Of a stretch of DNA of 64,000 nucleotides, positions 1 through 64,000 are shown in pieces. The position numbers and the translations under genes were made by a program. The notes beneath the pieces were generated by a model that saw only the letters and a program-made list of their open reading frames with translations, had not been told where the DNA came from and did no database searches. The DNA is from Peptococcaceae bacterium CEB3 (GTDB lineage: Bacteria > Bacillota > Desulfitobacteriia > Desulfitobacteriales > Desulfitobacteriaceae), in assembly GCA_001029295.1 (NCBI GenBank), contig LDXJ01000059.1, positions 62,001 through 126,000 on the forward strand. Direction: 5' to 3'. The stretch's first letter is position 1; each line of letters opens with the position of its first letter.

Positions 1-75
1 ACCCATTTTCACTATCTTGGTGTTATGCCGGCCGTGCTGATGGGAATGCCGGAACAAGCTGACGATGGCGCTAAG
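1..75 (+). pseudogene. Acyl-CoA ligase internal fragment (copy A)
   Basis: This short piece is nearly identical to 31795-31860 inside the intact acyl-CoA ligase gene. It encodes the segment around THFHYLGVMPAVLMG. After the codons for ADDG it runs directly into symporter sequence that in copy B lies about 1.9 kb further downstream. The join falls on a short shared ATGG. It is the scar of a deletion that removed the end of the ligase, the thiolase/DUF35 segment, the small accessory gene and the start of the symporter. It is non-functional, and its 5' part lies outside the window. Confidence 0.85.
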
Positions 76-1274
76 ATATACGCGCTTTCCCAAGGCCGCA
101 AGAATGATCAGGTGTACTTGGATTGATGTCAGGTTTGGTCGGCTATCTGTCGGTTGAGTTTATGGCTTTGGGTGTGGTCATGTCGTCGCTTTTTCCTATT
201 TCTTTGTGGACCGGAGTTATCATTGGCACTGCAGTTGTAGGCATATACACGGTCTTGGGTGGGGTTGCCGGAGGTATATGGACAGACCTAATCCAATTCT
301 TTCTCGAGATGATTGCAGGGATTGCGGTGCTTATCGCCTCGTTTACGGTAGCGGGGGGACCAGTGGGGATTCTTCGCACACTTGCCACCTCGTCCGTCCC
401 TAAGTGGCAATATCACGCTATGTTGTGGTGGCCTTCAGGGGCGGGAGGGCTAGGCTTCTTTGCGGCATTGGCCTGGATCTTAACTTACACGTTTGGGCAC
501 ATGGGCCAACCACAATTGTTGGCTAAGTATTATACCCATCGGGATATAAGTAAGATGAAATGGCAGGCTTTGGGTAACGGAATTACCTACTCGCTTGCCG
601 GATTGATGACTTTCGCAGGCTTAACTTTGGCTGCCCTGGTCGCCGCCGGAAAAGTCGCTCCCTTGGCAAACTCAAATTACGCGGTCCCCTATTTCTTGAT
701 TCACTATATTCCTACGTGGATTGCCGGCCTTGTATTTGCAGCTCTGATAGCCGCATCAATGGCTACGACTAATGGGTTTGCAAATATTGCGTCAGCGGCT
801 CTCACTCGTGATCTGATGCAAAAGATATTAAATATTAAGATGGACGACAAGACAGGCCTGAAATGGGGAAGATTTTGGACGTTAATAATTATTGTGGTGG
901 CATTGGTTGTGACCTATTTCTGGAAGACGTTAATCGGGTTTGCGGGAAGCGCTGCCTGGGCTACGTTAGCTGCTGTATTCCTGCCACTTGTTTCTATCGG
1001 TCTGAATTGGCGTCGGGCAAATTCCTATGGAGCTGTTGCGGGAGCGGCCGTTGGTATTTTTACTTCCCTATATTTCACTGTAGCCAACATTAATCCAGGC
1101 AGTTTTTTCGGCAGCAGTCTTTCTGTCATTCTTTCGGTTGTAGTTTTCGTGGTGGTTTCTTTGCTTACACCTCAAGATCAACTTTCCCCGGAGATTGAAG
1201 ATATCATAGGAATGAATGAGTATTCCCCGAATTCCAGTTCTGCCAAAACGTCGCAGCAGGTAAGCGGACAGTAA
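70..1274 (+). pseudogene. Sodium:solute symporter, N-terminally truncated (copy A)
   Basis: This is the sodium:solute symporter (SSS) of copy B (33447-34997) without its first ~115 residues. Near 110-116 it has one extra base relative to copy B (GATCAGG against GATGGG), which shifts the frame; the long reading frame resumes at about 123. From there roughly 383 residues read through with many hydrophobic helices. At the codon where copy B has a stop (TAA, 34584) this copy keeps AAA, so the residue was ancestrally lysine. A shortened protein could start at the TTG/ATG at 123-126, but it would lack the first helices of the LeuT-like fold and is probably inactive. Confidence 0.85.
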
Positions 1275-1308
1275 ATATCTAGGTCTTGTGACCTGAACAT
1301 AACAAGTG

Positions 1309-1347
1309 CATGGGTTCCGAACATAACAGTGATGCTCGGAACTCATG
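1309..1347 (+). terminator. Hairpin after symporter (copy A)
   Basis: CATGGGTTCCGA pairs with TCGGAACTCATG around a 15-base loop. It lies 35 bases after the symporter stop, and a run of five T follows about 15 bases later. The same hairpin is kept in copy B at 35032-35070. It probably limits read-through. The T-run is not directly adjacent, so a classical intrinsic terminator is not certain. Confidence 0.45.
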
Positions 1348-1405
1348 TGATTGAAGCCGAGTTTTTCTTATAGACAGATGGGGTGTGAAGGGGACCAATC
1401 TGGTG

Positions 1406-1747
1406 ATGAAGGAGAAAGAACCATGGTGGGAACCGTCTGCGGAAAGTTAGCAACAAGCCAATATGACCCGGTTTATCCAATTCGTCAACGGCAAGTACGG
1501 CTTAAACTTCGCCGGCTATGACGAGTTGTACGATTGGTCTGTCACGGATGGCGCTAAGTTTTGGGCGGCCATGTGTGGATTTTTCCTGCTTCGCTCTGGG
1601 CAACCCGGTTGGACCGGTATACGCCGGCGAATTGCAATGCCGGGGTTTAGGCATGACAGTGGAAAGCTTCAACATTGCCCGGCAGCCGTTGAAGGGTGGT
1701 GGTGGGTAGGAGTTCAACCCCTGAATTCTGGATACCTGGATGGCTAA
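1406..1747 (+). pseudogene. Acetoacetate-CoA ligase N-terminal remnant (copy A)
   Basis: Reading from ATG 1406 gives a start typical of acetoacetyl-CoA synthetases: MKEKEPWWEPSAES, then a stop (TAG), then MTRFIQFVNGKYGLNF and YDELYDWSVTD. The similarity fades after KFWAAM, and the rest of the ~650-residue enzyme is missing. The same TAG and the same truncation occur in copy B (35129-35470), so the gene was already dead before the duplication. The family activates acetoacetate to acetoacetyl-CoA, consistent with the neighbouring acyl-CoA ligase and thiolase remnant. Confidence 0.7.
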
Positions 1748-1873
1748 AAATGTGAGAATGTTCTAACCAGTGCAGGAATTTTGTAAAACTAGGCGAAGTA
1801 TCTGTTATTGGTTGGACCAAGACGAACTTTCCTATGCGTTATTACTTTCATTGAGAGAAGGAGGGCGATCCTC

Positions 1874-2671
1874 TTGCAGGACAGAAGCCTTGTCAGTTCC
1901 CTGCAGACGGCGGTAGGCCGGGAAAACGTCCTGACGAAGAAAGAAGATCTGATCTGCTATTCCTATGATCCTACCCCTAATCACCATCTTCCCGAAGCCG
2001 TGGTTATACCGGGAAATAGTGATGAGGTCACCCAAGTAATGAGACTGGCCTACGCAGCCGGAGTTCCTGTGACTCCCAGGGGAGCCGGGACCAATATTTC
2101 CGGTTCCTCCATACCCGTCCAGGGCGGCCTTGTACTTGCCATGCACCGCTTCGACCGGATTATTGAAATAGACACAGCCAACTTGTGCGCGGTGGTCGAG
2201 GCCGGTGTCATTACGGCTGAATTCCAGAGCCGGGTTGAGGCTTTGGGACTCTTTTATCCTCCAGACCCGCAGGCATTGAATATGTCTACCTTGGGGGGAA
2301 ATGTCGCCACGAATGCCGGCGGCCCGCGCGGGTTTAAATACGGGGTGACACGCGACTATGTCTTGGGCTTCAAAATGGTGCTGCCCGACGGGCGGATTTT
2401 AACAGTCGGCGGTAAAACAGTGAAAAATGTGACCGGGTATGATCTGACGAAATTGTTTGTGGGTTCGGAGGGGACCTTGGGTGTTTTTACGGAACTCACT
2501 CTTCGCCTGATCCCTTTGCCGGAGAGCAAGCGTACCATGCTGGCGGTTTTTGATGATATTCTGGCCGCCGCCCGTTCGGTTTCCGCGGTGATTGCAGCGA
2601 AGATTATTCCGACGACTCTGGAATATATGGACCAGGAAGCTATGCGCTTGATTGAGAGCGAGAACGCCTGA
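1874..2671 (+). pseudogene. FAD-linked oxidase GlcD, 3'-truncated (copy A)
   Basis: The first ~260 codons match the intact glcD of copy B (35598-36989) almost base for base. They start at TTG 1874 behind GGAGGG. The FAD-binding PCMH segment is present (TPRGAGTNISG, STLGGNVATNAGGPRG, GSEGTLGV). After AMRLIE the sequence jumps to the last codons of glcF and ends as SENA. The junction joins GATTGAG in glcD to GAGAACGCCTGA at the end of glcF, a deletion of about 1.8 kb that also removed all of glcF. The substrate-side cap domain is lost, so it is almost certainly inactive. Confidence 0.9.
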
Positions 2672-2712
2672 AATATTCTGAGGCAGACAGAGGAATCTAG
2701 AGGATTCATTTT

Positions 2713-3267
2713 ATGAAAAAAAGCCTTTACGGCATTGGCTTCTGGATGCCCACCATCATCAAAGGCTTTTCTACAGTGATCTCTGTCCAGCAGGTTGGCT
2801 TTGTCACCATGATTCCCTATATTGCCGGTGGCATAGCCATGGTGATCGTGGCCCGCCATTCCGACCGGACAGGCGAACGCCGCTACCATACAGCCATCTC
2901 GTCTCTCGTCGGAGCGCTGGGCTTGCTCGGTTCGGGCTTGTTCAGCAATCCCTTCATCCCAATTATTATGCTCTCGCTTGCCACGATTGGTATATATAGC
3001 TTCTTCGGCTCCTTCTGGTCCCCACCGTCCCTGTTTTTGACCGAGGCCTCGGCGGCAGTCGGAATTGCCATCGTCAATTCGGTCGGCAATCTAGGCGGGT
3101 TTGTCGGACCATACGCCATCGGGGCCTTGAAAGATGCCACAGGCACAGTGGCTTCCGATCTCTATTTCCTGGCGGGCAGCCTGCTGGTGGCAGGTATATT
3201 GGCTTTGATCATCAGGAAACAATATTCCACTTCCCTATTTGCCGCAGCCGACCAAAAACAAGCCTAA
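2713..3267 (+). pseudogene. MFS transporter, C-terminal half (copy A)
   Basis: About 184 residues resemble the second half of ACS-family (anion:cation symporter) transporters and align with the C-terminal half of the intact gene at 3810-5147 (GFWMPT, INSVGNLGG-like, VGPY). The first six helices are missing. The join is within a short A-run (GAAAAAAAG) shared with 38265-38275 in copy B, where the sequence leads to the real N-terminus. Copy B keeps the start but lacks the middle, so neither copy is whole. Confidence 0.8.
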
Positions 3268-3294
3268 GAACACCCTCCGACAGCCCTGTAGCAA

Positions 3295-3430
3295 TTGGCA
3301 AAAGGGTACGGTCAGGGTTCAGTCGAGTTTTCCCTTCCCGGGGAACAGGTTTTGCACGAAATCATGGGCCAAGAATATCCGTCCCTCCGAGACATGCCGA
3401 CCGCCGTCAGGAGTGGAAATGGGTGTGTCA
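3295..3430 (+). pseudogene. Lactate racemase (LarA/DUF2088) N-terminal fragment
   Basis: From the TTG at 3295 the frame reads [19 protein letters not shown] then [15 protein letters not shown]. This resembles the short beta-strand start of nickel-dependent lactate racemase-family proteins (YGKG-x-x-x-F-x-x-P). The likeness ends near 3420 and nothing else of the ~420-residue enzyme follows. Copy B holds what looks like the C-terminal end of the same gene (38853-39056) directly after its MFS gene. The assignment is by recalled family pattern only. Confidence 0.45.
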
Positions 3431-3544
3431 ATAACACGCTCTACCCCAAACTGTTGAGGAAGACCCTTAAACTGCCAAAAAATGCCACCCTGACAAGCGA
3501 TATCTTCACCCATCAAGAAGACGGATACGGATATGACCAAAGGT

Positions 3545-3694
3545 ATGAGTGTCGACCAAAGGGCTGCCATCTTGCAAGTGATTCCTCTGGGTCGGCAGGG
3601 GCGGCCGGAGGATGTGGCGAAGGCAGTGGTTTTTTTGGCCTCCAGTGGGTCTGATTACCTGACTGAGGAGATTATGGATGTGGATGGGGGGTGA
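3545..3694 (+). pseudogene. Short-chain dehydrogenase (SDR) C-terminal fragment
   Basis: The last 49 codons of an SDR-type oxidoreductase are visible: [29 protein letters not shown], then MDVDGG and stop. This is the usual end of 3-oxoacyl-ACP-reductase-like SDRs (IPLGR-x-G-x-PEDVA...LDVDGG). The Rossmann and catalytic YxxxK regions are missing. It sits just past the lactate racemase fragment, so a deletion probably joined the two. Confidence 0.65.
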
Positions 3695-3809
3695 TGATGG
3701 ACTGACAATGGATTGACACGTTGATAATACGAGGGGGTGATAAAGCGGACAACGAATACGGTTCATGAGCGGACTCAAAAAATAAAAATTACGAAGGAGT
3801 GACGCAACT

Positions 3810-5147
3810 ATGGATAACATGGCTGTTGTGGGCAACATCCTACGAAGGAAGTATTTACACATTATTCTGCCTCTTTTCATTGGTTCGACGCTGGCCTATC
3901 TAGATCGGCTCAATATAGCCTATGCGGCCTTGACTATGAATAAGGCCTTGGGATTTTCTGCCGAGGTTTTCGGGATGGGAGCGGGTATTCTGTTTTTGGG
4001 CTATATTATATTCGAGGTTCCCGGTTCACTCATTGCGGAGAAATGGAGCCCGAGAAAGTGGATTGCCCGGATTATGATCACCTGGGGAATTGCGTGTTCT
4101 CTAATGGCATTCATACACACTGAAACACAATTCTACATCGTTCGTTTTCTGATTGGTGCAGCAGAAGCAAGTTTTTATCCGGTTTGTTACGCGGTTGTCA
4201 TCCCTCGCTGGTTTAGCCCAAAGGAGAGACCCATGGCCATTTCCATTATGTTAACTTCTCTACTGGTTTCGAGCATTATCGGTTCACCTGTGGCAGGAGT
4301 GTTATTGGGCGCATCATGGTTGGGTTTTCAAGGCTGGCAGATGTTATTCCTCTTAGAGGGCATCATAGCGTTTGTTTTTGGCCTGATCGTCTCGTTCTGG
4401 CTAGCTGACTGGCCAAAGGAAGTACATTGGTTGACGCAGGAAGAAAAGACGGCTTTGGCTGAACAATTTGAACAAGAAATCGCTCTAAAGAATTCTGCAC
4501 GGAAATATACGGTTTGGGAGGCATTGCACGATAAAGAAGTGCTTAGGCTCAGCCTAACCTATTTCCTGTGGATCACCGGTTTCTGGGGCTTTGGTTTCTG
4601 GATGCCCACCGTATTGAAGTCAGTGTCTGGCTGGTCTAATGCAAGTATAGGTTGGTTAATTGTTATTCCCATGGCCCTCGCGCTGATTGGTTTCGTGATT
4701 AATGGCAAGTCCTCCTCCCGAACAGGAGAAAAGAGGTGGCATGTGGCGGTTCCTATGTTCACCGGTGCCGTTGGCATGGGGTTGGCACCTTTCGTTACCA
4801 ACCCTTTCGTCAGCTTTCTTCTTGTTTGTATCACCGCCATCGGTGTGTATGTAGGCATGGGCGTTTGGTGGACGTATCCGACATCATTCCTATCCGGTCC
4901 AGCGGCGGCTGGGGCGGTGGGCCTGATTAACTCGGTGGGGAACCTTGGCGGCTGGGTTGGTCCTTATTTGGTCGGTTTTGTTAAAACCCAAACAGGCTCC
5001 TTCACATGGGCGTATTTGGTTTTAGCTTTGTCACTGACAGCAGCGGGTCTCCTGATTTTGACGCTACGAAAAGAGCTGCCCACCAGCGATACTCGAATAC
5101 CCTTGGGCCCCAAGACCCGAAAGCAAAGCGGAACTATACCCCACTGA
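3810..5147 (+). CDS. MFS transporter, ACS (anion:cation symporter) family
   Basis: A complete 445-residue transporter. The N-terminus (GSTLAYLDRLNIAYAALTM) carries the D-R-x-N signature of ACS-family importers of organic anions such as tartrate, phthalate or hexuronates. There are about 12 hydrophobic segments with a central loop near residues 195-230. The second half has GFWMPT and LINSVGNLGGWVGPY. The start at 3810 is set by AAGGAG 9-10 bases upstream. It is followed by a BASS transporter and a threonine-dehydrogenase-like stub, which suggests a small organic-acid operon. The substrate cannot be read from sequence. A TTGACA at 3713-3718 lacks a convincing -10 box. Confidence 0.88.
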   Translation: MDNMAVVGNILRRKYLHIILPLFIGSTLAYLDRLNIAYAALTMNKALGFSAEVFGMGAGILFLGYIIFEVPGSLIAEKWSPRKWIARIMITWGIACSLMAFIHTETQFYIVRFLIGAAEASFYPVCYAVVIPRWFSPKERPMAISIMLTSLLVSSIIGSPVAGVLLGASWLGFQGWQMLFLLEGIIAFVFGLIVSFWLADWPKEVHWLTQEEKTALAEQFEQEIALKNSARKYTVWEALHDKEVLRLSLTYFLWITGFWGFGFWMPTVLKSVSGWSNASIGWLIVIPMALALIGFVINGKSSSRTGEKRWHVAVPMFTGAVGMGLAPFVTNPFVSFLLVCITAIGVYVGMGVWWTYPTSFLSGPAAAGAVGLINSVGNLGGWVGPYLVGFVKTQTGSFTWAYLVLALSLTAAGLLILTLRKELPTSDTRIPLGPKTRKQSGTIPH

Positions 5148-5276
5148 TCGTGACTAGGCAGCGGACGTCAGAAGTTCTGCGCAGATTTGGCAGATTAATG
5201 GGATGGAAGTCCAAGCGTAAACCGGATGCCACTTAGATAGGTCAAGTCACTGAATATTCGGAAGGCTGGTGTCGGT

Positions 5277-6293
5277 ATGACCACCTGGGAAAATCATCGG
5301 TTAATCAGAATAATGGTTTTTGTCGTGTCACGTTTGATGCCCGTATGGATCCTCGTCTTCGCCGCGGTAGCCTTCCGATTTTCCTCTTTCTTCAGTGGGC
5401 TGGGATCTTATGTTGGACTGGGTCTTGGGAGTGTGATGTTCTTTACGGGAATTGCTTTAGATTTAACCCGGTTGGTGGCGTTGCTGAAGAAACCCTTGCC
5501 TGTCGTATTTGGGTCCATGGGTAAATGGATTTTTGCGTCAGCCTTAAGCGTAATCCTGGCCTCACTTTTCTTCGGATTGCACACACCAACTGCTGCCGGT
5601 ATTGTTATGGCTGGCATCGTGCCAAGTGGAACTTCAGCCAACCTGAACTCCCTTATTGGGGGAGGTGATGTGGCGTACAGTATAACCATGTCTGCATTAG
5701 ATACGGTCATAGGTCCTATCCTCACGCCACTTTTAGCCAAACTTTTTTTACGCACCTATGTGCATATCGCCTATTTCACGTTTGTGTGGAAGATGCTTCG
5801 ACTGGTGTTTTTGCCGTTGGTATCTGGAGTACTTATACAGACTGTTTTGCCTAGGGTGAAAAAGCTCCTAATGCCTGTCACACCTATTATTTCAGCGCTG
5901 GCCTTGTATGGAGTTGTTCTGGGTATCGTGTCGGGGGCGTCGGACGTATTGGTCCACAGTGCAGGGGCGCTTCCACTCATCGGTTTTGCGGTCACTCTGC
6001 AGGTTGGTACACAGATGATGATTGGATATTTATATGGAAGAGCCCTTCGATTAGGGGAAAGTAGTTGCCGCTCCCTGGTTTTTGAAATAGGGATATCCAA
6101 TTCAGCTCTTGCGGCCGTACTCTCCAATGAAGTCTATGGTTCGTTGGCGGCCGTGGCAGCAATTGCAAATATGGTGTGTAACTTGACAATGGGAGGCCTA
6201 CTGGCGGCTCTCTTGAGAAGGGATAGTGATACCACAAGATGCAAAAACATTCTTGAGATAACCACATCAGCCGAAAGGAGCATTAAACGTTAG
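5277..6293 (+). CDS. Bile acid:sodium symporter (BASS) family transporter
   Basis: 338 residues with about ten hydrophobic helices. Conserved stretches include VGLGLGSVMFFTGIALDLT, GIVPSGTSANLNSLIGGGD and EIGISNSALAAVL, typical of bacterial BASS proteins (PanS/YocS-like). Relatives carry pantoate, 2-keto acids or bile acids with sodium. It lies 130 bases after the MFS gene, and the next gene begins three bases after its stop, so co-transcription is likely. The ATG at 5277 has only a weak ribosome site; a start further in, at ATG 5310, is possible. Confidence 0.85.
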   Translation: MTTWENHRLIRIMVFVVSRLMPVWILVFAAVAFRFSSFFSGLGSYVGLGLGSVMFFTGIALDLTRLVALLKKPLPVVFGSMGKWIFASALSVILASLFFGLHTPTAAGIVMAGIVPSGTSANLNSLIGGGDVAYSITMSALDTVIGPILTPLLAKLFLRTYVHIAYFTFVWKMLRLVFLPLVSGVLIQTVLPRVKKLLMPVTPIISALALYGVVLGIVSGASDVLVHSAGALPLIGFAVTLQVGTQMMIGYLYGRALRLGESSCRSLVFEIGISNSALAAVLSNEVYGSLAAVAAIANMVCNLTMGGLLAALLRRDSDTTRCKNILEITTSAERSIKR

Positions 6294-6296
6294 AAG

Positions 6297-6478
6297 ATGA
6301 TAGCCTTAGTGAAGACCACCCCTAACTATACAGAACTTAAGCAAATGCCTATTCCAGAACCAGGTAATGACCAGGTCGTTATACGGGTTGGGGCTACTGC
6401 CCTATGTGGTACGGATTTGCACATCTATAATTGGAGTATGTGGGCTCAAGAAGCATATACATTACCCCTCTTCGTGAC
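6297..6478 (+). pseudogene. Threonine-dehydrogenase-like alcohol dehydrogenase, N-terminal stub
   Basis: The first ~60 codons match zinc alcohol dehydrogenases of the L-threonine 3-dehydrogenase type: MIALVKTTPNYTELKQMPIP, then ALCGTDLHIYNWSMWAQEAY, including the first zinc cysteine. After TLPLF the sequence becomes unrelated and reaches a stop at 6539. A broken IS110 transposase begins on the other strand near 6590, and no downstream part of the dehydrogenase is present beyond it. The gene was therefore lost by insertion and deletion around the element. Confidence 0.75.
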
Positions 6479-6589
6479 ACGAAGGGTGAACTGGTCGGTT
6501 CTCTTGAAAGATTCGAACTCAACTTGGAGAAGTAGCTAGGTGAAAGTTTGAAACAAAGAGGTAGTGGCTAGGGAGTAAAAAGCGTACAG

Positions 6590-7360
6590 CAAACAAACCA
6601 TTCACATTTTGCGGATGGCGAAGTTCCAGAGCCTGCGCCTTTGTCAGAACCTTAGATTCATTGACAGGGCGGTGCTCCAGAAAGCCTTCGGGGGTATATG
6701 GCTCCTGCTTATGCAAGATATTCCAGATAGCGGTCAAGAGCATCTTGCAGACAGCGATGATAGCCTTTTTGTGACCCCGGCGGGTCTTGATTCTGTGATA
6801 CTTCTCTTTGAATTCAGGGTGTTTCTTAGACTTGAGAAGTGCATTTGCAACCTGAACAAGAAGAGGTTTCAAATAACAGCCGGCACGAGATATACGGGTG
6901 GATTTTACTTTTCCTCCACTCTGATCATTGCGTGGACAGCATCCAGCCCAGGAAACAAGATTCTTAGATGACGGAAACACGGACATGTCCGGACCAATCT
7001 CAGAGAGAATGGCAATGGCAGTCATCGGATTGGAATTGAGCCCGGGAATGGTACGAAGTAAATCTAGAATGGCTGAAAAAGGTTGTACAAGTAAAAGTAA
7101 GGATGTTGAATACGAGAATCCAAAACTTGCCGGCAGATTCCATACAAACTTCGATACAGGAGAATTTCGCAAGCCAATCAGCCAACTCTCTAAGGCCCTT
7201 GGAAAAGGAAGAGAAGCGAGCTTGCTTATACTCAGTACGGCCATTTGTATCAGTAAGACCGATGCAGGCATAGATCCAGGTTTTGTGGACATCAAGTCCA
7301 CAGCAGTTTCTACGAAAGATTTTGAACAAAAGAAGTACCTCCTGCAAAAATACTTGTAGG
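6590..7360 (-). mobile_element. IS110-family transposase, broken
   Basis: On the minus strand, the frame near 7347-7140 reads CGLDVHKTWIYACIGL then ELADWLAKF and CMESAGKFW, the DEDD-type RuvC-like start of IS110 transposases. The other half, in a shifted frame (7090-6600), reads LLRTIPGLNSNPMTAIAILS, then NLVSWAGCCP, KSTRISRAGCYLKPLL and YHRIKTRRGHKKAII, the transposase_20 domain. About 150 residues between them are missing, so the gene has an internal deletion plus a frameshift. Element ends are not identifiable; flanking 7360-7700 shows no other gene. Confidence 0.8.
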
Positions 7361-7719
7361 GATGGCAGGGACTGGTCATCCGGCGAAATCGAGTCAACTT
7401 CGGAAGAGATAAGTTTACGGGCTACTGTTTTGCGCCATTCATTGATGCCTTAACGGATGACCGACACCATATACTTGTACGGGGTTGCCGCTATACAGCC
7501 CCGCCACTCACCTCCTCGGGTTCTGTAGTATACCAGTGGCCTACAAAAGGAGGATAACACAAAAAGAGTGAAAGGATGATGGGTTTTTGTTTCATAACCC
7601 CATCGGTGCCTTTCGCAGAAAGGCGGATTTATACTTGTGTGAACTTTTGCTGGAATTGTATTCCAATAAAAGGAACTTAAGAGAGAAGAGATTTTTCCAT
7701 CAAGATCATCTCCTTCAAG

Positions 7720-7880
7720 CTGAGATTTTCCCAACCAATGCTAGGTCAACCGCTACAGGTAGTGCCTATAGTCTCAGTCGGTTATCAAGCGGACTACTTC
7801 CTTTCGTTCTTCTTCCCGTCCTGAAAAGTGCAGGGGCTGGGCCTATGTTCGGCCTAGTGGCGTTCGCGGGGACTCATTAA
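7720..7880 (+). pseudogene. MFS sugar-porter C-terminal fragment
   Basis: About 50 codons read AEIFPTNARSTATGSAYSLS then GLLPFVLLPVLKSAGAGPMF, characteristic of the tenth to eleventh helix region of MFS sugar/metabolite porters (E-x-FP-T-x-R-x-x-G-x-G...). The frame ends at TAA just before the lacI gene on the other strand. No start or N-terminal part is present. It is the right-hand border of the IS110 scar. Confidence 0.65.
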
Positions 7881-7883
7881 CAT

Positions 7884-8930
7884 TCACCCCTTGCGCACAA
7901 CTGCACACGAGTTATCTTTTTTCGCAGTGGTTTTGCGTATCATGAGAGAGGGGAGTAATGTTACCTGTGTTTCACAGGGGACTCCAGTGATGATATCCAA
8001 AAGGAGCTCAGCCCCCTTTGCTGCCATAGCTTCCATGGGCTGGGCAACGGTGGTAAGTGGGGGAGTGATCATGTCGGCCATAGGGACATCATCGTAGCCG
8101 ATGACGGAGATATCTTCCGGTACACGAATATTGTTTTCTGTTAAGGCTTTTATTATGCCGAAGGCCAAGTGGTCGGAAGTGGCAAATACGGCGTTAACGT
8201 CTGCACGTAATAGCCGGCAGCCAAGATTGTACCCCATCTCAAAGATATTGGGCTGTTTTTCTGCTATGAGGATGTGCTCACTAGATATGGGCAATCCTGC
8301 TTTGTTCAAAGCGTTTTCGTAGCCTTGCAACCTTTGGTGCAGAGGATATTTTACCAGTGGTTCACTGGCAAAGGCTATTTTTTTATGACCTAAAGAAATT
8401 AGATGTTCTGTGGCAAGCCGACCCCCTTCTTCGTTACACAGCTGTACAGTTGGTATGTTGGGGTTGAGCGGCTGGTCATCCATTACCAACAGTGGAATAC
8501 GAGTGTGTTCGATAAATTCATAAAGTTTTTCATCGGATGGAGAGTAGGCGACAATGATCCCTGCGACGTTGTGCTGGATAAAACTCTTGACATAGCGTTG
8601 TTCTACTTTCATGTCATAACCTGTAACAGCTAGAAAAGCAAGATAGCCGCGTTCGCGCAACGCTCGTTCCACGCCTTTGGTAATAGTGGAATAGTATATA
8701 TTGGTGATATCGGGCACAAGGAAACCTATGGTTTCCGTCGCTCTTGTTTTGAGGTTTTTTGCGAGCATATTGGGTTGATAACCCAACGTGGCGATGGCCG
8801 CGTGCACTCTTGATGTTACTTCTTCGGAGATGTTGGCGGTTCCGTTGATTACATATGACACGGTAGGTTGGGTTACTCCTGCTAGTTTTGCCACGTCTTC
8901 CATCGTTGGGCGACGTACAGCTTTCGCCAT
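7884..8930 (-). CDS. LacI-family transcriptional regulator (sugar cluster 1)
   Basis: About 348 residues. The N-terminal HTH is clear (TMEDVAKLAGVTQPTVSYVI, then the hinge region), followed by a periplasmic-binding-like sugar sensor (IGFLVPDITNIYYSTI, VIGYDDVPMADMITPPLTTV). ATG 8930 is preferred because AAGGTG lies 7-8 bases upstream; a GTG nine bases earlier overlaps that ribosome site. The gene diverges from the sugar kinase operon. A perfect 16-base palindrome with a central CG overlaps the operon's start region (9208-9223) and is its likely operator. The expected role is repressor of cluster 1, released by a sugar or sugar phosphate. Confidence 0.92.
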   Translation of the reverse strand: MAKAVRRPTMEDVAKLAGVTQPTVSYVINGTANISEEVTSRVHAAIATLGYQPNMLAKNLKTRATETIGFLVPDITNIYYSTITKGVERALRERGYLAFLAVTGYDMKVEQRYVKSFIQHNVAGIIVAYSPSDEKLYEFIEHTRIPLLVMDDQPLNPNIPTVQLCNEEGGRLATEHLISLGHKKIAFASEPLVKYPLHQRLQGYENALNKAGLPISSEHILIAEKQPNIFEMGYNLGCRLLRADVNAVFATSDHLAFGIIKALTENNIRVPEDISVIGYDDVPMADMITPPLTTVAQPMEAMAAKGAELLLDIITGVPCETQVTLLPSLMIRKTTAKKDNSCAVVRKG

Positions 8931-9167
8931 GAATTTCACCTTGCCCCATAATTTCTCATAATTTCTGCGGTCGCACTTTTTCTAAGTCATATATTGACCA
9001 CTATAGGCTGAGACTAAGCTATTTCATAATAACACACCGAAGCCAATAGCTGAACAGAAATTTTTCTCTTGCCATCCTGCGACAGTAAGGATTTCCCGCA
9101 GAACATTATCCCTGGTCCCGCCAGTAAGTTGGGGTTGAGAAAGTCCAAAAAAATCTGTCTGGGGTAG

Positions 9168-9196
9168 TTGACACTTTAGATTAAACAGGATAGAAT
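9168..9196 (+). promoter_or_regulatory. Sigma-A-type promoter of sugar cluster 1
   Basis: TTGACA (9168-9173), a 17-base spacer and TAGAAT (9191-9196) form a near-consensus promoter. The predicted start of transcription is near 9203, placing the LacI-type palindrome just downstream. Confidence 0.8.
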
Positions 9197-9207
9197 TACA
9201 CCAAGCT

Positions 9208-9223
9208 ATTTATACGTATAAAT
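9208..9223 (+). promoter_or_regulatory. LacI-type operator, 16-bp perfect palindrome
   Basis: ATTTATACGTATAAAT is a perfect palindrome with the central CG typical of LacI/GalR-family operators. It begins 12 bases after the -10 box, where a bound repressor would block initiation. The divergent lacI gene at 7884-8930 is the obvious candidate protein. Confidence 0.8.
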
Positions 9224-9322
9224 GGAATGGTTAAGGCAATATGCCATCTGGCGCAGAGAAGCCTGGGCGCGGCTTGAGACTCTGGTATGTCTGATTGCCA
9301 GAAGATAGTAGAGGACGAGAAT

Positions 9323-10840
9323 ATGTTAATTGGGCTTGACGTAGGAACGTCTGGGGTAAAAGTTGTTGTGTTTGATGAGCGTGGTCATCTGTTGTCCAGA
9401 AGTTATCGGGCCTATTATTCTAGTCCACCTGCAGGGGATGGAAGGCGCGAACTGGACCCGAATAATATCTGGGATTGTACAAAAGATGCGCTGTTTCAGG
9501 CAGTATCCCGGCTTGAAAGGAAACCGGATAGTTGCTCTCTGTCGGTATCTTCATTCGGGGAGGCTTTTATCCCCGTTGATGACAGCGGAAATGCGCTGAC
9601 AAAGGTCATGTTGTTAACCGATGGCCGAGGCACCGTGGAATTTGATCGTGCTCTTATGGGCCTTTCCGCCGAACGAATAGCGCAAACGTGTGGCTTGAAA
9701 CCGCATCCATCCTATTCGGTGGCCAAATTGCTCTACCTCAAAGCAAACTATCCGGTAATCTACAACAAGGCAAAACATCTTCTTCTAATCGAAGATTATA
9801 TTTACTTCAAGTTAGGAGGAATAGCTTATACGGATTACTCCTTGGCTGCTAGAACAATGCTTTTTGACGTGAATAGCAAGGAGTGGTGTCCAGAGTTTCT
9901 TGAATATTTCGGCATAGAAGCGCCAAAGTTGTCCCGGCCTGTTGCTTCTGGCACGGTCATTGGAGAAGTTTTCCCTGGGATTACCGCTAAATTAGGGTTG
10001 CCGGCAAAGACTATTATAGTTTCCGGGGGACATGACCAACCTTGCAGTGCCTTAGGGGCTGCAGTCAGTCGCAATACGGTAGTTTGTTCCATGGGTACGT
10101 CGGAATGTCTTACACCGATTCTAAGCACGCCACTCTCAACGGAAAAAGTTCTCGCTTACGGGTTTGCCAATGAGCCTTTCTTGTCCACAGATCTATATTG
10201 TACGCTTGCCTATAACACTACAGCGGGATCACTGATTAAGTGGTTTTACCGCGCCTTTGCCAAAGATTTGGCGGAAACCCCGGATTCATCGTATGACATT
10301 ATTGAGCGTGAAGCTCCAGAAAGCCCTACCAATTTATTCGTACTTCCTTATCTCATGGCCACAGGAACTCCTCTTTTAGATAGCAAGGCAAGATTATCGA
10401 TCATGGGAGTTGATGAAAAAACGACGAGGGGGGATATCTATAAGGCATGTTTGGAGGGGTTGTGTTTTGATCAGCGCCTAAATTTGGAACTGCTGGGTGA
10501 CAACTGTGAATGTGACGCTATAGTCGCTGTCGGTGGGGGTAGCCACTCTCAATTATGGCTACAGACGAAGGCCGACGTGCTACAAAAACCTATCATCACT
10601 TTGGAATGCGACGAGGCTGGCGCCTTAGGCTGTGCAATCCTATCCGCAACTGCGCTTGGCTTATATCCTGACGTATTTACTGCAGCCAAAAGTATGGTCA
10701 GAATTAAAAAAATTACCTACCCTAACTTGAAGTTTCGAAATCAATACGAAGATATGTTTCGGGTATATAAGCATCTGCATCATGACTGCGAAAGGGTTAA
10801 TAATTTTGTTGCCGGCAAATTGCTGGAAAGCAAAGGTTAG
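9323..10840 (+). CDS. FGGY-family carbohydrate kinase (xylulokinase-like)
   Basis: About 505 residues. The ATP-binding start MLIGLDVGTSGVKVVVFDE, the mid-protein GGHDQPCSALGAAV and GTSECLTP, and the C-terminal VAVGGGSHSQLWLQ are the marks of FGGY kinases, which phosphorylate ketoses and polyols. ATG 9323 matches the family start and has AGAGGA upstream; an in-frame ATG at 9287 would add 12 residues. It is the first gene of cluster 1, followed at 49 bases by a cupin protein. It probably phosphorylates the ketose made by the downstream isomerase or dehydrogenase before aldolase cleavage. The exact sugar is unknown. Confidence 0.88.
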   Translation: MLIGLDVGTSGVKVVVFDERGHLLSRSYRAYYSSPPAGDGRRELDPNNIWDCTKDALFQAVSRLERKPDSCSLSVSSFGEAFIPVDDSGNALTKVMLLTDGRGTVEFDRALMGLSAERIAQTCGLKPHPSYSVAKLLYLKANYPVIYNKAKHLLLIEDYIYFKLGGIAYTDYSLAARTMLFDVNSKEWCPEFLEYFGIEAPKLSRPVASGTVIGEVFPGITAKLGLPAKTIIVSGGHDQPCSALGAAVSRNTVVCSMGTSECLTPILSTPLSTEKVLAYGFANEPFLSTDLYCTLAYNTTAGSLIKWFYRAFAKDLAETPDSSYDIIEREAPESPTNLFVLPYLMATGTPLLDSKARLSIMGVDEKTTRGDIYKACLEGLCFDQRLNLELLGDNCECDAIVAVGGGSHSQLWLQTKADVLQKPIITLECDEAGALGCAILSATALGLYPDVFTAAKSMVRIKKITYPNLKFRNQYEDMFRVYKHLHHDCERVNNFVAGKLLESKG

Positions 10841-10889
10841 CGTTTATGCCAAGTATTTATAAAACAATAGATAAAAGAGGAGTAAGGGT

Positions 10890-12083
10890 ATGTCAGTTAT
10901 CAGGGACGTTTTTGAGCAAGGTAATGGAATACTGCAAATGGTTCCCACGTGGGTGCCGCGGCCTTTCAACAGGCCGGGGCGGCGTCTTAGGTTACATCCT
11001 GACGACTACTTTGCCATGGGCATGGAAAGGGGGGCTATCGTAGAGCGATGGTTTAGTTCTGTCATCCGGGTGGAAACAGCGGGAGCAAAAGCGGACGAGG
11101 GAATGAGCTATGTTAATGTAGATGATCAAGTAAACCAGAAGATGTTATTCAAAGACTTCGTTACCGAGTTGGGAGCGGACTTAATAGGTGACACATTGAT
11201 GTCTCAGTACGGAACGTGGCCGATGTATTCGAAGTTTTATGATTACCAGATGCCTCTATTCTTTCACATTCATCATGGAGTTGCAGCTTGTGAGAAAATC
11301 GGTGTTAACCCTAAACATGAGCATTATTTTTTCCCAAAACAGTATAACCAGCATTTGGGGGAGCTCCCGCTTACGTATTTTGGTTTCGATCCTTCCGTCA
11401 GCAAAGAGGAAGTAAAAAGGCGATTGGCAAAGTTCACGCTTAACGACGGTAGAATTACCGAATTGTCCCGGGCTTTCCGCTTAGAGCTCGATACCGGATG
11501 GTATACCCCCGCCGGGGTTCTGCACGCACCCGGGTCGCTATGTACCTATGAGCCACAGTGGAACAGTGATGTAATGGCCATATGGGAAAATGTCGTCGGC
11601 GGGGAGATCTTCGGCTATGATTCGTTAAGCAGCTATCTTCCGGAAATGGATCGAGATAATTTGAACGCCATTATCTCAATAGCCGATTGGGACTTAAACA
11701 CATGTGCAGATTACCGGAAAAAATTTTTTCACCGACCGCAAGCTGAACAGAGAGGAGAAGGCTTTGCCCAAGATTGGATCGTATATGGCAATGAATATGT
11801 CGGTGGAAAGGAGCTTACGGTTTATCCGGGATCTACCGTGATCGTCAAAGACTACGCAGCTTACGGATGTGTGGTAATTGAGGGATACGGTAAATTTGGA
11901 AACTATTCGTGTGAGACGCCGACGCTTATTCGGTATGGAGACTTGACGGCGGATGAGTTTTTTGTCAGCAAAACCGCGGCAACGGAGGGGGTTAGTATTG
12001 CAAATTGTTCAAAATACGAACCGCTGGTTCTATTGAAACATTTTGGGCCGGATTGCGGTATGATCGGAGGGAACAGTCGATAA
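10890..12083 (+). CDS. Cupin-type, mannose-6-phosphate-isomerase-like protein
   Basis: 397 residues with possible metal ligands of a cupin sugar isomerase: FHIHHG near residue 128, KHEHYFFP near 146, and VLHAPGSL near 210. A second, C-terminal cupin-like beta region (TVYPGSTVIVKDYAAYGCVV) follows. The size and motif order resemble class I phosphomannose-isomerase relatives, but it is not a standard ManA. It lies between the kinase and a TIM-barrel isomerase, so aldose/ketose or epimer interconversion of the cluster's sugar is plausible. The ATG at 10890 has AGAGGAG about 9 bases upstream. Confidence 0.65.
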   Translation: MSVIRDVFEQGNGILQMVPTWVPRPFNRPGRRLRLHPDDYFAMGMERGAIVERWFSSVIRVETAGAKADEGMSYVNVDDQVNQKMLFKDFVTELGADLIGDTLMSQYGTWPMYSKFYDYQMPLFFHIHHGVAACEKIGVNPKHEHYFFPKQYNQHLGELPLTYFGFDPSVSKEEVKRRLAKFTLNDGRITELSRAFRLELDTGWYTPAGVLHAPGSLCTYEPQWNSDVMAIWENVVGGEIFGYDSLSSYLPEMDRDNLNAIISIADWDLNTCADYRKKFFHRPQAEQRGEGFAQDWIVYGNEYVGGKELTVYPGSTVIVKDYAAYGCVVIEGYGKFGNYSCETPTLIRYGDLTADEFFVSKTAATEGVSIANCSKYEPLVLLKHFGPDCGMIGGNSR

Positions 12084-12135
12084 TTTTAGACGTCAGTCAT
12101 GTCTGGAAAAAATAGGAATATGGGAGGATTTTTCT

Positions 12136-13008
12136 ATGAAAAAAATATCCTTAAGCAGTTGGGCCATTCCGCTAGAACTGGGTGAGTTTGCGGCGGGCAT
12201 CAGGAAAATCGGCTACGATGGTATTAGTCTTGGGGGGTTTAAGCCTTATGGTGCGCACCCGGATCTAGTTAATACACCCGAAAAAAAGGCGGCACTCAAG
12301 AAAACGTTTCAGGATAACCAGTTAGAGGTTGCCGATTTTGCCGTTGATTTGTGGAGCGTAGATTCTCTGCGTGACACCCAGAAGTGGTTGAATTTATATA
12401 AGGTTTTCTTAGAATTTGCGGACGAAATGGGGTTCCGCATAATCCGGGTGGATACCGGGACACAAGCGGTTCTTCCGGAGGGGATGAGTTATAACGAAGT
12501 TATCAAATTTTTCAAGCGAACATTTAAAGAAATGGCTCAGCAAGCAGCTGAAAAAAAGCTTTTTGTAGTTTGGGAATTTGAACCGGGCTTTATCATCAAT
12601 GAACCTGACAATGTAGTGGATGTAGTCAAAGATGTGGCCGAGCCCAACTTCAAACTGCTTTTTGATACCTGCCACGCTCATAACTTGGCGAATGGCACCC
12701 GCCATATTGCTCCGAACAAAGTACTGAAGGGCGGAATTATGGAATTCATTGAGATGGCAGCGAATGAGATCGGGTTAGTACATCTGATAGATTCAGATGG
12801 TACCCTCAATAGTACCGGAACCAGCACCCACGTTCCGTTCGGGCAGGGGAATATCGATTTCGAGAAAGTGATTCCGGCTCTTTTGCAGGTTGGCAATTAC
12901 CAGGGGGATTGGTGGGCCATTGATTTATGTGAATGGCCGAATGCTTGGGCAGTGGCCGAGGACGGCTATAAATTTGTCGATGCTTTAAATCGAAAATACT
13001 GTAAATAA
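12136..13008 (+). CDS. Sugar phosphate isomerase/epimerase (AP-endonuclease-2 TIM barrel)
   Basis: 290 residues of the xylose-isomerase-like TIM-barrel family. Visible are ISLSSWAIPLELGEFA, KIGYDGISLGGF, a metal-site region VWEFEPGF, LLFDTCHAHN, VHLIDSDG and VPFGQGNIDFEKV, then GWWAIDLCEWP-like residues at the end. The Glu, Asp/His and Asp positions expected for metal binding are present. A strong ribosome site (GGGAGG) precedes ATG 12136. It is likely an isomerase or 3-epimerase acting in the same pathway as the kinase and aldolase. Confidence 0.82.
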   Translation: MKKISLSSWAIPLELGEFAAGIRKIGYDGISLGGFKPYGAHPDLVNTPEKKAALKKTFQDNQLEVADFAVDLWSVDSLRDTQKWLNLYKVFLEFADEMGFRIIRVDTGTQAVLPEGMSYNEVIKFFKRTFKEMAQQAAEKKLFVVWEFEPGFIINEPDNVVDVVKDVAEPNFKLLFDTCHAHNLANGTRHIAPNKVLKGGIMEFIEMAANEIGLVHLIDSDGTLNSTGTSTHVPFGQGNIDFEKVIPALLQVGNYQGDWWAIDLCEWPNAWAVAEDGYKFVDALNRKYCK

Positions 13009-13031
13009 CTAACGACAGAGGGGGGTTACGG

Positions 13032-14111
13032 ATGGGCAGACAAATGAAGGTACAAACTTTTTATGAGCCCGGAGTTATGAGATTGGAAGTACACGATATT
13101 CCCAAAATAGCGGATAACGAGGTCCTGGTTAAGGTTAAAGCGGTTGGGATCTGCGGTTCGGATATTTCTTATTACTACGGCCACAGCCCTTTGGGCACTC
13201 CTAATGGCAAGGGGCCATTGTGTCTCGGTCATGAGATTTCTGGCGTCGTTGTAGAGGTTGGCAAGATTCCGGCCGCTATGCAACTGTTTAAAGAGGACGA
13301 CCGGGTGACCGTAAATCCGGTTCAGCAGTGTAACGCCTGTGATGCCTGTATGCGGGGGGAATTTAACTGCTGCCCGCATGCAGAAACGATCGGTGTCAAC
13401 GTTAACGGGGGTTTTGCTGAATACGTCAAAGTGAGGTATACCCATGTCTATAAGATTCCGGAAAGTATCAGTTTCGAGCAGGGGGCAATTGCCGAGCCGC
13501 TGGCTTGTGCCACATATGGCATTAAAAGGCTGAACATTCAGCTGGGTCAAACGGTCGTTATCTTTGGGCCTGGGACGATCGGGCTAATGATGACACAATT
13601 AGCCAAAGTTTCCGGAGCCGGAAAGGTAATTCTTATAGGTAGACGCGACTATCCTTTGAGCGTTGGGGTCGAGCTAGGTGCCGACATCGTAATTAACACT
13701 AAAGACGAAAAATCACCCAACTATACGGCCGATCTGGTTCAGAAAATCAAAGACATCACGGACGGAGCATTGGCCCCAAGATCAATTGTTGCCACGAGTA
13801 ATATGACTGCATTGCAAGATGCCTTACGGGTCACCGGTTCCGCGTCCACCGTTGTCTATTTTGGGTTGCCGGGGAATGAAGACGTTCTTAAAATACCTGT
13901 GCTAGAAGCCATATATTTGGACCGAACCATTAAATTTTCATGGCTGGCACCGCTGGTTTGGGACAATGTCTTTAAGGTGCTGGCAAATAAACGCGTCGAC
14001 TTGGACAAAATTATTACGCACAAGTTTTCCCTAGAAGATACGGAAAATGGTATAAAATTTATGAAAGAAAGCCGTGACGACAAAATCAAGGGCGTGGTCG
14101 TACTGGACTAG
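13032..14111 (+). CDS. Zinc-dependent polyol/sugar dehydrogenase (MDR family)
   Basis: 359 residues of the medium-chain dehydrogenase family, sorbitol/xylitol-dehydrogenase type. The catalytic zinc region AVGICGSDISYYYGH, the GHEISGVV motif, a structural-zinc cysteine set (CNACDACMRGEFNCC) and the NAD-binding VVIFGPGTIGLMMTQLA are all present. It probably oxidises a polyol or sugar to a keto form with NAD. It starts 23 bases after the TIM-barrel gene, with GAGGGGGT before ATG 13032. The next gene begins 10 bases after its stop, so this is one operon. Confidence 0.88.
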   Translation: MGRQMKVQTFYEPGVMRLEVHDIPKIADNEVLVKVKAVGICGSDISYYYGHSPLGTPNGKGPLCLGHEISGVVVEVGKIPAAMQLFKEDDRVTVNPVQQCNACDACMRGEFNCCPHAETIGVNVNGGFAEYVKVRYTHVYKIPESISFEQGAIAEPLACATYGIKRLNIQLGQTVVIFGPGTIGLMMTQLAKVSGAGKVILIGRRDYPLSVGVELGADIVINTKDEKSPNYTADLVQKIKDITDGALAPRSIVATSNMTALQDALRVTGSASTVVYFGLPGNEDVLKIPVLEAIYLDRTIKFSWLAPLVWDNVFKVLANKRVDLDKIITHKFSLEDTENGIKFMKESRDDKIKGVVVLD

Positions 14112-14121
14112 TGGTGAAGAC

Positions 14122-15024
14122 ATGTTAATTACGATGAAGAATATACTGCAGGTAGCAGAAGCAAAGCAGTGTGCCCTCGGTGCGTTTAACACTCCTAATT
14201 TGGAATGTGTCATTGCGGTGTTATCAACGGCAGAAAAATTAAACCTGCCGGTCATAATACAATTCGCTGAGGTGCATGAGGACCTAATACCGCTAAAAAT
14301 AATGGGACCAATTATGGTAGCCCTGGCCGAAAAGTCTACGGTTCCGGTTTGCGTTCACCTTGACCATGGAACAGCCTTGGCATACCTCAGTGAAGCACTG
14401 AAAATGGGCTTTACATCTGTGATGTACGACGGTTCAGGGCTGGAGTACCATGACAATGTAGCTAATACTTGTATGGCAGTTGAAATGGCCTCTCGCTGTG
14501 GTGCTTCTGTTGAAGCCGAAATTGGGGCAATTGGCAGGGAGGAAGGCTCAAGCTTAGGAGATAAAGCTGGGAACCATGTGGGTAACGTGACCGGTGAATC
14601 CTGTTATACCGACCCGGACCAGGCAAGGGATTTCGTTACTAGAACGAAAATAGACGCATTAGCCTGTTCTTTTGGAACAGTCCACGGAATCTACGTCACG
14701 AAACCAAGTTTAGACTTTCTCAGGTTATCGGAAATCCGAACTAAAGTCAACATTCCACTTGTTATGCATGGGGGTTCAGGTATCTGCGCTGACGATTATC
14801 GGGAATGCATCTCTAGAGGGATTCGGAAAATAAATTATTACACCTATATGTCCAGAAATGGTGGTAACTATGTTAAGGAAAAATGTGCTTCTAAGGGAAG
14901 CGAGGATGTCTATTTTCATGACGTGGTTAAATGGGGAATTGACGCGATGGCAAGGGACATTATGAGTGCCATGAAGGTATTTTCCGGGTTGCCCCATGGA
15001 GTTGACAATGTGACTAAGGAGTGA
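14122..15024 (+). CDS. Class II (zinc) fructose/tagatose-bisphosphate-type aldolase
   Basis: 300 residues of the class II aldolase family. VCVHLDHG carries the catalytic Asp and a zinc His. EAEIGAIGREEGSS, VHGIYVTKPSLDF and VMHGGSGI carry the other zinc and phosphate-binding residues. ATG 14122 with GGTGA upstream fits the family start. These enzymes cleave a ketose (bis)phosphate into DHAP and an aldehyde. With the upstream kinase and the AldA-like dehydrogenase at 17425, the expected products are DHAP plus lactaldehyde or glycolaldehyde. It is the last sugar enzyme before the methyltransferase pair. Confidence 0.88.
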   Translation: MLITMKNILQVAEAKQCALGAFNTPNLECVIAVLSTAEKLNLPVIIQFAEVHEDLIPLKIMGPIMVALAEKSTVPVCVHLDHGTALAYLSEALKMGFTSVMYDGSGLEYHDNVANTCMAVEMASRCGASVEAEIGAIGREEGSSLGDKAGNHVGNVTGESCYTDPDQARDFVTRTKIDALACSFGTVHGIYVTKPSLDFLRLSEIRTKVNIPLVMHGGSGICADDYRECISRGIRKINYYTYMSRNGGNYVKEKCASKGSEDVYFHDVVKWGIDAMARDIMSAMKVFSGLPHGVDNVTKE

Positions 15025-15084
15025 ACAAAGCAGCCGAATCAGTGGTGTCCGGATAAAGGAGGCTGGGTCAAGGATGCACGGTAT

Positions 15085-15195
15085 TTTTGGGTATTTGGGT
15101 GTCGGAGGTGAAACTGCAAAACGGTATAGGGGAATACTTTGTTAGTGAGAGACTGGAGCTTACAGGAACCATAACTCGATATTGGAGGGGATAGT
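15085..15195 (+). promoter_or_regulatory. Structured leader upstream of methyltransferase 1
   Basis: About 110 bases before the methyltransferase ATG are conserved with the leader of methyltransferase 2 (28030-28137). Two stems are visible: GTAT...ATAC around AGGGGA, and GTGAG...CTTAC around AGACTGGAG. In the second leader the latter stem is GTAAG/CTTAC, so the only change in it is G-U for A-U. A strong ribosome site GGAGGGGAT follows. This could be a cis-regulatory RNA or only sequence kept from the duplication. It does not match a cobalamin riboswitch as I know it. Confidence 0.4.
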
Positions 15196-16446
15196 ATGAG
15201 TGCAGAGGCCAAACAACAGTATCAGGCCAGCTTAAACAGGGTGCTGGATGCCATCAAGCTCAAGGAACCGGACATGGTTCCCCTGATTCCGGTGGTTGAG
15301 GCTTTTCCCTATTATTATGCCGGGATTACCATTCAGGAGGGCATGTATGACTACCATAAAGCCGCCGCAGCTCTGGACAAATTCTATGCTGATTTTCACC
15401 CTGACCTGGGCTGGGATCCGGTCTTGATGTATCCGGGCAAAGTCATGGAACTCCTGGATATGAAATGGTTCCAGTGGCCAGGTCGGGGCATCGATGACCC
15501 CAACTCCATGTACCAGTACATTGAAAGGGAATACATGACTGAGGATGAGTATGATGAATTACTTCATGATCCAACCCACTTCATCCAATCAAAATGGCTT
15601 CCCCGTTCCTTCGGTGCACTGGACGGTTTGAAATACCTTGCCTTGCGTGATTCAATCTGGTTCGGTTTTTTTAACACTTTCCCGGCTTTCGGCAGGAAAG
15701 AGGTACAAGACTCCCTTCAGACCCTCTTTAAATTTGCCGAGGAAATGAACAAATGGTACGCTTTTCTGGGCGAATATGACCAAAGGATGGAGAATGAATT
15801 CGGAGTTCCTCTCGCTTATGGTGCCTGGGGATATGCCCCGTTTGATTGGCTGGGCGATACTTTAAGGGGTACCGTACCTATTTTACGGGATATTCGGGAA
15901 CGGCCGGATAAGTTATTAGCTGCGGTGGAAATGTTTACCCCGATCGCGATAGAGGCTTCAATTAACGGGGCTAAAGCAACTGGAAGGCCATTTGTCTGGG
16001 TCTGGCTGCACAAAGGTGTGGACCAGTTGATGTCTAAAGAACAATTTGGCAAATTTTATTGGCCCAGCCTCCGGCGCTATATTGAGAAGCTGGTGGACGC
16101 CGGGCTCACTCCTTTCATCTACGTTGAGGGGAGCTATCGCAAGCGTCTGGATTTCTTGCGGGAGGTACCCAGGGGTAAGGTCGTTTACGACTTTGAAGAC
16201 ATGGACATGTTTGAGGCCAAGAAAGTATTGGGCGATGTGGCCTGCATTGCCGGTAATGTGCCTAATACCTTACTCTCCTATGGTACTCCCGAGGAAGTAG
16301 AGGAGTATTGCAAGAAGCTCATCGATGTCTGTGCCCCGGGCGGTGGGTTCATGATGGATACGGCTGCTATGGTGGATGATGCTAAGCCGGAAAATATGCA
16401 GGCGATGTTCAAAGTTACCCGAGAATATGGGGTTTACAGAAAATAG
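15196..16446 (+). CDS. UroD-family corrinoid methyltransferase (O-demethylase component), copy 1
   Basis: 416 residues of the uroporphyrinogen-decarboxylase-like superfamily. It is too long and too divergent for heme synthesis, and it is coupled to a corrinoid protein 121 bases downstream. This arrangement matches the substrate-side methyltransferases of anaerobic O-demethylases (MtvB/VdmB/OdmB type), which move a methyl group from an ether to Co(I). Recognisable are YADFHPDLGWDP, WYAFLGEYDQ, LTPFIYVEGSYRKRL and the C-terminal AGNVPNTLLSYGTPEEVEEY with CAPGGGFMMDTAAMVDDAKP. By my count about 17 residues differ from copy 2. It sits behind sugar-catabolic genes rather than aromatic genes, so the methyl donor may be a sugar or polyol ether. 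No activating enzyme is nearby. Confidence 0.85.
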   Translation: MSAEAKQQYQASLNRVLDAIKLKEPDMVPLIPVVEAFPYYYAGITIQEGMYDYHKAAAALDKFYADFHPDLGWDPVLMYPGKVMELLDMKWFQWPGRGIDDPNSMYQYIEREYMTEDEYDELLHDPTHFIQSKWLPRSFGALDGLKYLALRDSIWFGFFNTFPAFGRKEVQDSLQTLFKFAEEMNKWYAFLGEYDQRMENEFGVPLAYGAWGYAPFDWLGDTLRGTVPILRDIRERPDKLLAAVEMFTPIAIEASINGAKATGRPFVWVWLHKGVDQLMSKEQFGKFYWPSLRRYIEKLVDAGLTPFIYVEGSYRKRLDFLREVPRGKVVYDFEDMDMFEAKKVLGDVACIAGNVPNTLLSYGTPEEVEEYCKKLIDVCAPGGGFMMDTAAMVDDAKPENMQAMFKVTREYGVYRK

Positions 16447-16567
16447 GTGATATGGGGTTTCCGGGAAATAGATAATAGATAATATAGGGTTTCCGGGAGA
16501 CAGGGAATATTGGGTTCGGCAGAAAATGAAGTAGGCCCTGTAAAAAATTTGATTAGGAGAGACCAAA

Positions 16568-17194
16568 ATGATGCTTGACGATATTAAAGATGCCCTGATT
16601 GAAGGGAACAAGGAGAAAGTCAAAACTTGTGTCCGGCAGGCTCTGGACGCCGGGCTGGCGCCGTCGGCTATCATCAACGATGGGCTCATCAGCGGCATGC
16701 AGGTGATCGGGGCCAGATTCAGGAATGAGGAGATTTTCATGCCCGAGGTGCTGGTTGCGGCCAGCGCCATGCAGGCCGGCATGGATCTTGTCAAGCCCCT
16801 GCTTATCGGCGACGTCGAGGTTGCCTCAAGGGGTACGGTGCTGATGGGCACGGTTAAAGGTGACCTGCATGATATAGGCAAGAACTTGGTTATTATCATG
16901 CTGCAAGGCAGTGGTTTCAACGTTATCGACTTGGGGGTCGATGCATCTGCCGAGAAGTTTGTCGAAGCGGTAAAACAGCACCGGCCTCAAGTGGTGGGAC
17001 TGTCGGCTCTCTTGACCACTACCATGGCGCAAATGAAGAGAACTGTGGAAGCCTTAAAGCAGTCCGGAGTTAAGGTCATGATTGGAGGTGCGCCGATTAC
17101 CCGGAAGTTTGCCGCTGATATCGGGGCCGATGGATATGCCCTGGATGCCGTCACTGCGGTCGATCTGACGAGAGAACTGCTCGGTCTAAGCTAA
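16568..17194 (+). CDS. Methyl-accepting corrinoid protein, copy 1
   Basis: 208 residues in the MtaC/MtbC/MtvC layout: an N-terminal four-helix cap (residues 1-85), then a B12-binding Rossmann domain. The cobalt-ligand motif DLHDIGKNLV (D-x-H-x-x-G) lies near residue 103, followed by SALLTTTMAQM and GGAPIT. It carries the methyl group from the upstream UroD-family protein to a methyl-THF-side methyltransferase not found here. AGGAGAG precedes ATG 16568. It differs from copy 2 at about 19 positions, many in the first 40 residues, which could be where partner specificity diverged. Confidence 0.92.
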   Translation: MMLDDIKDALIEGNKEKVKTCVRQALDAGLAPSAIINDGLISGMQVIGARFRNEEIFMPEVLVAASAMQAGMDLVKPLLIGDVEVASRGTVLMGTVKGDLHDIGKNLVIIMLQGSGFNVIDLGVDASAEKFVEAVKQHRPQVVGLSALLTTTMAQMKRTVEALKQSGVKVMIGGAPITRKFAADIGADGYALDAVTAVDLTRELLGLS

Positions 17195-17247
17195 GGAGAC
17201 GGCCCTGTCAAGACTGCGCGACCCAAAAACAATTTGTACGGTATTGG

Positions 17248-17291
17248 GGTGAGTAAAGGCACCTATTTCGGAAAGGGGGCCTTCACTCACC
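17248..17291 (+). terminator. Strong hairpin after corrinoid protein 1
   Basis: GGTGAGT-a-AAGGC pairs with GCCTT-c-ACTCACC around a 19-base loop. No T-run follows, so it may be a Rho-dependent stop, a processing site or an attenuator separating the methyltransferase unit from the aldehyde dehydrogenase 130 bases downstream. The matching place after corrinoid protein 2 shares only the first ~60 bases after the stop and lacks this hairpin. Confidence 0.4.
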
Positions 17292-17424
17292 TTCGTGCAG
17301 CATGGGGTTTTATTTTGGACCAGCCCGTTTTCGATGAATTGAGTGCCTTTTGGGATTAACAAGTATCGCTGCGCGGGGGTAAAACCGTAGAAAATTAGAA
17401 GCAGGCGAAAGGAGAAGTATCGAA

Positions 17425-18873
17425 ATGAAAAAGTATGATTTTTTCATCGACGGGGGATTTGTCTCAAGGGCGACCACAAAGACGATAGCTGTCGTCAATC
17501 CAGCGACGGAAGAAGTCATTTCCGAGGTACCGGCCGGGACGGCGGAGGATGTGAAAGAGGCGGTGACCGCCGCCGAGAAAGCCCAGAAATCCTGGGCTAA
17601 GCTTGCTGCCGTGGAGCGAGCCGGGTATTTGCACAAGATCGCAGGCGGACTGCGCGAAAACGCCGAGAATTTGGCGAGGACCATTGCCGAAGAGCAAGGG
17701 AAGATTTTGCCCTTATCACGGGTGGAAGTGAATTTCTCTGCGGATTATTTGGACTACATGGCGGAATTCGCCCGGCGCTATGAAGGGGAGATCATTCAGA
17801 GCGATCGTCCGAATGAGAACATCCTCCTCTACAAGATGCCCATTGGTGTCATCGCGGGAATCTTGCCCTGGAATTTCCCCTTTTTCTTGATTGTGCGGAA
17901 AATGGCTCCGGCCTTAGTCACAGGGAATACGATTGTGGTTAAGCCCAGTTCGGAAACCCCGAATAACGCTTTTGAATTTGCCAAGATCGTGGCGGCATCT
18001 GCTTTGCCCAAAGGAGTGTTCAACCTGGTATCCGGTTCAGGCGGAGTCGTGGGCGAGGCCTTGGCCGCTCACCCGAAAGTGGGTATGGTCAGCCTCACCG
18101 GCAGTGTGGAGGCCGGTATCCAAGCGATGAAGGCGGCCGCCCGCAACGTGACCAAGGTATCCTTGGAACTAGGGGGCAAAGCCCCGGCCATTGTCATGGC
18201 GGATGCGGATTTGGATTTGGCAGCGAAAGCTATACGCGATTCGAGAGTTATCAACACCGGTCAAGTGTGCAACTGCGCCGAGAGGGTATACGTCCAGGAG
18301 TCTGTCGCCGAGAGGTTTATTGAGAAAGTCACTCAGGAGATGAAGAACACCAAATATGGCGAGCCTCTGACAGAACCTGATTTGGATATGGGCCCCTTGG
18401 TCAGTAAACAGCAGCTGGAGAATGTCCAGGCTGCGGTGCAACAGGCGCTTGAAGACGGAGCCCAACTCGTCCTGGGTGGTAAGGGTTCTGAACGGGAAAA
18501 GGGATATTATTATGAGCCAACGGTGCTCACCCATTGCAAACAAGACTCGGCCATTATGAGACGCGAGATCTTCGGGCCGGTTCTGCCGATAACGACCTTC
18601 AAGGATCTGGACGAAGCGATTGAGATGGCCAATGATTGTGATTACGGCCTAACTTCATCCATCTATACGCAGAATATTGATGTAGCCATGCGAGCCTGTA
18701 ATGAAATCAAATTCGGCGAGACTTATATCAACAGGGAAAACTTTGAAGCCATGCAGGGCTTTCATGCTGGCTGGCGCAAGTCAGGCATCGGTGGAGCTGA
18801 CGGTAAGCATGGTTTAGAGGAGTATCTCCAGACCCATGTGGTTTATCTGCAATACAATCAGCACACAAAATAA
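17425..18873 (+). CDS. aldA: Lactaldehyde/glycolaldehyde dehydrogenase (AldA-like)
   Basis: 482 residues with strong likeness to E. coli AldA. The nucleophile motif NTGQVCNCAERVYV places the catalytic Cys near residue 282. The AldA-like C-terminus has TYINRENFEAMQGFHAGWRK then SGIGGADGKHGLEEYLQTHV. LPWNFPFFLI and VSLELGGKAP mark the NAD and glutamate sites. It oxidises L-lactaldehyde or glycolaldehyde to lactate or glycolate. These are the aldehydes released when class II aldolases split 6-deoxyhexulose- or pentulose-1-phosphates, so it completes cluster 1. GAAAGGAGAAG precedes ATG 17425. Confidence 0.88.
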   Translation: MKKYDFFIDGGFVSRATTKTIAVVNPATEEVISEVPAGTAEDVKEAVTAAEKAQKSWAKLAAVERAGYLHKIAGGLRENAENLARTIAEEQGKILPLSRVEVNFSADYLDYMAEFARRYEGEIIQSDRPNENILLYKMPIGVIAGILPWNFPFFLIVRKMAPALVTGNTIVVKPSSETPNNAFEFAKIVAASALPKGVFNLVSGSGGVVGEALAAHPKVGMVSLTGSVEAGIQAMKAAARNVTKVSLELGGKAPAIVMADADLDLAAKAIRDSRVINTGQVCNCAERVYVQESVAERFIEKVTQEMKNTKYGEPLTEPDLDMGPLVSKQQLENVQAAVQQALEDGAQLVLGGKGSEREKGYYYEPTVLTHCKQDSAIMRREIFGPVLPITTFKDLDEAIEMANDCDYGLTSSIYTQNIDVAMRACNEIKFGETYINRENFEAMQGFHAGWRKSGIGGADGKHGLEEYLQTHVVYLQYNQHTK

Positions 18874-19720
18874 AGAGTGATTCGCGGGCCTAATACGTTA
18901 AGCGGAGGTGTTGTCTTGCCGTTCCGGTCCTTACGCCGGGACGAGGACAAGGTTCGAGGATACTCTGGGTGCTCAATGTGTGTTCAACCTCTTGAACCAA
19001 CCAAGCCAGAGTTGGGTCATCTGACGCGTCGTGAGGTGGTCAGAAAAAGGCCTGAGGGCGATAGTCCACTTACCGCCAAATGTCGTGCGCCGTCACACCA
19101 AACTGTCAAAGCCCGTCTCATCTATTCGTCATGGATAGGGTGAGCTCGTTGGTGTTAGACAGACGGGCGAGTGTTCGTAAAAGTGGTACAGCCACAGGGC
19201 CCAGTCTGACAGGAGGTGGCCAGTAATTAGACGACTCCCTAGCGCTATTTCCCAATTTTTGTGGTTGGACCGCTTCCTCGAAGTCTGCCTCCTATACAAT
19301 GTAAAGAGGTGCCAAAACCCCGTTCTCAGCGACGGGGTTTTCTTCATGCAACGTTCGTTCACTGAACACTCGAGCCCGCCGGTCATACCCAGGCGTGTTC
19401 CATCTGTCCCCACCATCCTAGAGGGCGTCCTCCTGCTTGTAGTCAACTGAGCGGAAAGCCCGGTCGTTCCATGGCATGATAGGGCTATTGAGTTCACCAA
19501 GCAGGGAATAGCCGCAACTCATCTTATTTTCACCTTGTATCGAGACACTCCGGTACTTGTTGGGTATTTTGCACTTGCAAACATATATACACTAGCGGGC
19601 AACAAGATTTTGTTTAGCTCCTGCCCCAAAGGCGGGTGACACCTGTGGCGACGTTGTTGTTGCTTTGGCCGCTATTGCCGGCCGGATCGTGTATCTAAAA
19701 CGCAGGGCTGCATGTCACCT
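18874..19720. other. Long gap without a recognisable gene
   Basis: About 850 bases between aldA and the next regulator. Open frames on both strands (for example 18877-19143 plus and 19129-19500 minus) show no family pattern I recognise and lack good starts. A clear intrinsic-terminator hairpin lies at 19314-19341. The segment may be the worn remains of a mobile element, but I cannot support that. Confidence 0.5.
19314..19341. terminator. Bidirectional intrinsic terminator
   Basis: AAAACCCCGT and ACGGGGTTTT form a 10-base-pair stem around TCTCAGCG, with T-runs on both strands. It is well placed to insulate cluster 1 from cluster 2. Confidence 0.75.
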
Positions 19721-19726
19721 TACGGA

Positions 19727-19774
19727 TTGACAACGGAATAGGACTATGCTAAACTGTCCCTGTAATCGATTACA
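19727..19774 (+). promoter_or_regulatory. Promoter and LacI-type operator of cluster 2
   Basis: TTGACA (19727-19732), a 17-base spacer and TAAACT (19750-19755) form the promoter. TGTAATCGATTACA (19761-19774) is a perfect 14-base palindrome with a central CG, sitting over the expected start of transcription. The following LacI-family gene is therefore probably autoregulated, together with whatever is co-transcribed. The sequence differs from the cluster 1 operator, which predicts two separate regulators. Confidence 0.8.
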
Positions 19775-19796
19775 TCTACGAATGGAATTATAGACG

Positions 19797-20816
19797 ATGG
19801 TAAAAATGAGCGATGTCGCCAAACGCGCAAATGTCTCTACGGCGACTGTGTCCAGGGTTTTGAGCAAAGAAGGGTATGTCTCGGAGGAAACGCGTAACAA
19901 GGTATTGGAGGCCATTGATATTCTGGGCTACACGCCAAACCGGCTGGCTAGCAACTTTCGCAAAAGCAGCTCCCATACGGTTCTGGCGATTATTCCCGAT
20001 ATCACCAATCCCTTTTTCTCGGAGGTTGTGAAAGGTTTGGAAAAGGTTGCTGCCGAACGAGGATATCACGTTCTATTAGGGGATACCGGCAATTCTTTGC
20101 ACGTTGAACGGGACCTCATGGAACTGGTGCGGGAGCAGGTGGCGGACGGGGTAATTTTAGCGACGGCCCGGGTTACGAACGAGGAAATTGAAAAACTCGG
20201 CAGGGGGCTGCCCATTGTTGTAGCTTGCGAATATTTTGACGGGATTTCCATACCCACGGTATCCATTGACAACGTCGTGGCGGCAAGGGAGGCGACCCAA
20301 TATTTGATTGATTGCGGTCATCGCAGAATTGCCTTTATTTCCGGACGCTTCAACATCGTTTTGAATCGTGATCGGATACGCGGATACCGTCAGGCCCTCG
20401 AATACAATGGACTTCATGTGCACGAGGGTTTGATCCAAGAGGGCGACTGGACCATGGAATCGGGGATGAATGCCATGTCCCGCATTTTGGCTATGGATCA
20501 ATTACCGACCGCAGTATTCGCGGCCAGCGACGAGATGGCGGTGGGGGCACTGAAGAGTTTGAAAGCCAAGGGATTAAGAGTGCCGGACGATATGTCGGTT
20601 ATGGGCTTTGACGACATTTCCCTCAGTGAGATGGTGGAGCCGGAATTAAGCACAGTGCAGCAGCCGAAGCGTGAGCTGGGAGAATTGGCAATTCGCATGC
20701 TTCTCAACATTATTGAGGGCAAGAAGTTGGAACGGACGCAGGTGATCTTATCGCACAGGCTGGTTATCAGAGGCTCAACAGCCCCGCCAAGGTCTGCTCA
20801 TGAGGGCGGCAGGTAG
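19797..20816 (+). CDS. LacI-family transcriptional regulator (sugar cluster 2)
   Basis: 339 residues. The HTH reads MSDVAKRANVSTATVSRVLS then the hinge, followed by a sugar-binding domain (ILAIIPDITNPFFSEVVKGL, VMGFDDISLSEMVEPELSTV). ATG 19797 or the ATG nine bases later could be used; neither has a strong ribosome site, and the leader is only ~35 bases. It is the first gene of a likely operon with the Gfo/Idh oxidoreductase, 76 bases downstream. The sensed molecule is probably the substrate or first product of the ABC importer at 23-28 kb. Confidence 0.92.
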   Translation: MVKMSDVAKRANVSTATVSRVLSKEGYVSEETRNKVLEAIDILGYTPNRLASNFRKSSSHTVLAIIPDITNPFFSEVVKGLEKVAAERGYHVLLGDTGNSLHVERDLMELVREQVADGVILATARVTNEEIEKLGRGLPIVVACEYFDGISIPTVSIDNVVAAREATQYLIDCGHRRIAFISGRFNIVLNRDRIRGYRQALEYNGLHVHEGLIQEGDWTMESGMNAMSRILAMDQLPTAVFAASDEMAVGALKSLKAKGLRVPDDMSVMGFDDISLSEMVEPELSTVQQPKRELGELAIRMLLNIIEGKKLERTQVILSHRLVIRGSTAPPRSAHEGGR

Positions 20817-20892
20817 AGTTTTGCCCCTTATCTGCGGCGCCGGGGCTGTGTTGGCCGACCGGGAAAATAGAGAGGAATAAGGGGGCAGGAGA

Positions 20893-22107
20893 ATGGAGTC
20901 GCTCAAGGTTGGCGTGATTGGTACGGGGTTCATCGGCCCGGTACATGTGGAGGCAATTCGCCGCTTAGGCCATGTGGAGGTCACGGCGATTGCGGGAGTG
21001 GATCAGGCGTCTGCAGACAGGGCGGCCGGAGAACTTGGAATCCCGAAGGCTTACGCAGACTATAGGGAGCTCTTGGAGGACACTGAGATCGTGGCGGTTC
21101 ACAATTGCACGCCTAACCATTTACATTACAAGGTGAACCGAGACAGTATCCTTGCAGGCAAACATTTGCTTTCCGAAAAACCATTGGCCTTGTCGAGCTC
21201 AGAGACTTCAGAACTCCTACACTTGGCGGAAACGCGGGGGATTGTCCATGGAGTCAACTTTAATTACAGGCAGTATCCCCTGGTCCAACATCTGCGCTCT
21301 CTCATTAGGAGTGGAGAATTGGGTGCGGTACGATTAATTCGCGGAAATTACCTTCAAGACTGGTTGTCGGAGGATACGGATTACAACTGGCGGATTGAGC
21401 CACAGTTTGGCGGTCCGTTGCGGGCGGCGGCAGATATCGGATCTCATTGGCTGGACCTGGTACAGCACATCACGGGTCAGAGGATCACGGAGGTGTTTGC
21501 CGATCTCGCTACGGTTTTGCCCGTGCGCAAGCGTCCGATAGACGAGAGGCTCACTTTTTCTCAGGCGCAAGGTACGGGTGGGACTGAAAACGGCAAGGAC
21601 AATTTTGAACGGGTCAAGGTAGAAACAGAAGATTATGCGACACTATTGTTGCACTTCAACGGCGGAGCGGTGGGAACCGTGACGGTGTCCCAGGTGACAC
21701 CAGGACGGAAAAATCATCTTGTTTGTGAAATCGATTGTAGCAATTCGTCTGTTTACTGGTCCCAGGAGGAATCGGAGAAAGTTTGGATTGGACACAGAAA
21801 TAGGGCCAACGAGCTGCTGATGGCGGACCCGCTTTTGCTGGGCAAAGATGTAATGGATTACATCCATTATCCTGGCGGGCATAACCAAGGATGGCCTGAT
21901 GCATTGACGAATATGATGAGGCAATTTTACCGCGAAGTCATTCAACGGGAACAAAAAGGAAACCGCACGGCAGAGAGTTCGCGATCATCCGGCGAGCCGG
22001 GACAGTTCGCCACTTTTGCGGATGGACACCGGTTACAATGCGTTCTGGAGGCTGTCTTGGATAGCCACAGGACCCGGAGGTGGGCAAAGGTTTCTTATCT
22101 GAGCTGA
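20893..22107 (+). CDS. Gfo/Idh/MocA-family oxidoreductase
   Basis: 404 residues. The NAD(P)-binding start GVIGTGFIGPVHVEAIRR, the EKPLALSSSE motif that carries the conserved Lys, and the second-domain signature AAADIGSHWLDL with the catalytic His are present. Family members oxidise or reduce hydroxyls on sugars and inositols, often giving a 3-keto sugar. An extra acidic, low-complexity stretch lies near residues 355-375. GGCAGGAG precedes ATG 20893. The start of the TIM-barrel gene follows within 30 bases. The pairing resembles inositol pathways and the 3-keto-glycoside cleavage systems that use this enzyme pair. Confidence 0.88.
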   Translation: MESLKVGVIGTGFIGPVHVEAIRRLGHVEVTAIAGVDQASADRAAGELGIPKAYADYRELLEDTEIVAVHNCTPNHLHYKVNRDSILAGKHLLSEKPLALSSSETSELLHLAETRGIVHGVNFNYRQYPLVQHLRSLIRSGELGAVRLIRGNYLQDWLSEDTDYNWRIEPQFGGPLRAAADIGSHWLDLVQHITGQRITEVFADLATVLPVRKRPIDERLTFSQAQGTGGTENGKDNFERVKVETEDYATLLLHFNGGAVGTVTVSQVTPGRKNHLVCEIDCSNSSVYWSQEESEKVWIGHRNRANELLMADPLLLGKDVMDYIHYPGGHNQGWPDALTNMMRQFYREVIQREQKGNRTAESSRSSGEPGQFATFADGHRLQCVLEAVLDSHRTRRWAKVSYLS

Positions 22108-22136
22108 TGATGTTGGGAAAGGAAGTGAGAAAACCT

Positions 22137-23114
22137 ATGCAATTAGGGGTGTTGACGGTACTGTTCCAGGACAAGCCTCTGGAGGAAATGTTGGATATCG
22201 TGCAAGAGTTCGGCTTGGATGCCATCGAACTGGGAACAGGAAACTATCCGGGCAATGCGCATTGCAACCCCGACGAATTGCTGTCCGATGCGCCTATGCT
22301 GCGCAGAATGCAGGACGCCATTGCAGCCCACGGGTTGGTGGTTAGTGCTTTGAGTTGTCAGGGTAACCCGCTGCACCCCAGACTAGATGTGGCGCGGCAG
22401 GCACACGATGTCTGGCGGAAGACCGTTTTATTAGCGGAACGTACAGGAATTCGTTGTATTAATGTCTTTTCCGGCTGCCCTGGGGACTCAGACACGGCTT
22501 CAGCGCCCAACTGGGTGACCTGTGCCTGGCCACCCGACTATGAGAGGGTTCTGCAGTGGCAATGGCAGAAGAAGCTCATTCCTTATTGGCAAGACGAGGC
22601 CCGATTTGCCGAAAACCACGGGGTTCAGCAGATTGCTTTTGAAATGCATCCTGGATTCATGGTGTACAATCCCGAAACGCTCATGCGCCTGCGCGAAGCG
22701 GTAGGTTCACAGATTGGGGCCAATTTTGATCCCAGCCATCTGATCTGGCAAGGGATCGAACCTGTGGCCGCTATCCGTTACCTGGGAGAGAGGGGTGCGC
22801 TCTTTCATTTCCATGCCAAGGACGTCGCTTTGGCTGAGCACAACATTCACATTCAGGGTGTATTGGATACAAAATCATATGCCAAAATTCCGGAGCGTTC
22901 TTGGACTTTTCGCACCGTCGGTTACGGGCAAACCGAGATGAAGTGGAAGAACATGATCAGTGCGCTCAGATTGGTGGGCTATGACGGTGTCTTAAGCATT
23001 GAGCATGAGGATGCAATGATGTCGCCCCTGGAGGGATTCAGAAGGTCCGTCGAGTTGCTCAAACGCTGTGTCGTGCGCGAACCAGCCGGCTCTGCTTGGT
23101 GGGTAGGGAATTGA
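22137..23114 (+). CDS. Sugar isomerase/epimerase-type TIM-barrel enzyme
   Basis: About 325 residues of the AP-endonuclease-2/xylose-isomerase-like family. Motifs include MQLGVLTVLF, GLDAIELGTGNYPGNAHC, AFEMHPGFMVYN (metal Glu), NFDPSHLIWQGI (Asp/His), FHFHAKD (His) and SIEHEDAMM (Glu). ATG 22137 has GGAAGTGAG upstream and fits the family start; an earlier frame opening at 22080 overlaps the previous gene. With the Gfo/Idh protein it may isomerise, dehydrate or cleave a 3-keto sugar or glycoside. The exact reaction cannot be fixed from sequence. Confidence 0.85.
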   Translation: MQLGVLTVLFQDKPLEEMLDIVQEFGLDAIELGTGNYPGNAHCNPDELLSDAPMLRRMQDAIAAHGLVVSALSCQGNPLHPRLDVARQAHDVWRKTVLLAERTGIRCINVFSGCPGDSDTASAPNWVTCAWPPDYERVLQWQWQKKLIPYWQDEARFAENHGVQQIAFEMHPGFMVYNPETLMRLREAVGSQIGANFDPSHLIWQGIEPVAAIRYLGERGALFHFHAKDVALAEHNIHIQGVLDTKSYAKIPERSWTFRTVGYGQTEMKWKNMISALRLVGYDGVLSIEHEDAMMSPLEGFRRSVELLKRCVVREPAGSAWWVGN

Positions 23115-23148
23115 TCAGAAGGGGGTGATTCGTCAACCGGCAGAGTCT

Positions 23149-23165
23149 CGGGATGGGGAATCCCG
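23149..23165 (+). promoter_or_regulatory. Small intercistronic hairpin
   Basis: CGGGAT and ATCCCG form a 6-base-pair stem in the 112-base gap between the TIM-barrel gene and the binding-protein gene. Such hairpins often protect or process mRNA so that the binding protein is made in excess. I see no separate promoter. Confidence 0.3.
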
Positions 23166-23226
23166 GCACTTTAGATGGTGGTATAGGGTATGGTGGGTGT
23201 ACTGAAAGTAGAGGGAGGAACATTAC

Positions 23227-24327
23227 ATGTTGAAAAAAGGTCTGGCAACCACAATCGTATTGAGTCTGGTGGCGGTCTTTCTGTTAGCGGCGGGATGTGG
23301 AACACCGACCGGCAAGAGCACATCGAGTTCCGGCAGCGGTTCAGGCAAGTCTTTTGTCATAGGCGTGGCTAACGGATACATCGGAAATGACTGGCGCACA
23401 CAAATGATCGCAGATGTGCAACAGGTCGCCAAGACGTATGAGGAAAAGGGAGTTATCTCCAAGCTCATTGTTGAAAACGCGAACAACGATGTAACACAGC
23501 AAATCTCGCAGATTCAGAATATGATCAACTCCGGTGTCAATGCGATCATGATCGACCCGGTGTCGGCAACCGCACTCGTTCCGGCCATACAAAAGGCGCA
23601 GAAAGCCGGTATCCTGGTAATTCCGTTTGATGGTGTCGTTAATAATCCGAAAGTAACAAACATTACAACCGATCAATACAGTTGGGCCAAAGGAGGGGCA
23701 CAATGGCTGGCGGATCAGTTGCATGGGAAAGGAAATATCATCCTAATGGATGGCCTGGCGGGAGTGCCGGCCGAAAATATCCGGGCGCAAGCAGAGCAGG
23801 ATGTTTTCTCCAAATATCCGGGTATCCATGTTTTGCAGAAAGTGTTCGGGGGCTGGGCAGAGGCAACAGCCGAACAAAAGATGACCAGTCTGATTGCGAC
23901 TTATCCCAATATCGACGGAATCTACACCCAGGACGGTATGGGAATGGGAATCGTCCAAGCTTACATCGCAGCGCATAAAAAGCCGCCGTTGATGACCGGA
24001 GATGTCACAGTGGGCTTCTTCAAGTACTGGACGGAGCATCAGAGTTCTGGGTTCCACAGCTATGTTGAGTCCAATCCGCCGGGAATCGGAGCGACGGCGC
24101 TTGAGTTCACGGTGAACATGTTGCAGGGCAAAAAGCTTAAGAGCTCGTCTATTCAGGCAAATCCGGTGGACACGTCACAAACGAATACGGTCCTTGTGAA
24201 GTCTCCGCTGACAGTGACGGACACCAATCTGCAACAGGTTTGGAACTCGACAATGAAGGGCAAACCGAGTTCATACAGTTTGGATGCGTGGCTTACCCCT
24301 TCCCAAGTGGACGCGTACTTCCAGTGA
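23227..24327 (+). CDS. Sugar ABC transporter substrate-binding lipoprotein
   Basis: 366 residues with a lipoprotein signal peptide (MLKKGLATTIVLSLVAVFLL, lipobox LAAGC near residue 23), a Ser/Gly linker (TSSSGSGSG), then a type 1 periplasmic-binding fold of the ribose/RbsB class (FVIGVANGYIGNDWRTQM, NSGVNAIMIDPVSATALVPA, VIPFDGVV). It would sit on the outer face of the membrane and deliver a sugar or sugar-like ligand to the ATPase and two permeases downstream. AGGGAGGA precedes ATG 23227. Its stop codon lies inside a 28-base sequence repeated after the second permease. Confidence 0.92.
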   Translation: MLKKGLATTIVLSLVAVFLLAAGCGTPTGKSTSSSGSGSGKSFVIGVANGYIGNDWRTQMIADVQQVAKTYEEKGVISKLIVENANNDVTQQISQIQNMINSGVNAIMIDPVSATALVPAIQKAQKAGILVIPFDGVVNNPKVTNITTDQYSWAKGGAQWLADQLHGKGNIILMDGLAGVPAENIRAQAEQDVFSKYPGIHVLQKVFGGWAEATAEQKMTSLIATYPNIDGIYTQDGMGMGIVQAYIAAHKKPPLMTGDVTVGFFKYWTEHQSSGFHSYVESNPPGIGATALEFTVNMLQGKKLKSSSIQANPVDTSQTNTVLVKSPLTVTDTNLQQVWNSTMKGKPSSYSLDAWLTPSQVDAYFQ

Positions 24328-24350
24328 ACTCGTTCAACTGAAGTTGAACA
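24323..24350 (+). repeat. 28-bp direct repeat with hairpin, unit 1
   Basis: This 28-base unit contains the stop codon of the binding-protein gene and the inverted repeat GTTCAACT-GA-AGTTGAAC (24332-24349). A second copy with two differences lies at 27956-27983. Together they flank exactly the ATPase and the two permease genes. Confidence 0.8.
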
Positions 24351-24383
24351 AAATGACTTGACAAAGCAAGGAGGGGACCGGGG

Positions 24384-25910
24384 GTGCTGACGATAGAAGG
24401 GCTTCGCAAAGAATACGGCGCGGTTGTCGCCTTGCAAGGTGCATCTCTGACTCTTGTGCCCGGCACCATACATGCCTTGCTGGGAGCGAATGGGTCCGGG
24501 AAGAGTACGCTGGTAAAAATGTTAGGTGGTGTTGTTCGTCCCACAAAAGGGACGATTTGGGTCGATGAGCAAAGGCTCGAGGTTGGCAGTCCGGCGCACG
24601 CGATTCATAAGGGCATTGCCGTTTCTTACCAGGAGACGAGTCTGGTGCCCAGCATGTCGGTGGCAGATAACGTGCTGCTCGGGATCGAGCCTACAGGAAA
24701 AGCCGGGTACGTGGCGCAACGGTCCCTTAGAGAACGGGCAGCGGAGATCCTCGACCAGTTGGGGTTAAATATTCCGCCGGACGTTCCTGTCGGTGAGTTA
24801 CCCACGAATATCCAGCATCTTCTGGAGATCGGGAAGGCACTTGTCAAAAGGCCCAAGTACATGGTTTTGGACGAAGCAACCGCAGCTTTGCGCCGCGAAG
24901 AGGTAAAAAGGCTCTTTAGTATCGTCTGCAGCCTTCGGGATGAAGGGGTGGCCATTCTCTTTGTCTCCCACCGCTTTGACGAAGTTTATGCAATTTGCGA
25001 CCGGGCCACGGTTCTGCGCAACGGAGCCGTGGTCGGCACCCGGTCTCTAAGTAATACATCGCGAGAAGAACTAATTCAGGACATGATCGGCCGAAGGATC
25101 TCGTTGGAACCGGTGCAGCAAAAAACCGGGACCTCATTTAAAAAGCAGGCAGTCTGTTTGAAAGCGAGGTCTCTGACGAACGCGGAACTTCGGGGCGTGG
25201 ATTTGGAAGTTAGCGCAGGAGAAATTGTGGGAATTGGGGGGCTTCAGGGACAAGGTCAGACCGCACTCCTTCGTGCGCTCATTGGCGCAACCACCGTTCG
25301 CGGCGATCTGGAAACGGATGGCCATCAGGGACTGTTTCGCAATCCGTCACATGCGGCTGGGAATGGAGTTCGTTTCATTTCCGGAGATCGTGGGCGTGAG
25401 GGGGTATTTGGACAACGCTCCATATACGAGAACATAGTGATTGGGCGTATCGCAACTTTTCCACTGTGGAAAAGGGCATCCCAACGGGGAGAGAACCAGG
25501 CTGCCCGGGCGTTGGTCGAGCAACTGAAGATTGTTCACCACTCCCTCTTTCAGGAAGTGAGGGGTTTGAGCGGAGGAAACCAACAAAAGGTGCTATTCGC
25601 CCGGACGCTGGCTTCAAAACCGAACGTTGTCATCCTGGATGATCCGACCAAGGGCGTGGATGTGTCAACCAGAATGGAGATTCATCGCCTGCTGCGCAAC
25701 CTGGCCGGCGAAGGAGTGGGTCTGCTGATTGCATCCAGCGATGACGAAGAACTGGCCGAGGTTTGCGACCGTGTGCTCATTATGTACGAGGGACAGATCG
25801 TCAGGGAACTTACAGGTGACCTGCAGCCCTCCCATATTACAAAAGCGTCGATTGAAGGGGCTCAATCGGAAAAGGGGAAAGGGGCTGAGACACGTGCGGA
25901 CTCCCTTTAA
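24384..25910 (+). CDS. Sugar ABC transporter ATP-binding protein (RbsA-type, two domains)
   Basis: 508 residues with tandem nucleotide-binding domains, as in RbsA/XylG. Domain 1 has Walker [10 protein letters not shown] near residue 34, an unusual signature region ([16 protein letters not shown]) and Walker [10 protein letters not shown]. Domain 2 has the degenerate Walker-like [12 protein letters not shown], the signature [12 protein letters not shown] and Walker [13 protein letters not shown]. It powers import through the two following permeases. The start is GTG 24384 behind GAGGGGACCGGGG. The start of the next gene overlaps its end. Confidence 0.92.
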
Positions 25911-26880
25911 TTTGAATCAGAGAGCTACGCGAATATTCCGTTCCCCAGCGATGATTGGATGGGTGTTATTCCTAATCGGCCTAGTTGCCAACGCGATCGT
26001 TCAACCTACCCTATTCAAACTATCCGTCATCAACTCCAACCTAGGGCTGGCGGCTCCGCTGATAATGGTAGCCATTGGGCAGACTGCCGTTGTGCTGGCG
26101 GGCGGGATTGACTTGTCTGTAGGGTCCATTGTGACGCTGACAAATGTTCTGGTTGTAAGCTTGTACAGTTTTCATCACACCGGCTTTTGGCTGGCGGCGA
26201 TTTTTGGGGTCGCGGCGGGGATGGCGGTCGGGGTTGTTAACGGATTCATCATCAGTGTTGTGCGAATTCCGGCCTTGCTGGTTACATTTGCCATGATGTC
26301 AATCGTCAACGGTGTGGCACTCGCCATTCTTCCTCAGCCCGGCGGACAGATTCCGGCGGATATTTATCAGATTTATGGCAGTACAGTAGGAGGGCTGCCC
26401 TTCCCGTTCCTCCTCATTGTTTTTGGGGTTTTGTTATGGATGATTTTCCGCTATCGCAAGATTGGCCGTTATTTAATCGCGGTTGGCGGAGCGGATTGGT
26501 CCAGTCGGGCCAACGGTATCCCGGTCACAAAAGTGAGGTTTCAATCCTACATCCTGTCAGCCACGTTTGCCAGCTTAGCCGGACTGTTTCTCACCTCGGA
26601 GGTGAGTTCCGGGGATCCGCTCATTGGCGCGTCTTATGCGCTTAATTCTCTGGCGGCGGTGGTTCTGGGCGGCACGGCGCTTGCGGGCGGCCGGGGCTCA
26701 GTCAGCGGCTCGGCGGGGGGTGCGCTGTTTCTGATTCTCGTGCAAAATATCGTGTACTTCGCCAACGTACCTTCATATTATCAGACGTTGGTTTCCGGTC
26801 TCATTGTGGTTATTGGTCTGGCAACAACCGGAGTCTTATATGTGCGGTCGGGTAAATTGCATCTGACCAACGGGAGGTGA
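25894..26880 (+). CDS. Sugar ABC transporter permease 1 (RbsC-type)
   Basis: About 329 residues, 8-10 hydrophobic helices. The RbsC-family signature is clear: AIGQTAVVLAGGIDLSVGSI, then LAAVVLGGTALAGGRGS near the C-terminus. GTG 25894 behind AAAGGGGAAAGGGG is preferred; it overlaps the ATPase gene by 17 bases, which implies translational coupling. It forms the membrane channel with permease 2. Confidence 0.88.
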   Translation: MRTPFNLNQRATRIFRSPAMIGWVLFLIGLVANAIVQPTLFKLSVINSNLGLAAPLIMVAIGQTAVVLAGGIDLSVGSIVTLTNVLVVSLYSFHHTGFWLAAIFGVAAGMAVGVVNGFIISVVRIPALLVTFAMMSIVNGVALAILPQPGGQIPADIYQIYGSTVGGLPFPFLLIVFGVLLWMIFRYRKIGRYLIAVGGADWSSRANGIPVTKVRFQSYILSATFASLAGLFLTSEVSSGDPLIGASYALNSLAAVVLGGTALAGGRGSVSGSAGGALFLILVQNIVYFANVPSYYQTLVSGLIVVIGLATTGVLYVRSGKLHLTNGR

Positions 26881-26884
26881 TGGC

Positions 26885-27856
26885 ATGACATTCACAGAAC
26901 GAGCGAAGCAATGGCTGGAACAGAGCTCTCGAAACTCTTTGGGGATCGCGGTAGGGGTTGCCGTACTTTTGACGGCGGTTGGAGGTGCTTTCAATAGAGG
27001 TTTTGTGTCACCGTCAAACCTGCTTAACCTGCTGGCGATCTCTTCCTTGCTCGGCCTTGCCGCCGCGGGGCAGACCCTGGTCGTCCTAAGCGGGGGAGAA
27101 GGCATTGATTTGTCGATAGGAGCAGTCATTTCTCTGTCAGCGGTTCTTACCTCGCAAATTTCTAACGGACAAAACGGTCTCCTGTTCCCAGCTGTTGTCG
27201 TGACACTCGTCGTGGGTGCATTGCTGGGTCTGGTGAACGGACTTGGAATTTACTTGGCACAGGTCCCACCTCTCATTATGACACTGGGGATGTCGAGTGT
27301 TATAGAAGGCATTGTTCTGGTTTACACACAGGGGCAACCCAAAGGACAGGCGCCGCCGTTCCTGGCAACATTGGGGACCGGACAGGTTTTGGGGATTCCC
27401 TGGTTGATCATAGTGTGGGCTGTGTTCACACTTATTATTTGGTACGTACTCAAGCACATGGTGTATGGACGGCTCTTGTTTCTGGTGGGGGACAACCGCA
27501 GTGCGGGGAGAATGAGCGGGGTGCCGATTGCCAAACTGGTTGTGGGGACTTATGCGCTGAGCGGATTTTTCAGCGCCTGCACAGGCATTTTGTTTCTTGG
27601 ATACACGAATACGACCTATCTGAACATTGGAGACGTATATATCCTGCCATCTGTCGCGGCCGTGGTTGTTGGTGGGACTGCGCTTTCCGGCGGACGTGGC
27701 GGATACATTGGCACGGTTGTTGGGGCTATTCTCTTAACGGTGCTTGATAGCCTCCTAACCACCATGCATATGGGTGAGGCAACTCGGGGGATCATCAACG
27801 GTGTGGTCTTGTTGGTTCTGTTATCCATCTACACGCGTCAGCCAAAGGATGCCTGA
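26885..27856 (+). CDS. Sugar ABC transporter permease 2 (RbsC-type)
   Basis: 323 residues, multiple membrane helices, with AAAGQTLVVLSGGEGIDLSI and SVAAVVVGGTALSGGRGG. Permease 1 and permease 2 are paralogues, so the channel is probably a heterodimer rather than the homodimer usual for ribose importers. It starts 4 bases after permease 1 with GGAGGTGA upstream. The second 28-bp repeat lies 100 bases downstream. Confidence 0.9.
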   Translation: MTFTERAKQWLEQSSRNSLGIAVGVAVLLTAVGGAFNRGFVSPSNLLNLLAISSLLGLAAAGQTLVVLSGGEGIDLSIGAVISLSAVLTSQISNGQNGLLFPAVVVTLVVGALLGLVNGLGIYLAQVPPLIMTLGMSSVIEGIVLVYTQGQPKGQAPPFLATLGTGQVLGIPWLIIVWAVFTLIIWYVLKHMVYGRLLFLVGDNRSAGRMSGVPIAKLVVGTYALSGFFSACTGILFLGYTNTTYLNIGDVYILPSVAAVVVGGTALSGGRGGYIGTVVGAILLTVLDSLLTTMHMGEATRGIINGVVLLVLLSIYTRQPKDA

Positions 27857-27955
27857 GAACTGGCGGCTATGATTCATTCATCCAATCGTTCTCCTATTAA
27901 AATTAGCACTAACCGCTAGCTAGGATCTAGATACAGGCAAGGGTTAAAGCATCCG

Positions 27956-27983
27956 AGTGAACTCGCTCAACTAAAGTTGAACA
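27956..27983 (+). repeat. 28-bp direct repeat with hairpin, unit 2
   Basis: This matches 24323-24350 with two changes. One change (T to C) leaves a mismatch in the stem; the other lies in the two-base loop. It is 100 bases past the stop of permease 2. Confidence 0.8.
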
Positions 27984-28029
27984 TCACGAATCAATACTAC
28001 CCGGATAAAGCCCGGCTCGAGAAGACGCG

Positions 28030-28137
28030 GTATTTTTGAGCATCGGAGGTGAAAGTGCAAAGCGGTATAGGGGAATACTTTGTTGGTAAGAGACTGGAGC
28101 TTACAAGAAACCACAACTCGATATTGGAGGGGATAGT
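28030..28137 (+). promoter_or_regulatory. Structured leader upstream of methyltransferase 2
   Basis: This is the counterpart of 15085-15195. The GTAT/ATAC and GTAAG/CTTAC stems and the GGAGGGGAT ribosome site are retained. The sequence upstream of about 28030 differs from copy 1, so the duplicated unit begins close to this leader. Confidence 0.4.
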
Positions 28138-29388
28138 ATGAGTGCAGAGGCCAAACAACAGTATCAAGCCAGCTTAAACAGGGTGCTGGATGCCATCAAA
28201 CTCAAGGAACCGGACATGGTTCCCCTGATTCCGGTGGTAGAGGCTTTTCCCTATTATTATGCCGGGGTTACCATTCAGGAGAGCATGTATGATTACCAGA
28301 AGGCCGCCGCTGCTCTGGACAAGTTCTATGCCGATTTTCACCCTGACCTGGGTTGGGATCCGGTCTTGATGTATCCGGGCAAAGTCATGGAACTGCTGGA
28401 CATGAAATGGTTCCAGTGGCCGGGTCGGGGTATCGACGACCCCAACTCCATGTACCAGTATATTGAGAGAGAGTACATGACTGAGGATGAGTACGATGAA
28501 TTACTGCAGGATCCCACCCATTTCATCCAATCAAAATGGCTTCCCCGTTCCTTCGGTGCACTGGACGGTTTGAAATACCTTGCCTTGCGTGATTCAATCT
28601 GGTTCGGTTTTTTTAACACTTTCCCAGTTTTCGGCAGGAAAGAGGTACAAGACTCCCTTCAGACCCTCTTTAAATTTGCCGAGGAAATGAACAAATGGTA
28701 CGCTTTTCTGGGTGAATATGACCAAAAGATGGAGAATGAGTTCGGAATCCCTCTCGCTTATGGCGCCTGGGGATATGCCCCGTTTGATTGGTTAGGCGAT
28801 ACTCTTAGAGGCACAGTGCCTATTTTGAAGGACATCCGGGAACGGCCGGAGAAGTTGCTGGCAGCAGTGGAGATGTTTACCCCCATCGCAATAGAGGCTT
28901 CCATTAACGGGGCTAAAGCAAGCGGAAGGCCTTTTGTCTGGGTCTGGCTGCACAAAGGGGTGGACCAGTTGATGTCTAAAGAGCAGTTTGGCAAATTTTA
29001 TTGGCCCAGCCTCCGGCATTATATTGAGAAGCTGGTGGATGCCGGGCTAACTCCTTTCATCTACGTTGAGGGGAGCTACCGTAAGCGCCTAGATTTCTTG
29101 CGAGAGGTACCTAGGGGTAAGGTCGTTTACGATTTTGAAGACATTGACATGTTTGAGGCCAAGAAAGCATTGGGCGATGTGGCCTGCATTGCCGGCAATG
29201 TGCCAAATGCCTTGCTGTCCTATGGTACCCCCAAGGAAGTTGAGGAGTATTGCAAGAAGCTCATCGATGTCTGTGCCCCAGGGGGTGGTTTCATGATGGA
29301 TACGGCCGCCATGGTGGATGACGCCAAGCCCGAGAATATGCAGGCTATGTTCAGAGTTACCCGCGAACACGGGGTTTACAGAAAATAG
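28138..29388 (+). CDS. UroD-family corrinoid methyltransferase (O-demethylase component), copy 2
   Basis: 416 residues, about 96% identical to the protein at 15196 by my count, with most base changes silent. Substitutions are conservative and scattered (for example residues near 44-54, 124 and 163); the putative active-site regions (HPDLGWDP, FIYVEGSYRKRL, CAPGGGFMMDT) are unchanged. Both copies therefore look active and under selection. This one follows the ABC importer, so imported substrate could be demethylated directly. It shares the operon context of LacI regulator 2 unless the leader carries its own promoter. Confidence 0.85.
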   Translation: MSAEAKQQYQASLNRVLDAIKLKEPDMVPLIPVVEAFPYYYAGVTIQESMYDYQKAAAALDKFYADFHPDLGWDPVLMYPGKVMELLDMKWFQWPGRGIDDPNSMYQYIEREYMTEDEYDELLQDPTHFIQSKWLPRSFGALDGLKYLALRDSIWFGFFNTFPVFGRKEVQDSLQTLFKFAEEMNKWYAFLGEYDQKMENEFGIPLAYGAWGYAPFDWLGDTLRGTVPILKDIRERPEKLLAAVEMFTPIAIEASINGAKASGRPFVWVWLHKGVDQLMSKEQFGKFYWPSLRHYIEKLVDAGLTPFIYVEGSYRKRLDFLREVPRGKVVYDFEDIDMFEAKKALGDVACIAGNVPNALLSYGTPKEVEEYCKKLIDVCAPGGGFMMDTAAMVDDAKPENMQAMFRVTREHGVYRK

Positions 29389-29589
29389 GGGATTGGGGGT
29401 AGGGGGTTTACACGAAGATTATGAAAGAAGATTATAAAGAAACGATCATGAACCCCGTCCACAAAATGGAATAAAAATATCACTGAGGCGCCCGAAACAT
29501 TGTTATAAGAAAATCAAAGAGAGGATCATAAAATAGGTAAAATAGAATGAGATAATCCGCTTAAAAATTTTTGATTAGGAGAGACCAAA

Positions 29590-30216
29590 ATGATTCTTGA
29601 TGATATTAAAGATGCCTTGATTGAAGGAAACAAGAGGAACGTCGTAAATTGCGTCCAGCAGGCTCAGGACGATGGGCTGGCGCCATCTGCAATCATCAAC
29701 GAGGGACTCATTAGCGGCATGCAGGTGATCGGGGCCAAATTCAGGAATGAGGAAATTTTCATGCCTGAGGTGCTGGTAGCGGCCAGTGCTATGCAAGCCG
29801 GAATGGACCTTGTCAAGCCCCTGCTTATCGGCGACGGTGAGATCACCTCAAGGGGCACAGTGGTGATGGGCACGGTTAAAGGCGACCTGCATGATATAGG
29901 CAAGAACTTGGTCATTATCATGCTGCAGGGCAGCGGTTTCAATGTCATCGACTTGGGGGTTGACGCACCCGCTGAGAAGTTTGTGGAAGCGGTAAAACAG
30001 CACCAACCTCAAGTGGTGGGACTGTCGGCCCTGTTGACCACTACCATGGCGCAAATGAAGAGAACTGTGGAAGCCTTAAAGCAGTCCGGAGTTAAAGTCA
30101 TGATTGGTGGCGCGCCGATTACCCAGAAGTTCGCCGACGACATCGGGGCCGATGGTTATGCTCCCGACGCCGTTACCGCGGTTGATCTGACGAGAGAGCT
30201 GCTCGGTCTAAGTTAA
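29590..30216 (+). CDS. Methyl-accepting corrinoid protein, copy 2
   Basis: 208 residues, paralogue of 16568-17194, with DLHDIGKNLV for cobalt binding, SALLTTTMAQM and GGAPIT. The N-terminal cap differs most (EGNKRNVVNCVQQAQDDGLA here). The gap to the methyltransferase is 201 bases, against 121 in copy 1, and contains unrelated AT-rich sequence. AGGAGAG precedes ATG 29590. Homology to copy 1 continues about 60 bases past the stop. Confidence 0.92.
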   Translation: MILDDIKDALIEGNKRNVVNCVQQAQDDGLAPSAIINEGLISGMQVIGAKFRNEEIFMPEVLVAASAMQAGMDLVKPLLIGDGEITSRGTVVMGTVKGDLHDIGKNLVIIMLQGSGFNVIDLGVDAPAEKFVEAVKQHQPQVVGLSALLTTTMAQMKRTVEALKQSGVKVMIGGAPITQKFADDIGADGYAPDAVTAVDLTRELLGLS

Positions 30217-30220
30217 GAAG

Positions 30221-30496
30221 GTGCTCTGTATTGACCATGCGGCCCAAAAACGATTTTACGCTATTAGGGCACTGCTTTCGGAGGAGGAGCCTGTTAGTAA
30301 GGATCTTTTGCGAAGCACAAGAAGTCGAACTACGCGAGTAGCTCAGAAGGATAAAATCGGAACGAAACCAAAGACGAGCAGAAGGAAGGGCAGAGGCATT
30401 GAAGCTAACGGCGCAAAAGGCCTACCTTCGAATAAGCTGAGAAGACAAATAACAGGTTTGCCGGAAGAAGAAATCCGTCAATTTGTCGCATCCTAG
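30221..30496 (+). CDS. Uncharacterised small basic ORF
   Basis: 91 codons rich in Lys and Arg (for example KTSRRKGRG, KLRRQITGLPEEEI). There is no convincing ribosome site and no family I recognise. It may be a relic joined to the regulator fragment that follows. Treat it as doubtful. Confidence 0.2.
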   Translation: MLCIDHAAQKRFYAIRALLSEEEPVSKDLLRSTRSRTTRVAQKDKIGTKPKTSRRKGRGIEANGAKGLPSNKLRRQITGLPEEEIRQFVAS

Positions 30497-30508
30497 TAAT
30501 GGCGGGAA

Positions 30509-30551
30509 CAGGGGGGCAGAATTCTGCACCCCTGGGGTGGTAAATTTACCA
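30509..30551. promoter_or_regulatory. Two adjacent palindromes upstream of the regulator remnant
   Basis: 30509-30534 is a 26-base palindrome with one mismatched pair and core GCAGAATTCTGC. 30538-30551 is the perfect 14-base palindrome TGGTAAATTTACCA. They could be protein-binding sites of the lost regulator. Confidence 0.4.
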
Positions 30552-30561
30552 GAGGAAAGAT

Positions 30562-30720
30562 GTGGCAAGCGGGAAGTGTCTTCGCAACAAGCAAAAGCAG
30601 ACGGGGATTGAGAAGGCATTGGAGCGGGAACACCGGTTGCTTCCTACTGCTCAGGCTCTGGGGATTGATGTTTCTACCCTTTTGCGAAAATGCAAAAAAC
30701 TAGGTATTAAAAGGGCCGAC
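30562..30720 (+). pseudogene. Sigma-54 activator remnant (Fis-type HTH end)
   Basis: About 50 codons read IEKALEREHRLLPTAQALGI then DVSTLLRKCKKLGIK, the typical Fis-like C-terminal DNA-binding helix-turn-helix of sigma-54 activators. The PAS and AAA+ domains are gone. Just downstream lie a perfect palindrome and a sigma-54 promoter, so this was probably the local activator of the acyl-CoA ligase operon. Confidence 0.7.
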
Positions 30721-30784
30721 ATACTTGCAAAACCACCACTGTCCGGCGGAAACGCCTAGGCAAAATTGCCTATATTGAGATTAC

Positions 30785-30810
30785 GTTTTGTTCCTCATGA
30801 GGAACAAAAC
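30785..30810. promoter_or_regulatory. 26-bp perfect palindrome (putative upstream activator site)
   Basis: The half-site GTTTTGTTCCTCA is followed by its exact reverse complement. It lies 55 bases upstream of the GG element of the sigma-54 promoter, a usual place for an enhancer-binding site. The missing T-run and the divergence from known terminators argue for a binding site. Confidence 0.6.
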
Positions 30811-30864
30811 CGGAAAACCACCAAAGATTAGGCTAAAAAATCCTTTTCAGATTATTGTTTATTA

Positions 30865-30880
30865 TGGCGCAATTCTTGCC
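30865..30880 (+). promoter_or_regulatory. Sigma-54 promoter of the acyl-CoA ligase operon
   Basis: TGGCGCAATTCTTGCC has GG and GC exactly 10 bases apart, as required at -24/-12, and TTGC at -12. Transcription would begin near 30890, about 150 bases before the ligase ATG. Confidence 0.75.
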
Positions 30881-31040
30881 TGCATTGTAAGCCAAGAAGC
30901 AGGAAGGGGGTGCCATATTTTATTGCCGGGAAAAGGGAAAAGACCGAAAGATGTTGACGTAATGTTTTAAGAATGGCGTTGTATTAATGTTTTGCCCATG
31001 GGGTTTCATGGAGTTAGCGGTGAGAGGGGAGATAAGAGAC

Positions 31041-32636
31041 ATGGAACCGAGAAACATTAAGAACGTTTTAGAACGGGCGGTCGACCGTAACCCTGACAAA
31101 GTTTATCTATTATACGGAAATCAACAGATTACTTACGGCCAAATGAGCAATTTCATTAACCAGACCGCCAACATGTTTTTAGATTTAGGCATTCGGAAAG
31201 GGGACCGTGTGGCCCTAATGCTGCCTAATTGTCCGGAATTCATTTATCTATGGTTTGGTTTGGTAAAAATAGGCGCTTCCATGGTGCCGGTCAACACGTT
31301 TTTCCGGGAAAGAGAGACAGCTTATATTTTGCAACACTCAGAAGCCAGAGCGATGGTGGCTACTCCTGATTACTGGCCAATCGTCCAGAAAGCAATGGAG
31401 ACCGGTAATATTCAGCTTGGCCGTCGTTTATGTGTAGGCGGTTCTTGGGGCGATACGTTGCCGTACGAAAAGATTAGAACACAATTTGATTCGGAGTTCA
31501 CAGGCATAGACCTAAAATTCGATGATGAGGCGGCCATTCTTTACACCTCAGGGACCACAGGCAATCCTAAAGGCTGTTTGGAAAGCCACGGATATTACTT
31601 GGTAGCCGGTAATCGTTACTCGTCCCATCTTAGCCTAACGGCCAACGATCGGGTGATTACCCCATTACCCCTTTTCCATATGAATCCGCAGATCCTTTCT
31701 ACGATGGGAACTTTGTTTGTGGGTGGCAGTTTAGCTTTGGTAGATCGTTTCCATTCGCGAAGTTGGTGGCAGGAGGTGCGCGCCAAAGAAGCTACCCATT
31801 TTCACTATCTTGGTGTCATGCCGGCCGTGCTGATGGGAACGCCGGAACAAGCTGACGATGGTGAACACCCGCATTGGATTGGCATAGGAGCAGGAGTACC
31901 GAAAACAATTCACCGGCCGTTTGAAGAAAGGTTCAATGTAACCCTCTTAGAGGTATTTGGCATGACCGAGACCGGACTGAATTTTTGTTGTCTGCCTCAA
32001 CCGGAACGCAACGTCGGTACAGCTTGCTTTTGCAAGCCTTTTATGGAATATGAAGCCAAGGTGGTAGATGACAACGACAACGAGGTGCCGTTCGAGACGA
32101 TTGGGGAATTGGTGCTACGAGGGAGTGACCCTGCAAACAGACAACGGGGATTTATGTTTGGTTATTATAAAGATCCTCAAGCGACTGCCAAAGCCTGGCA
32201 GAATGGCTGGTTTCATACGGGAGATGTTGTCCGGCGGGATACAGAAGGTCGGTACTATTTCGTGGATCGGAAGAAGGATATCGTCCGACGCAGCGGGGAA
32301 AACATTTCTGCTTCTGAGGTTGAAGGGACTATTCATCTTCATCCGGCAGTAATGGATGTGGCGGTAATACCAGTATCTGATCCTATCCGGGAACAGGAAG
32401 TTAAAGCCTATATAGTGTTAAAAGAAGGATATTCACAGCAGTCTATGCCTGTTCAGGAACTGATTAGATGGGCGGAGGAACACCTAGCCTACTTTAAAGT
32501 TCCCCGTTACTGGGAGTTTTGTGAAAGCCTGCCTGTGACCCAGACCGGAAAAATTCTAAAACAAATGTTAAAGTTGAGTAAAGAGGATTTGACGGTAGGT
32601 TCGTTTGATCGCCAGCGTTGTCAATGGATAAGTTAG
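31041..32636 (+). CDS. AMP-forming acyl-CoA ligase (CaiC-like)
   Basis: About 531 residues of the ANL superfamily. AILYTSGTTGNPKGC is the P-loop-like motif, EVFGMTETG the adenine-binding A5 region, GWFHTGDVVRRD the A7 motif, DRKKDIVRRSGENIS the hinge, and VTQTGKILK carries the catalytic Lys. The sequence most resembles crotonobetaine/carnitine-type and other small-acid CoA ligases. It would form acyl-CoA from ATP, CoA and a carboxylate imported by the neighbouring symporter. ATG 31041 with GAGGGGAG upstream is chosen over an opening at 30987. A fragment identical to codons ~253-275 is at 1-75. Confidence 0.88.
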   Translation: MEPRNIKNVLERAVDRNPDKVYLLYGNQQITYGQMSNFINQTANMFLDLGIRKGDRVALMLPNCPEFIYLWFGLVKIGASMVPVNTFFRERETAYILQHSEARAMVATPDYWPIVQKAMETGNIQLGRRLCVGGSWGDTLPYEKIRTQFDSEFTGIDLKFDDEAAILYTSGTTGNPKGCLESHGYYLVAGNRYSSHLSLTANDRVITPLPLFHMNPQILSTMGTLFVGGSLALVDRFHSRSWWQEVRAKEATHFHYLGVMPAVLMGTPEQADDGEHPHWIGIGAGVPKTIHRPFEERFNVTLLEVFGMTETGLNFCCLPQPERNVGTACFCKPFMEYEAKVVDDNDNEVPFETIGELVLRGSDPANRQRGFMFGYYKDPQATAKAWQNGWFHTGDVVRRDTEGRYYFVDRKKDIVRRSGENISASEVEGTIHLHPAVMDVAVIPVSDPIREQEVKAYIVLKEGYSQQSMPVQELIRWAEEHLAYFKVPRYWEFCESLPVTQTGKILKQMLKLSKEDLTVGSFDRQRCQWIS

Positions 32637-32709
32637 TTGATAACTCTGTTTAACATCAAGGGGTTTTGACAGGAGTCGATACCCCACATATAAAGGAGGA
32701 ATGTGTTAA

Positions 32710-33092
32710 ATGAGACCCGTGTATATGGTGGCTGGCGGTATTACCAAGTTTTCCAAAGCGTCGCCCCGCAAAGCAAGTTCACCAAATACGGCACCGTTTT
32801 CGGTACTCCCCGCAGCCACTGCATGGAGTGTGGCGCTCCGACCGAGTGGGTTAACTTACCGCTAACGTGTAAAGTGCATACCTATACCACTTGTTACTTC
32901 GGAAGTCAGGAATTCTTAAACGAAACGCCCTTTACCTTGATTTTGGTGGCATGGCCGGGCGTGGATACGCTGTTCCTATCCCGCTTAATTGGCGTCGACC
33001 CTAAAGATGTCGAGATCGGCATGGAAGTAAGGGCTAAGTTCCGCCGCTTGAGTCAGTTTAAACCTACGGACGTTTATTTTGTGCCGGCTTAA
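32710..33092 (+). pseudogene. Thiolase start fused to DUF35/OB-fold partner, broken
   Basis: A strong ribosome site (AAAGGAGG) leads to ATG 32710. The first codons read MRPVYMVAGGITKFSKASPR, the start of a thiolase of the acetyl-CoA acetyltransferase type. After ~20 codons the frame changes to a DUF35 protein, the usual thiolase partner: YGTVFGTPRSHCMECGAPTE, then VHTYTTCYFG and GMEVRAKFRR. One zinc-ribbon cysteine pair is missing: where CxxC is expected the sequence reads FTKYG, each change being TGC to TTC or TAC. A deletion removed nearly the whole thiolase. A GTG at 32703 could translate the DUF35 frame, but zinc binding would be incomplete. Confidence 0.65.
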
Positions 33093-33288
33093 GCCGGATC
33101 ACACGTATCATCTGGGGAAGACAACGTCGGCTGCCGGTCGGCGTCGTTTTCCTCTATAAGCGGATGGAGCGACGAGAAGGAATTTAGTGAGCGGGCAGTT
33201 CTATTACGACCCAAGGTTACACCATAGATGGGGGGTGGAGCCAAGTATAAGATCCATTCATTTCATTGCAAAGGGAGGTGAGTGAACA

Positions 33289-33432
33289 ATGTCCGGTACA
33301 GTACCTGCTTTAATCGTAATCATTCTCGGTTGGCTTGTCTTAAATTGGCTGCCTGGATATTTGCATGCCAAACACTTCGATCGTCTAAATCCGTGGATGC
33401 AAGAGATTATAAAGAGATATAAATACAAGTAG
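33289..33432 (+). CDS. Small symporter accessory membrane protein (47 aa)
   Basis: A 47-codon gene too short for most gene callers. It has one membrane helix (VPALIVIILGWLVLNWLP) followed by a short basic tail (LHAKHFDRLNPWMQEIIKRY). AAGGGAGGTGA precedes ATG 33289, and the symporter ATG follows 14 bases after its stop with its own AAGGAG. Small one-helix proteins encoded directly before sodium:solute symporters are a recurring arrangement and are thought to assist them. In copy A it was deleted together with the symporter start. Confidence 0.7.
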   Translation: MSGTVPALIVIILGWLVLNWLPGYLHAKHFDRLNPWMQEIIKRYKYK

Positions 33433-33446
33433 AAAGGAGTACGCAC

Positions 33447-34997
33447 ATGCAATTTGCTGTTTCGCCCATAATTATGGGGATCATCATAGCCTATTTAGCG
33501 TTTATCGTCGTTTTTGGTACAATAATGAGCCGAAGGGCAAAGACCCTAGAAGACTATTATATCGCTGGGAAAAAGGCACCGGCATTTGTAGCCATAGTAT
33601 CTGGAAGCGCGGCGATTATGAGTGGTTTCGGTTTGGTGGGTATACCGGGTCTGGCCTATCAGTACGGTATGGCAGCATTTTGGATTTCTGTTCCTGCTAT
33701 CTTTGGGTTCTCCTTAGCCGCGTTTTTCATTGCCAGAAAGTTGCGGGTATTAGCTGAAATTCGGGAGGTCTATAGTGTTCCAGATGCCATGGCGCTAAGA
33801 TATACGCGCTTTCCCAAGGCCGCAAGAATGATGGGTGTACTTGGATTGATGTCAGGTTTGGTCGGCTATCTGTCGGTTGAGTTTATGGCTTTGGGTGTGG
33901 TCATGTCGTCGCTTTTTCCTATTTCTTTGTGGACCGGAGTTATCATTGGCACTGCAGTTGTAGGCATATACACGGTCTTGGGTGGGGTTGCCGGTGGCAT
34001 ATGGACAGACCTAATCCAATTCTTTCTCGAGATGATTGCAGGGATTGCGGTGCTTATCGCCTCGTTTACGGTAGCGGGGGGACCAGTGGGGATTCTTCGC
34101 ACACTTGCCACCTCGTTCGTCCCTAAGTGGCAATATCACGCTATGTTGTGGTGGCCTTCAGGGGCGGGAGGGCTTGGCTTCTTTGCGGCCTTGGCCTGGC
34201 TCTTAACTTACACGTTTGGGCACATGGGCCAACCACAATTGTTGGCTAAGTATTATACCCATCGGGATATAAGTAAGATGAAATGGCAGGCTTTGGGTAA
34301 CGGAATTACCTACTCGCTTGCCGGATTGATGACTTTCGCAGGCTTAACTTTGGCTGCCCTGGTCGCCGCCGGAAAAGTCGCTCCCTTGGCAAACTCAACT
34401 TACGCGGTCCCCTATTTCTTGATTCACTATATTCCTACGTGGATTGCCGGCCTTGTATTTGCAGCTCTGATAGCCGCATCAATGGCTACGACTAATGGGT
34501 TTGCAAATATTGCGTCAGCGGCTCTCACTCGTGATCTGATGCAAAAGATATTAAATATTAAGATGGACGACAAGACAGGCCTGTAATGGGGAAGATTTTG
34601 GACGTTAATAATTATTGTGGTGGCACTGGTTGTGACCTATTTTTGGAAGACGTTAATCGGGTTTGCGGGAAGCGCTGCCTGGGCTACGTTAGCTGCTGTA
34701 TTCCTGCCACTTGTTTCTATCGGTCTGAATTGGCGTCGGGCAAATTCCTATGGAGCTGTTGCGGGAGCGGCCGTTGGTATTTTTACTTCCCTATATTTCA
34801 CTGTAGCCAACATTAATCCAGGCAGTTTTTTCGGCAGCAGTCTTTCTGTCATTCTTTCGGTTGTAGTTTTCGTGGTGGTTTCTTTGCTTACACCTCAAGA
34901 TCAACTTTCCCCGGAGATTGAAGATATCATAGGAATGAATGAGTATTCCCCGAATTCCAGTTCTGCCAAAACGTCGCAGCAGGTAAGCGGACAGTAA
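33447..34997 (+). pseudogene. Sodium:solute symporter interrupted by one stop codon (copy B)
   Basis: Full-length sodium:solute symporter (SSS) sequence of 516 codons with the usual ~13 helices. It begins MQFAVSPIIMGIIIAYLAFI, with the helix 1 region VFGTIMSRRAKTLEDYYIAG and the sodium-site region near GHMGQPQLLAKYY. Codon 380 is TAA at 34584-34586. Copy A has AAA (Lys) there, so a single substitution splits the gene into 379 + ~130 codons. The stop overlaps an ATG (TAATGG), but that ATG is in another frame. The protein probably lacks its last three or four helices. The relatives import acetate, proline, pantothenate or other monocarboxylates. Confidence 0.85.
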
Positions 34998-35031
34998 ATA
35001 TCTAGGTCTTGCGACCTGAACACAACAAGTG

Positions 35032-35070
35032 CATGGGTTCCGAACATAACAGTGATGCTCGGAACTCATG
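35032..35070 (+). terminator. Hairpin after symporter (copy B)
   Basis: This is the same stem as at 1309-1347 (CATGGGTTCCGA with TCGGAACTCATG), kept without change in the pairing bases. Confidence 0.45.
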
Positions 35071-35128
35071 TGATTGAAGCCGAGTTTTTCTTATAGACAG
35101 ATGGAGTGTGAAGGGGAGCAATCTGGTG

Positions 35129-35470
35129 ATGAAAGAGAAAGAACCATGGTGGGAACCGTCTGCGGAAAGTTAGCAACAAGCCAATATGACCCGGTTTATC
35201 CAATTCGTCAACGGTAAGTACGGCTTAAACTTCGCCGGTCATGACGAGTTGTACGATTGGTCTGTCACGGATGTCGCTAAGTTTTGGGCGGCCATGTATG
35301 AATTTTTCCTGCTTCGCTCTGGGCAACCCGGTTGGACCGGTATACGCCGGCGAATTGCAATGCCGGGGTTTAGGCATGAAAGTGGAAAGCTTCTGCATTG
35401 CCAGGTAGCCGTTGAAGGGTCATGGTGGGTAGGAGTTCAACCCCTGAATTATGGATACCTGGATGGCTAA
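35129..35470 (+). pseudogene. Acetoacetate-CoA ligase N-terminal remnant (copy B)
   Basis: This is the counterpart of 1406-1747. The same TAG follows PWWEPSAES, and the same loss of similarity comes after YDWSVTDVAKFWAAM. Here the last part reads MYEFFLL, which is closer to the family (M-x-E-FF) than copy A's MCGFFLL, so copy A has decayed further. Confidence 0.7.
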
Positions 35471-35597
35471 AAATGTGAGAATGTTCTAACCAGTGCAGGA
35501 ATTTTGTAAAACTAGGCGAAGTATCTGTTATTGGTTGGACCAAGACGAACTTTCCTATGCGTTATTACCTTCATTAGAGAGAAGGAGGGCGATCCTC

Positions 35598-36989
35598 TTG
35601 CAGGACAGAAGCCTTGTCAGTTCCCTGCAGACGGCGGTAGGCCGGGAAAACGTCCTGACGAAGAAAGAAGATCTGATCTGCTATTCCTATGATCCTACCC
35701 CTAATCACCATCTTCCCGAAGCCGTGGTTATACCGGGAAATATTGATGAGGTCACCCAAGTAATGAGACTGGCCTACGCAGCCGGAGTTCCTGTGACTCC
35801 CAGGGGAGCCGGGACCAATATTTCCGGTTCCTCCATACCCGTCCAGGGCGGCCTTGTGCTTGCCATGCACCGCTTCGACCGGATTATTGAAATAGACACA
35901 GCCAACTTGTGTGCGGTGGTCGAGGCTGGTGTCATTACGGCTGAATTCCAGAGCCGGGTTGAGGCTTTGGGACTTTTTTATCCTCCCGATCCACAGGCAT
36001 TGAATATGTCTACCTTGGGGGGAAATGTCGCCACGAATGCCGGCGGCCCGCGCGGGTTTAAATACGGGGTGACACGCGACTATGTCTTGGGCTTCAAAAT
36101 GGTGCTGCCCGACGGGCGGGTTTTAAAAGTCGGCGGTAAAACAGTGAAAAATGTGACCGGGTATGATCTGACGAAATTGTTTGTGGGTTCGGAGGGGACC
36201 TTGGGTGTTTTTACGGAACTCACTCTTCGCCTGATCCCTTTGCCGGAAAGCAAGCGTACCATGCTGGCGGTTTTTGATGATATTCTGGCCGCCGCCCGTT
36301 CGGTTTCCGCGGTGATTGCAGCGAAGATTATTCCGACGACTCTGGAATATATGGACCAGGAAGCTATGCGCTTGATTGAGGCTTTTGCGCCTTCCGGGCT
36401 GCCGGTGGATTCTGCGGCGGCCGTTCTGATCGAAGTTGACGGCAGTGAACGGGTGGTCCCGTTTCAAATAGAGCAGATTGGTGAAGTTTGCCGCAGGGAA
36501 GGAGCCCGGGAGATTCGGATAGCTTTGACCGAGGCTGAAGCCAATCAAATCTGGACGGCCCGCAAGGCGGCCTTTTCTTCGATGGCGCGTAGCGCTCCCA
36601 CTCTCTATGTGGAGGATGTTACAGTACCGCGCAGCAAAATTCCGGAAATGGTCAAAACGATTTCCGAGCTGGCGGCCAAGTATCAAATAAAAGTGCCGAT
36701 TTTGGGACATACGGGTGATGGCAATATGCACCCTATCATCCTGACTGATGAGCGCAAACCGGAGGAAATCGGACGGGTGAAGCAGGCGATCGACGAAATG
36801 TTCAAAGCCGCCCTGGCCATGGGGGGCACGCTCAGCGGGGAACACGGGATAGGACTTGATAAGGTGAAATACATGGAATGGGAGCTTGGCACGACCGGAG
36901 TGGATGTGATGCGCAGAATTAAGCAGGCTCTTGATCCCCGCAACCTGATGAATCCCGGCAAGGTTTTGCCTACGGAGGCGGAAGAATGA
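35598..36989 (+). CDS. glcD: FAD-linked 2-hydroxyacid dehydrogenase subunit GlcD
   Basis: 463 residues from TTG 35598 (ribosome site GGAGGG 8 bases upstream; an opening at 35493 has no site). FAD-binding PCMH motifs: TPRGAGTNISGSSIPV, STLGGNVATNAGGPRG, TVKNVTGYDLTKLFVGSEGT. The C-terminal cap has VPILGHTGDGNMHP and GGTLSGEHGIGLDK with the conserved His residues, then DPRNLMNPGKV. It oxidises glycolate, lactate or a similar 2-hydroxyacid, passing electrons to the Fe-S partner GlcF, whose ATG overlaps its stop by 4 bases. A truncated copy is at 1874-2671. Confidence 0.92.
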   Translation: MQDRSLVSSLQTAVGRENVLTKKEDLICYSYDPTPNHHLPEAVVIPGNIDEVTQVMRLAYAAGVPVTPRGAGTNISGSSIPVQGGLVLAMHRFDRIIEIDTANLCAVVEAGVITAEFQSRVEALGLFYPPDPQALNMSTLGGNVATNAGGPRGFKYGVTRDYVLGFKMVLPDGRVLKVGGKTVKNVTGYDLTKLFVGSEGTLGVFTELTLRLIPLPESKRTMLAVFDDILAAARSVSAVIAAKIIPTTLEYMDQEAMRLIEAFAPSGLPVDSAAAVLIEVDGSERVVPFQIEQIGEVCRREGAREIRIALTEAEANQIWTARKAAFSSMARSAPTLYVEDVTVPRSKIPEMVKTISELAAKYQIKVPILGHTGDGNMHPIILTDERKPEEIGRVKQAIDEMFKAALAMGGTLSGEHGIGLDKVKYMEWELGTTGVDVMRRIKQALDPRNLMNPGKVLPTEAEE

Positions 36990-38212
36990 AACAATTACAT
37001 GAGCTTGCCGAAGATTTATACCGTTGTATCCGCTGCGGTTCCTGCACCGCGGTTTGTCCTGTTTACAGCGAGGTAAAACGGGAGATGGGCGTGGCCCGGG
37101 GAAGGATCAGACTGGTAAGGGAACACCTGGATGGGAATTTAGATCTGAGCGCTACCATGAGGAACTATCTGGATTTATGCCTGGGTTGCCGGGCCTGTGT
37201 GGTCAGCTGCCCGCCCCAGGTTCCCACCGACAGAATCGTCAGGGCTGCCCGAGCCGAGTACGCTGTCCGACAAGGCCAGCCGCTGGTGCGTCATCTTTTG
37301 TTGCACAATGTCTTGAATAAGCCCGAACGTTTTTCTCTGGCCTTGGATTCGGTGAAACTCGTACGCTCCGCAGGGCTCAACCGCCTGTTCCCCAAGATGC
37401 TCGAAGCGAAAGAGGATTTATTGCCGGAGCTGCCGGAGCAGACGTTCAGGGAAATGCTTAAAGGGCTCAAACTCAAAAAAGGGGCCGAAAAAGTGGGCTT
37501 TTTCTTAAGCTGTATGGACGATAACGTCTTCCCCCAAGTTATCATCAAAGCCATTAACATATTGGAAGAACTGGGTTATGAAGTGGTGATTCCCACCGAT
37601 GTTGTTTGCTGCGGTGCGGCTCACCATAACTACGGGGATCTGGGCAACGCCCGCCAACTGGCCCGCAGGAACATCCGGGCCTTCGCCGGCGCTGGGGTGG
37701 AGGTTATCCTGACCGATTGCGCTTCCTGCGGATCAACCATGCAGTCCTACGGTGAACTCTTCGTAGGAGAAAAGGAAGAAGGGGAGGCCCAGGACTTTTC
37801 CCGCGGGGTCATGGATCTCAACGTCTTTTTGCAGGATAAACTGGTAGCCGGTTCTCAGCCGCTCGGTGTTACCGTAACTTACCACGATCCTTGCCATGCG
37901 GTCCGTTATCAGAATATCAAGGAGGAACCCCGCAAGGTTCTGGCGGCTGTGGGGGTTAAACTAGAGGAAATGGCTGAAGCCGACCGCTGCTGCGGCGGCG
38001 GAGGGACCTTTAACATTTTCCATTATCAACTTTCTATGAAAATTCTCAACCGTAAAATTGAGAATGTGCGAAAGACCGGGGCCTCTATTTTGGCTACCTC
38101 TTGCCCGGCCTGCCGCATTCAATTGGCTCACGGCCTCAAAAGGCACGGGCAGACGCTCAAGGTTGTGCATCCGGTCGAACTGTTGGCCGAATTCTATGGG
38201 AAAGGAGAGTGA
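36986..38212 (+). CDS. glcF: Fe-S oxidoreductase subunit GlcF
   Basis: 408 residues. Two 4Fe-4S motifs at the N-terminus (CIRCGSCTAVCPVY near residue 12, CLGCRACVVSCP near 60) and two CCG domains (VVCCGAAHHNYG near 208 and RCCGGGGTFN near 336) place it with glycolate/lactate oxidase iron-sulfur subunits. It takes electrons from GlcD to the quinone pool or another carrier. ATGA overlap with glcD implies coupled translation. In copy A this whole gene is deleted except its final few codons. Confidence 0.92.
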   Translation: MKQLHELAEDLYRCIRCGSCTAVCPVYSEVKREMGVARGRIRLVREHLDGNLDLSATMRNYLDLCLGCRACVVSCPPQVPTDRIVRAARAEYAVRQGQPLVRHLLLHNVLNKPERFSLALDSVKLVRSAGLNRLFPKMLEAKEDLLPELPEQTFREMLKGLKLKKGAEKVGFFLSCMDDNVFPQVIIKAINILEELGYEVVIPTDVVCCGAAHHNYGDLGNARQLARRNIRAFAGAGVEVILTDCASCGSTMQSYGELFVGEKEEGEAQDFSRGVMDLNVFLQDKLVAGSQPLGVTVTYHDPCHAVRYQNIKEEPRKVLAAVGVKLEEMAEADRCCGGGGTFNIFHYQLSMKILNRKIENVRKTGASILATSCPACRIQLAHGLKRHGQTLKVVHPVELLAEFYGKGE

Positions 38213-38322
38213 GAACGCCTGAAATATTCGGAGGCAGACAGAGGAATCTAGAGGATTCATTTAGTGAAAAAAAGGGTAGAAGGTGAAGATACAAGAAATG
38301 AATTTTGAAAGGGGGATAAACA

Positions 38323-38843
38323 ATGGCCACTTATTCCGAAATAGGAGACAGAACCATCAAGAAATTATGGATCCGCCTCATCCCATTCATCTTTATTCTC
38401 TACATCACCCTTTGGTTTCCGGCGAAACAGCAGGCGCGCGCCTTTGCCCTCTTTATGACGGCTCTGGCCGCTTCGAGCATTATCGGGGCCCCGATTTCCA
38501 CCTGGATCTTGGGTTGTTCAGCAATCCCTTCATCCAAATTATTATGCTCTCGCTTGCCACGATTGGTATATATAGCTTCTTCGGCTCCTTCTGGTCCCTG
38601 CCGTCCCTGTTTTTGACCGAGGCCTCGGCGGCAGTCGGAATTGCCATCGTCAATTCGGTCGGCAATCTGGGCGGGTTTGTCGGGCCATACGCCATCGAGG
38701 CCTTGAAAGATGCCACAGGCACAGTGGCTTCCGGTCTCTATTTCCTGGCGGGCAGCCTGCTGGTGGCAGGTATATTGGCTTTGATCATCAGGAAAGAATA
38801 TTCCACTTCCCTATTTGCCGCGGCCGACCAAAAAGAAGCCTAA
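38323..38843 (+). pseudogene. MFS transporter with internal deletions (copy B)
   Basis: It starts correctly (AAAGGGGGATAAACA then ATG; MATYSEIGDRTIKKLWIRLI, PFIFILYI) as an ACS-family transporter. It then skips to helix 5 (TLWFPAKQQARAFALFMTAL) and, near 38512, skips again in another frame to the C-terminal part shared with copy A (SNPFI, NSVGNLGGFVGPYAI). At least two deletions and a frameshift make it inactive. Copy A preserves the middle part that is missing here. Confidence 0.85.
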
Positions 38844-38852
38844 GAACACCCT

Positions 38853-39056
38853 CAGTGGTTTGAATATCCGACCAAGCTTGCCCTGGAAAAAGCTTTGCGG
38901 GAAAACTTCCTGATCCCGGGTTGGGTGGCCTGGCGGGAAGTGGAATGCGGTGACACGGTGACCTTTATCATGGTCACAAGGCCTGAGAATGCTGAGCTTG
39001 TGCGCAAAGCGAATATGGTGCCTGTGCGAAGCATGGAGGAGGCTTTAATAGCGTGA
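38853..39056 (+). pseudogene. Lactate racemase (LarA/DUF2088) C-terminal fragment
   Basis: 67 in-frame codons end in VRKANMVPVRSMEEALIA and stop, like the C-terminus of LarA-family proteins (a sequence close to M-x-P-x-x-S-x-EEAL). It follows the MFS remnant directly, as the N-terminal LarA-like fragment does in copy A (3295). No start is present. The region 39057-39400 after it shows no recognisable gene. Confidence 0.4.
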
Positions 39057-39416
39057 TCAATTCGAGCTGGTTCGGCAAAGAAAATATCTGTCGGATCAGC
39101 TGATTGAGTTCTATATCCCTCGCTACCCTATAGACTTTCAGGCCTAAAGTGATGGGCGTTACACAGGAGTCCTGACCGGCAGGAGTGTGCGCAAAAGGCC
39201 TTAGATTTGCCAGGTTCACCAGGCTCTTGACGCTACGGCAACAACCAGAAGAAATCAGCCCTTGACCGGAAGTAAGGCTGAAAAAGTGCTTCTATCGCGA
39301 TTCTTGGGGTAATTTCCGAAAGTCAAGGTGTATAGGACAGACATCTCAAGGCATTATAATGGTCACCGGGGGTAACCCGATTGCCCGATTGTTAATTGTT
39401 TTATGGGAGGCGTAAG

Positions 39417-40790
39417 GTGGAGAAAGACGAAAAGTTTAAGGTGGCATCTGATGACTGGATTGAAACCTACCCTTTAATGGAGAGGATTATTTCAACCAAA
39501 GAAGTATTATGGATCAACCCTAGGTATGCTCTCTTTGACGATGCAATAAAGAAAACCTCAATAGGTCCACAGCACGTGACGGAGGCAGAGGACCGACTTG
39601 CCCGGTTTGCACCTTACATTGCCAAAGTGTTTCCGGAAACTAAACCAACAAATGGGCTAATTGAGTCCCTCCTTGTAAGAATACCTAAGATGCAACATGA
39701 ACTAGAAAACATGTTCGGCCAGCAAACCAGCGGCGAATTGTTTCTGAAATGCGATAATGATCTGCCCATTTCGGGATCTGTTAAGGCCAGGGGCGGAATC
39801 TATGCAGTACTCAAGCATGCTGAAGACCTCGCAATTCAAAGAAACATGCTCAGGCTCGGGGATGACTATTCCGTCATGGAGGGTAATACATTTAGAGATT
39901 TCTTTTCACAGTATACGATATCGGTTGGCTCTACTGGGAACCTTGGGCTTAGCATCGGTATGATAGGTGCAAAATTGGGTTTCCGGGTCACGGTACACAT
40001 GTCGGCCGATGCAAAGCAATGGAAAAAGGATTTACTCAGAAGCAAAGGAGTAACTGTTGTAGAATATGCTGCTGATTATAACAAAGCGGTAGAAGAAGGC
40101 AGAAAACAGTCGAGTACGAATCCAAACAGTTACTTTATAGATGATGAAAATTCTAAGGAGCTTTTTTTAGGCTATGCAGTTGCGGCCTATCGACTTAAAA
40201 GGCAGCTTGACGATATGCACATAATGGTTGATGAAAGCCATCCGCTATTTGTGTATCTGCCCTGTGGTGTAGGTGGTGCCCCGGGAGGAGTGAGCTTTGG
40301 CCTAAAGCTGATTTTCCAAGACAATGTTCATTGTTTTTTTGCTGAACCGACCCATTCACCGGCCATGATGGTCGGCCTGATGACGGGGCTTCATGATAAA
40401 GTCTCGGTCAGAGACTTTGGAATTGATAATGTTACAGATGCGGATGGCTTGGCAGTGGGAAGACCTTCTGGTTTTGTAGCGAAAATCTTGGAGAACCTCG
40501 TTAGCGGAGCTTACACACTAAGTGATAGCAAACTATACGTGTTATTGACAACTCTGGCACTTTCAGAAAACATTTACTTAGAACCTTCTGCCTTAGCCGG
40601 GCTACCGGGAATAATTAGGCTGTTCAATGATGCTCCTGCTCAAACGTATTTGGAAAAACATAAATTGATTGGTAAGATGAAGGATGCGGCACATATTGCC
40701 TGGGCTACAGGTGGAAGTATGGTGCCGAAGGAGATTATGCAGGATTACTACGAAAAGGGACTTGGATTATTGCTTGCTCGTAGGGTATAG
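39417..40790 (+). CDS. dsdA: D-serine dehydratase
   Basis: 457 residues of the PLP fold-type II family. GTG 39417 with GGGAGG 6 bases upstream is preferred over an opening at 39396. [16 protein letters not shown] holds the PLP lysine at about residue 123. [12 protein letters not shown] is the phosphate-binding loop, and [17 protein letters not shown] is a DsdA hallmark. It converts D-serine (and, slowly, D-threonine) to ammonia and a 2-oxo acid. It stands at the edge of a peptide/D-amino-acid island. TATAAT at 39355-39360 may be its -10 box, but the -35 is poor. Confidence 0.92.
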
Positions 40791-40890
40791 CCGCAGCTAT
40801 CAAATTTGAGCGGTACCCGGCATAGCAAATAACGGGACGATCAGCTCCCCGGTTCCACACTACATTTTTTTTTGGAGGAAACCTAATGTC

Positions 40891-41517
40891 ATGATGATCG
40901 ATTCGATTCTTTTTGATCTTGACGGCACTCTCTGGGATTCAACGGATGTAGTCGTAAGGGCCTGGAACCAGGTCTTACGCAAGACCGGCGGTCCGATCCA
41001 GGTCACGGCGGAAGAGATACAGGGCGTTATGGGTCTCCAACAGCCAGAGATTGCCCAAAAGCTTCTTCCCGGCCTTGAGAGCGGGACCGCGAAAGAGCTT
41101 ATGGCGGAATGCAACGCCTGGGAGTGCGATATGCTCCGCAGGGAGGGCGGGAGGGTTTTCGCGGGGCTCGAAGAGACGTTGCGGCAGCTTTATCCCAAGT
41201 TTCCACTGTTTATCGTGAGCAACTGCCAGTGCGGCTATATTGAGTCTTTCTTATTCGCCCACGATTTAGGAAAATACTTTATAGATTTTGAATGCGCCGG
41301 CAAGACAGGACTACCAAAGGGTGAGAATATCAAGACAGTTATCGCGCGCAATGGGCTTAAGAGTCCGGTATACGTTGGTGACACGGACGGTGACCGTGAA
41401 GCCGCACATTTGACGGGTACACCTTTTATCTTTGCCGCCTACGGTTTCGGGAACCCCCTAGATCATGATTATATTATCCATTCGCCGCTAGATTTAATCG
41501 AGCTTGTTTTACAATAG
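40891..41517 (+). CDS. HAD-family phosphatase (phosphoglycolate-phosphatase-like)
   Basis: 208 residues. ILFDLDGTLWDST gives the nucleophile Asp (D-x-D-G-T). FIVSNCQCGY carries the motif II Ser, KTGLPKGENI the motif III Lys, and VGDTDGDREAA the motif IV acidic pair. A cap domain lies between residues 15 and 90. It hydrolyses a small phosphate ester. Substrate and link to dsdA are unclear, although both lie on the same strand 100 bases apart. Confidence 0.88.
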   Translation: MMIDSILFDLDGTLWDSTDVVVRAWNQVLRKTGGPIQVTAEEIQGVMGLQQPEIAQKLLPGLESGTAKELMAECNAWECDMLRREGGRVFAGLEETLRQLYPKFPLFIVSNCQCGYIESFLFAHDLGKYFIDFECAGKTGLPKGENIKTVIARNGLKSPVYVGDTDGDREAAHLTGTPFIFAAYGFGNPLDHDYIIHSPLDLIELVLQ

Positions 41518-42003
41518 GCCTTGTGATCTATCGGGGGTCTGTTTACGCAATGGAAAGAATCGTGCGTTAACCACATATTGCTAATTGCCGTTTCTTAAGG
41601 TCATGGTACCCCCCAGTTAAGCCTTTGGTGCAACTTGCAACTTGGTCCGGAAGCTGATACTTTTTCAGACCCCGATTCATTGTTCGTGGAGAGGAAGGCC
41701 TCGGCGCATAGCCGCTGCGGGGAAGCACGCCAACAAACAGATATACCGACTGCGCCTCGTCGGTATCGCTGTCTATGACGGAAAGCGCAGCGGCGGCCCA
41801 ATCGACTCTTTGACCTCTTTCCTGTATTCACACCTGTTGCACAATTTCGTCAGGTGTAATCAGTGGAACACGGTTTAAGCGTACAGTAGTGTTTCGGAGA
41901 CGAAGTGGGACGATAACTTACCTGGGCCATAACATAGACGATGTCTTCCTAAGTTTGTCCCAATGTGGGGTGTGGGGAAAGCGGGGCACGAAATAAATCA
42001 CTG
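41518..42003. other. Gap without a recognisable gene
   Basis: About 490 bases between the converging phosphatase and sigma-54 regulator genes. Frames on both strands (41642-41878 plus, 41601-41831 minus) overlap each other and show no known family or good ribosome site. I see nothing here I can support. Confidence 0.5.
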
Positions 42004-44100
42004 TTAATACTGCTTGGTATGAACTTTTAACAGTTTACTTCCATCCGGAGAAAGCTCAAGCCCTCTTCTACCACGCTTAACCACAACTAGTTTTTTCCCC
42101 TTTAGTTCATTAATGATTCTCCTAACTATACCCTCTGGAATACCGCTTCTTTGTGCTAGGGACCGGCGACCGACTGATATGCCTGCCTGGTTTGCCGCCG
42201 CTATCTGCATAGCGATTTGCAAATAATAGCTGGGAGACTCTACACTGCAGTCAGGCCCAAGCTCTCTGAAGTTTTCAGTTTGAACAGGACGCAAAGGATT
42301 TGGTTCTGTGGTTACCGTTAACTTAGTCAGGCCCAGGCCGTTCCCGAAAGCCTTTAGGTCTTCCGGCAATATTTCTATTTTCGGGGGATGGTCGGGGTAA
42401 ATGTTTACCAGGTACTCTACCACGTTCTGCAGTTCCCGAATGTTGCCGGGCCAGTCGTATGCCATTAAGTAGTCCATTATCCAGCGAAAATAATCGTCCG
42501 CGCTAAGTTTTAGTTTGCCGCCCAAATATTTGTCGTAGAAGTACCTGGCTAGTGTAATAATGTCTTGTTTGCGCTCCCGCAAGGGGGGGATCCAGAGCGG
42601 CAAAACGTTAAGCCGGTAGTAAAGATCTTGGCGAAATAGTCCTTGGTTAATTAAATCTTTCAGGTTTTTATTGGTTGCGACGATAACCCTAACATCAACG
42701 GGAATTACCCGCGAACTACCAATACGACGGATTTGTTTTTCTTGGAGCACCCGCAACAATTTGACTTGAAAGGCTGACGGCGCATCTCCAATTTCATCCA
42801 AAAAGATGGTGCCGGTATGGGCTTGCTGAAATAGTCCTGACATGCCGCCCTTTTTTGCTCCCGTAAAGGCACCTTCCTCGTAGCCAAAAAGTTCGCTTTC
42901 TAAAAGGCTTTCACTTAAAGCGGCAAAATTAACCGCTACAAAGGGTTTATTTCCCCTGGCGGAGGCATTGTGAATACTTTGAGCAAATAGTTCCTTGCCT
43001 GTTCCGCTTTCTCCCTGAATTAAAATAGGGGAATCGGAACGGGCCAGTTTTTTGGCCAGTTGTTTAGTGGTTGTAAGAATGGAACTGTCACCTAGGAGTT
43101 GGTTGAAGGTGTAACGGGTATAGCCGTGGGACATGAGAGCGTGGCGGCGATGTTCTTCCTCCAGGCGTTGGATCACCGTAACATCTTGAAGTGTAAACAC
43201 CTTACCCCCGATTTCCTCATCGGTCGAAATAGGTGAACTGTTAACTATTAAATCCCGCCCTTTAATTCTGGCAAAGCTTTCCCTGTTTGCATCCCGCAGC
43301 AGGGTCTGCAAATCTGCATCTAGTGTTTTGTCGTCCAGTTGCTTACCGATCAAGTTGGTCTTCTGGTAGCCCAATAGTTCCATTGCTACGGAATTAAATA
43401 CGGTAATCTGTTCTTCTTCATTTAAAGCTATGATTCCGTCTCGTACGGTATTTATAATCGTTGCCAACTGGTTTTTCATCAGCTTGTTGAGTAAAGCCAT
43501 ATTCTTGTTCCTTTTAATTAATTCGATAATACCACGGACATATCGAGCGGAGAGCAGATTGGCCGTTTCGCTTGGGAGCTTCAAGCCTTTAACGACGTCT
43601 ACCAAAGTAATGAAATCAAGGTTTCTGCACTTAATATCAATTACGGTATCTGCACAAGGAGGTACTAACTGGGGTTCACCCGGAGTGATAGCGAGGTGGA
43701 GTTTAGGGTAGTCTTGCATTTCGGGGGCACAAGGAAAGTAATCAATATGATTCATGCCGATGGCCTTTAAGAGAGCTATGGTATCCTCTGCGGCCGATAG
43801 GCAGTTATTGACTAAAAGAGCACGGGTACCAATTGGTAGGCTTAATAAGCTATCAATTCCCAGATAGTTAATGGAGCGCAGGGCCACAACTCTTGGACAT
43901 GTAGGCTTGAAGTATTGCTTCGCCAATTCTAGCACGAACGGACTGGTTACTACGATGAGGTCCCCACCGATATAGGGTTGTATTTTGTCCTCGGTGCGGT
44001 AGGTTTCTAATTGTACCCAGTCACTTAGGAGTTCGTCCAACTGTTGATAAACAGTATCGCAGGTATTCTTGCCCTTGGCTACGACAGTTAAAGTTTTCAC
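42004..44100 (-). CDS. Sigma-54-dependent activator with PrpR-like sensor and winged-helix end
   Basis: About 698 residues from GTG 44100 (GAGGAG 7 bases upstream). Residues 1-195 resemble the PrpR N-terminal sensor. A PAS domain follows (about 210-315; DGIIALNEEEQITVFNSVA). The AAA+ domain spans about 335-570 with Walker A GESGTGKE, the sigma-54-contact loop GAFTGA, and IFLDEIGD. The C-terminus is unusual: instead of a Fis-type helix-turn-helix it has GISVGRRSLAQRSGIPEGIV and LKGKKLVVVKRGRRGLELSP, a winged-helix pattern. It is divergent from the peptide operon, whose sigma-54 promoter lies at 44285. Confidence 0.9.
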   Translation of the reverse strand: MKTLTVVAKGKNTCDTVYQQLDELLSDWVQLETYRTEDKIQPYIGGDLIVVTSPFVLELAKQYFKPTCPRVVALRSINYLGIDSLLSLPIGTRALLVNNCLSAAEDTIALLKAIGMNHIDYFPCAPEMQDYPKLHLAITPGEPQLVPPCADTVIDIKCRNLDFITLVDVVKGLKLPSETANLLSARYVRGIIELIKRNKNMALLNKLMKNQLATIINTVRDGIIALNEEEQITVFNSVAMELLGYQKTNLIGKQLDDKTLDADLQTLLRDANRESFARIKGRDLIVNSSPISTDEEIGGKVFTLQDVTVIQRLEEEHRRHALMSHGYTRYTFNQLLGDSSILTTTKQLAKKLARSDSPILIQGESGTGKELFAQSIHNASARGNKPFVAVNFAALSESLLESELFGYEEGAFTGAKKGGMSGLFQQAHTGTIFLDEIGDAPSAFQVKLLRVLQEKQIRRIGSSRVIPVDVRVIVATNKNLKDLINQGLFRQDLYYRLNVLPLWIPPLRERKQDIITLARYFYDKYLGGKLKLSADDYFRWIMDYLMAYDWPGNIRELQNVVEYLVNIYPDHPPKIEILPEDLKAFGNGLGLTKLTVTTEPNPLRPVQTENFRELGPDCSVESPSYYLQIAMQIAAANQAGISVGRRSLAQRSGIPEGIVRRIINELKGKKLVVVKRGRRGLELSPDGSKLLKVHTKQY

Positions 44101-44284
44101 TTTACCACTCCTCAAATAGCTTTAGAAATTGCGAAAGTGCTTTTCCTCAAATTAGAATAAGTAAACAAGTTAAGATAAAAGAAAAGGGATAATGGGAGCG
44201 AATAGGGATGTAAGCGGGTTAAAGGGCGGGTTCTTCGAATGGGTAAAAAGCGGTAAATTCAGACAAAGACGGGCTCAGTTGTAC

Positions 44285-44300
44285 TGGCACAGATATTGCA
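44285..44300 (+). promoter_or_regulatory. Consensus sigma-54 promoter of the peptide operon
   Basis: TGGCACAGATATTGCA has GG and GC 10 bases apart and the full TGGCAC/TTGCA consensus. It lies 45 bases before the binding-protein ATG and 185 bases from the divergent activator's start. The intervening AT-rich region has room for activator sites but no clear palindrome. Confidence 0.88.
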
Positions 44301-44344
44301 AGGACTACACAGTGATATATTAAACGATATAGGGAGGAAAGACA

Positions 44345-46024
44345 ATGAGCAAAATCCTAAAACCTCTGATTAGCGGTTTGACAGTGTTTGTCTTAGTTGG
44401 TGCCCTTCTGGCCGGTTGTGGCCAAGGTACTACTACTGGCAACACAACTGGGGCTGCCGCGCCAGACTCTCCTCAAAGGGGAGGCGTCTTTATCAACTGG
44501 ATGAAAGATGACCCTCGTCAGCTAGACCCTGTGCACGCTTGGGACGTGTCTTCTTATGATATTCTAGAGACCCTTATGGACGGTCTCCTGAGGTGGGATA
44601 AAGCGGGGAAAATTGTACCCGACCTAGCAACAGAGATGCCTCAAGTCAGTTCCAATGGTTTGACTTATACTTTCCACTTGCGTCAAGGCGTGAAATTTTC
44701 AAATGGAGACCCCTTTACAGCGGACGACGTTGTTTTTACGTTTAACCGGTTATTAGCTAAAAAAACCGCCAGTGAAGGTGCTACCCTATATTCCATGATC
44801 AAAGGATTTAATCGAATGCAGTCTGGTAAAATTACAGAGCTTCCAGGCGTGGTTAAGGTTGATGACTACACCGTTAAATTTCTTCTCAACGCTCCTTCCC
44901 GCCTTTTCCTTGACGTTATTGCCATGCCCTATGCGTTTATTATGCCAAAAAACTACACCACTCATCTGGCTAAATCCTCAGATTTCTCGGCTAACCCGGT
45001 TGGAACAGGTCCCTTCAAATTCGCCGGCTGGACTAAGGGACAGGAAATTAAGGTCGTGCGCAATAACCACTATTTTCTTAAAGACGCCAACGGTCGACAG
45101 TTGCCTTATTTAGACGGAGTGACGTGGAAGATAGGTTATGGTGAATCTGTTGCGTATCTCAATTTTAAGCACTTGACGCAAGACTTTTCCAGTATTCCCT
45201 CGGCAGATTTTATCAATATAATGAATGATCCAAAAATGAGCAAAGACGTCGTCTCACTCGTTTCGAATAATTTTTTCTACTTAGGGGCAAATAACAGGGT
45301 TGCTCCCTTTAACAACACACAAGTTCGCCAAGCCTTGGAATACGCAATTGACAAGAATGCGCTGATTAAGTTAATGAACAACCGGGCTACGCCTGCTTGG
45401 GGGATCTTACCACCAAACATGCCTGGGTACAAGCCCAATCCGTCCGGCTATAAATATGACCCCAATAAGGCTAAACAACTTTTGGCTTCTGCCGGCTATC
45501 CAAACGGCTTGCCCGGGGAATATACCCTTACTTATATTCAAACTGCACAATATAGTACATTGGTTACTAATCTCCAGTCCCAACTTGCCAATATCGGCAT
45601 TAAGGTGAAACCGCAAGGTTTGCCCGGACCGCAATTTACAAACATCGTAACTACTGGTAAGGAGCAGTTGATGTTAGGAGACTGGTTCCAGGATTATCCG
45701 GACCCCAATGACTTCCTTAATATCCTTTTTAATTCAAATCAGATTCCAAATAATAACTGTGTTCAGTATAGCAATAAAACTGTTGACAAGGAACTTAATA
45801 AGTTGGCTGGGGAACCGGATCTCAACAAAGCTATACCTGGTTACCACGCGGTAGAGAAACAAATATTGGATGATGCTGCGGTTGTTCCGCTATATCACGA
45901 AAAGTTCTATTACTTGGTGCAACCCTGGGTACACAACGCACAGTTGCACACCGTTTACCCGAAATTTTATTATTGGACCATGTGGATTGATCAAAAAGCC
46001 GAAAAAGTTGCCAAAGGCCAGTAG
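44345..46024 (+). CDS. Oligopeptide ABC transporter substrate-binding lipoprotein
   Basis: 559 residues. The signal peptide ends in a lipobox (LLAGC, Cys near residue 26). The SBP family 5 (DppA/OppA) core follows: GVFINWMKDDPRQLDPVHAW, YTFHLRQGVKFSNGDPFTAD DVVFTF in order, and VRQALEYAIDKNAL. It binds peptides or related compounds outside the membrane. No permease or ATPase genes are nearby, so it must use components encoded elsewhere or act as an accessory binder. GGAGGAAAGAC precedes ATG 44345. Confidence 0.9.
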   Translation: MSKILKPLISGLTVFVLVGALLAGCGQGTTTGNTTGAAAPDSPQRGGVFINWMKDDPRQLDPVHAWDVSSYDILETLMDGLLRWDKAGKIVPDLATEMPQVSSNGLTYTFHLRQGVKFSNGDPFTADDVVFTFNRLLAKKTASEGATLYSMIKGFNRMQSGKITELPGVVKVDDYTVKFLLNAPSRLFLDVIAMPYAFIMPKNYTTHLAKSSDFSANPVGTGPFKFAGWTKGQEIKVVRNNHYFLKDANGRQLPYLDGVTWKIGYGESVAYLNFKHLTQDFSSIPSADFINIMNDPKMSKDVVSLVSNNFFYLGANNRVAPFNNTQVRQALEYAIDKNALIKLMNNRATPAWGILPPNMPGYKPNPSGYKYDPNKAKQLLASAGYPNGLPGEYTLTYIQTAQYSTLVTNLQSQLANIGIKVKPQGLPGPQFTNIVTTGKEQLMLGDWFQDYPDPNDFLNILFNSNQIPNNNCVQYSNKTVDKELNKLAGEPDLNKAIPGYHAVEKQILDDAAVVPLYHEKFYYLVQPWVHNAQLHTVYPKFYYWTMWIDQKAEKVAKGQ

Positions 46025-46054
46025 CGGATGTTAAAACATGTTCCACTTTAAAAG

Positions 46055-46092
46055 CAATGACGGTGCGTCTCCGTATGGAGGCACCGTCATTG
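46055..46092 (+). promoter_or_regulatory. Long intercistronic hairpin
   Basis: CAATGACGGTGC pairs perfectly with GCACCGTCATTG, and the loop itself holds CTCC/GGAG around GTAT. It follows the binding-protein stop by 31 bases. Without a T-run on the plus strand it is more likely a partial terminator or mRNA-stabilising element that raises binding-protein yield relative to downstream genes. Confidence 0.55.
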
Positions 46093-46135
46093 TGAGAGAG
46101 TTCGTACACTACTTGAAGGGGAGGCTATATTACCA

Positions 46136-46843
46136 ATGTATATGTACCGACTCCACAGCACCGAATTTTCAAAAGCAATGAAGTACATCAATACCGTTAT
46201 TTTACCGGTGGGTTCTACCGAAGTGCATGGTCCACACTGTGCCTTAGGCACGGATAATCTCATCCCCGAAGAGCTGGCTAGACGGTTAAATGAAGTGTTT
46301 GACAGAGAAGTCATGGTTGCGCCAACTATTCCTTACGGACATAGTTGGGGTCTATCCGAATTTCCAGGGACCATAAATATCGATTCGGATGTGTTTGGTC
46401 GTTATGTGACTGCCGTAGGAACAGAATTCCTGCGCGAGGGATTTCGACATATCGTGTTGATGAATGGTCACGGGGGCAACATTCCGGTACTGGCCGGGGT
46501 AACCGAAAGGTTGGCTGACTTGGGGGCAAAATGCCTGACTTTTAATTGGTGGACCGACTATCGTGAGGCAATTGGTCAAGTGGCTCCGGGCATCGGTCAT
46601 GCCGGTGAAGACGAAACCTCGCTCCTTTTGGCGATTGATGAAAGTCTTGCCGATGTGAAGCTGGCCGGTGATCACCGCATCGACATGCCTGGAAATGTCA
46701 AGTTTAAGGGTAGTTTTAGACTTGCCTATCCTCAAGCAATGTCCGGTTCCGGCAGCCAAGCCAGTGCAACAAAAGGTGAGACTCTGTATAACATCTTGGT
46801 AAAAACCATGGCGGACGAAATCCGCCGTCTCTGGACTTACTAG
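46136..46843 (+). CDS. Creatininase-family amidohydrolase
   Basis: 235 residues. Metal-ligand motifs of the family: VILPVGSTEVHGPHCALGTD near residue 22, MNGHGGN near 103, and IGHAGEDETSLLLA near 152. Relatives hydrolyse cyclic or linear amides (creatinine, formamide-type compounds, mycofactocin precursor peptide). Here it opens a run of peptidase genes, so a small peptide-derived amide or cyclic dipeptide-like substrate is conceivable. AAGGGGAGG precedes ATG 46136. Confidence 0.88.
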   Translation: MYMYRLHSTEFSKAMKYINTVILPVGSTEVHGPHCALGTDNLIPEELARRLNEVFDREVMVAPTIPYGHSWGLSEFPGTINIDSDVFGRYVTAVGTEFLREGFRHIVLMNGHGGNIPVLAGVTERLADLGAKCLTFNWWTDYREAIGQVAPGIGHAGEDETSLLLAIDESLADVKLAGDHRIDMPGNVKFKGSFRLAYPQAMSGSGSQASATKGETLYNILVKTMADEIRRLWTY

Positions 46844-46980
46844 ATGCCGGTTCTGTAATAGAGGTCAGCTCATTCCCGGCCTTTATCTTGTCACACGTTG
46901 AAGAACCCATGCTTGATGATTTTTTGGCTTGTTCTGCGAGACTCGATTAGAAGGGGTGATAAACCACGGCAAGCATACAA

Positions 46981-48024
46981 ATGGAACACACAAGAGAATT
47001 CATACGTGTGCTTTCGGAAGGACACGGTGCCTCCGGCTATGAAGCCGGCTTGGCAAGGTTAATGGAGCGGCAATTTAGCCCTTTGGCGGACCGGGTATAT
47101 GCCGACAGATTTGGCAACTTTTATGCGGAGAAACTAGGGAGTCCAGGCAAACATACAGTAATGTTGGCAGCTCACATGGATGAGGTTGGCTTAATCGTTA
47201 CAAGAATCGACGATAGAGGTTTCATACGTTTTACAGATTTGATTGGGATAGATCCGCGGACCTTACTCGCGCAAGAGGTGGTAATCCATGGTAAACAGGA
47301 AGTGCTAGGTGTAATCGGTTCCATGCCCCCCCATCTAGTTCAGGTAACCCAGGCGGGTAAAGCCATAAAAATAGAGGACATGGGCATTGATGTGGGACTC
47401 TCAGTCGCCGAAATACGGGAAGTAGTAGAAGTAGGCGATACCATTACTTTAAAACGTCAACTGCAAGAATTGTTAAACGGGGTGGTAGCGGGTAAAGCAT
47501 TGGATGATAGGGCGGGGATCGCCGCTATGGCGGTTTGTCTGGAGGAGTTGGACCGAATGAAGTTTGGCCCTAAGGTCGTGGCTGTTGCCACGGCTCAAGA
47601 GGAGGTACATATGCGTGGCTCTGTGGTCAGCACCTTTGCCCTTGACCCCGAGATTGGCATAGCTATTGATGTGACTTTTGCTGCGGAAGCTAACAACAAA
47701 TTGAATATCGAACTGGGCAAGGGGCCTGCCATAGCCCTTGGTGCCAATATTCATCCTGCCATTTACCGGGGTCTGGTGGACAGTGCTCAAAGCGCTCGCC
47801 TATCCTATCAGTTACAACCTATTCCCGGACGGTCCGGTACAGATGCTTGGAGTATGCAAGTCAGTAGGGCGGGGATTCCTACGGGCCTTGTGTCTGTTCC
47901 ATTACGTTATATGCATACCTGTGTCGAGACCGTGTCGGTGGAAGACGTGGTATCTACTGGCAAGCTGTTAGCCTACTTTATTGCCACTTTGCCGGAGGAT
48001 CTGGAGGGTTTCCTATGCTTTTGA
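46981..48024 (+). CDS. M42-family metallo-aminopeptidase (first of three)
   Basis: 347 residues of the glutamyl-aminopeptidase/tetrahedral (TET) M42 family. MLAAHMDEVGLIV gives a metal His/Asp, GKALDDRAGIAAM the bridging Asp, ATAQEEVHMRGSV the catalytic Glu pair, and the C-terminal VPLRYMHTCVETV the last His. It removes N-terminal residues from peptides in large cytoplasmic assemblies. Its end overlaps the next M42 gene by 10 bases. The ribosome site is unclear: the only purine-rich stretch lies about 25 bases before ATG 46981. Confidence 0.9.
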   Translation: MEHTREFIRVLSEGHGASGYEAGLARLMERQFSPLADRVYADRFGNFYAEKLGSPGKHTVMLAAHMDEVGLIVTRIDDRGFIRFTDLIGIDPRTLLAQEVVIHGKQEVLGVIGSMPPHLVQVTQAGKAIKIEDMGIDVGLSVAEIREVVEVGDTITLKRQLQELLNGVVAGKALDDRAGIAAMAVCLEELDRMKFGPKVVAVATAQEEVHMRGSVVSTFALDPEIGIAIDVTFAAEANNKLNIELGKGPAIALGANIHPAIYRGLVDSAQSARLSYQLQPIPGRSGTDAWSMQVSRAGIPTGLVSVPLRYMHTCVETVSVEDVVSTGKLLAYFIATLPEDLEGFLCF

Positions 48025-49028
48025 AAACCTTAAGCGAACTCAATGGAACATCGGGTGCTGAAAAGACGATTAGAGAATATTTGCGCCAGGTACTTGAACC
48101 CTATGCCAGCGAGATGGTGATCGATAGGATGGGGAATCTGATTGTGCATAAAGTAGGGAGAAAACCTGGTCCCCTTGTGATGGTAGCGGCCCATATGGAT
48201 GAGGTAGCGCTCATGGTAACGGAAGTGACTGCTGAGGGTTTCCTGAAATTCGTACCTGTGGGAGGGGTGGATCCGAGGATTCTTCCTGCTAAGGTTGTCA
48301 AGGTCGGTGTAGAAGGTATTAAAGGTGTTATCGGCATCAAAGCCTTTCACTTGACAAAGCCTGTGGAAAGAGAGAAGGCACCAGAGGCAGACGAACTCTG
48401 CATCGATGTTGGTGCTAAGTCCCTGGAGCAAGCGGCAGCTTTGGTTCAACCTGGCGACTATGCTTATTTCGACACCAAATTTGAGTTTCTTGGTAAGGAA
48501 TATTTTAAAGGGAAAGCATTGGATGACCGAATCGGCTGTGCCGTTTTGACGAAAATCCTGCAAAGGGACTACGACTGCCCGCTAGTTGGGGTGTTTACAG
48601 TTCAGGAAGAGGTTGGAATGCGTGGCGCTACCGTGGCTGCTTACCGCTTAGAGCCGGCCTTGGCTATTGTCCTCGAAGGTACTGTTTCCGGGGATATGCC
48701 GGATGCCGGGGAACGGGATTGGGTCACGACACCCGGCCAAGGCCCGGCCTGCTCTCTTATGGATAACGCCACTCTCTATCCACCTCGCCTGATAAAAAAG
48801 GTCGTGGAGGTTGCTAACAGCAAAGGAATACCTTTACAGTTCCGGCGCAGCAAAAACGGGGGCAATGACGCTGGTTCAATTCATCTTACCAAGGGAGGAG
48901 TTCCCACCATAGCTATCAGTGTACCTTGTCGTTATATTCATTCCTGGTTTTCGCTTGCGGCAAAATCGGATTACGAGGCGACAATTGAGTTGGTAGATAA
49001 TCTTGTTAGAGAAATAAGGGGGGCTTAG
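48015..49028 (+). CDS. M42-family metallo-aminopeptidase (second of three)
   Basis: 337 residues, paralogue of its neighbours. VAAHMDEVALMV, GKALDDRIGCAVL, FTVQEEVGMRGAT, VLEGTVSGDMP and VPCRYIHSW carry the metal and catalytic residues. Start ATG 48015 has GGAGGG upstream within the preceding gene, so translation is coupled. Three non-identical paralogues could form mixed assemblies or divide substrates. Confidence 0.9.
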   Translation: MLLKTLSELNGTSGAEKTIREYLRQVLEPYASEMVIDRMGNLIVHKVGRKPGPLVMVAAHMDEVALMVTEVTAEGFLKFVPVGGVDPRILPAKVVKVGVEGIKGVIGIKAFHLTKPVEREKAPEADELCIDVGAKSLEQAAALVQPGDYAYFDTKFEFLGKEYFKGKALDDRIGCAVLTKILQRDYDCPLVGVFTVQEEVGMRGATVAAYRLEPALAIVLEGTVSGDMPDAGERDWVTTPGQGPACSLMDNATLYPPRLIKKVVEVANSKGIPLQFRRSKNGGNDAGSIHLTKGGVPTIAISVPCRYIHSWFSLAAKSDYEATIELVDNLVREIRGA

Positions 49029-49032
49029 TTTG

Positions 49033-50052
49033 ATGACCAGTCAAGAGTTTGTCCCAGACGTATTCAATTATACACTGCTCAACCGTTTGTGTCAGGCTTA
49101 CGGTCCTTCTGGCTCTGAGGAAGAGGTGGCCGCAATCATCAAAGCAGAAGTAGTACCCTACTGCGATAAACTGGTGTCGGATAGTATGGGCAACCTAATT
49201 GCCAGCAGAAACGGTAGCGGCAAAAAGGTCATGGTCGCGGCCCACATGGATGAAATAGCCTTGATGGTGACCTATATCGATGAAAGTGGTTTTTTGCGTT
49301 TTATCGTTATAGGGGAAATTGAAGCCCGTTACCTTCCTTACCGCCGAGTTATACTGCAAAATGGGAAGATGGGAACCATCGGCCTAGAACGGCTTGAAAA
49401 GTCAACAGAGATTGATCTTAGCAAATTATACATCGACATTGGCGCTTCTTCACGGGCCGAGGCGGAACAGGTAGTGGGAATTGGTGATGCGCTTATCCTT
49501 GAAGGTGCCTATGTGGAAGTGGGCAAACGCATTATGTCCAAGGCCTTGGATGGTCGTATTGGCTGTTTTGTGGCTATAGAAGCTCTTAAGCGAACCAAGT
49601 CCACGAACGAGCTGGCTTTTGCCTTTACTGTCCAGGAAGAGGTGGCGATGCGGGGAGCCCGAGTGGCTGCGTATGCGATTTCACCGGACCTGGCCTTGGT
49701 AGTTGACGTGACGAGAACAGGCGATACCCCGGGTGCAGCACGGATGGAGGTAAGCCTAGGAGCAGGTGTGGGTATCAAGGCTTTTGACCATTCCTTGGTA
49801 ACACCGCCGAATATCAAACGATGGATGTCGGCAACGGCCGATCGATACAGCATTCCTTGTCAGCTGGAAGTCCTGGAGCAGGGAGGGACTGACGCAGGTG
49901 TAATTCAATTGACTAAAGGGGGTATTCCTTCTGGGGTACTTTCTATTCCTGCTCGGCAGGTGCATACTCCAACCGAAGTAGTGGATAAGCAAGATATGGA
50001 GGCGGCTGTAACACTTTTGACCAAGCTACTTGAGGAAAATGAAGACCTATAA
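49033..50052 (+). CDS. M42-family metallo-aminopeptidase (third of three)
   Basis: About 339 residues. VAAHMDEIALMV, SKALDGRIGCFVA, FTVQEEVAMRGAR, VVDVTRTGDTPG and IPARQVHTPTE are seen. One of the paired acidic residues in the ALDDR motif is Gly here (ALDGR); the first, bridging Asp is kept. AAGGGGGG lies about 10 bases before ATG 49033, with an in-frame TTG just upstream. The isoaspartyl dipeptidase follows after 28 bases. Confidence 0.88.
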   Translation: MTSQEFVPDVFNYTLLNRLCQAYGPSGSEEEVAAIIKAEVVPYCDKLVSDSMGNLIASRNGSGKKVMVAAHMDEIALMVTYIDESGFLRFIVIGEIEARYLPYRRVILQNGKMGTIGLERLEKSTEIDLSKLYIDIGASSRAEAEQVVGIGDALILEGAYVEVGKRIMSKALDGRIGCFVAIEALKRTKSTNELAFAFTVQEEVAMRGARVAAYAISPDLALVVDVTRTGDTPGAARMEVSLGAGVGIKAFDHSLVTPPNIKRWMSATADRYSIPCQLEVLEQGGTDAGVIQLTKGGIPSGVLSIPARQVHTPTEVVDKQDMEAAVTLLTKLLEENEDL

Positions 50053-50080
50053 GTTGCTACGTGGATTGGGAGGAAAATAA

Positions 50081-51262
50081 GTGAAACCACTGTTTACTAT
50101 TTTGAAAGGCGGCAGACGTTATACCCCAGACGATGCAGGTGTAGGAGATGTCGTTTTGGCGGCAGGGGTTATCACCAGCTTAGCCGACAATGTATTGCCA
50201 GACCCCAGTTATGGAGAAGTTGAAGTGGTTGACGTGAAAGACAAATATGTAGTGCCAGGTTTCATCGACCAACATGTCCATTTGTTAGGCGGTGGCGGAG
50301 AAGGCGGTTACGCTACCCGTACCCCAGAAGTCATGCTGAGCCACTTGACCAGGGCCGGTATTACTACGGTTGTTGGCTGCCTTGGTACTGATGGTACCAC
50401 CCGGCATGTCGCGTCCCTCTTGGCCAAGGCTCGGGCTCTTGAGCTGGAGGGAATATCCACATACATCTATACAGGGGCTTATGAAGTGCCCGCTCCCACT
50501 ATTACTGAAAGCGTGCGTGATGACTTAATCATTATAGACAAGGTCATCGGATGTGGCGAGGTGGCGATAGCGGATCATCGTTCTGCCCAACCTAGCATCG
50601 AAGATATTCGAAAACTAGCAGCTCAGAGTAGGGTCGGCGGACTATTAAGTAACAAGGCAGGGGTCTTGCATCTACATGTGGGAAATAACCCCCAAGGTAT
50701 TGGCATGTTATTGGAATTAATTGCGGAACAAGAAATACCTGTAACTCAATTTACGCCAACCCATATGAATCGCAATCAGCAGCTCTTAGACCAAGGAATC
50801 CGCTTCGCCGCTCTCGGCGGGATGATTGACTTTACCACCAGTGTGAATCTTTCGGAAAGTAATGTGGCAAGGGTTAAAGCAGCGAAAGCGGTTTCTTATT
50901 GCCTAGAGCAGGGGGTGGATTTGTCTCATATAACCATGAGCTCGGACGGCAATGGCAGTCTCCCTGTTTTTGATGAACAGGGCGATACTATAGGCTTTAT
51001 GGTAGGGGAGCCAATGTCCCTATATCGCGAATGGCGAGACCTTGTCCTTGAAGAACAGTTGGAACTGTCCCAAAGCCTTAAAGTCATTACGGGAAACCCG
51101 TCCAGGACCCTTAAACTTTTTCCCAGAAAGGGCACCCTCAAGGTAGGAGCAGATGCAGACATTGTAGTACTTAATCAGGACCTAGAGATCGAGTATGTTT
51201 TTGCTAGGGGCTACTGCATGGTACGACAGGGCCAGGTTGTTGTTAAAGGAGTTTTTGAGTAG
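50081..51262 (+). CDS. iadA: Isoaspartyl (beta-aspartyl) dipeptidase
   Basis: 393 residues of the amidohydrolase superfamily. PGFIDQHVHLLGGGGEGGY holds the H-x-H metal pair, VLHLHVGN and QFTPTHMNRN further His ligands, and TMSSDGNGSLPVF the catalytic Asp. YTGAYEVPAPT is typical of IadA. GTG 50081 follows GGGAGGAAAATAA. It cleaves isoAsp-X dipeptides that arise from spontaneous isomerisation of Asp/Asn in ageing proteins. Behind three M42 aminopeptidases it completes a peptide-salvage operon. Confidence 0.92.
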   Translation: MKPLFTILKGGRRYTPDDAGVGDVVLAAGVITSLADNVLPDPSYGEVEVVDVKDKYVVPGFIDQHVHLLGGGGEGGYATRTPEVMLSHLTRAGITTVVGCLGTDGTTRHVASLLAKARALELEGISTYIYTGAYEVPAPTITESVRDDLIIIDKVIGCGEVAIADHRSAQPSIEDIRKLAAQSRVGGLLSNKAGVLHLHVGNNPQGIGMLLELIAEQEIPVTQFTPTHMNRNQQLLDQGIRFAALGGMIDFTTSVNLSESNVARVKAAKAVSYCLEQGVDLSHITMSSDGNGSLPVFDEQGDTIGFMVGEPMSLYREWRDLVLEEQLELSQSLKVITGNPSRTLKLFPRKGTLKVGADADIVVLNQDLEIEYVFARGYCMVRQGQVVVKGVFE

Positions 51263-51499
51263 ACAATACCCGGAAGAGCAATTTTCCCCAGGGACATGGT
51301 GCGATTGGAACTTCTTGCGCGTATGGGGATGAAACCAGAAGAATGGGGACCGGCACGGGTGTTCCTCTCGCTTTCGACAGTCCCTAGATACGACCTGTCG
51401 TGTATCTACACTTTTTAGCCCTTGCGGAGCAAAATATCCCATATTCTCGGGGGTTCCGGCAATTTGAGCGCTGAAAAAATACTCATTTGTTCTTTGGTT

Positions 51500-52925
51500 A
51501 AGTCTGTCCTCTGAAAGACCTTTCCATCAGCCGATTTCTACTCAATAAGATGAATGTTCTCGAGCTCGGAGCGCAGAGTAGCCCAAGTTTGTCGGGTCTC
51601 GACTTCGGCCAGACGCACCAGGAGCAAAGCCAGCCAGCACAACAGGACATGGGCACAGATCCGATCGTCTTTCCGGTGGTAAACAGGCCGCAGTTCGAGG
51701 GTCGTTTTGAGCGTGCGGAAAGCCCGCTGCAGAGTTGCTTGAAGCCCAGGGTGATATCCTCTACCGAGAGGGTGTCATCCGAGGTGTGGATGAGGTATTT
51801 TCCGTCCAGCCTTTCCGCGGCCTTCACTGCCTTCTCGTTAATCCTTAGGTTCCCTTTGGAGTCGATTTGCAAGTATCGCTTGTAGACGATATGACTGTAG
51901 AGAGCACAGTGGGCTTTAGTGTTGCGCTTCTCGGTCCAGTTTTTTCAGTTTCGCGAGTTTCTGCCTCAGCTTTTCCAGGTGCTTGGCGCGGGTGTGGGCA
52001 TCACGCTTGGCTTCCGCAGGGTTACGGACCAGAACATAGCGGATGCGGGCCTCTCCATGGCCGACAACCACTTCTTTCGCCTCCAGGTTTTCCTGAATCG
52101 CACGAAACCTTTCGGGATGCGAGGGGGCAGGGCCTCCTCGACCTCGGGTTTACCGGCCGTGAGGCGTTCCCCTGCAATGTAGTGACCTCCGGTCCTTTGC
52201 AAAATCCGCAAGTCCTCCTTGGAGGAAAAACCCCTGTCAATCACGCTCACGACCCCTCCCAACTTCCAGCCCGCCAGATCCCGCTTGACTTCGGGTATAA
52301 CCGACATGTCGGAGGTGTTGCCGAGCCAGACCCAGGAGCGAATCGGAATCCCGTCCCGAGTAACCGCCAAGCCTATCACGATTTGGGGCAGATCGCGCCG
52401 ACTGTCCTTCGAACGGCCCAGAGCTTTCAGGTCCTCCTCCTCTTCGTCCCACTTGTCCATTTCAAAGTAAGTGGACGTGGTATCGAAGAACAACAGATCG
52501 ACTTCCAGATGAAACAAGTCTGCTACGGCGTGAAATACCTCCCGCTCAACGTCCTCCTGGGGTTCCAAGAGGAAATCCATCGCCCGGCAGCAATGCTGAA
52601 CATCCACGTTCGGAAGGTCGGGAATGACAACCTTCTCGGGCACCCACTTCTCCAGTTTCAGCTTACTCGAAGGCGCCAAGGCTCGGTTGGCACCATCGCG
52701 AACAGAGTCCGCTCCATCTCCGTGCGATACTGACGTTCTTTCAACCGGCGCTCCAAAATGGTATCGATTCCGAGCCTGCGCCAAAGTTGATCCAGAAACC
52801 AGGTCCCGCCCAGCGGGCGACTGGAAAGGAACTCCAGTTTTGGGGCCTAGGCCGGAGAGAGCGGTTCACCGAGAAAGCGCCGAATACTGTGCTCAAGCCG
52901 ACGAAGGGCGTCATTTTAACCGTTC
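51500..52925 (-). mobile_element. IS1634-type transposase, frameshifted remnant
   Basis: Reading on the minus strand, pieces of one DDE transposase of the IS1634/IS4-like group follow each other in changing frames: LEFLSSRPLGGTWFLDQLWR, LEVDLLFFDTTSTYFEMDKW, then VSVIDRGFSSKEDLRILQ, and finally IDSKGNLRINEKAVKAAERL with GKYLIHTSDDTLSVEDI. Frameshifts lie near 52760, 51970 and 51720, with a stop near 52850. It is inactive. It separates the M42/IadA operon from the dead kamA gene. The gap 51263-51500 before it holds no gene. Confidence 0.75.
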
Positions 52926-53010
52926 AATGGTCAACTGCCATATATCTCATTTCGGCATTTCGGTAGTTGTCCAAGAAATTTACACCATCTGCGCAAGCTG
53001 ATTATTTTAT

Positions 53011-53313
53011 ATGTTTGCGGAATGCACCATAGCAAGTTATTTTGCATGTGGTCGCAAAGATTTATATCAGCTGTTTTCTGGGCTACGGCAAAATTACTTG
53101 CGGTTAAAAATTAGCCTTTTAAGAGAAAGAATATCTCGCCGGGAATTAGGCAGTTCGGGGGGACTCTGGCTGTTCGGCTTAAAACCCATGAGGCCTTGTA
53201 ATTTAGATCCTGGAGGCTGTTACTATCTTGGCACATTTCTTGCATCATTAAACAACAACTTAAAGGACACAAAAGAAATAATATTACATGTGCTGGAGGA
53301 GGAGCCAGTATGA
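53011..53313 (+). CDS. Uncharacterised small ORF upstream of kamA remnant
   Basis: About 100 codons, ending NNNLKDTKEIILHVLEEEPV. Its stop overlaps the kamA start (ATGA), which suggests a real, possibly truncated, cistron of a former kam operon. Its front end adjoins the IS remnant. I recognise no family and no strong start. Confidence 0.3.
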   Translation: MFAECTIASYFACGRKDLYQLFSGLRQNYLRLKISLLRERISRRELGSSGGLWLFGLKPMRPCNLDPGGCYYLGTFLASLNNNLKDTKEIILHVLEEEPV

Positions 53314-53850
53314 TGCGCTCAAATATTCCCCAGTATGCTCAAGTCCCGGATGAACAGTGAAACGACTGGCATTCGTAAATGTCCCATCGGGTCGTGACGG
53401 TCGAAGAGTTGAAGAAGATCATGCCTTTGACAGATGGAGCCGAGTCGGGGATAGATCAGTGTCTGAAAAATCTCCGCATGGCAGTCACCCCTTATAATGC
53501 CCGCCTGGTCGACCCGGACAATCCCCGCTGCCCGGTTCGCCGCTAAGCGATCCCTACCTCCCTCGAGCTCCATGTCGGGGAGCATAATCTCTACGATCCC
53601 TTGCCTGACGATACCGATTCTCCAGTCCCGGGTTTACTCACCGCCATCAAGATCGGGTTTTGCTTTTGGTTACGGAGCAATGTCGAATGTACTACCGACA
53701 TTGCTCCAGCGCCGCCTGGCCAGATCGATCGGCCGCTTGCCTTGGAGCGCTTTAACCGGGCTTTGAAATATATTTGAGTAACCGCTCAGGTACAGGATGT
53801 CCTCGAGGACTGAGGAGGTGATGGGGAAACAAGCCCGATTTTCCGGATTA
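53310..53850 (+). pseudogene. kamA: Lysine 2,3-aminomutase (KamA) remnant
   Basis: ATG 53310 behind GGAGGAGG starts a KamA-like frame: RSNIPQYAQVPDEQ, stop, NDWH, stop, then SHRVVTVEELKKIMPLTDGA, CLKNLRMAVTPYNARLVDP and AIPTSLELHVGEHNLYDPLP. The family has Trp (TGG) where the first stop (TGA) stands. After DTDSPVPGL there are frameshifts; the radical-SAM cysteine region is visible only in pieces (ITEQC-like, then YRHC), then similarity to ERIDKAIDYI appears as ERFNRALKYI near 53740 and ends by ~53850. The enzyme made beta-lysine, a first step of lysine fermentation. 53850-54145 has no recognisable gene. Confidence 0.85.
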
Positions 53851-54145
53851 CTGATTGTCAACAAGATCAGGCGCAACTTGGGGAAGCAGCCCGGGAAACT
53901 GCTTTTTACAGCCTGGAGTGACGCGGGAAGTCTCTCAGCAGTTACGTCAAGACCCTGACCATTATCCCGGGACCAGGCAATCCGGAAAGCGCCCACTCGG
54001 CCGGCGACTTTCTTGAAGTGTTCTAAGGTAGTTGCCGCCGCACGCATTTAGGCGGAAACCGCGCTGAAGGTTTGACTATCCGGCATTATTGTTCTTTTAG
54101 TTCAATTTTAAGCATTGGCTATCATTTCGCAAGGGGGGGAAAGAC

Positions 54146-55303
54146 ATGAAAGATAAAATTAAACAAGATATTTATGCAGTTTTCGAAGAATTAGTGAAAA
54201 TTAGCCGTTTTCTCTTCGAAAATCCGGAAATCGGGTACCAGGAATTTAAAGCCGCAGAAATTCTTGGGGAGAGTTTGAAAAAGCACGGGTTTAAAGTCGA
54301 GAAGGGTGTCTGTGCGATCCCCACCGCCTTTCGCGCCGTCTATGGCGGCAAAAAAGAGGGTCCGCGTGTGGCCTTTCTTTGTGAATACGACGCTCTGCCG
54401 GGCATCGGTCACGGGTGCGGCCATAACCTGATTGCCGCGATGGGCCTAGGGGCGGGGATCGGCTTGAGAGCGGTTATTGATGAACTGGGCGGGAGTATCG
54501 TGGTCATGGGCACGCCGGCGGAAGAGACCAGCGGGGCTAAGGTCAGCTTAGTTGAAGGGGGCTTCTTTGAGGATGTGGATTTAGCCATGATGGCTCATCC
54601 GGGTCCGAGTACGCAAGAAAGCGGCCCTTCCCTTGCGTTGAACGCCTTGCAGTTTGAATTCACTGGTAAGGCCGCTCATGCCGCTGAAGCTCCGGAAAAG
54701 GGGATCAATGCTCTTAATGCGGTTATTCAGTTGTTTAACGGAATCAATGCTCTGCGCCAGCATGTGCCTGGTGATGTGCGGATCCACGGAGTTATCACCG
54801 AGGGGGGGAAGGCTGCCAACATTGTCCCTGATTACACTACTGCTCAATTCTATATTCGGGCTGCTAAGAGGCAGCGACGGGATGAAGTAACGGAAAAAGT
54901 TGTCGCTTGCGCCCGTGGGGCCGCAATGATGACCGGGGTCAAGATGAAATTCAGCAACTTTGAAATTTCCTATGACGACTTAAAGACTAACTCGATCATG
55001 TCGGATTTATTCACTGTCAACTTGAAAGAATTGGGCGAAAAAGAAGTGCGCAAAGGGCAGCTCGTCGCGGCCTCCTTGGATATGGGGAATGTTAGCCAGG
55101 TGGTCCCGTCCATCCATCCCTGGATAGGTCTGGGGAATCTGGATTTGGTCTTGCATACCCAAGAGTTTGCTGATACTACCATCACCAAGCGGGGTGAGGA
55201 AGCCATATTTAAGGGTGCTTGCGCAATGGCTATGACGGCTTATGACATAATTGCTTCGAAGGAGATCATGGAACGAATTAAGAAGGAATTTACCAAAAAG
55301 TGA
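54146..55303 (+). CDS. M20-family metallopeptidase/amidohydrolase
   Basis: 385 residues. PRVAFLCEYDALPGIGHGCG gives the zinc region, VVMGTPAEETSGAK the catalytic Glu pair, and AAHAAEAPEKGINAL the dimerisation-domain His. The type resembles AbgB/aminoacylase-like amidohydrolases that split N-acyl or aminobenzoyl-glutamate-type amides. AAGGGGGGG sits directly before ATG 54146. It begins a three-enzyme run with a D-aminoacylase-like enzyme and a racemase-like enzyme, so removal of acyl groups from L- or D-amino acids fits. Confidence 0.9.
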   Translation: MKDKIKQDIYAVFEELVKISRFLFENPEIGYQEFKAAEILGESLKKHGFKVEKGVCAIPTAFRAVYGGKKEGPRVAFLCEYDALPGIGHGCGHNLIAAMGLGAGIGLRAVIDELGGSIVVMGTPAEETSGAKVSLVEGGFFEDVDLAMMAHPGPSTQESGPSLALNALQFEFTGKAAHAAEAPEKGINALNAVIQLFNGINALRQHVPGDVRIHGVITEGGKAANIVPDYTTAQFYIRAAKRQRRDEVTEKVVACARGAAMMTGVKMKFSNFEISYDDLKTNSIMSDLFTVNLKELGEKEVRKGQLVAASLDMGNVSQVVPSIHPWIGLGNLDLVLHTQEFADTTITKRGEEAIFKGACAMAMTAYDIIASKEIMERIKKEFTKK

Positions 55304-55330
55304 TAGCCGTAAAAGGGGGTTAAGACAAAG

Positions 55331-56698
55331 GTGTTTGAACTGGTCATTAAAAACGGCATGGTAGTGGATGCTCTGAATAAATTATTTTCCCCCTGCTGTA
55401 TCGGAATTTCCGGCGGGAAAATAGCAGCAATCAGTATTGAAGATATCAGGGGAGAGCAAGTTATTGACGCTGCGGGAATGGTGGTTTCTCCCGGATTTAT
55501 TGATATTCATATGCATGAGGATCCCCTCCGGGAAAAGAACGGGATGAAAGAAATAGAAGAAAATATTTTCAACAGCATGGCCTTGATGGGGGTCACCACC
55601 TGTGTCGGTGGCAATTGCGGCATGGGGATGCCGGATTTGGAAGGGTATTTAACCGCAATCGACAATTTTGGCTTGCCCGTCAACTTCGCCACTTTTCTTC
55701 CCTACACTACCTTACGAGAAAAAATTGGGGGAACTAACAATTATCTGGCCAATACCTCGGACGAAAACGAAAAACTGAAAGAATTGCTCCGTGCTGGCAT
55801 GGCGGCGGGCGCGGTCGGTCTTTCCTTTGGTTTGGAGTATATTCCTGGCTGTCCCACCAACGAATTGATCGAAATGGCCAAAGTGGTTGGCGAATTTCCC
55901 GGTAGACTCGTTGCCGCTCACTACCGTTCAGATGCGGGAGGGGGAATTGAATCGATCAAGGAACTATCCTACATCAGTTGGGTGGCGGATGTCCCAATGC
56001 AAATTTCCCATATTGGCAGTTGCACAGCTTTTGGAATGATGCGGAAAGGCTTGGAGACCGTGGACCAGGCCCGGAAACTTGGAATTGACATAATGGCTGA
56101 CTGCTACCCTTACGCGGCTTTTTGCACTTATATCGGGTCGGCGGTGTTTGATGAGGGTTGTTTTGCAAGATGGGGAACGGATTATAGCTCTATCGAACCG
56201 GCCGAAGGGAAATATAAGGGCAGTCCTTGTAGCAGAGAAACTTTTGAGTACCTTAGGGTTCGGGAACCCAATACCTTGGTCGTCGCCCATGTGCTAAATA
56301 AAGACGAGGTTCTGGAAGCACTTGCCCATCCCTTGGTGATGGTGGGCAGTGATGGATTGCTGAACGGGAGAAAGGGCCACCCACGGGCGAGCGGGGCTTT
56401 CCCCCGAGTTTTTGCCCATTATGTCCGGGAATTAAAAGGATTGTCCTTAATGGAGGCAATTCTCAAGATGACCCTTATGCCGGCGCAAAGGCTGGGCTTG
56501 AAAACCAAAGGCCAACTGACTCTGGGCAATGACGCGGACATTAGTATTTTTGATCCAGATAAGATTGTGGACAAGGCAACATATACGGATCCAGTTGCTC
56601 CGCCGGAGGGGATTGCCTACGTCCTTGTGAACGGGAAAATGGTAGTTGCAGACGGACAATTAACAGGGGTTAAACCGGGAAAGACGCTTCGTTTTTGA
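55331..56698 (+). CDS. N-acyl-D-amino-acid deacylase-like amidohydrolase
   Basis: 455 residues of the D-aminoacylase subgroup. SPGFIDIHMHED holds the metal His pair, GGNCGMGMPD the bridging Cys region typical of D-aminoacylases, AHYRSDAGGGIESI and ISHIGSC further His residues, and VGSDGLLNGRKGHPRASGAF the catalytic Asp. It would release D-amino acids from N-acyl derivatives. The GTG start at 55331 follows AAAGGGGG at about 12 bases. Its downstream neighbour is 39 bases away. Confidence 0.87.
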   Translation: MFELVIKNGMVVDALNKLFSPCCIGISGGKIAAISIEDIRGEQVIDAAGMVVSPGFIDIHMHEDPLREKNGMKEIEENIFNSMALMGVTTCVGGNCGMGMPDLEGYLTAIDNFGLPVNFATFLPYTTLREKIGGTNNYLANTSDENEKLKELLRAGMAAGAVGLSFGLEYIPGCPTNELIEMAKVVGEFPGRLVAAHYRSDAGGGIESIKELSYISWVADVPMQISHIGSCTAFGMMRKGLETVDQARKLGIDIMADCYPYAAFCTYIGSAVFDEGCFARWGTDYSSIEPAEGKYKGSPCSRETFEYLRVREPNTLVVAHVLNKDEVLEALAHPLVMVGSDGLLNGRKGHPRASGAFPRVFAHYVRELKGLSLMEAILKMTLMPAQRLGLKTKGQLTLGNDADISIFDPDKIVDKATYTDPVAPPEGIAYVLVNGKMVVADGQLTGVKPGKTLRF

Positions 56699-56737
56699 AG
56701 AGCAAAGAGGAAGCAGATCGCGGGAGGTGGTGTCGTT

Positions 56738-57802
56738 TTGGGCTACCCAAGATTGGAAATTGCGGAAAGTAAGATTAGACTGAATTGCGAGTATTTAACG
56801 AATTTCTGCAGCAGGCAAGGTATTGCAATAATGGGGATTACGAAAGGGGTTAGCGCCCTGCTTCCCGTGGTGAAGGCCATGTTGCGCGGAGGAATAGAGA
56901 AGCTTGGAGATTCCCGGATGAAGAATATCAGGGCACTGAAAGAAGCCGAGATCGGTGTGCCAGTCTATTTAATAAGAATTCCTATGCTTTCCGAGCTGGA
57001 AGAAGTAGTTTACTGGTCTGAGGGTAGTTTTAATTCCGAAGTTGATGTTATGCAAGCCCTCGCTCATAAGGCCAAACTGTATAACAAGACTCATAAGGTT
57101 ATCTTGTTGGTGGACGTTGGGGATTTGAGGGAGGGCATTCTGCCAGAGGATGTTTCTAAAACAGTGGGCCAAATCCTTGACTTCCCTGCTCTGGAGTTGG
57201 AGGGACTAGGCACTAATGTTGGCTGCTATGGGGGAGTTCTTCCAAGTCCGGAGAACATCAGGATCTTATTTGATTTAGCCCAGGAAATAGAGAAGAGGTA
57301 CGGGATAAGGCTGAAAACTCTGTCCGGCGGCAACACGGCTACTCTGAGTCTTCTGGAAAAAAGCAACCTGGGGCAGGGAATCAATCAACTTAGACTGGGG
57401 GAAGCAATTTTGTTGGGCACGGATGCGACGAATCACCGGGCTGTCCCTGGAACCTCCATGGATACCATGAGATTGAAAGCCGAGGTAATCGAAGTTAAGT
57501 GGAAACCGTCTTATCCCATAGGCAAAATAGGTCGGGATGCTTTTGGAAATATCCCGGTCATCGAAGATAGAGGGGAAATGAGGCGAGCGATCGTGGCACT
57601 GGGAAGACAGGATTGCCGCATTGAAGGACTTACTCCGGTGGATCAATCGATGGAGATTATTGGTGGAAGTAGTGATCACCTTCTTCTTGATGTCACCCGT
57701 TGTGCGGATATCGGCATCGGCTCTCTGGTCGAATTCAAGGTAACTTATGCGGCAATGCTTAGCCTTTCGACTTCCAGTTATGTGGAAAAGGCTATGGTCT
57801 AG
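56738..57802 (+). CDS. Alanine/ornithine racemase-family PLP enzyme
   Basis: 354 residues of the fold-type III PLP family related to ornithine racemase (Orr) and YhfX. IMGITKGVSALLPVV holds the PLP lysine at residue 36, and LSGGNTATLSLLE and INQLRLGEAILLG the phosphate-binding and C-terminal segments. It probably interconverts D- and L-forms of an amino acid such as ornithine, or otherwise acts on a D-amino acid. TTG 56738 is chosen because GGGAGGTGG lies 8 bases upstream. Confidence 0.85.
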   Translation: MGYPRLEIAESKIRLNCEYLTNFCSRQGIAIMGITKGVSALLPVVKAMLRGGIEKLGDSRMKNIRALKEAEIGVPVYLIRIPMLSELEEVVYWSEGSFNSEVDVMQALAHKAKLYNKTHKVILLVDVGDLREGILPEDVSKTVGQILDFPALELEGLGTNVGCYGGVLPSPENIRILFDLAQEIEKRYGIRLKTLSGGNTATLSLLEKSNLGQGINQLRLGEAILLGTDATNHRAVPGTSMDTMRLKAEVIEVKWKPSYPIGKIGRDAFGNIPVIEDRGEMRRAIVALGRQDCRIEGLTPVDQSMEIIGGSSDHLLLDVTRCADIGIGSLVEFKVTYAAMLSLSTSSYVEKAMV

Positions 57803-58233
57803 CGGTAACCCGAAAAGTTGTTAGACATCTTGTACTGGCCTTCGACAGCTTATAGGTACAGGAAGCGCCTTTAACCCGTCATGCCAGAAGGAATTGCGAA
57901 TCAGACATACGTCGGTGAGATACCCGGGTGGCTGAGGAAAGTCGTTCGCTAGGTTGCGAAGGTAACTGTATGGGTTAAGACTCTTTGTTGCTTAAGAACA
58001 AAAATGATTGAACAATACACAATATCGTCAAAGGACCGTTAACTGAAGACATTGAAACAGCTCACAACATCCCTGGAAAGCCTAGAATGAAGACAGTAGA
58101 AAATAACACCGTGGTTTCCTGAGGATGTCGATGTGTGATTTTGAAGGGAGAGGGGTGGAATATGGATGATACCGGTTAGGTAAGTGAAGCGGTTATGCCG
58201 GAAGAAAATTAAAGAAAGGGAGATGTTGGTAAA
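57803..58233. other. Gap between racemase-like gene and carrier
   Basis: About 430 bases with no supported gene on either strand; the 58039-58602 minus frame is a shadow of the carrier gene. No sigma-54 or LacI-type site is evident. A ribosome site (AAAGGGAG) marks the end of the gap. Confidence 0.5.
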
Positions 58234-59655
58234 ATGAGTGTACAATCTACTGAAAAGCCAGTTAAGCTGGGGAAAAATAAAAAAAGGAAGAGTATCAATA
58301 CTTTTGTACTGCTTTTCTGCGTGATGGTGGCTATGGCTATCCTGACCTACATTCTGCCTGCAGGACATTATGCAAGGCATGTGGTTAAAGGCCTGAACGT
58401 GGTCATACCTAACACATACAAAACAGTGGCCAGAACCCCCGTTGGTTTCTTGGGGCTGTTTTCCTCGATCCCCCAGGGTATGGAAGAAGCGGCACCGATT
58501 GCTTTTTACGTGATCATCATCGGTGGAATGATCAATGTCATGAACGCTACGGGAGCACTCAATGCGCTGCTTACTGTCACGGCCAGAAGGTTTTCCAAGC
58601 AAGGACTGTGGTTTATAGCCCTGCTTATGCTGTTGTTCTCCTTGGGCGGAAGCCTCCTAGGCATGGCTGAGGAGAGCTTAATGTATCTTCCGGTGGTCAT
58701 CCCTTTTGCGTTAGCTATGGGATATGATCTTTTTACAGGAGTGGCTATCGTTCTGCTAGGTATGGCCATAGGATTCACTACGGCCATCATGAACGCCTTT
58801 ACCATCGGTATCGCCCAGAGCGTCGCCCAACTGCCGCTATTTTCCGGTATTTGGCTCAGACTTATTTTGTACGTAATTGTTTACATCGCTGCCGTAGCTT
58901 TCGTCTATCGGCACGCTAAGAAGGTTAAGGAAAACCCTTCGCTGGGTATCTGGGGCGATCGAAGATATGAAAGTGTGGCGCAACTAGAGGGCGAAGATGT
59001 TAAGCTTGAGGTGCGGCACAAGTGGGTTTTATTATGCTTCGTGCTGGCTATTGCCACACTGGTCGTCGGCGTGATCAAATTCAATTTCAGTTTCGAACAA
59101 TATGGTGGTGTGTTTATTTTACTTTCGATTGTGATTGCTTTCATCGGACAAATGTCCACTGAAGACTACCTGAAGAACTTTATGCAAGGCTCGGCGAACA
59201 TCCTACCGGCTGCTCTGATCATCGGGCTTTCCAGGGGCGCCGTGGTTGTATTGACTAATGGAAACATTCTCGACACTATACTGTACCACGCGGCTACGGC
59301 TCTTGAAACTGTTCCATCCTCGCTCAGCGCAGCGGGTATGTTTTTATTTCAGGCGACATTGCACATCCTGGTTCCTTCAGGAAGTGGCCAGGCCATGCTG
59401 ACCATGCCCATCATGGTCCCCTTGGCAGATCTACTGCATGTGACCCGTCAAACGGCCTGCCTAATTTTTACACTTGCGGACGGCATTGGCAATACCATCT
59501 TGCCCACATCCGGATATTTCATGGCGGCTCTTAGCTTGTCAGGACTGGCTTATGGCGCATGGGCTAAGAAAACCTGGCATTTTATTGTAGGACAATACGT
59601 GGTTGCGATAATAGTTGTGGTACTGGCTAACATGGTACATTATGGGCCATTTTAA
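58234..59655 (+). CDS. YfcC-family membrane carrier
   Basis: 473 residues with about 11-12 helices. The start (KKRKSINTFVLLFCVMVAMA, ILTYILPAGHY) and the segment LVPSGSGQAMLTMPIMVPLA mark the YfcC/DcuC-related carriers linked to uptake of amino acids, peptides or dicarboxylates. Following the deacylases and the racemase-like enzyme, it is a good candidate importer for N-acylated or D-amino acids. No ribosome site problem: AAAGGGAGATG lies upstream of ATG 58234. Confidence 0.85.
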   Translation: MSVQSTEKPVKLGKNKKRKSINTFVLLFCVMVAMAILTYILPAGHYARHVVKGLNVVIPNTYKTVARTPVGFLGLFSSIPQGMEEAAPIAFYVIIIGGMINVMNATGALNALLTVTARRFSKQGLWFIALLMLLFSLGGSLLGMAEESLMYLPVVIPFALAMGYDLFTGVAIVLLGMAIGFTTAIMNAFTIGIAQSVAQLPLFSGIWLRLILYVIVYIAAVAFVYRHAKKVKENPSLGIWGDRRYESVAQLEGEDVKLEVRHKWVLLCFVLAIATLVVGVIKFNFSFEQYGGVFILLSIVIAFIGQMSTEDYLKNFMQGSANILPAALIIGLSRGAVVVLTNGNILDTILYHAATALETVPSSLSAAGMFLFQATLHILVPSGSGQAMLTMPIMVPLADLLHVTRQTACLIFTLADGIGNTILPTSGYFMAALSLSGLAYGAWAKKTWHFIVGQYVVAIIVVVLANMVHYGPF

Positions 59656-60340
59656 GTTCACCGAAAAGTTCTGACCACTTAATCCTTAAATTGAGGTCGG
59701 TTAATATTATTAATATTCCCATTTTTCGCATCCATGATTTGGAATAGTTCAGATTGTGGATGTTTTTTCTTTATTTTGTCAACCGTAGTTCCTTATGTGG
59801 CGGTTCGCACTCTTTGGCGGTAAGTTAATCATCGCAAGTGGCATTTGACAACGGCATGGTGGTTACCGTCAGTGGCGGCAGTTGTTTATGAGGTTTAAGA
59901 CCAAAGCCAATGGCGGTGGCTTCAATACCTAACAGTTACCGCCACTGGCATTGCAGACATAGAGCCGTAACCGCGTCTGTCAAGGATATCCCGAGGTGCC
60001 AGTGCCAGGGGCGCAGCCCTGGACGCCTCTGGGATACATATCCGTTGGCCTCGGTGCAAGATAAAACGCTTAGTGTGATAAGCTGGTGGGCCGTTCCCTA
60101 CAGATTTCGGCTTGGCAGAGAAGACGTTGCTACAGACAAACGGAATAGACAGTCGACGTATGGAGGGTAAACTGAGTCTCCGGCAGGGTGATATACCAGC
60201 TGATATCTAGCTCTAAACGACAGGGATAGGCCGTTTTCCCCACATACAAGAGAAAGCATTCACCGCAATGCAACGCATAATTCTGATTTCCGAGTTCCGC
60301 GTACCACTGATCCAGTTTCCGATTGAAACGCAGTAAATGG
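59656..60340. other. Gap without a recognisable gene
   Basis: About 680 bases. GTGGCGGT/ACCGCCAC-like pieces recur between 59790 and 59960, and CCAGGGGCGCAGCCCTGG near 60006-60023 can fold into a hairpin. The frames found (for example 59910-60170) look like chance. A degenerate mobile element is possible but unsupported. Confidence 0.45.
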
Positions 60341-60344
60341 GCGG

Positions 60345-60559
60345 GACGATTGCAGGTTCCACTGAATGGTAAGATTATCGAGGTTAATAAAGAATTGCTT
60401 TATCAGCCTAAGAAAATCAACGAAGATTGTTACGGGTCAGGCTGGTTAGCCTTGATTGAGCCCAGCGATCTAGCCGGAGAATTAGGTCAGCTCATGAATG
60501 CAGAGCAGGCTGCAGCCTGGGTCAAAGAAGAAATGGCCCGCCACACCCCCAAAGGGTAA
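60345..60559 (+). pseudogene. Glycine-cleavage H-like (lipoyl) protein, C-terminal fragment
   Basis: About 70 codons read VPLNGKIIEVNKELLYQPKK, INEDCYGSGWLALIEPSD and LMNAEQAAAWVKEEMARH. This is the second half of GcvH-type lipoyl-carrier proteins (G-x-I-x-EVN...P-x-x-x-N-x-D-x-YG-x-GW). The front half with the lipoylated Lys is missing. It stands just ahead of a FAD oxidase and Fe-S protein pair. Confidence 0.75.
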
Positions 60560-60690
60560 GCTGTTCGCAGTTGCAGGGTCAGAAAAACAAGAAAGTTTAC
60601 CGTCAGGCTGAGAAAACTGCGCCCGGATGAACCTTTCAGATGGATGAATCATGTAGGAAGGAAAATAGTGATGGAAAGGGGGGGGTTCAG

Positions 60691-62184
60691 GTGGAGGTAT
60701 TTTTAAAAGAAATTTTCGGTTCCAGAATGACGACCGATCCTTTCGAATTGGAACAGTACACGAAAGATATCGCGTACATTCCGCCTATCCTGGTGCGTTT
60801 ACTCGCCAAACCCTGGCCCCGGGCGGTTGTTCAAGCGGAAGAATCGAGGGAGATAGCTTGCCTCATGCAATGGGCTTTCCAGAAGAGAATACCCGTGACG
60901 GTTCGGGGAGGGGGTTCTTCGGCTTATTTTAATTCAGTTCCAGTTCAGGAGGGGATTGTTCTGGATATGAATCACATGCAGGGAGTCGGTGCGGTGCATA
61001 TGGCAGGTAAAGCTGAGGAACCGGCGGTTTGGGTCCAAGCAGGAACGACCTGGTACGATGCGGATGAACGCTTACGCCGCCAGGGGTATACGCTCCGTTC
61101 GTATCCCACCAGTGCCCCTGCGGCCACAGTGGGAGGGTGGATTTCCCTGGGCGGCTTCGGCATCGGTTCGATTCGTTATGGACCTTTACGGGAACAAATA
61201 TTGGGGGTCCGTGCAGTAACCGCAGGGGGGGAAATCGCTGAGGTTGACAACCCCGGCCTAAAATCGGAGGCAGAGGCTAGCGCAGGAGGGGGTGGGCTCT
61301 GCTTTGATGATTTTTTTGGCATGGAAGGCACCCGAGCCGTAATCACCGAAGCGCATCTCACGGTTCGCCCGTTCCCGGAAAAAGAGGCCCATCGGGTCCT
61401 GGCTTTCAGGGATGTCAGACCAACGGGTCGAATGATCCAGGAGTTAGGCCAAGTTTCTTCCGTTTTCAACGTTCATTTTAGTTCCCCGACGTTTGTTGCG
61501 GCCCTGCACAAAAAGGGGTATGCCTCGGAACTTCCGCAGGAACGTTATTGTTTGGCTGTGGACTTGGCCGGAAGACAAACCGAAGTGGAAGAAGCGCTCA
61601 GGACGATCCGACGTGAAGTCCAGGTGTTGGGGGGAGAGGTCTTAGCTACGGAAGCCGGGGAAGCAGAATGGATCAGCCGTTTTAAAGCGTTACGGTTGAA
61701 GCAAACATGGCCTTCTTTGCAGGCCGCCGAACTGCTTTTACCTGTCGAACATTTTGCGGCCTTTGAAGAAGCGCTGACAAAGTTAGCGAAACAAAAACAT
61801 ACCGTTGTCGTGACCTATGCCCACCTTGTGTCTCCGGAAACAGTGCTGCTCATGGTTTTGTTTCCTTCAGATGAACTCAATACCCTCCGCTATCTCGGCG
61901 ATCTCAGCTTTATCAGCCGCATATATGCTTTAGGTAAGCTTTATGGGGGAAAACCCTATATCATCGGTCTATGGAACACTTCGTATTTGAGCGACATTTA
62001 CACCTCGAAAGAATTAAAGCGACGCTGGGAGCGCAAACAGAGGCTGGACAGACCCAATATTTTAAATCCGGGAAAGGCTTATAAGGCTCCTTTTTTCCTC
62101 AGCCGATCGGTATTCAGATTAGGTATGGGATTTCTTGGAATGCTATGTCCGTTTGTAAGGGCGGGGAGGGAAAGTGATGCCTAA
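60691..62184 (+). CDS. FAD-binding oxidoreductase (GlcD-like, PCMH type)
   Basis: About 497 residues from GTG 60691 (AAAGGGGGGGG upstream; an ATG at 60640 would add 17 residues). FAD-binding segments: PVTVRGGGSSAYFNSVPVQE, then AAPAATVGGWISLGGFGIGS-like residues and EGTRAVITEAHLTVRP. The C-terminus ends DRPNILNPGKAY, typical of these enzymes. It is divergent from glcD at 35598 and not part of the duplication. Two C-terminal hydrophobic stretches (FRLGMGFLGMLCPFV) hint at membrane contact. The next gene overlaps it by 8 bases. Confidence 0.87.
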   Translation: MEVFLKEIFGSRMTTDPFELEQYTKDIAYIPPILVRLLAKPWPRAVVQAEESREIACLMQWAFQKRIPVTVRGGGSSAYFNSVPVQEGIVLDMNHMQGVGAVHMAGKAEEPAVWVQAGTTWYDADERLRRQGYTLRSYPTSAPAATVGGWISLGGFGIGSIRYGPLREQILGVRAVTAGGEIAEVDNPGLKSEAEASAGGGGLCFDDFFGMEGTRAVITEAHLTVRPFPEKEAHRVLAFRDVRPTGRMIQELGQVSSVFNVHFSSPTFVAALHKKGYASELPQERYCLAVDLAGRQTEVEEALRTIRREVQVLGGEVLATEAGEAEWISRFKALRLKQTWPSLQAAELLLPVEHFAAFEEALTKLAKQKHTVVVTYAHLVSPETVLLMVLFPSDELNTLRYLGDLSFISRIYALGKLYGGKPYIIGLWNTSYLSDIYTSKELKRRWERKQRLDRPNILNPGKAYKAPFFLSRSVFRLGMGFLGMLCPFVRAGRESDA

Positions 62185-63382
62185 GACAAAAACTAATTTA
62201 GAAGAGCGAATCGCTGAGGCCAGCTATGTGTGCGGGCGATGTGGGAGTTGCCGCAACGTTTGCCCGGTTTATCAGGAAATAAAGTGGGAGTCTTCTTCAC
62301 CGCGCGGCAAGATAACGCTAGCTAAAGACGTATTTTTGAAACACAAGCACAATAAGATGACAGAGTTCTATACTCAGCGTCTGCTGGAATGCACGCTTTG
62401 CGGAAAATGCGAGGAAATCTGTGCCGCAGGTATTCATACGCGGGGACTTTGGCTGGACCTGCGGGAAAGTTTGCGAGAAACGGGCAGGTTACATCCTAAT
62501 TTCCGGCACCTAGGTGAGCAAATCGCCACGACCCATAATATCAGTGCTACGGCCAATGAATATAGGTTGGATTGGACAGATGATCTCGACGATTTTGAGG
62601 TGCCGCAAAGTAAAGACGGCAGCGAAGTTGCTTATTTTGTTGGTTGCGTTTCTTCCTTTTACCCGCAATTGGCTGACATCCCTCAGAGTATTGTCAAAAT
62701 CCTGGAACAGGCACCGGTAAAGTATACGGTCTTGGGTGGGGAGGAATGGTGTTGCGGGTTTCCCTTGATTTCTGCCGGGATGTCAGGCGAAGCTCAAGAA
62801 TTAGCCAGGCACAACATCGAAAAAGTTCGCGCTCTGCGAGTGAAAACCTTAATCACTGGGTGTGCCTCTTGTTTTCATACCTGGAGTCAGGAATACCCGC
62901 TTCTACTGGGCAAGAGTAAGCAGGACTTAGGTTTTGAAGTTCTTCATGTGACGGAATATTTTGCTCGCTTGCTCCAGGAGAAACGCTTAATGCCTGCAGG
63001 ATTGTCTGAAACAGTCACTTATCATGACCCTTGTGACTTAGGGCGCAATAGCGGGGTTTATGAGGATCCACGAGTTATTTTGCAGGCTATTCCCGGGCTG
63101 GATTATGTCGAAATGTTCCATAACAGAGAGCTTGCCGATTGCTGCGGGGGTGGAGGGAACCTGCAAATGGTTGACTCTGGATTGAGCCAAGCCATTGCAG
63201 GGCGGCGGGTCCGAGCGGCTGTGGAGACCGGAGCGTCAATCCTGGTTTCAGCCTGTCAACAGTGTGTCCAAACCCTGAGAGACGCGGCCAGGAAGGAGAA
63301 GTTAGCCCTGGAAGTTATGGATGTTACGGAGTTGCTTTGGCAGGTGTTGGATCATGAGACAGGTGGTGAACGAAATGAATGA
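62177..63382 (+). CDS. Fe-S oxidoreductase (GlcF/HdrD-like)
   Basis: 401 residues. CGRCGSCRNVCPVYQE and CTLCGKCEEICAAGIH bind two 4Fe-4S clusters. CCG motifs EEWCCGFPLISAG and ADCCGGGGNLQ follow, as in GlcF and the HdrD/heterodisulfide-reductase family. It probably takes electrons from the FAD protein upstream. GGGGAGGG precedes ATG 62177. Confidence 0.9.
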   Translation: MPKTKTNLEERIAEASYVCGRCGSCRNVCPVYQEIKWESSSPRGKITLAKDVFLKHKHNKMTEFYTQRLLECTLCGKCEEICAAGIHTRGLWLDLRESLRETGRLHPNFRHLGEQIATTHNISATANEYRLDWTDDLDDFEVPQSKDGSEVAYFVGCVSSFYPQLADIPQSIVKILEQAPVKYTVLGGEEWCCGFPLISAGMSGEAQELARHNIEKVRALRVKTLITGCASCFHTWSQEYPLLLGKSKQDLGFEVLHVTEYFARLLQEKRLMPAGLSETVTYHDPCDLGRNSGVYEDPRVILQAIPGLDYVEMFHNRELADCCGGGGNLQMVDSGLSQAIAGRRVRAAVETGASILVSACQQCVQTLRDAARKEKLALEVMDVTELLWQVLDHETGGERNE

Positions 63383-64000
63383 AGCGATCTTTGATCGAGT
63401 GGCAGCGGGTTATGATTCCTGGTATGAGACAGAGGTAGGGAAAGCGGCTGACCAGGTGGAACGGGTGTTAGCCCAGACTATGTTTCGGCCGTCGGGAACA
63501 CGGGTCATGGAGGTGGGTTGCGGTACCGGACAGTACACGGCCTGGCTGGTTCAAGAAGGGTACACTCTAACGGCTGTCGATGTTTCTGGAGAAATGATGG
63601 CTAAGGCCCAGGCCAGAATCGCTGCGGTGGGCGGGCAAGTGCATTGGTGGCAAGCTGATATATCAGAGATTCTGAACCAACTGGGGAAATTCCACGGAAT
63701 CTTTTCTATGACGGCTTTCGAGTTCGTACCCCAGTCCGAACAGGTTTTAGCCAAACTCTTTGACTGCCTGGTGCCCGGCGGATGCTTACTCATCGGAGTG
63801 ATTGCCGGTAATAGTCCCTGGAGTGACTATTACCAAGAAGTGGCAAGAAAAAAACCGACCTCAGTTTTTGCCCGAGCCAAACTCTATACTGAAGAAAATA
63901 TTCGCGACTGGCAAGTGGGGGGACGTTTGGAACTGGGACAATGTCTCTTTTTCCCGCCCGCTGTGGCCACAGCGGCGGAGGCCTTAGCCTTAGAAGAAAG
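63375..64000 (+). CDS. Class I SAM-dependent methyltransferase, partial
   Basis: An open frame of 208 codons starts at ATG 63375, overlaps the Fe-S gene by 8 bases and runs off the window. MNEAIFDRVAAGYDSWYETE, VMEVGCGTGQYTAWL (SAM-binding motif I), TAVDVSGEMMAKAQ (motif II) and LVPGGCLLIGVI (post-III) are the usual methyltransferase type 11 marks. The substrate is unknown. The tight overlap suggests a linked function with the FAD/Fe-S pair. Confidence 0.85.
   Translation, partial: MNEAIFDRVAAGYDSWYETEVGKAADQVERVLAQTMFRPSGTRVMEVGCGTGQYTAWLVQEGYTLTAVDVSGEMMAKAQARIAAVGGQVHWWQADISEILNQLGKFHGIFSMTAFEFVPQSEQVLAKLFDCLVPGGCLLIGVIAGNSPWSDYYQEVARKKPTSVFARAKLYTEENIRDWQVGGRLELGQCLFFPPAVATAAEALALEE

Follow-up and report, generated by a model that had tools for sequence, protein, structure and literature searches.

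Three paralogous M42 aminopeptidase genes follow one another in the window (the whole stretch of DNA analysed, 64 kb), and the question raised by this locus is why a bacterium should keep three such genes side by side, and whether their products act apart or in one particle. The standard picture of an M42 particle is a homododecamer. The first-pass annotation had proposed that the three paralogues could form a particle of mixed specificity. The conservation of the trio among bacteria, as well as a reciprocal decay of two of its subunits described below, speak for a mixed particle, which is what we infer from them, while its mixed specificity stays a proposal. Our answer is that the three products most likely assemble as one mixed tetrahedral (TET) peptide-degrading particle, at a probability of roughly 0.55. 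The genes, hereafter A, B and C, and their surroundings are given in Table 1.

Table 1. Features of the M42 locus and its neighbourhood (positions within the window)
Feature	Position	Strand	Remarks
Sigma-54-dependent activator, divergent	42004..44115	-	PAS, Sigma54_activat; resembles PrdR, score under the cut-off
Perfect sigma-54 type -24/-12 match, TGGCAC-N5-TTGCA, upstream of operon	44285..44300	+	
Family 5 (peptide-type) ABC solute-binding protein	44345..46024	+	
Creatininase-family amidohydrolase	46136..46843	+	
M42 subunit A	46981..48024	+	347 aa; PF05343 269 bits; clade A; loop-His type
A loop histidine codon, PPH motif	47332..47334	+	PhTET2 H123 position; from sequence and alignments
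A/B overlap	48015..48024	+	10 nt
M42 subunit B	48015..49028	+	337 aa; PF05343 309 bits; clade B; loop-His type
B loop histidine codon, KAFHL	48348..48350	+	From sequence and alignments
M42 subunit C	49033..50052	+	339 aa; PF05343 278 bits; clade C; no loop His; alternative start TTG 49030 (340 aa), ATG 49033 more likely
C codons Asp173-Gly174 (ALDGR)	49549..49554	+	Asp = D182 metal-bridging position; Gly = D183 position
Beta-aspartyl (isoaspartyl) dipeptidase	50081..51262	+	TIGR01975 517 bits vs cut-off 331

In the window, A, B and C are three intact M42 open reading frames on one strand, and each of them far exceeds the curated cut-off of PF05343 (23.2 bits), covering the profile from 1 to 292 of 292. 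B and C align to A with 33-35% identity, each of the three has sequence matches to 21 PDB chains, in line with the M42 fold, and the predicted model of C has a pLDDT of 93.2. The positions H68, D182, E213, D235 (D/E) and H323, together with the base E212 (PhTET2 numbers), are kept in A, B and C. The genes had been described as three tandem, overlapping paralogues. The tandem arrangement holds; an overlap of all three genes is ruled out, because B ends before either start of C (49028 against 49030 or 49033), and only A and B share their ends.

The same trio recurs far beyond this genome. Loci were collected with a C query as the best 80 of at least 552 relatives, so that this sample favours trios; 83 of the 89 loci with M42 matches have three (80 from the best 80 relatives, the other nine, among them several overlapping ones, from the window and its genome; ORFs below 150 aa were left out). 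Labelled by gene position, 231 tree rows fell into three clades with five label changes against a minimum of two, and the only misfits were L037 and L049, both of the order C-A-B (rows below 280 residues were excluded from this tree and from that of the degenerate B proteins). The window A, B and C each lie in the clade of their own gene position, and the trio rows span Bacillota, Chloroflexota and Candidatus Edwardsiibacteriota. The gene order was ABC in 143 of 159 loci; the other 16 were CAB (4), BC (4), C alone (5) and A alone (3), several of them being cut by contig or locus ends. These locus counts and the residue counts below omit ORFs shorter than 200 aa and matches above E 1e-20 and count identical domains once; the overlapping loci L001-L006, L010, L091-L098 and L199 were left out of all these counts as well, and the near-copies L049/L188 and L078/L085 were retained in the samples.

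The window genome and 20 relatives, 21 genomes in all, include 16 with a complete trio; 51 of the 52 strong M42 matches (E<1e-60) in these 21 lay inside complete trios, and 64 of the 70 genomes in the family of G021 had exactly three matches. When 299 genomes were drawn evenly from the phylum, 150 of them matched a C profile at E<=1e-60, and exactly three matches was the commonest number among them (64 of 150). Among 147 complete trios, A and B overlapped in 126 (median 10 nt, mostly 10 or 16 nt) and the median overlap between B and C was 1 nt, values for which the start codons were guessed and of which four below -4000 belong to CAB loci. Some Chloroflexota loci space the trio genes by hundreds to thousands of bases, and some Clostridia have an altered gene order. 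The recurrence of the three-gene order in distant phyla indicates that the trio is not a product of chance, and since the order A-B-C corresponds to the three clades across Bacillota and Chloroflexota, the trio is, on this phylogenetic evidence, ancient and moves as a unit.

The first-pass annotation had also singled out the third paralogue for a Gly in place of the second Asp of the ALDDR motif, which was confirmed: window C reads KALDGR, and A, B and the second genomic C (see below) read KALDDR. In the alignment with PhTET2 (1y0r), the first Asp of the motif is residue 182 and the second is residue 183. According to the accessible text of PMC8993905, the zinc and catalytic residues are H323, H68, E213, E212, D235 and D182, of which D182 bridges both zinc ions. 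The notion that ALDGR removes a metal ligand is ruled out, as the ligand is the first Asp, which is kept. The suggestion that the metal site or role may differ stands only in part: the replaced D183 is not a ligand and the six positions are intact, but a weakened subunit is possible.

Position 183 was D in 143, N in 89, A in 5 and G in 1 (the window) of 238 intact C, D in 170 and N in 37 of 207 intact A, and D in 166, N in 21 and A, H and G in one each of 190 intact B; among homologues, ALDGR is thus not common in ordinary enzymes, with a single intact C carrying it. Gly183 occurs in 6 of 681 proteins, namely window C, L128_B, L014_B, L166_B, L172_B and L189_C, where the letters at this position are partly shifted by a one-residue deletion in the ALDDR motif of many degenerate B. 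In four of these six (L014_B, L166_B, L172_B and L189_C) further catalytic residues are gone, and another, L128_B, is closely related to a lost protein, which makes a weakened third subunit in the window possible. A stepwise series seems to run from L129_B (ALDHR) through L128_B (ALDGR) to L014_B (ALEGR, with E213K). In window C, Ala also replaces Gly in both HMDEIG and QEEVG, and the protein differs at 2 of the 52 columns conserved in C, with 11 of 237 C proteins differing at more. Taken from the alignments, ALDGR is an unusual, lineage-specific change beside the metal-bridging Asp, and it may weaken window C.

Loss of catalysis, defined as at least one of H68, D182, E212, E213, D235 (D/E) and H323 being gone, was concentrated in B. 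The first set, with 457 distinct sequences (A 150, B 151, C 156), contained no A, 44 B and one C with such a loss, and a later phylum-wide set of 224 sequences contained no A, no B and one C (L213, E213K). All but one of the 44 degenerate B form one clade (SH-aLRT 99), comprising genomes of the G021 family plus L056 and L069. The general-base Glu E212 is absent from 43 of 43 clade members, beside intact A and C, and in the sister clade (22 rows) B is intact. Outside the clade lies L014_B from Desulfosporosinus, a single sequence, like L213_C, in which sequencing errors are possible; one genome (L189) combines a lost C with an intact B. As judged from its sequence, the degenerate B is an intact open reading frame under purifying selection (dN/dS for nine closely related pairs within the degenerate clade: B 0.08-0.18, A 0.02-0.13, C 0.06-0.18). 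The predicted model of the degenerate L056_B reached a pLDDT of 89.7, and its Foldseek ranks 1-41 were all M42 chains (TMq 0.81-0.93).

What these catalytically degenerate proteins keep is the chamber loop, whose histidine in PhTET2, H123, is reported to lie near the active site of the adjacent subunit. The loop histidine is present in all 234 B (190/190 intact, 44/44 degenerate), in 160 of 207 A and, at that column, in none of 240 C. The C loop is 2-9 residues, mostly 5-8, shorter than the usual 33 of B (156 C, first set), and a His at another place in the shortened loop was seen in 13 of 147 C. In raw loop segments, the A loop histidine is absent from 36 of 44 trios with a degenerate B versus 10 of 103 trios with an intact B, and these ten are all Chloroflexota loci. 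Within the 43-genome degenerate-B clade of the later trio tree (146 of the 147 complete trios), A has lost it in 36 and retained it in 7; among the A proteins whose raw segments lack it, there is no sister-clade locus.

Positions conserved to at least 95% in the degenerate B number 10 of 16 in the loop versus 42 of 328 elsewhere. Relative to the sister clade, entropy in the degenerate-B clade differed for B by -0.21 within the loop, by +1.44 at the catalytic sites and by +0.45 in the rest of the protein (p=2e-4, loop vs rest), and for A by +1.00, 0.00 and -0.18, respectively (p=8e-6), both p-values assuming independent sites within one clade only; the entropy of C showed no change between these clades. 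When, as an unbiased scan, a block of 17 residues was slid along the proteins (326 blocks), B was most tightened at the loop, the best six blocks starting at 105-110 with the loop starting at 109, and A was most loosened at the same place, its best six blocks likewise starting at 105-110. As the reciprocal decay comes from essentially one clade, its phylogenetic replication is low. A tighter loop on the non-catalytic B together with a loosened loop on the catalytic A is what would be expected if the loop served a neighbour's site in one particle. Of the explanations considered, a mixed TET whose B subunit supplies its loop to A or C accounts best for the decay.

Such a particle could be built in more than one way. 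B would lend its loop histidine in trans to the active sites of A and/or C, which requires B to share a particle with A and/or C. Four copies each of A, B and C would fit the twelve positions, each apex could then hold one of each, and the three kinds might lie on opposite edges of the tetrahedron, one kind to each of the three pairs; alternatively, a loop working across the dimer axis would call for B-A or B-C heterodimers. The separation of catalysis from the loop would have gone to its end in one bacterial family, B having become a pure loop-donor pseudoenzyme and A a loopless catalyst in a particle that still works. The stricter version, an obligate hetero-TET with split active sites, with catalysis on A and C and the substrate-gripping loop histidine of B acting in trans, is put forward tentatively, at somewhat below even odds. 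C loops lack the histidine even beside an intact B, so that C need not depend on a loop given in trans. Among structures of PhTET2 relatives, the distance from the histidine to the active site varies from ~4 to over 20 Å, which goes against a mixed particle, as do the 7 of 43 degenerate-B genomes with a retained A loop histidine and the variable spacing in Chloroflexota and order in Clostridia.

The closest counterpart of the trio is found in Thermotoga maritima, where each window gene scores best against a different chain. Of the three Thermotoga chains, 1vho, which we take to be TM1048, scored best for A. B matched 2fvg (TM1049 by its PDB title) with 245 bits, 4p6y with 192 and 1vho with 162, and C matched 3isx/4p6y, which are TM1050 (TmPep1050), with 234/233 bits, 2fvg with 194 and 1vho with 132. 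TM1048-TM1050 have three consecutive locus numbers and are listed as endoglucanases in the available portion of PMC4517919. This cellulase/endoglucanase naming of the Thermotoga homologues is ruled out by PMC3511314, in the accessible part of which TmPep1050, the Thermotoga member of C, was purified and active alone, so that C is able to work without A and B, a point against the mixed particle. Unlike in our reading of the trio, the Thermotoga proteins were studied as single proteins, and mixed assembly or subunit roles are not reported in those parts of the sources.

On the one hand, the three products could be separate homododecamers of different specificities (N-terminal residue classes), co-located for co-regulation only. 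The activity of TmPep1050 and CelM alone (PMC3511314, as far as accessible) and the homododecamer as the classic M42 form in the partly available literature agree with this explanation; it is nevertheless unlikely, as a B that has lost catalysis is under purifying selection in 43 genomes with no obvious use as a lone aminopeptidase, and the A loop decays in those same genomes. On the other hand, heteromers of only two kinds, for example A with B, may exist beside a separate C homododecamer resembling TmPep1050. The reciprocal pattern does involve A and B with C unchanged, and C never has the loop histidine, yet TmPep1050 works alone (same source, same part); C is, however, co-inherited and adjoins A and B in the ABC loci counted above (143/159), and we regard this explanation as distinctly unlikely.

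The degenerate B might also be a separate homomeric protein for peptide binding or regulation, with its loop kept for binding and the loss of the A loop coincidental. In favour of this, the PhTET2 loop binds or steers substrate, and B as a whole shows relaxation away from the loop (entropy 1.58 vs 1.12), but two independent coincidences would be needed at one loop, in A and in B, and the gene order and overlap of the trio have been retained; this explanation is highly improbable. The mixed particle of A, B and C remains our preferred reading.

Some of its elements are already known: the M42 fold and chemistry are, and so is the fact that TETs can be mixed. PhTET2 and PhTET3 of Pyrococcus horikoshii are M42 paralogues of different specificity in one tetrahedron, as the members of the trio would be, and their heterododecamer has one apex type, every apex mixing both (PMC4220976, accessible part). 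Unlike the trio, they are two paralogues, both active, mixed in vitro, and the accessible part of that source mentions neither a degenerate subunit nor a three-gene operon. YtoP and YsdC of Bacillus subtilis (9a5r) are a bacterial M42 pair that touch in cells, as supported by cross-linking mass spectrometry and an AlphaFold-Multimer model in the available portion of PMC10090944. They differ from the trio in being two paralogues. Proteasome beta subunits also combine active and inactive paralogues in one compartment. This is only an analogy, as their fold, chemistry and symmetry are different.

In a literature search that covered few subscription papers, no report was found of an M42 operon with three genes, of a mixed trio or of a pseudoenzyme in the M42 family. 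If true, a three-subunit particle with a conserved loop-donor pseudoenzyme would be a new self-compartmentalising peptidase architecture, and it would explain why the three genes stay linked from Bacillota to Chloroflexota and probably Thermotogota. The trans role of the TET loop histidine, so far unsettled, would also become open to direct testing, because in trios with a degenerate B the sole remaining loop histidine usually lies on the non-catalytic subunit.

The neighbourhood of the window trio is likely that of a sigma-54-controlled operon for peptide use, as inferred from its genes and promoter-like site, and the trio would strip imported peptides to amino acids. From the end of the sigma-54 type site to the first operon gene there are 44 bp. 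Two exact matches to its consensus, this one included, occur in the 64-kb window, and a scan allowing up to two mismatches gave 44 matches versus 33.5 expected, so that only the exactness (one of two) and the location of the site count. The genome itself (G000, 5.3 Mb) contains a second complete trio at C64:426245-429164, to which the window copy is 65% (A), 70% (B) and 68% (C) identical. In the trees, the window copy clusters with this second copy and an Acididesulfobacillus copy, although for B its branch lies immediately outside these two; together with the identities, this grouping indicates that the trio in this genome was probably duplicated or acquired as one unit.

At the position of the metal ligand D235 (PhTET2 numbering), most B proteins, the products of the second gene of the trio of M42 aminopeptidases, carry Glu rather than Asp: the phylum-wide set has Glu in 82 of its 83 B proteins and the first 80-locus set in 65 of its 78, and Glu is likewise found there in the Thermotoga chain 2fvg. 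Among close relatives within the genus Desulfosporosinus, the B motif reads ALDHR in locus L129, ALDGR in L128 and ALEGR, together with E213K, in L014, a series that, as judged from the sequences, apparently reflects stepwise loss of the metal site. Two genomes of this genus, G105 and G108, contain broken or frame-shifted trio genes, which represents ongoing decay of the trio.

The only strongly degenerate C protein was that of locus L189 (genome G078), in which D182, E212, H68 and H323 are all gone and A and B are intact; C is intact in the related trio L187. In Chloroflexota loci (L048, L053, L075, L089 and others), some trios are dispersed, with DNA intervening between the genes, and the loop His (the H123 position of PhTET2) is absent from ten A proteins and present in B of those loci, a loss separate from the clade of 43 genomes with degenerate B.

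Features of the window downstream of the trio operon
Feature	Position	Location
Frame-broken remnants, transposase-like in appearance	51498-52784	Directly downstream of the trio operon
Second sigma-54-type -24/-12 site in the window, exact match	53229-53244	Upstream of ORFs 54146-59655

The minus-strand frame at 51966-52784 had no Pfam match. The second sigma-54-type site and the ORFs that follow it could possibly constitute a second regulated peptide or D-amino-acid unit. By eye, these ORFs resemble an M20-type amidohydrolase, a D-aminoacylase, an amino-acid racemase and a YfcC-like transporter.
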